From Microcaldota archaeon (GTDB lineage: Archaea > Micrarchaeota > Micrarchaeia > Anstonellales > Bilamarchaeaceae): a stretch of 15,904 nt of DNA. The position numbers and the translations under genes were made by a program. Below, piece after piece: positions 1-15,904 of this stretch (within the stretch, counting starts at the first letter, position 1; every line of letters begins with the position of its first letter). The notes under the pieces were generated by a model, which saw nothing but the letters and a program-made list of their open reading frames with translations, had not been told where the DNA came from and did no database searches. The stretch covers positions 1 through 15,904 of the forward strand of contig DUGF01000101.1 in the NCBI GenBank assembly GCA_013331535.1. The letters are read 5' to 3'.

Positions 1-7
1 ACCCAAT

Positions 8-19
8 CTTTTTAATTTT
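8..19 (+). promoter_or_regulatory. TATA-like box upstream of tRNA-Gln
   Basis: CTTTTTAATTTT is centred near position 13. An archaeal start site about 26 nt downstream falls near 39, which leaves a leader of about 8 nt before the tRNA at 47 for RNase P to remove. No clear purine-rich BRE is visible, so this is a positional inference. Confidence 0.45.
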
Positions 20-61
20 GTTGTACCGCAATAGATAGATTACATTAGCCCCGTCGTCTAG

Positions 62-121
62 TGTGTCCTGTGTCTCAAGTCCCGCGTCCAGAACGCGAAA
101 CGCTAAACAGGAAACAGACTT
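62..121 (+). other. D-loop intron of tRNA-Gln (60 nt)
   Basis: The junctions come from a BHB-like fold. The central helix GTCT (56-59) pairs with AGAC (116-119). The 5' bulge AGT (60-62) is cut after G61 and the 3' bulge TTT (120-122) after T121. The inner helix begins G63-C115, T64-A114 and, after one mismatch, continues TCCTGT (66-71)/ACAGGA (107-112). Inside it a second hairpin, CGCGT (83-87)/ACGCG (93-97), closes the intron. The outer helix is weak (C55-G123 only), so this is a relaxed BHB. Removal restores a normal D-loop after position 15. Confidence 0.85.
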
Positions 122-144
122 TGGTCAAGGATGACAGGCTCTGG

Positions 145-177
145 CTTATTGAAGTTTCAAAACTTCAAGAAAGAGAA
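145..177 (+). other. Canonical anticodon-loop intron of tRNA-Gln (33 nt)
   Basis: The intron lies between tRNA positions 37 and 38. A textbook BHB is visible: anticodon stem as outer helix, central helix CTCT (139-142)/AGAG (172-175), 3-nt bulges GGC (143-145) and AAA (176-178). The inner helix TTATTGAAGT pairs with ACTTCAAGAA with one mismatch (A148/G169). Cutting after the second base of each bulge gives the loop CTCTGGA. Confidence 0.92.
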
Positions 178-215
178 ACCTGTATACGTCGGTTCGAATC
201 CGATCGGGGCTATAA

Positions 216-224
216 CTTTTTAAT
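216..224 (+). promoter_or_regulatory. T-tract: tRNA-Gln terminator and TATA-like box
   Basis: CTTTTTAAT starts 4 nt after the tRNA-Gln end, so its T5 run could terminate that transcript. It is also centred 26 nt before the ATG at 246, the right spacing for a leaderless mRNA of the next gene. The double role is inferred from position only. Confidence 0.45.
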
Positions 225-245
225 CCAAACTGCATAAATACCGCC

Positions 246-650
246 ATGCATACCTTAAGCGAGGAGTTCAAAAAAAGCTTTGAAAATGAAAGCTGGGACT
301 CCATAGCTCACATGGCACTGACGTTCCAAATCGAACTTGATGAAGAGGACAAACATCAGAAGCGACTCAAGAAGGAATTGGGAATGCTCAAGCACGTGCT
401 TCATCATCATTTGAAAGATCAGGAGGCTGCGGCAAGAAACCTAAACATAACCTTCTTTGTCCGCTTGCATAAAACAATAGCAAGATTGGAAAAGGCATTT
501 GACAGGCATGACGTAAAAAGAAGGGAATTTTTGGTATTCCTCAAGGCAATTTTGCATAAACTAAGAAACACAAGATTCATGGTATTCAAGACATTGGAAC
601 GAAAAAACGAATTTGGAAAAATGAAGGGATTGATGGACAAAAAGAATTAA
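246..650 (+). CDS. Hypothetical all-helical protein (134 aa)
   Basis: I do not recognise this protein. The sequence is rich in Lys, Glu, Leu and His and looks alpha-helical throughout. It has no signal peptide, membrane segment, Cys pair or Gly-rich loop. A charged N-terminal part (1-45) leads to a His-rich helix (HVLHHHLKD, around 50-58) and a basic C-terminal half (around 75-134), suggesting a small cytoplasmic, possibly RNA- or protein-binding helical bundle; that is only inference. The ATG at 246 is supported by the TATA-like tract 26 nt upstream, which implies a leaderless transcript, and no Shine-Dalgarno sequence is seen. The gene ends 30 bp before the pgi start on the same strand, so the two are probably co-transcribed. 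Confidence 0.75.
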   Translation: MHTLSEEFKKSFENESWDSIAHMALTFQIELDEEDKHQKRLKKELGMLKHVLHHHLKDQEAAARNLNITFFVRLHKTIARLEKAFDRHDVKRREFLVFLKAILHKLRNTRFMVFKTLERKNEFGKMKGLMDKKN

Positions 651-680
651 TGGAAAAAATTAATAGCGACAGGGAATAAT

Positions 681-1406
681 ATGACCGAACTCTATAGAGA
701 ACCTCTGAAAATAGAACTTGACGGGGCAAGACTGCATGTAAATGGAGCACCGCATCCGAGCAGCGTGAGAAAGCTTGGCCAAATGCAAGAAGTGTTGATG
801 CAGCATGTCGAGCCAAAATCAGAAGAAGATTTCAACACGTACTGGATGTACCGCAAAGTATTCTTCTCGCATAACATCCGATTTGATATTACCCTTCTAC
901 CAGCAAGAATGCTCGGGGGAGAATACATGAAAACATATGGTCATTATCATCCAAAGGCACAGGATGAAAGCGGGCTTGGGTATCCGGAAATATACCAGGT
1001 GCTCAAAGGAAAGGCTATTTTTGTACTTCAGGAAAAAAACAAGGATGGAAGCGTAAATGTGACAGTGCAGGATGCAAATGAAGGAGACATCGTGATGATG
1101 CCTCCAGGAAACGGGCACGTTACCGTAAATAATGGAATGGAAAACCTCATATTATCTAATTTGGTATATGATAATTTTGAATCAGAATACGAGGATTATA
1201 AGTTATATAGAGGAGCGGCATTCTATGCCACCGAAGAGGGATTAAAACAGAACACGGAATATCTTGTTAAAAAATTCAGCCGCACCACTGCATCGGAATT
1301 CATCAAAAAATACGGAATCACGGTAAAGGATCTACTTAAAGAGTTTCACAGCAACCCGGAAAAATTTGCTTTCTTAGAAAAACCCGGACTTCTCTTTGGG
1401 CGCTGA
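681..1406 (+). CDS. pgi: Cupin-type glucose-6-phosphate isomerase (archaeal PGI)
   Basis: Interconverts glucose 6-phosphate and fructose 6-phosphate in the cytoplasm, serving glycolysis/gluconeogenesis. This is the metal-dependent cupin enzyme of euryarchaea (COG2140), unrelated to the conventional PGI. The cupin metal site is recognisable: His88 and His90 in KTYGHYHPK, Glu103 in YPEIYQVLKG, and His146 in PPGNGHVTVN. These match the two-His, Glu, His set of Pyrococcus PGI. The 241 aa exceed the roughly 190 of the Thermococcales enzymes because of extra N- and C-terminal sequence and about six extra residues between HYH and the Glu. A weak AGGGA lies about 5 nt before the ATG. It follows the 134-aa gene by 30 bp and converges on alaS, overlapping it by 33 bp. 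Cupin folds are shared by many families, but the motif spacing makes PGI the best call. Confidence 0.9.
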   Translation: MTELYREPLKIELDGARLHVNGAPHPSSVRKLGQMQEVLMQHVEPKSEEDFNTYWMYRKVFFSHNIRFDITLLPARMLGGEYMKTYGHYHPKAQDESGLGYPEIYQVLKGKAIFVLQEKNKDGSVNVTVQDANEGDIVMMPPGNGHVTVNNGMENLILSNLVYDNFESEYEDYKLYRGAAFYATEEGLKQNTEYLVKKFSRTTASEFIKKYGITVKDLLKEFHSNPEKFAFLEKPGLLFGR

Positions 1407-4136
1407 ATTTAGTCTTCCGCTTGCGAGCTTTTCATTCCCGCCACCGCCTCCTCCGAATTTTGAAGCCAGCTTTTGCATGAGCTCACTGGCATTAACGCTT
1501 TTGTTTGCTGAAGCGCAAACTACGTCCCCGAGCTTGTTTACGAGAATTGCTGAAGCTCCCGCATCTCCAAGTTTAATTGCTGAAGCCCCTGCGCCACTTG
1601 CTGAAAGTAGAAGATTACCGATTTTCCTTAGGGTTTCCGCATCAGTGTCCAGTATTCTGACTGCTGTTTTTCCGCTCGCAATGCTTTCTTTTATTATTTC
1701 CGCAGCCTCGCTCTTTGCAAATCCTTCTGAAAGCTCTCCGATCTTTTTCTTCTGTTCTTTCCATTCGTTGAAGAACCGCTCGACGGTCTTTTTCAGCTCA
1801 TTGTCGCTGACGCTTACAACCGAAGCGGCATCCCGGAGAAGCCTTTCCTTTTCCTGAACATATGCGATTGCAACGGTTCCGCATTTGTAGGTTATCCTCT
1901 CTATACCGTCCTGGATTCCCTCGCGCTTTACTATTTTGAAACAACCTATTTCTCCTGTGCTTTTCAACATGTGGTGGGTTCCTCCGCATGCTTCGGTGTC
2001 AATTCCTTCAACCGAAACAACGCGAAGTTCTTTTCCCGGAACAGCTCCGCCCTGATAAAGTGTGAAACCATATTTTGATTCCGCAACGTTTCGCGGCAAA
2101 ACTTCAACGAGAATAGGAACGTTTCGTGAGATATATTCGTTTACCTTTAATTCGATTTTGTCAAGTTCCTCTTGAATTATGCGTTTGTAATGCGTAATAT
2201 CCAAATGCGCTTTTTCCGCATCTTTGTGAGAACCGCCCTGCCATATGTGGCTTCCGAGGATTTCACGACAGGCAGCATTTAGCAAATGCGCGGCAGTGTG
2301 ATGACGGGTGATTGTTTTCCTGCGCTCCAAATCAACTTCGCATTTAACTTTTTGCCCTGATTTGAATTTTGAAGTATCGGCAACAAGATGAAGGGTTACG
2401 CCTGCTTGCTTCTGAGTATCGATTACAGCGATTCCGTTTATCGTTCCTATGTCTCCGACCTGCCCGCCACCTTCGGGATAGAATGCGGATTTATCAAGAA
2501 CAATATATTTTCCGCCCAACACTCCGAGAACTTTTGCCTCGAATGAACTCTTTTCGGAACCAACTTTTTTAGTTGGATCGGGATAATAGAGCGGCTCTGT
2601 TTTATCGAATTTTGAAACATCCAGCTTTGCATCTTCCTGCTCTCCGCTCTTTGATTCCCCTTCTTTTTCGCGCACTAAACCGTAGAAGTTTCCGGGTACG
2701 TGAACTTTTACCCCGGATTCTTTCGCAACCTCTTCTACGAATTCAGGCGGAACGCCATGGCTTTTGTAAAGCGTGATAAGATCATCCGTCTTGATTGAAC
2801 TGTTTAATCCGTCAGCACCTTTTGACAGCATTGAAACTACTTTTCCCCGCGCTTTTTGTTTTGTTGCCTCGTATTTCTTTTTTTCTTCTGCGATAATGTC
2901 TGCGGTTGATACGACTCCGTTCTTCAAGTTCGGGAATAAACCAAGCAGATGCTGAGCATGAAGCTCAAGGATTTTTGCATAATCAAACTTAAATCCATAT
3001 TCCTCTTCAAAACCAAACGCACGCCTGAGAATAAGCCGCAGATTATATCCGCCTCCAGCATTGCTTGGGAGCATTCCATCAGTAACCGCTGAAAGAACCG
3101 TTAGTAAATGATCGCTCGTGGCATAAAGCGCATGCAACGGCTCGATATGCGAAAACAGTTCCTGCTTGGAAATGCCCAGTTTTTTTGCAATTGATTCTTT
3201 TTCCGCCTCAACGTCCGCAACCTCGTCTATGTTAAGGCTTCCGGACATTTTGGCGTAATTAGCAAACAGTTTCTCATCAACTGAGACCCCATGTTCTTTT
3301 TTCATGTATTTTATTACAGGACCGAAGACAACTTCATAGCTGGTTGCAGCGTCGTTTGTTATCCATGCAAGCCTTTCAAGGCCTGCACCCATATCAATAA
3401 CCTTAGTTTGCAGCTCCCGACCAGTACCATTCGGCAAAACTTCATACTGCATGAAAACGCAGTTTCCTAATTCGAGCCCTCCGACAAAATATTCCATGCT
3501 TGGCCCGTAATTTCCTCCTCCTGCCCAGACATCTTCCATGAAAACAAGTTCTTCTTTTTGAATTCCAAGTGCCTTCAGGTATGCGACATCATGCATCAAT
3601 GCCTCATCCTTCCAGTAAAAAAGCCCGGTCTTTTTTGTATTAAATGCGTGCTGGCCAACCATAACGAAATTGGTGTAGTGCCGCCCGGTTACACCAACGT
3701 TTGCTATATCAGGAAATCGAATGCAGTGCTGCGGTATGAGGAGAGGATTGTGTGGTGGGGGGAGTTCACCATTAACCACATATGGCTGAAAATCGTTAAT
3801 CGATGCTATGGAAAAGTAAAGGTCGTCTCTCCATCTTGCAACAGTGGGATAGGAATCAATTATCCCATGGCCATGCTTTGAAAAATATTTCTTTAGCTCG
3901 TTCCAGGTCTCAACATAACCCAGTTTCCGCCTGGAGGGGGATTTTCCAATGAACGGGTATCCAATGCACGACGCGTCTGCACATAGTTCCCTCTCACCGC
4001 CACTCCAGAAATTCCTTCCACATTTCTTGCATTTCTGGCGGGTGAATCCCATCTCGACAATACTCTTTATCTTGTAATGCTTCTCCCAGTCTCTGGAGAA
4101 CTGCTTTCTGAGCTCGTTTTTGTCAACATCTGGCAT
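1374..4136 (-). CDS. alaS: Alanyl-tRNA synthetase, archaeal type
   Basis: Charges tRNA-Ala with alanine and hydrolyses mischarged Ser- and Gly-tRNA-Ala. The protein is 920 aa, normal for the archaeal form. An archaeal zinc ribbon (Cys36, Cys39, Cys52, Cys57) sits in the N-terminal class II catalytic domain, which ends near motif 3 (GAGLERLAW, 250-258). A helical tRNA-recognition region follows (about 265-470). The editing domain (about 530-760) has the HTAAH motif (His613, His617) and CGGTH (Cys717, His721), the four residues that bind the editing zinc. A short C-Ala part carries a run of six glycines (895-900). A Lys/Glu-rich, Ser-containing stretch (485-505) links tRNA-binding and editing parts. 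The best TATA-like box (4175-4184) would give a leader of about 17 nt. The 3' end overlaps the convergent pgi gene. Confidence 0.97.
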   Translation of the reverse strand: MPDVDKNELRKQFSRDWEKHYKIKSIVEMGFTRQKCKKCGRNFWSGGERELCADASCIGYPFIGKSPSRRKLGYVETWNELKKYFSKHGHGIIDSYPTVARWRDDLYFSIASINDFQPYVVNGELPPPHNPLLIPQHCIRFPDIANVGVTGRHYTNFVMVGQHAFNTKKTGLFYWKDEALMHDVAYLKALGIQKEELVFMEDVWAGGGNYGPSMEYFVGGLELGNCVFMQYEVLPNGTGRELQTKVIDMGAGLERLAWITNDAATSYEVVFGPVIKYMKKEHGVSVDEKLFANYAKMSGSLNIDEVADVEAEKESIAKKLGISKQELFSHIEPLHALYATSDHLLTVLSAVTDGMLPSNAGGGYNLRLILRRAFGFEEEYGFKFDYAKILELHAQHLLGLFPNLKNGVVSTADIIAEEKKKYEATKQKARGKVVSMLSKGADGLNSSIKTDDLITLYKSHGVPPEFVEEVAKESGVKVHVPGNFYGLVREKEGESKSGEQEDAKLDVSKFDKTEPLYYPDPTKKVGSEKSSFEAKVLGVLGGKYIVLDKSAFYPEGGGQVGDIGTINGIAVIDTQKQAGVTLHLVADTSKFKSGQKVKCEVDLERRKTITRHHTAAHLLNAACREILGSHIWQGGSHKDAEKAHLDITHYKRIIQEELDKIELKVNEYISRNVPILVEVLPRNVAESKYGFTLYQGGAVPGKELRVVSVEGIDTEACGGTHHMLKSTGEIGCFKIVKREGIQDGIERITYKCGTVAIAYVQEKERLLRDAASVVSVSDNELKKTVERFFNEWKEQKKKIGELSEGFAKSEAAEIIKESIASGKTAVRILDTDAETLRKIGNLLLSASGAGASAIKLGDAGASAILVNKLGDVVCASANKSVNASELMQKLASKFGGGGGGNEKLASGRLNSAPKEKSGFF

Positions 4137-4174
4137 GAAATCAACTTTTATAGTCTAATGCTTTTTCTGAGAAA

Positions 4175-4184
4175 ACTTTTAAAC
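4175..4184 (-). promoter_or_regulatory. TATA-like box for alaS
   Basis: On the minus strand it reads GTTTAAAAGT, centred 43 nt before the alaS ATG, predicting a start site near 4153. A second box, CTATAAAAG (4145-4153), is too close to the ATG to act alone. Confidence 0.45.
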
Positions 4185-4229
4185 TAACGGTTATCCCTTG
4201 AAGCAGCTACCCCCAGGCACAACCATATA

Positions 4230-4239
4230 ATTTTTAAAC
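4230..4239 (+). promoter_or_regulatory. TATA-like box upstream of tRNA-Lys
   Basis: ATTTTTAAAC is centred near 4235 and predicts transcription from about 4261, a leader of about 21 nt before the tRNA at 4282. CTTAAAATA (4255-4263) is an alternative but would start inside the tRNA. The 145-bp alaS/tRNA-Lys spacer holds these divergent promoters and nothing else I can support. Confidence 0.4.
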
Positions 4240-4298
4240 AGAATTCGACTCATTCTTAAAATACCGTTTACTCTTAGCTGTGGGCCCGTAACTCAGCT

Positions 4299-4381
4299 AG
4301 AACCTTTTGACTTCTGAAACCATAGGGCAAAACGTTTCATCGAAAAGCCCTTAGACGGCATAAGTCATTTGGTTCCTGGAT
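4299..4381 (+). other. D-loop intron of tRNA-Lys (83 nt)
   Basis: BHB-like fold: central helix TCAG (4293-4296)/CTGG (4376-4379, one T-G wobble), 5' bulge CTA cut after T4298, 3' bulge ATT cut after T4381. The inner helix GAACC (4300-4304)/GGTTC (4371-4375) is perfect and continues, after a 3x3 internal loop, with TGACTT (4308-4313)/AAGTCA (4362-4367). The distal part can pair GGGC (4325-4328) with GCCC (4347-4350). The outer helix is minimal, as in the tRNA-Gln D-loop intron. Confidence 0.87.
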
Positions 4382-4402
4382 TGGTAGAGTGCCGGACTCT
4401 TA

Positions 4403-4442
4403 GAGTCTTTGGTCTTGAGTTTTGAGTCCTGAGATTTAAGAA
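4403..4442 (+). other. Anticodon-loop intron of tRNA-Lys (40 nt)
   Basis: Placed at the canonical 37/38 site because removal gives the 7-nt loop CTCTTAA between the paired anticodon stem halves. The BHB is not perfect here: CTTA (4399-4402) can pair with TAAG (4437-4440), but this is shifted by two bases from the ideal register. A competing local hairpin GACTC/GAGTC (4395-4407) also exists. The junction may be off by one base because of flanking A residues. Confidence 0.75.
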
Positions 4443-4464
4443 ATCCGTTTGCCAAGGGTTCAAA

Positions 4465-4543
4465 GAGCCCTTCGGGGGGAGTCCCCCCTAAAGTGCTTCA
4501 CCCCCAGCAACCCCCCTTAAATAGGGAAGGACTGGAATGAAAA
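4465..4543 (+). other. T-loop intron of tRNA-Lys (79 nt, after position 59)
   Basis: Outer helix is the T-stem itself. Central helix TTCA (4459-4462) pairs perfectly with TGAA (4538-4541). Bulges AAG (4463-4465) and AAT (4542-4544) put the cuts after A4464 and A4543, leaving the loop TTCAAAT. Inner pairing is AG (4466-4467)/CT (4532-4533) and CCTTC (4469-4473)/GAAGG (4526-4530), with four unpaired bases before the central helix on the 3' side. A G6/C6 hairpin (4474-4479/4483-4488) lies within. It contains a 9-bp copy of the following exon sequence (see repeat). Confidence 0.85.
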
Positions 4544-4553
4544 TCCCTTCGGG
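4468..4553 (+). repeat. 9-bp direct repeat CCCTTCGGG across the T-loop intron
   Basis: CCCTTCGGG occurs at 4468-4476 inside the intron and at 4545-4553 in the last tRNA exon (T-stem 3' half plus the start of the acceptor 3' strand). Only the second copy continues into CCC, which completes the acceptor stem. The spacing is 77 bp. Confidence 0.8.
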
Positions 4554-7326
4554 CCCGCTTTCTGTTTTTAGCCTTTGGCATCTTCGAGAATACAGTGGAA
4601 GATGTGGATATTTTCTTCTTTGGCACAATCACTCTCCCGAAATTCTCATTAAAAGGAGAAGCAACACGAAACGGAGATGTAAAATGAATGGCCGCCCTTC
4701 TTGAGAGACGACCGACTGCAAATTTCGGAGTTCCCAATGTTTTTTGCCCAGTGCGAATAGATGAAACCGGAGTGTGGAATTTTTTATCGAAAACAACACT
4801 GAGTTTTGGTTTTGCAATTTTCAGATTGTCGGATTTCCGATTTTCTTTTTTTGAACGGAAACGAGATGAGAAGGCGGATGATACATGCACCATTGGTTTT
4901 TCTTTTTGTGACTTTTCTCTTCGGAATGCTGCTTTTGGTTTTATAGGTGCAATTTTTGATACAACTGTTTTTTGTCTTTTCGAAACTTGTTTTTCCGCTT
5001 TTGGAGAGTTTAATTTTTGTGGAACCGCTTTCTGGTTTTTTACTCTCTTTAAATCTGTTTTATGCGGACCCGTCTTTTTGATTTTTTCTTTCTGCGAATC
5101 CACTCGTTGTAGATTGAATTTTTGTGAATCAATTCTTTGTGTTCGTTTCTTGGCTTTTCTTTTTTCCAAAGGATTATTTAATTTGATTTCTTTAAGAGGT
5201 TCACGCTTTGAGAATTTTCTTCCTGGTTTTTCCTGAGGATTTGATGGTTTTCTGGATTTCTTTTTGGTTTTGGGGATTTCTGATGTTACTGCCTTCTTTG
5301 GAATGTTTTCAGTAGCGTGCGGTTCTTTCCATTTTGGTTTAATCGAAGGCTTGACAGTTGGCTTGGCCAAAAATTTCTTTCTGGAATCCGAAACACGTGG
5401 AACTTCATTTGAAATTTTCGGTTGATGGAACCTAGAGTCTGCAACGCCTCTCTTTTTTCTGTGGGTTTGAACATACGTCTGAACAGGACCGGTGTTTGAA
5501 CGAACCGACTTTTCAGATCTTGCAAATGATACGATCTTCTGAGCTCTTCGCTGCGACACATTTCTTGGATTCGAAACAACTATTCCTTCTTCTGGTTTTC
5601 TTTCAATCGCGGTTTGCGGTAAAAACGAGGACGTCGTGGTCCGGATCTTTTCAGGCATTCGCGGTGTAGTTTGCAGAACAGTTTCATACCTGACAGCAGA
5701 AATAGAAACTGCTTCAGAAACTGTTTTTTGAATCAAAGTGGCAGAAGAATGTGGAATGAATGGAACGGATTGTGGCGGTTGAGAAACCTTGTGTGAAACG
5801 AATGTGCTCGGCGCATTGAAAGGGTTGGCACGGGATTGGCTAAATCCCGATGCAGGAATAATGCGCATCGGTTCAATTTTGGTATCCGCAACTAAAGCGC
5901 GGGATGAAATTAAGGAAGGCACAACCGATTGCAACAACGTAGATATAGTTACCCTGACAACGAAATCGCGAAGAGATTGAGAAGAAGAAGTCGCTACTAT
6001 ATGAAACGGGGATTGAATCGTTTGAAGAACACGTGTAGGTTGAACCGCTGGAAGGATAGGTGGAGATGGAACTGTTGGAAGCTGGACTGTAGTTGCGGGG
6101 GCGATGGTTTGTTTAACAGGTGACTCTTTAGAAGAAACAGAAGAAACAAAAGAACCGAAAGAGGAAGAATCGATGGAAACAACACTCTGTGACGCTGATG
6201 CAGTCTGTGCGTTTTCTGAAAGAAACTGAGCCCTGGTGGTGTTTACAGTTTCGGAAGAAGCAGAAACAAACGGAAGAAAATCCGAACGAAAGGAAGATGG
6301 AGTCGTGCCGTGTACGTGTTGCGATTGTACCGGTTGCGAATTTTGAGAGCCGCCCGATGACGCGGAGATTGACACAGATATTGGCAAGGACGAGACCGCA
6401 GGTGCCTGAAGCTGGATAGATTGAACCGACAAATTCTGCAATGTCAATTGTTGCAATACGAACTCATCTTTTCCTGAGAATTTACCATCCTTTTGTAACA
6501 AAAAGTCCTGTTTCTCGATAGACGCTGTGTTTGTTGAAGGATTGAAGGTTCCAGGAATGTAAATTTCGGATTCCTTTTGTTGAATAAGCTTGGCATCCAT
6601 GTCATCTCTATGGGCACTACCGCCACCAACCGCTTTAGTTTGACTGATAGACTTATACACCTCTGTGTTTCTCACATTTGCATCATATACAGAACCAAGT
6701 AAGTAATCCCGATTTGCATTTTGCAGTTTTATCTCGTTTGGTTCTGTATAGATCGATCCAAATTTGTTATTTGGATCAGGATATTGAATACTCCTGGCAT
6801 CATTTGGTGCGAAAAACATAGCACCTGAATTTGAAGAAGCTGGATGAACTGAAGTTGAAACTCCGTCATAAAACTTCGCGTTAAGGCTCCGAACTGAATC
6901 TGCATCAAGAAGTTGGAACAGATCATCTGGAAGGGCCTTTGTCATTCCGACATCATCACGAAGGAAAAAATTGAACACTTCCGCCCCGGAGAGAAATATA
7001 GAAGTAAGGTTCTCATAAAGAACTTCACTATTACGAAGAAACCGGACGCACATTTCGACTTCACTATCGCTTTCTCCGCCGCGCATTGAATAAAACTGAA
7101 TCCAATCCTTGAGACGAATTCCTCCAATTTCAACCTCTTTCAGATAATGCTTCATCATTTCTTGGCTGAACTCAACGTTGCAGTTCCCTCCATGTTGCTT
7201 TACTACATCCATTATTCCTTCTAGAAGCGTAATTCCCTCTCTTACAAAACCGCTTATTGCCCTGCGATGGCCTGTGCGGTCCTGAACATGAAGTTTTAGT
7301 AGAACAAGTTGATTAGAACTAGACAT
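4498..7326 (-). CDS. Large low-complexity protein with basic C-terminal tail (942 aa)
   Basis: I do not recognise this protein. Residues 1 to about 150 look like a folded helical domain. Residues about 160-560 are rich in Ser, Thr, Gln, Pro and Val and probably disordered. From about 570 to the end the chain is very rich in Lys and Arg, with loosely repeated short units such as RIDSQKFN, RVDSQKEK and HKTDLKRVK (about 731-762). There is no signal peptide or membrane helix, so it is probably cytoplasmic; the tail suggests nucleic-acid, ribosome or membrane-surface binding (inference). I start at ATG 7326 because TATAAAAA on this strand (7350-7357) is centred 27 nt upstream, fitting a leaderless mRNA; an upstream in-frame TTG at 7335 would add three residues. 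The stop codon lies inside the tRNA-Lys T-loop intron, and a CGG GCC CGA AGG stretch (RARR) is antisense to the tRNA's last exon. Confidence 0.75.
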   Translation of the reverse strand: MSSSNQLVLLKLHVQDRTGHRRAISGFVREGITLLEGIMDVVKQHGGNCNVEFSQEMMKHYLKEVEIGGIRLKDWIQFYSMRGGESDSEVEMCVRFLRNSEVLYENLTSIFLSGAEVFNFFLRDDVGMTKALPDDLFQLLDADSVRSLNAKFYDGVSTSVHPASSNSGAMFFAPNDARSIQYPDPNNKFGSIYTEPNEIKLQNANRDYLLGSVYDANVRNTEVYKSISQTKAVGGGSAHRDDMDAKLIQQKESEIYIPGTFNPSTNTASIEKQDFLLQKDGKFSGKDEFVLQQLTLQNLSVQSIQLQAPAVSSLPISVSISASSGGSQNSQPVQSQHVHGTTPSSFRSDFLPFVSASSETVNTTRAQFLSENAQTASASQSVVSIDSSSFGSFVSSVSSKESPVKQTIAPATTVQLPTVPSPPILPAVQPTRVLQTIQSPFHIVATSSSQSLRDFVVRVTISTLLQSVVPSLISSRALVADTKIEPMRIIPASGFSQSRANPFNAPSTFVSHKVSQPPQSVPFIPHSSATLIQKTVSEAVSISAVRYETVLQTTPRMPEKIRTTTSSFLPQTAIERKPEEGIVVSNPRNVSQRRAQKIVSFARSEKSVRSNTGPVQTYVQTHRKKRGVADSRFHQPKISNEVPRVSDSRKKFLAKPTVKPSIKPKWKEPHATENIPKKAVTSEIPKTKKKSRKPSNPQEKPGRKFSKREPLKEIKLNNPLEKRKAKKRTQRIDSQKFNLQRVDSQKEKIKKTGPHKTDLKRVKNQKAVPQKLNSPKAEKQVSKRQKTVVSKIAPIKPKAAFRREKSQKEKPMVHVSSAFSSRFRSKKENRKSDNLKIAKPKLSVVFDKKFHTPVSSIRTGQKTLGTPKFAVGRLSRRAAIHFTSPFRVASPFNENFGRVIVPKKKISTSSTVFSKMPKAKNRKRARRDFHSSPSLFKGGCWG

Positions 7327-7349
7327 ATCAGCCAATTAGAATATTTGGA

Positions 7350-7357
7350 TTTTTATA
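7350..7357 (-). promoter_or_regulatory. TATA box TATAAAAA for the 942-aa gene
   Basis: Centred 27 nt before ATG 7326, which predicts a leaderless transcript starting at or next to the ATG. It lies in the 94-bp gap after thrS, so the gene can be transcribed independently. Confidence 0.6.
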
Positions 7358-7420
7358 GGAATCGCTTGATGATCTCGCGCCTTTCGAATGCAATATCGCA
7401 TCTTGCCTCGACCATTTTTC

Positions 7421-9340
7421 TTATATTATCGCCCTCTTGCCCAGTTCCCTTGCCAGAGTCATCTGCTCAAACGGTTTTCCTGAGTTTTCCTTCTCGACCA
7501 GCGATGCAAGCTCTTCAAGCGTCATTTCTTTCTTTTCCCCGCTTGCGCGTAGCGTTACGCTCAGCTTCCCACTCTCTGCTTCCCGATCCCCAACCACCGC
7601 AACATAAGGTATCCACTCGCGCTCGGCGTCCCGGATTTTCTTTCCCAACTGTTCGCTTCTGTCATCAAAATCAACGCGCACACAATTTCCTTCAAACGTT
7701 TTCATGATTCCGCTTGCATAATCGCGGTGCTTATCACTAACAGGGATAATACGGACTTGTGTTGGCGCAAGCCATATCGGCAACATCGCCTTTTTCCCCT
7801 GTTTCATCTTCCTTGCCTCATTCTCAAGCAATGCGTAAATCACGCGTTCAAGGCTTCCTGAAATCGACGCGTGCAGAATTAGCGGCTTTTTCTTAGAGCC
7901 GTCCTCTGCAATGTAATTTATGTCATATGTGTCCGCATTCTCAACATCTATCTGAACAGTTGAAAGTGCGCTTGCCTTGTCGTTGTTGTCAATGAAATTG
8001 AACTCGAATTTCGTGATGAAATACGCGTAACGTTCCTTGAAAAGCTCCACCAGCACAGGTTTCCCCCATTTTTTGATCATTGAAAGGTACCAATCCTTAT
8101 TTTCTTCAAAAAAGTCTTCCTGAACCCGGAAGCCTGCCTCGCTGTCCAAACCCATATCATTCATCCAGTCAAGAGATTTGAAGAATTGCGCCTCGAACTC
8201 AGTCTTTGCCTGTCCGATATCCCCGCAAAACGTATGCATATCCGGCATTGTGAATGCCCGCAACCGCTTGAGCCCCGCGAGTTCACCGCCGTGCTCGCGA
8301 CCGAAACTATATCGCGTCAGCTCGAACATTTTCAACGGAAGGTGCTTGTGGCTTATGACCATATCATGCGCAATCAGGAATTGCCCAAAACACGCGGCAA
8401 ACCGCAAAAATAGTTTCTTATCCTCGCTGATTACGGTATACTGGCGCGCGGGAAAGCGGTTCAAATATTTCTTTAACGTCGGGTGCTCGTAATCATACAT
8501 TATCGGGGTTTCCACTTCCATTGCTCCATAGTTAGAACAGTAATCCGTAATCGCGCGTTCGAGAATCTTTTTAATGAGCCGCCCTTTCGGAAGGAATCGG
8601 AAATTACCGGAATCACTTCCTGGTTCGTAATCAATAAGTCCGTGTTCCTTCATGATTTTTATGTGCGGAGGCTCGGTTTCATATGCACGTACTTTTTTTG
8701 TTTCATAGGTTGCAAACGTTTTCAGGCCATCATGTTTCCCGTAATTGAATTTCTCGATCTCGTGCAATTTCCCATCAAGATCAAATATATGGAAATGACT
8801 CTTCAACACGCTTTCCTGTTTCAGGCTTGCGGAGATGACTTCCTTTTCTTTCTCACCACCTACTGTCAACCCTCCACTACCCACCCCCGCGCCAATCTGC
8901 TTTCCCTGATCCCCCTCTGCCTTTAATTCGCGAGATAACTCGCTAAGCGGATGGCCTTTGCACTTAAGAGTATAACCTTTATACCAACCAAACGGAGAAT
9001 GATCTGCCGAATATCCTGCGTGTTTCAACAATCCTTCTGCTTTGTCAATAACAGCACGCGCAACCCGCGGTGCTGACGGCTTAGAAGTCAAATGAACAAG
9101 CGGATAAAGAAGGATATTTTTTGCCTTTAACTGCTTTGCAACATTTTCAGTTTCGCTTGCGAGTTTCTGCGCTACAGAGGCAACGTCCTCATCACCCGTC
9201 TCAACCGCAGTAAACACTACGAGCACTTCCTCGTATTTCTGCTTCCCTTTTTGCTTCTCGTCGATCGCTTCTGCATCCTTTATCGCCTTGCTAAGCGCCT
9301 CAACTTCAATGAAATCCGCGTGGACAGTTAAGATTCTCAT
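7421..9340 (-). CDS. thrS: Threonyl-tRNA synthetase, archaeal type
   Basis: Charges tRNA-Thr. The 639 aa hold an N-terminal archaeal editing domain (1 to about 140, opening MRILTVHADF) of the D-aminoacyl-tRNA deacylase-like fold that removes Ser from tRNA-Thr. The class II catalytic core spans about 245-515 and the anticodon-binding domain about 525-639. The three catalytic zinc ligands of the family are present: Cys317 (RFAACFGQF), His369 (MPDMHTFC) and His490 (ILHASISGS). Motif 2 is visible around FELTRYSFGREHGG (339-352). A Gly-rich, charged stretch at about 142-170 follows the editing domain and looks like an insertion or long linker. GAGGTGA (9348-9354) lies 7 nt before the ATG, a good ribosome-binding site. 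A TATA-like sequence at 9359-9366 is too near for a leader that includes it, so the promoter is more likely around 9430-9439. Confidence 0.97.
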   Translation of the reverse strand: MRILTVHADFIEVEALSKAIKDAEAIDEKQKGKQKYEEVLVVFTAVETGDEDVASVAQKLASETENVAKQLKAKNILLYPLVHLTSKPSAPRVARAVIDKAEGLLKHAGYSADHSPFGWYKGYTLKCKGHPLSELSRELKAEGDQGKQIGAGVGSGGLTVGGEKEKEVISASLKQESVLKSHFHIFDLDGKLHEIEKFNYGKHDGLKTFATYETKKVRAYETEPPHIKIMKEHGLIDYEPGSDSGNFRFLPKGRLIKKILERAITDYCSNYGAMEVETPIMYDYEHPTLKKYLNRFPARQYTVISEDKKLFLRFAACFGQFLIAHDMVISHKHLPLKMFELTRYSFGREHGGELAGLKRLRAFTMPDMHTFCGDIGQAKTEFEAQFFKSLDWMNDMGLDSEAGFRVQEDFFEENKDWYLSMIKKWGKPVLVELFKERYAYFITKFEFNFIDNNDKASALSTVQIDVENADTYDINYIAEDGSKKKPLILHASISGSLERVIYALLENEARKMKQGKKAMLPIWLAPTQVRIIPVSDKHRDYASGIMKTFEGNCVRVDFDDRSEQLGKKIRDAEREWIPYVAVVGDREAESGKLSVTLRASGEKKEMTLEELASLVEKENSGKPFEQMTLARELGKRAII

Positions 9341-9347
9341 AAAAATT

Positions 9348-9354
9348 TCACCTC
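9348..9354 (-). promoter_or_regulatory. Shine-Dalgarno site of thrS
   Basis: On the minus strand it reads GAGGTGA, 7 nt before the thrS ATG. It fixes the start and shows that this genome uses SD-led as well as leaderless genes. Confidence 0.7.
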
Positions 9355-9429
9355 TAAATTTTTATACTGTCGAAAATCTCTGATTTTCTCCATCTCATAT
9401 AAAACACTCTCTTGACATTTCGTATAAAT

Positions 9430-9439
9430 CATATAAATA
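9430..9439 (-). promoter_or_regulatory. Candidate TATA box for thrS
   Basis: Minus strand TATTTATATG lies about 95 nt before the thrS ATG and predicts a leader of roughly 65-70 nt containing the GAGGTGA site. The surrounding 9380-9457 is AT-rich and holds no gene. Confidence 0.35.
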
Positions 9440-9457
9440 AGAAAAAATAAAAAAGAA

Positions 9458-9955
9458 TCAGAAATGCAAATCCTGGGGATTGCGGCAGCTTTCAAATGGG
9501 TGAGACGGAGACCGCAATCTATAGTGGAATGGATCTGACAACGGAAAGTGGAATGGATCTGACGACAACGGAAAACTGCGTTTGCCTGCCCATCCATTAA
9601 ATTCTTCTGCAATCACTCCCAGCGGAACATCTGTATCAAGCAATGGCAGGATACTTTCTGGCTTTCTACGTCGCATATCCAGCCAGGCAGTGAGAAGATA
9701 CCTATTCCCCGATTTCAAAAGTGCTGCTAGTCCAGATACCCTCGCACTTATTATTGGTTCGGCTTCCCTTTGAAAGAACTCCTGCAAAGCACGCGGATCA
9801 GCCTCATCCAGGCGTCCTTTTCCCGGGCGTATCGCACATTCAAGCGCAAGAAGATGGGGGGCTCTAAACCTAAACCGCCTGCTTTTAACGACTCCATTGC
9901 CGCACCGGACTTGGCATCCCTCTGGTATTTCCAGCTTAAGAATTACCATTGCCAT
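9458..9955 (-). CDS. Hypothetical protein of a HTH-associated module (165 aa)
   Basis: Not recognised. Residues 1 to about 124 look like a soluble alpha/beta domain: an N-terminal strand (MVILKLEIPEG), a basic patch (KSRRFRFR, 24-31), a helix around 52-66, and a segment SILPLLDTDVPLGVIAEEF (101-119). The last segment faintly recalls the PLG motif of chorismate lyase/UTRA-like domains, but I would not name it on that. The tail (126-165) is low in complexity and rich in Ser, Pro, Phe and His; part is encoded by a tandem DNA repeat, so it may be a recent extension. The start has an excellent SD, GGAGGTG, 5 nt before ATG 9955. Its first 20 bases overlap the end of the upstream HTH gene, so the two are translationally coupled. 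Confidence 0.65.
   Translation of the reverse strand: MAMVILKLEIPEGCQVRCGNGVVKSRRFRFRAPHLLALECAIRPGKGRLDEADPRALQEFFQREAEPIISARVSGLAALLKSGNRYLLTAWLDMRRRKPESILPLLDTDVPLGVIAEEFNGWAGKRSFPLSSDPFHFPLSDPFHYRLRSPSHPFESCRNPQDLHF
9523..9573. repeat. Two-copy tandem repeat (24 and 27 bp)
   Basis: AGTGGAATGGATCTGAC followed by AACGGAA occurs at 9523-9546 and again at 9547-9573, the second copy with three extra bases. It lies within the 3' end of the 165-aa gene and encodes the doubled unit SDPFHFPLSDPFH. The 3-bp difference keeps the frame. Confidence 0.85.
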
Positions 9956-10167
9956 TCAAACACCTCCAGACAGCCATGCGCGACACTTTGAATATGTCGG
10001 CTATGCCCCGCACGCAATACTCTCCACTCAGGTAGAGCCTTTTTGCCAGATCCACTTGTTCAGCACTAAGGACTCTTTTTCTCCCCCTGCGCTCAAACCG
10101 ATTGGATTCTTCTTTAGATTCTTCTAATCCCTTGCTGTGTTTCTAAACACCCTTTTTCATTTTTCAT
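9936..10167 (-). pseudogene. Hin/resolvase-like HTH gene, interrupted
   Basis: An open frame from 10142 to the TAA at 9936 encodes 68 residues with a clear resolvase-type helix-turn-helix: GRKRVLSAEQVDLAKRLYL, then VRGIADIFKVSRMAVWRCL (residues 20-62 of this segment). Such domains bind DNA as in Hin recombinases and small archaeal regulators. No ATG lies in this open segment. The good SD (GAGGTGA, 10174-10180) precedes two ATGs. ATG 10167 leads into another frame ending at TAA 10114-10116, so a +1 shift would be needed. ATG 10160 is in the HTH frame but meets TAG at 10143-10145 after five codons. The gene is therefore either broken, contains a sequencing error, or is recoded. It overlaps the 165-aa gene by 20 bp at its 3' end. 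The intact HTH core suggests recent damage or continued use. Confidence 0.65.
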
Positions 10168-10177
10168 TCAAATCACC

Positions 10178-10312
10178 TCAAAATATGTTTGATGATATTG
10201 TGGTCTCAACCACACAAACCTCAAACCATTTTTTTCTAATAATATCTCCAGATTCTTCCAGCACCAATTCTACCCGAAAAGAAAATTCAAACAAAAAACC
10301 GGATTTCTTCAA
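10178..10312 (-). CDS. Possible small ORF ahead of the HTH gene (44 aa, TTG start)
   Basis: From TTG 10312 the frame encodes 44 residues including FEFSFRVELVLEESGDII and a Lys/Trp segment (IIRKKWFEV), and ends at a TGA whose bases form part of the HTH gene's SD (TGAGGTGA). That junction and the amino-acid make-up suggest real coding, but there is no ATG and no SD in front of the TTG. The frame stays open a further 10 codons upstream to a TAA. It could be the 3' remnant of a longer gene. No function is inferred. Confidence 0.3.
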   Translation of the reverse strand: MKKSGFLFEFSFRVELVLEESGDIIRKKWFEVCVVETTISSNIF

Positions 10313-10402
10313 GGGTCGGGCTGGGAATATGGAATTAGCATGTAGTTGTTATGCCCGAATCCTGAACTGACATTTTGATCAAATAGATTAGAGGTTAGGT
10401 TC

Positions 10403-10412
10403 TATTTAAAGG
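10403..10412. promoter_or_regulatory. TATA-like box readable on both strands
   Basis: The plus strand reads TATTTAAAGG and the minus strand CCTTTAAATA. On the minus strand it could drive the HTH module from about 10380. On the plus strand it could start a transcript near 10433 that runs into the hairpin element. Direction cannot be decided from sequence alone. Confidence 0.4.
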
Positions 10413-10432
10413 TTTGTCACGGAAAAATGGAT

Positions 10433-10550
10433 TGTGATTACCTGATTTATTGACACCCAGATAAATGACATATGGGATTCACCCCTATAGCCCCACTGCT
10501 CGCGCCTTCTCGGTGAGACCAGCGAGGCAGGCAGAACTCTCGGCGGTTTT
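10433..10550 (+). ncRNA. Candidate small structured RNA
   Basis: A GC-rich block (10489-10546) stands out in AT-rich surroundings. CTGCTCGC (10496-10503) pairs with GCGA-g-GCAG (10522-10530) with one bulged G, and TCTC (10508-10511) pairs with GAGA (10515-10518) inside it. The block ends in GGCGGTTTT (10542-10550), which could terminate a plus-strand transcript. A TATA-like box lies about 26 nt before the proposed 5' end. No known family is recognised, and the boundaries are guesses. Confidence 0.3.
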
Positions 10551-10626
10551 AATTAGTCCGATTTAGGTATTATGAAGATGGATTGGATAAATAAAACCAG
10601 ATAGCGGCACTCCAATTAACCGAAAT

Positions 10627-11130
10627 TCAGCCCTTTGTTTTGATATACTTGAACGCGTCGTGTCCTGCATGGACTTTAACATAATTCTTCACGAACGCAA
10701 GAAATGCGCGCGGCTTTTCAACAACAAGTCTTCCGTCACGCACCCGCGCACCAAAACCAAGCCTGATGAGAATCATTTCATCCTGTTTTCTAGGCCGGTC
10801 GATATACACAAATCCCTTTACATCAATCCCGCCTGCGGAATCAAACATTCCGGCAAGATAACTTGCGGCGTATTCATTCAGATATTTGAACCGCTCGAGC
10901 TGCTCGTCTTCAACATCCTGAAAGAATTTTCTATATGCAGTATGGTAAAAGTAAACGCTATCTGCATTTGCCAGCAACTTATCGGACGTGGTAAGACCTC
11001 TCTCAAGTATCTCTTTGGAAAAAATCTCACAGAATGAACTGTCACCATAAACTCCAATGCCCTCTTTTGTCCTGCGCTTGCGCCAGAAACCAATTATATA
11101 TGAAAGTTCGGGAGTAAGTTTGATTTTCAT
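10627..11130 (-). CDS. Degenerate LAGLIDADG-family protein (167 aa)
   Basis: The protein resembles a free-standing LAGLIDADG homing endonuclease with two motif helices: LSYIIGFWRKRR (9-20) and YLAGMFDSAGGI (91-102). The second is followed by a typical beta-rich segment (VKGFVYIDRPRKQDEMILIRLGFGARVRD broken over 104-132). In active enzymes each motif ends with an acidic residue, as in LAGxxDxDG. Here the last acidic position of motif 2 is Ala99 and motif 1 has basic residues instead. I infer it no longer cuts DNA and may act as a DNA- or RNA-binding protein, as proposed for other domesticated members such as WhiA. TTTATATT on this strand (11153-11160) is centred 26 nt before the ATG, fitting leaderless expression. 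A GGTGA 7 nt before the ATG is the alternative signal. It stands alone between two gaps. Confidence 0.7.
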   Translation of the reverse strand: MKIKLTPELSYIIGFWRKRRTKEGIGVYGDSSFCEIFSKEILERGLTTSDKLLANADSVYFYHTAYRKFFQDVEDEQLERFKYLNEYAASYLAGMFDSAGGIDVKGFVYIDRPRKQDEMILIRLGFGARVRDGRLVVEKPRAFLAFVKNYVKVHAGHDAFKYIKTKG

Positions 11131-11152
11131 AAGATATTCACCAAGTACAGAG

Positions 11153-11160
11153 AATATAAA
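11153..11160 (-). promoter_or_regulatory. TATA box for the LAGLIDADG-like gene
   Basis: Minus strand TTTATATT is centred 26-27 nt before ATG 11130, so transcription should begin at or next to the start codon. Confidence 0.5.
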
Positions 11161-11198
11161 CTACGTCATGCCCACAATCCATATCTAACGAATTCATA

Positions 11199-11621
11199 TC
11201 AACGCATCAAAATCTTCCTTGGAACCGGCAAAAGTTTCTCCTCTCTTTTTCCAATTGCAAGCTCAGCAACTTCTGAATTCAAAAATTCATCGCGCTGAAG
11301 CGTCAGCCATCTGGCAACCTTGAACGGAACTCCTGCTCTTTTGAACATATCCCTTAATTCATTTTGTTCTGACTGGGAAAAGGGCTCCCTGCCAGATGAA
11401 ATCCGATCGTTTGCGGTATTAAGAAGCAGTGAAAATCGTTTGATATCTGATTCTGGAGATTTCCCGGTGCCGAGCGCTGTAAGAAGCCCGCGTGCGAGAA
11501 TCACGTTTCGCTTCTTTGTTTTGTCAAGAAGTCTTTTCAGACTAGAAGCATCCCGCTCTCCAAGCTTTCCGAATCGTGCTGAATCAAGCACCCTTTTCGC
11601 GAAATCTTCAAAGAACCCCAT
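11199..11621 (-). CDS. Hypothetical basic helical protein (140 aa)
   Basis: Not recognised. It opens with GFFEDFAKRVLDSARFGKL, an amphipathic helix, and continues as a mainly helical, Lys/Arg- and Leu-rich soluble protein without Cys or membrane segments. I chose ATG 11621; an in-frame TTG at 11639 would add six residues (reading as MWWRFT). GGTGG lies about 9 nt before this ATG. The gene follows the 756-aa membrane-protein gene by 28 bp on the same strand, so they probably form an operon. A partner role for the membrane protein's cytoplasmic part is possible but unproven. Confidence 0.7.
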   Translation of the reverse strand: MGFFEDFAKRVLDSARFGKLGERDASSLKRLLDKTKKRNVILARGLLTALGTGKSPESDIKRFSLLLNTANDRISSGREPFSQSEQNELRDMFKRAGVPFKVARWLTLQRDEFLNSEVAELAIGKREEKLLPVPRKILMR

Positions 11622-11649
11622 AGTAAAACGCCACCACAATAAAAACTAC

Positions 11650-13920
11650 TCATAAGTTCTTAATCTTGTTCTTCCAGTCGTCAACCGCTTCCTTGAACTT
11701 CGCCCTTTCCACAACCACCACGCTCTCAACATCCCGATATTTTATCAGCGCAAGGACGACTTTGCCACCGACAACTGCAACGCTTCCATATTCGTGCATG
11801 TGCATCTTCTGTGAAAGAGTCCTTAAATAGGAAAGAAGTTTTACTGCTAGAACGCCAAACACAGTCCCGCTTCCACCATCGGCTACCTGAACCGCAGTAA
11901 GTTTTCCGCTTTTCACGACTGCAACGCCACGCATCAGATTCTTATCAAGAAGAAGTTTTGTCGCGGCCTCTGCACTCATCACTTTTTTCTTTATAACATT
12001 TCCTTCAAATGAAAAACCGAGATCTTCGTGCTCTTTCGCATATCTTGAAAGAGCCCACAACCTAAGTGAGGATGGAATCGTAAGAAGATTCGAAGCATAT
12101 GCCTCATTCTTATCGCGCAATAGCGCGGTGATGTTGTCGCTCCATTTCGGCCAGCTCTCTTCTGAAACGCGCTTTTTCTCGTGCAGGCTCTCTATCGCGC
12201 TTTCTACTTTTTCAAGCATTTCCGCAATCGTTTTCTTTGCATAGTTGTCTGCCTTTGATAAAAGGGTATCTATATGCTGAAGGGAGATTGTACTTAAAAG
12301 ATCGTACTCTTCGCCTACTTCAAAGCCATCTTTTCCAAGCTGGTCTACAAGGGCCTTAAGCTCCCCGATTTTTGACTTAAGCTGAGTCACGTTTGCAGCA
12401 AAAATATCCTTTTCTTCTTTTATTGCTTGCCCGTAAATGCGTTCAAGCGCATATATTCGCACAAAATTATCCGCACTGCTGTATAGAAGAAGCAAACCTG
12501 CAGCAATTCCAAACCATGCACCGAACCCATAATAATCTTCGAAAACCAATGGGATAAAACGAAGAATATCGAATTCGCTGTCACCGGTTTTGGCAAGAAA
12601 TAGTGCTATCCCAATGCCAACCACAAACAAAAGAACTCCAAGTCCTGCATCTGTCTTCCAGCGCATCTCTGTTTTTCCAATAACCCGTTTGAACGCAGCA
12701 GTATTGTTTTCATGCTGTGACCGCGCTTTCATTAAATTAAATGCAACCAGCGCCATGGAATAAAGAAAGAGGATTATAATTATGGTAAGTGCAGTTGCCG
12801 CACCCATAGAAATAAAGTAATTTTTTGTGAATGAATGGAACAAGTCAAAAATAACAATGGTTGGTTTGAGGGCGTCCGTACTTATGCTTTTGATTACTAC
12901 AACCGGCCGGTCCCAGCGTTCAACAACGTCAGAAGGCGCCATTGAGGAGGTAAACTCGTAGAAAAGAATTGATTTCTTATTTACATATGGTTTTATTGTA
13001 GGCCAGCTGATTTCTCCCTTTTCGCTTTTTATCTGTTGAGGGGAAACGAATTCCGAAGAAAGTGCTGCAAGCGATGGTGTAACAACATCTTTTACAATGA
13101 GATCACTATAGACTCCGTTTTTTACGTCCCCGGCGCGTGATAGTTCTATGAAGACAAAATAGTGATATGATACTGGTTTCGTACTATACGCAACCATTTT
13201 GTCAAGAATTTCGCGGAGATTATCCGTGCCGTATGTTCCCATGTCGCAAAGACCAAACATATCTGACTGGGAAAGTGGATTTGCGTTAAGGGCGGCTACA
13301 AAAGATTCTATTTCAAGTACTCTGCTAACTATGTCTGATTTCTTGGAGTCTGCAGTATCCGCATCTTTAAGCGACGAAATTTTGTTTTGAATAGAAACAG
13401 TTGCATCATAAATTCCGTTGTTTGCCTTGACATACGAAAGAATGAAATGCCCAAGAAGATCTGGATAATCTTCTGTGAGTTTTTTGCATTTTTGGGAGCT
13501 GGAAGAACAAAGTTTTGAACAGGTCGTCTCGTCAAGGCATCTCACCCCACTAAGGCCGATTGCCCCGCCACATTCCTTGTCCGCATCCGCTTTTTCTTTT
13601 ATGAAATTCTCAAAAAGGGAATCAATCTTGTCCGCATCCCCACTTGTGAGTTCTTTTAACTGACTGGTATCAAGCTTGTAAACAGGAACGGCAACAATAC
13701 TTCTCTTAACAGTTATGTCCGTATCCTTAAGCCTGTATGCAGTAAACGAATAGGTTAGAACGTCCTGATAAAAATCGCCTTCTATGTCATAGGAATTCGA
13801 AGATAGCAATATTTCTTTTTTACTTTCGGATGCAGTTTTTTCACTTATGCAACCGAAAATCAACAGCACGGCAACAATGCTGAACAACAGCATTACGCGC
13901 GTGATGCGCGGGTATTCCAT
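11650..13920 (-). CDS. Lipobox membrane protein with cytoplasmic C-terminal domain (756 aa)
   Basis: The N-terminal hydrophobic segment (about 8-23) ends in LIFGC (Cys24), a lipobox, suggesting a lipid-anchored or membrane-tethered N-terminus. Residues about 25-365 should lie outside the cell and include a Cys cluster (117, 128, 134, 138, 145, plus 225) that may form disulphides. Three more membrane segments follow, at about 368-395, 424-443 and 464-482. The cytoplasmic part begins with a coiled-coil-like region (about 495-580) and ends in an alpha/beta domain (about 647-742, from AATKLLLDKNLMRGVAVV to VESVVVVE). Its strand-strand-helix-strand-strand pattern resembles roadblock/LC7 domains of archaeal small-GTPase systems; this is a fold-level guess. 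I do not know the family. The TATA-like box at 13941-13951 is centred 26 nt before the ATG. The gene is divergent from cca and leads into the 140-aa gene. Confidence 0.78.
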   Translation of the reverse strand: MEYPRITRVMLLFSIVAVLLIFGCISEKTASESKKEILLSSNSYDIEGDFYQDVLTYSFTAYRLKDTDITVKRSIVAVPVYKLDTSQLKELTSGDADKIDSLFENFIKEKADADKECGGAIGLSGVRCLDETTCSKLCSSSSQKCKKLTEDYPDLLGHFILSYVKANNGIYDATVSIQNKISSLKDADTADSKKSDIVSRVLEIESFVAALNANPLSQSDMFGLCDMGTYGTDNLREILDKMVAYSTKPVSYHYFVFIELSRAGDVKNGVYSDLIVKDVVTPSLAALSSEFVSPQQIKSEKGEISWPTIKPYVNKKSILFYEFTSSMAPSDVVERWDRPVVVIKSISTDALKPTIVIFDLFHSFTKNYFISMGAATALTIIIILFLYSMALVAFNLMKARSQHENNTAAFKRVIGKTEMRWKTDAGLGVLLFVVGIGIALFLAKTGDSEFDILRFIPLVFEDYYGFGAWFGIAAGLLLLYSSADNFVRIYALERIYGQAIKEEKDIFAANVTQLKSKIGELKALVDQLGKDGFEVGEEYDLLSTISLQHIDTLLSKADNYAKKTIAEMLEKVESAIESLHEKKRVSEESWPKWSDNITALLRDKNEAYASNLLTIPSSLRLWALSRYAKEHEDLGFSFEGNVIKKKVMSAEAATKLLLDKNLMRGVAVVKSGKLTAVQVADGGSGTVFGVLAVKLLSYLRTLSQKMHMHEYGSVAVVGGKVVLALIKYRDVESVVVVERAKFKEAVDDWKNKIKNL

Positions 13921-13928
13921 GAACAGGG

Positions 13929-13935
13929 TTTAAAT
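13929..13935 (+). promoter_or_regulatory. TATA box for cca
   Basis: TTTAAAT is centred 26 nt before ATG 13958, predicting a leaderless cca mRNA. It lies in the 37-bp divergent spacer, closer to the opposite gene's start. Confidence 0.6.
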
Positions 13936-13940
13936 CTTTA

Positions 13941-13951
13941 CCTTTTAAACC
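13941..13951 (-). promoter_or_regulatory. TATA box for the 756-aa membrane protein gene
   Basis: Minus strand GGTTTAAAAGG is centred 26 nt before ATG 13920, predicting a leaderless mRNA. It lies beyond the cca box, so the two promoters interlock. Confidence 0.6.
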
Positions 13952-13957
13952 TTTTTT

Positions 13958-15304
13958 ATGCAGGTTTCACGGATTTTAAAGAACGTACTTGAACGGATTT
14001 CGCCAACAAAAGCAGAAATTGATGCTGAAAAAAGGTTCGCAGAGGAAAGTATGAACAAACTCGGGAACCATGTTCCAGACGGAGCGCACGTAATGTTAAT
14101 GGGATCTGTTGCAAAGGGAACATTCCTGCGCGGCAATATGGATGTGGATATATTTATTCTGCTTCCAAAAACTGTCCGGCAGGATGAATTTGAGGGAATT
14201 GCAAAAAGAGCAGCTGTTGGTGCGTTCCCTGATGCAAGACTTGTTATAAGGTACTCACAGCATCCATACGTAAGTATTTATGCAAAATTCGAAGAGGAAG
14301 AAAGAAAACTAGACATCGTTCCGGCTTATGAAATAAAAACCGCAAGTGAACGAGTGACTGCGGTTGACCGAACCACATTACATGTAAAATACATTTACAA
14401 AAATCTAAAACGCAGCGCAATTCCAGACGTGCGGCTTCTTAAAAAATTTCTTAGGGCCGCAGGAGCATATGGGGCAGAGATAAGGGTTGAGGGTTTTTCC
14501 GGGTATCTTTGTGAACTTTTGATAATAAAGTACGGAAACTTTATGCGTTTCCTGCGTGAGGCGGCAAAATGGAAAACACCAGCACATGGAGGGAGCGGGA
14601 AGAGTATCTTGATAATTGATCTTGCAAAGCATTATCCTCTGGAACTTTACCCTAGACTAATTGAAAAATTCAAGGACTCGCGAATGATTGTTATAGACCC
14701 GACTGACAAAAACCGCAATGTTGCTGCTATTGTTTCCAGGGAAAGCATACGAAGAATATCATTGGCTGCACGTGCTTTCATAAAGGCACCAACTGAAAAA
14801 TCTTTTTTCAGAACCGAAGATGAGATAATAACGGAAAAAATGAATTCTCTGAACAAGAGAAGTGGAAAAACTTATGCGATAGTATTTCCTGCGCCGCGCG
14901 TTCCCGAGGATGTATTATGGGGGCAGCTGAAAAGAATGGCAAAGGACTTAGTAAATTATCTGGAAAAAAATGACTTTGAAGCAAGTGGAATTATTGCAGA
15001 TGCAGATGAGAAAGAAGCAAAAATTTACATTGGAGTGAAAACAGAAACACTCGACAAAATACGGCTGATGCCCGGACCTCCTGTAAAAAAGGAATTTGCA
15101 AAGAACCTTGATGAGTTCAAAAAGGCGCACCCAAAAGCAAGAATCGTAATAAAAAAGAGGAAGGCATTTGCAGAAGTCAAAAGAAGCCTGAGAAATGCGA
15201 ATGACGCAATTTTAATGTTCTTCAAAACCAGGGTTTTACCATCTCATTTTATAGAGAAAAGAGGGATGATAAAAATAAAAAACGGGAATATGGGAAAAAA
15301 ATGA
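13958..15304 (+). CDS. cca: CCA-adding enzyme, archaeal class I
   Basis: Adds or repairs the 3' CCA of tRNAs without a nucleic-acid template. Both tRNA genes here lack an encoded CCA and need it. At 448 aa it has the usual archaeal length. The nucleotidyltransferase motif is clear: Gly49-Ser50 in MLMGSVAKGTFLRG, then Asp62 and Asp64 (MDVDIFI), with the third carboxylate at Asp119 (KLDIVPAY). The central part (about 155-190) contains the class I signature VRLLKKFLRAAGAYGAE followed by GFSGYLCELLIIKYG. C-terminal body and tail domains follow. The ATG is supported by the TATA-like box 26 nt upstream. The gene's TGA overlaps the ATG of the following lipoprotein gene (ATGA), so the two are likely translationally coupled. 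Confidence 0.97.
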   Translation: MQVSRILKNVLERISPTKAEIDAEKRFAEESMNKLGNHVPDGAHVMLMGSVAKGTFLRGNMDVDIFILLPKTVRQDEFEGIAKRAAVGAFPDARLVIRYSQHPYVSIYAKFEEEERKLDIVPAYEIKTASERVTAVDRTTLHVKYIYKNLKRSAIPDVRLLKKFLRAAGAYGAEIRVEGFSGYLCELLIIKYGNFMRFLREAAKWKTPAHGGSGKSILIIDLAKHYPLELYPRLIEKFKDSRMIVIDPTDKNRNVAAIVSRESIRRISLAARAFIKAPTEKSFFRTEDEIITEKMNSLNKRSGKTYAIVFPAPRVPEDVLWGQLKRMAKDLVNYLEKNDFEASGIIADADEKEAKIYIGVKTETLDKIRLMPGPPVKKEFAKNLDEFKKAHPKARIVIKKRKAFAEVKRSLRNANDAILMFFKTRVLPSHFIEKRGMIKIKNGNMGKK

Positions 15305-15904
15305 CAAACCAAAAACCCCGACCAGTAAATATTGCGTTGAGTATTACAGCTATTATAGCCGTGATGTTACTTTTTGGATGCGTGCAACGGCCAGAAAATG
15401 ATTTGGCACAGGAAAACAGCGAACTTGAAATGAAGAAAATAATAGAAGAAACAACTGAGAAAACAAACGAAAAAAGTTCGGAAATTGAAAAAAATGAAAA
15501 TATTAATTCGTTTGGAGCAAAACCGCAAACAAAGACCGAAACAGAACAGCTATCTCAATTTGACCCGAAATCTTTCGGCAATCCAAATCCACGAAGCGTT
15601 CAGTCTCATCCCGAAGAATGCTGCAATCATCCATATTATCACTATATTGTGAGCGCCAGTTCCAGCGATGGATTAAGTTGGCAGGAAGACGATATATTAA
15701 TCCGGGACCATTCAAGCGTTCCTGATTATGCAATTCTTGATGATGGAACACAAATGATTTATTTCGTTGATGGTGTCTATGATACGCTTGGATGCATTGA
15801 ATCAAAAGATGGCAAAACATTCGCGGAAAGCGAGTGCAGAATTTACAATTTTACAAAAGAAAAAGTTTGGGACCCGAACGTGGTAAGCATCGGAAATGGT
15901 ACAT
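15301..15904 (+). CDS. Surface lipoprotein with beta-propeller-like domain (partial)
   Basis: The first 201 residues are visible; the gene runs off the window. A short N-terminus and a hydrophobic segment (about 9-26) end in LLFGC (Cys27), a lipobox. A Glu/Lys/Thr-rich linker (about 30-90) probably spaces the domain from the membrane. From about 110 the sequence looks like a sialidase/glycosidase-type beta-propeller: SSDGLSW (121-127) and SKDGKTF (168-174) resemble Asp-box turns. SVPDYAILDDGTQMIYFVDG (139-158) and WDPNVVSIGNG (190-200) match blade repeats of GH32/43-like proteins. Whether it is a glycosidase or only binds glycans cannot be told. CC at 107-108 and further Cys at 165 and 179 fit an extracellular protein. 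The ATG overlaps the cca stop (ATGA). Confidence 0.75.
   Translation, partial: MTNQKPRPVNIALSITAIIAVMLLFGCVQRPENDLAQENSELEMKKIIEETTEKTNEKSSEIEKNENINSFGAKPQTKTETEQLSQFDPKSFGNPNPRSVQSHPEECCNHPYYHYIVSASSSDGLSWQEDDILIRDHSSVPDYAILDDGTQMIYFVDGVYDTLGCIESKDGKTFAESECRIYNFTKEKVWDPNVVSIGNGT

Follow-up and report, generated by a model that had tools for sequence, protein, structure and literature searches.

A tRNA-Lys(CUU) gene with three introns, and a structured family of tRNA introns, in a Micrarchaeota-type genome

Introns of tRNA genes in the Thermoproteales occupy positions among which 59/60 is listed, their junctions form bulge-helix-bulge (BHB) or relaxed BHB motifs, and similar introns are found in different tRNAs (PMC4090602, PMC4033280, PMC8450103). 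Among the genomes assessed in PMC8450103 Pyrobaculum calidifontis has the most, with 71 introns in 46 tRNAs (1.54 per gene). Closely similar introns are known in unrelated tRNAs and at unrelated positions, by a mechanism that PMC4090602 describes as still unknown. Multiple introns per tRNA are also listed for ARMAN-1 and ARMAN-2 (PMC4033280), and the epsilon2 type of splicing endonuclease, to which the ARMAN-2 enzyme 4FZ2 belongs, cuts relaxed motifs (PMC12397907).

The window described here, by which we mean the whole stretch of 15,904 nucleotides that was analysed, contains a tRNA-Lys(CUU) gene in four pieces. Removal of 83, 40 and 79 nt from positions 4282-4557 leaves 74 nt, which ARAGORN calls as tRNA-Lys(ctt), in agreement with an earlier note that had placed introns of these lengths in the D, anticodon and T loops. 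ARAGORN finds no tRNA in the unspliced stretch, and in the raw window neither it nor Rfam reports anything at this locus, as is expected with three introns. The acceptor, D and T stems of the joined 74-mer are perfect, as the same note had claimed, and the anticodon stem has a single C-U mismatch (27-43), which is not a sign of decay because the orthologue in the related genome G009 has the same mismatch. On the opposite strand, the 3′ end of a 945-aa open frame without a Pfam match overlaps exon 4 and the last part of the T-loop intron. The second disrupted tRNA of the window, tRNA-Gln(CUG), scores 28.3 with an intron-tolerant finder (29.3 at lower intron cost) and has a weak Rfam match of 16.6 bits at 137-212.

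Table 1. Positions of the tRNA-Lys(CUU) exons, introns and predicted splice motifs, and of the second disrupted tRNA, numbered by the window
Feature	Positions	Strand	Remarks
tRNA-Gln(CUG)	47..212	+	second disrupted tRNA; D-loop and anticodon-loop introns; intron-tolerant finder
Exon 1, tRNA-Lys(CUU)	4282..4298	+	5′ strands of acceptor and D stems, AGCU
D-site BHB-like motif, 5′ side	4293..4299	+	UCAG 4293-4296, bulge CUA 4297-4299; whole-transcript minimum-energy fold
D-loop intron, 83 nt	4299..4381	+	R1 structured core at 4303-4366
D-site motif, 3′ side	4371..4382	+	GGUUC 4371-4375, CUGG 4376-4379, bulge AUU 4380-4382; whole-transcript minimum-energy fold
Exon 2	4382..4402	+	D-loop GG, 3′ strand of D stem, 5′ strand of anticodon stem, CUCUUA with anticodon CUU
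Anticodon-loop intron, 40 nt	4403..4442	+	canonical 37/38; missing from G009 orthologue
Exon 3	4443..4464	+	3′ strand of anticodon stem, variable region, 5′ strand of T stem, UUCAAA
T-site BHB, 5′ side	4459..4465	+	UUCA 4459-4462, bulge AAG 4463-4465; local minimum-energy fold
T-loop intron, 79 nt	4465..4543	+	at 59/60; 4460-4523 resembles dispersed repeat of G020, G023
T-site BHB, 3′ side	4538..4544	+	UGAA 4538-4541, bulge AAU 4542-4544; local minimum-energy fold
Exon 4	4544..4557	+	3′ strands of T and acceptor stems, discriminator G

The earlier note had also described BHB-like folds at the D and T junctions. The T junction forms one in the local minimum-energy fold, where the T stem, a 3-nt bulge AA^U, the 4-bp helix UUCA/UGAA and a bulge AA^G make up a nearly full BHB. 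For the D junction the description is correct in the whole-transcript fold, in which UCAG/CUGG, a bulge CU^A and GAACC/GGUUC appear without an outer helix (HBh′ type), but not in the local fold, from which the motif is absent. At the anticodon site (37/38) the fold is distorted, with the 5′ bulge paired away, and is not a textbook BHB. Repeated bases at the junctions leave the exact cleavage positions uncertain by 1-3 nt, and the mature tRNA is unchanged either way.

The host genome encodes candidates for the enzymes that such a gene would need. When 47 relatives of a single marker protein, AlaRS, are ranked by identity, three from Candidatus Micrarchaeota MAGs come first at 61-65%, followed by one at 50%; this ranking bears out the proposal of an ARMAN/Micrarchaeota-type genome, and the predicted broad-specificity epsilon2 endonuclease has a matching candidate as well. 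The sole PF01974 match in the genome is an EndA of 393 aa, of which residues 3-393 align with residues 4-387 of 4fz2 (E=1.7e-136), and the residues that match the catalytic Y236, H251 and K282 and the ARMAN-specific-loop Y160 and K161 (numbering of PMC12397907) are all identical. This end-to-end similarity supports the assignment of EndA as a predicted ARMAN-2-type epsilon2 endonuclease. A gene for RtcB is found in the genome, and one for an archaeal CCA-adding enzyme lies in the window at 13958-15304. A LAGLIDADG reading of an open frame at 10627-11130 was dropped for want of a Pfam or NCBIfam match.

The reading we favour, to which we give a probability of roughly 0.9, is that this is a working gene for tRNA-Lys(CUU) from which three introns are spliced, and that these introns come from multiplied families. 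A single 276-nt pre-tRNA would be transcribed, the epsilon2-type endonuclease would cut it at three BHB-like sites (in the D loop, in the anticodon loop at 37/38 and in the T loop at 59/60), RtcB would join the four exons and the CCA-adding enzyme would finish the molecule; the introns themselves would belong to families that have proliferated among the tRNA genes of this archaeal family. Transcription, cleavage, ligation and the movement of introns as units are steps that we infer from sequence and predicted folds.

Disruption of tRNA genes is the rule in this genome. Among 26 tRNAs that could be reconstructed, one has no intron, seven have one, 13 have two and five have three (counted by hand from the finder table), such that 25 of the 26 are interrupted, compared with no finder match scoring 24 or more in 105 kb of shuffled sequence; three introns in one tRNA, described as rare in the earlier note, are thus not exceptional here. 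The 48 introns correspond to 1.85 per tRNA in what is a biased sample. The census leaves out a tRNA-Ala(GGC)-like 5′ part on contig C61, for which none of five exact 3′-end motifs occurs within the next 900 nt. The Rfam cut-off is passed at five places in this genome and at 45 in the relative G020; across the archaeal family some genomes have about 42 readable tRNAs and others 1-4, and the presence of R1 introns, described below, accompanies fewer readable tRNAs. Standard tools miss most tRNAs here, and such genomes can seem to be without tRNAs.

The D-loop intron of tRNA-Lys(CUU) belongs to a family of structured, covarying introns (model R1), of which we found no description in the literature searched. 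R1 matches occur in 25 of 43 genomes of the same archaeal family; with a stricter threshold, and at the sensitivity of the scan, none of 41 other genomes of the order has one. Since only part of the first-look candidates were scored (up to 121 per genome; 62 in the other scan) these counts are lower bounds. The core spans seven genera at E<=0.001 and nine at E<=0.05. It consists of a stem of 5 bp that covaries, a U-tract and two A-tracts of matched length, and it probably folds as an H-type pseudoknot on which an A-rich strand is docked. After duplicates were merged and one antisense row removed the set holds 58 sequences, 56 of which carry both tracts; in a shuffle test one of five measures is weaker, with 21 of 500 shuffles equalling the count of pairs changed on both sides. 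From 57 matches examined, 47 are in a tRNA loop (D, anticodon or T) and two are inside 16S rRNA genes. L231, L086, L212, which adjoins a tRNA at its 3′ end, and L221, a weak match with E=0.0075, were placed in neither. Homologous introns occupy all three loop positions in different tRNAs. No C box of a box C/D guide RNA was seen by eye in the D-loop intron, and a group I reading of the locus was rejected, with no group I covariance model reaching its gathering score across the window and three matches in 4200-4620 (E up to 10) of which none is an intron.

The T-loop intron has relatives of another kind, which also occur outside tRNAs. Its region is 95% identical over 57 nt (E=1.9e-19) to a dispersed repeat on contig C32 of G020, a genome with at least 18 matches (18 of 33 first-look candidates scored); the repeat is GC-rich and of low complexity, and the own genome has one further copy, beyond matches of 17 nt or less. 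Flanking direct repeats of 19-53 nt accompany five of 21 copies when each is compared with 20 shuffles, and the flanks vary; the copy in the window has no flanking direct repeat. Left uncounted are L124 and L128, which are one point over their own shuffles with direct repeats that do not abut the element, and L116, whose 10-nt abutting repeat is no better than shuffles. IS200/IS605-type elements have a fixed flanking target and make no target duplication, and an origin from them was set aside in view of the direct repeats and varying flanks. On five repeat-bearing stretches Rfam yields an adjacent tRNA and three weak matches that fall short of the family cut-offs, and two exact patterns have no matches in viral_contigs, a search that diverged copies would escape.

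With three introns placed freely there is considerable freedom to find a cloverleaf by chance, and 300 dinucleotide shuffles of a 441-nt region average 17.5 with a finder that permits introns in the D, anticodon and T loops only (sd 1.5). The maximum is 23.3, however, and none of the 300 reaches the 28.3 of the tRNA-Lys locus. The G009 tRNA-Lys(CUU), in which there is no anticodon intron, matches the joined anticodon arm of exons 2 and 3 without a difference over 33 nt, and other tRNAs contain introns homologous to the D-loop intron. We regard a chance cloverleaf as refuted by such orthologues, its probability being negligible. That the locus is a pseudogene broken by insertions, whose role falls to tRNA-Lys(UUU) or to an intact copy missing from the assembly, is a somewhat more serious proposal and still a very improbable one. 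An intact tRNA-Lys(CUU) elsewhere, which the earlier note had named as the mark of a pseudogene, was not found in the own assembly, although this is 84% complete and could be missing one. A tRNA-Lys(UUU) with D and T introns of its own is present on contig C83 and could read AAG by wobble, so the tRNA-Lys(CUU) gene need not be essential, and the distorted fold at the anticodon site also fits a pseudogene. Against this stand the perfect stems formed by the exons, the anticodon-stem mismatch common to G009, and the interruption of nearly all reconstructed tRNAs, as a result of which interruption cannot mean inactivation in this genome.

How the introns came to be similar is a separate matter. 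The 93% identity between the D-loop introns of two tRNA-Ala genes is explicable by tRNA duplication, and one could suppose that gene duplication with a switch of anticodon, or convergence on one BHB-compatible fold, accounts for all such likeness without transposition. This seems unlikely, given that the D-loop intron of Ala(UGC) and the anticodon-loop intron of Asp share 86% identity over 80 nt, that a Ser T-loop intron is 86% identical over 69 nt to the one in the D loop of the incomplete Ala(GGC) gene, and that R1 matches lie inside two 16S rRNA genes. We similarly doubt that the T-loop intron resembles the G020 repeat by chance or through a common GC-rich structural element and not by descent; the composition of the repeat, its single other copy in the own genome and the missing direct repeat in the window would suit that explanation, and the length and strength of the match and the number of copies in G020 speak against it. 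More tentatively, and with the balance of probability against it, the tRNA introns of this archaeal family may be small transposable RNA elements, in which the core of stem, U-tract and A-tracts moves or is recognised. They would invade the D, anticodon and T loops and occasionally 16S rRNA because the broad epsilon2 endonuclease removes introns there, and relatives of the T-loop type would also land outside tRNAs with long target duplications; the outcome, were this so, would be tRNA sets that are almost wholly disrupted in several genomes.

In related genomes the tRNA-Lys(CUU) gene carries anything from zero to three introns, G023 having an intronless gene and G032 and G039 a T intron only, and these provide before-and-after pairs. 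Together, a definable intron family and uneven tRNA readability offer a handle on how archaeal tRNA introns spread. Among the closest systems in the sources cited are the multi-intron tRNA genes of the Thermoproteales, such as those of P. calidifontis and the P. islandicum tRNA-Pro with its three introns; these belong to another lineage and an (alpha-beta)2 endonuclease serves there in place of the predicted epsilon2 enzyme here. The value of 1.54 introns per gene reported for P. calidifontis compares with 1.85 here, in a biased sample of 26 reconstructed tRNAs. Multi-intron tRNAs are shared with ARMAN-1 and ARMAN-2 as listed, and EndA is a full-length homologue of the ARMAN-2 epsilon2 enzyme. 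What differs from the similar introns already known in unrelated tRNAs is a covarying RNA core that is common to seven genera and extends to two 16S rRNA genes, together with a repeat related to the T-loop intron that occurs outside tRNAs with flanking direct repeats.

The tRNA-Lys gene at 4282-4557 is composed of four exons and three introns, and the proposal in the earlier note that removal of 83, 40 and 79 nt yields a 74-nt tRNA-Lys(CTT) is borne out by the spliced form. ARAGORN calls the joined exons (74 nt) as tRNA-Lys(ctt) and finds no tRNA in the unspliced 4282-4557, and neither ARAGORN nor Rfam gives a match at this locus in the raw window. Our own cloverleaf search (the finder), which tolerates interruption of the D, anticodon and T loops by a single intron each, scores the locus at 28.3; when the 441-nt region is dinucleotide-shuffled 300 times, the mean is 17.5 (sd 1.5) and the maximum 23.3. 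The three-intron tRNA-Lys is real, of a known kind and very probably functional. The same note had described the D- and T-loop junctions as fitting BHB-like folds, and this holds for the T-loop site, where the local fold contains a 3-nt bulge AA^U, a 4-bp helix UUCA/UGAA and a second bulge AA^G. It holds in part for the D-loop site, where UCAG/CUGG, a bulge CU^A and GAACC/GGUUC form in the whole-transcript fold but not in the local fold, and lack an outer helix. At the anticodon site (37/38) the free fold loses the 5′ bulge to pairing.

Disrupted tRNA genes in the window and R1 introns in 16S rRNA genes of two relatives
Feature	Positions	Strand	Description
tRNA-Gln(CUG)	47-212		D-loop and anticodon-loop introns; second disrupted tRNA in the window (finder)
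tRNA-Lys, D-loop intron	4299-4381		83 nt
tRNA-Lys, anticodon-loop intron	4403-4442		40 nt; canonical site 37/38
tRNA-Lys, T-loop intron	4465-4543		79 nt; site 59/60
R1 intron in 16S rRNA gene	L216 1501-1563	-	Relative G022
R1 intron in 16S rRNA gene	L217 1501-1567	+	Relative G013

An intact tRNA-Lys(CTT) elsewhere, together with a lack of spliced reads from this locus, would mark it as a pseudogene, as the earlier note pointed out; no intact copy was found in the 84%-complete assembly by either a 74-mer search or Rfam. The 74-mer recovers the four pieces of the locus itself and one 14-nt match elsewhere, and of 17 Rfam tRNA hits in the genome the five above the cut-off are Val, Ala, Thr, Phe and Ser by finder anticodon, and not Lys. 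Among relatives, the tRNA-Lys(CTT) of G009 has D- and T-loop introns and no anticodon intron; it shares with the joined window tRNA 33 identical nt across the exon 2/exon 3 junction, the C-U mismatch in the stem included. The counterparts in G032 and G039 have the T-loop intron only, and that of G023 is intronless.

A 945-aa open frame without a Pfam match, 4498-7335 on the reverse strand, has its stop (4498-4500) inside the T-loop intron, and exon 4 is antisense to it, so that the tRNA gene and the open frame overlap at their 3′ ends. A cryptic GTCTTGAGTTT/GGGTCCTG-like repeat is abundant in the anticodon-loop intron and in D-loop introns of L012 and L030; blast of the locus against its genome also matches it at C109:5484, in a stretch not known as tRNA.

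The D-loop intron recurs on four other contigs of the genome (C108, C76, C12, C61; blast of the locus), and a covariance model, R1, was built from nine aligned introns, seven of them from this genome. At E<=0.05 per genome R1 matches in 25 of the 43 genomes and nine of the 13 genera of the family, a count in which about two genomes could be chance matches; the seven copies of this genome that went into the model match of necessity. At E<=0.001 the order as a whole yields 21 matching genomes out of 84, which fall in 7 genera, all within the host family, and none of the 41 genomes of other families matches; as only a part of the candidates was scored, the genome counts are lower bounds. The placement sample comprised 57 distinct matches (23 + 35, one in both), of which the finder puts 47 inside a tRNA loop (D, anticodon or T) and two lie inside archaeal 16S rRNA genes; the same intron family is carried by tRNA and 16S rRNA genes. 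Four more lie in tRNA-like genes that the finder does not close (two each in L239 and L024), and four are unplaced: L231, L086, the weak L221, and L212, which directly follows a tRNA. On contig C61 (L024 from 1357) there is a tRNA-Ala(GGC)-like 5′ part with two R1 introns, one in the D loop and one in the anticodon loop, and its T loop holds a third piece resembling them. No 3′ end was found within the next 900 nt; the tRNA gene may be split, contain a long intron, be a pseudogene or have been misassembled.

The structure of R1 was assessed on a model-based alignment of 61 matches, 59 of them distinct and one of these antisense. Paired cells amount to 90.4% versus 79.2% in shuffles, cells changed on both sides to 49 versus 17.4, and the covariation score to 0.312 versus 0.118, with none of 500 shuffles as high in any of the three; the alignment had been made to fit the structure, and this favours these figures. 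Both-side changes occur in six of eight pairs, a value reached by 21 of 500 shuffles, and when the partners are slid by 1-3 columns no more than 43% of cells pair. In 50 of 56 distinct members the A-tract that follows the first stem strand is as long as the U-tract close to the 5′ end (4/4 or 5/5); the highest count among 20,000 permutations is 42, which is not a clean probability because the members are related. We infer that the R1 core would fold as a pseudoknot. The genome contains at least one structured intron family, R1; no structured tRNA-intron family of Micrarchaeota was seen described in the literature searched, which concerned tRNA introns of archaea, ARMAN, DPANN and Micrarchaeota, their loop positions and mobile introns with structure. 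As this literature was covered incompletely, the novelty is tentative.

Part of the T-loop intron (4460-4523) matches a dispersed repeat with at least 18 copies in G020 (80-96% identity), one in G023 and, besides the window, one in the own genome. Across 19 stretches carrying the repeat (18 from G020, one from G023) the finder sees two tRNAs, with the repeat in neither. A longer form of about 145 nt (e.g. L123 405-560) has seven copies in G020; compared with one of them, the other six show 85-99% identity. Five of 21 copies (the 19 stretches, L021 and the window) have direct repeats of 19-53 nt, one abutting the element and the other starting 8-27 nt beyond it; none was found flanking the window copy. 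By eye, the dispersed repeat and the T-loop R1 introns have the first bases GAGCCCTT and a block AAAGTGCTTCACCCCCA in common, and one appears to descend from the other. Two pairs of introns in the own genome bear on intron movement, each with 86% identity between different loops: Ala(UGC) D loop with Asp anticodon loop, over 80 nt, and the D loop of the incomplete Ala(GGC) gene with the Ser T loop, over 69 nt. A second T-loop intron family of 46 nt, alike by eye, is seen in three different tRNAs, Gln(TTG), Gly(TCC) and Glu(TTC), on contigs C69, C95 and C12.

The assignment to a Micrarchaeota-type genome with an epsilon2-type endonuclease, offered earlier from the window alone, agrees with what the assembly contains. 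Among 47 AlaRS relatives the three best come from Candidatus Micrarchaeota MAGs (61-65% identity), and the sole PF01974 match is a 393-aa protein whose residues 3-393 align with 4fz2 (E=1.7e-136), which PMC12397907 gives as the ARMAN-2 epsilon2 endonuclease; the residues at Y236, H251, K282, Y160 and K161 (numbering of that source) are identical to ARMAN-2. The window's gene content includes archaeal AlaRS, ThrRS and a CCA-adding enzyme. A 167-aa open frame (10627-11130, reverse strand) that looked LAGLIDADG-like has no Pfam or NCBIfam match. The genome also has an RtcB gene, interrupted at C83:893-3691 (L247, L248), where family residues 1-50 and 46-426 are separated by about 1.5 kb within a single open frame of 983 aa; this interruption suggests an intein in the tRNA ligase.

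A finder census of 40 own-genome loci and the window (120.8 kb), which left out own loci overlapping scanned ones, own loci without a match in earlier finder scans and the EndA locus, gave 26 tRNAs scoring 26 or more; for the one on C32 the finder probably misclosed a leucine tRNA. When the 40 loci were shuffled, the resulting 105 kb contained no hits at 24 or more. The 48 introns are distributed as none in one tRNA, one in seven, two in 13 and three in five (Lys CTT, Glu TTC, Asp GTC, Met CAT and Ser CGA); within this genome the three-intron tRNA-Lys is a typical gene. Across the 43 family genomes, each has between 1 and 43 Rfam tRNA matches at E<=1e-7, with four in the own genome; above the curated cut-off it has five, as against 45 in G020. 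Over the family, the number of R1 matches is anticorrelated with that of readable tRNAs (Spearman -0.63, p 7e-6, kinship uncorrected). The tRNA set of this genome is disrupted to an unusual degree. In PMC8450103, introns per gene average 0.21 in the archaea studied and 0.84 in Thermoproteales, and the maximum among the complete genomes assessed is 71 introns in 46 tRNAs, in P. calidifontis; the own genome has 1.85 per tRNA, a figure biased by the picking of loci through tRNA, intron and T-arm searches.
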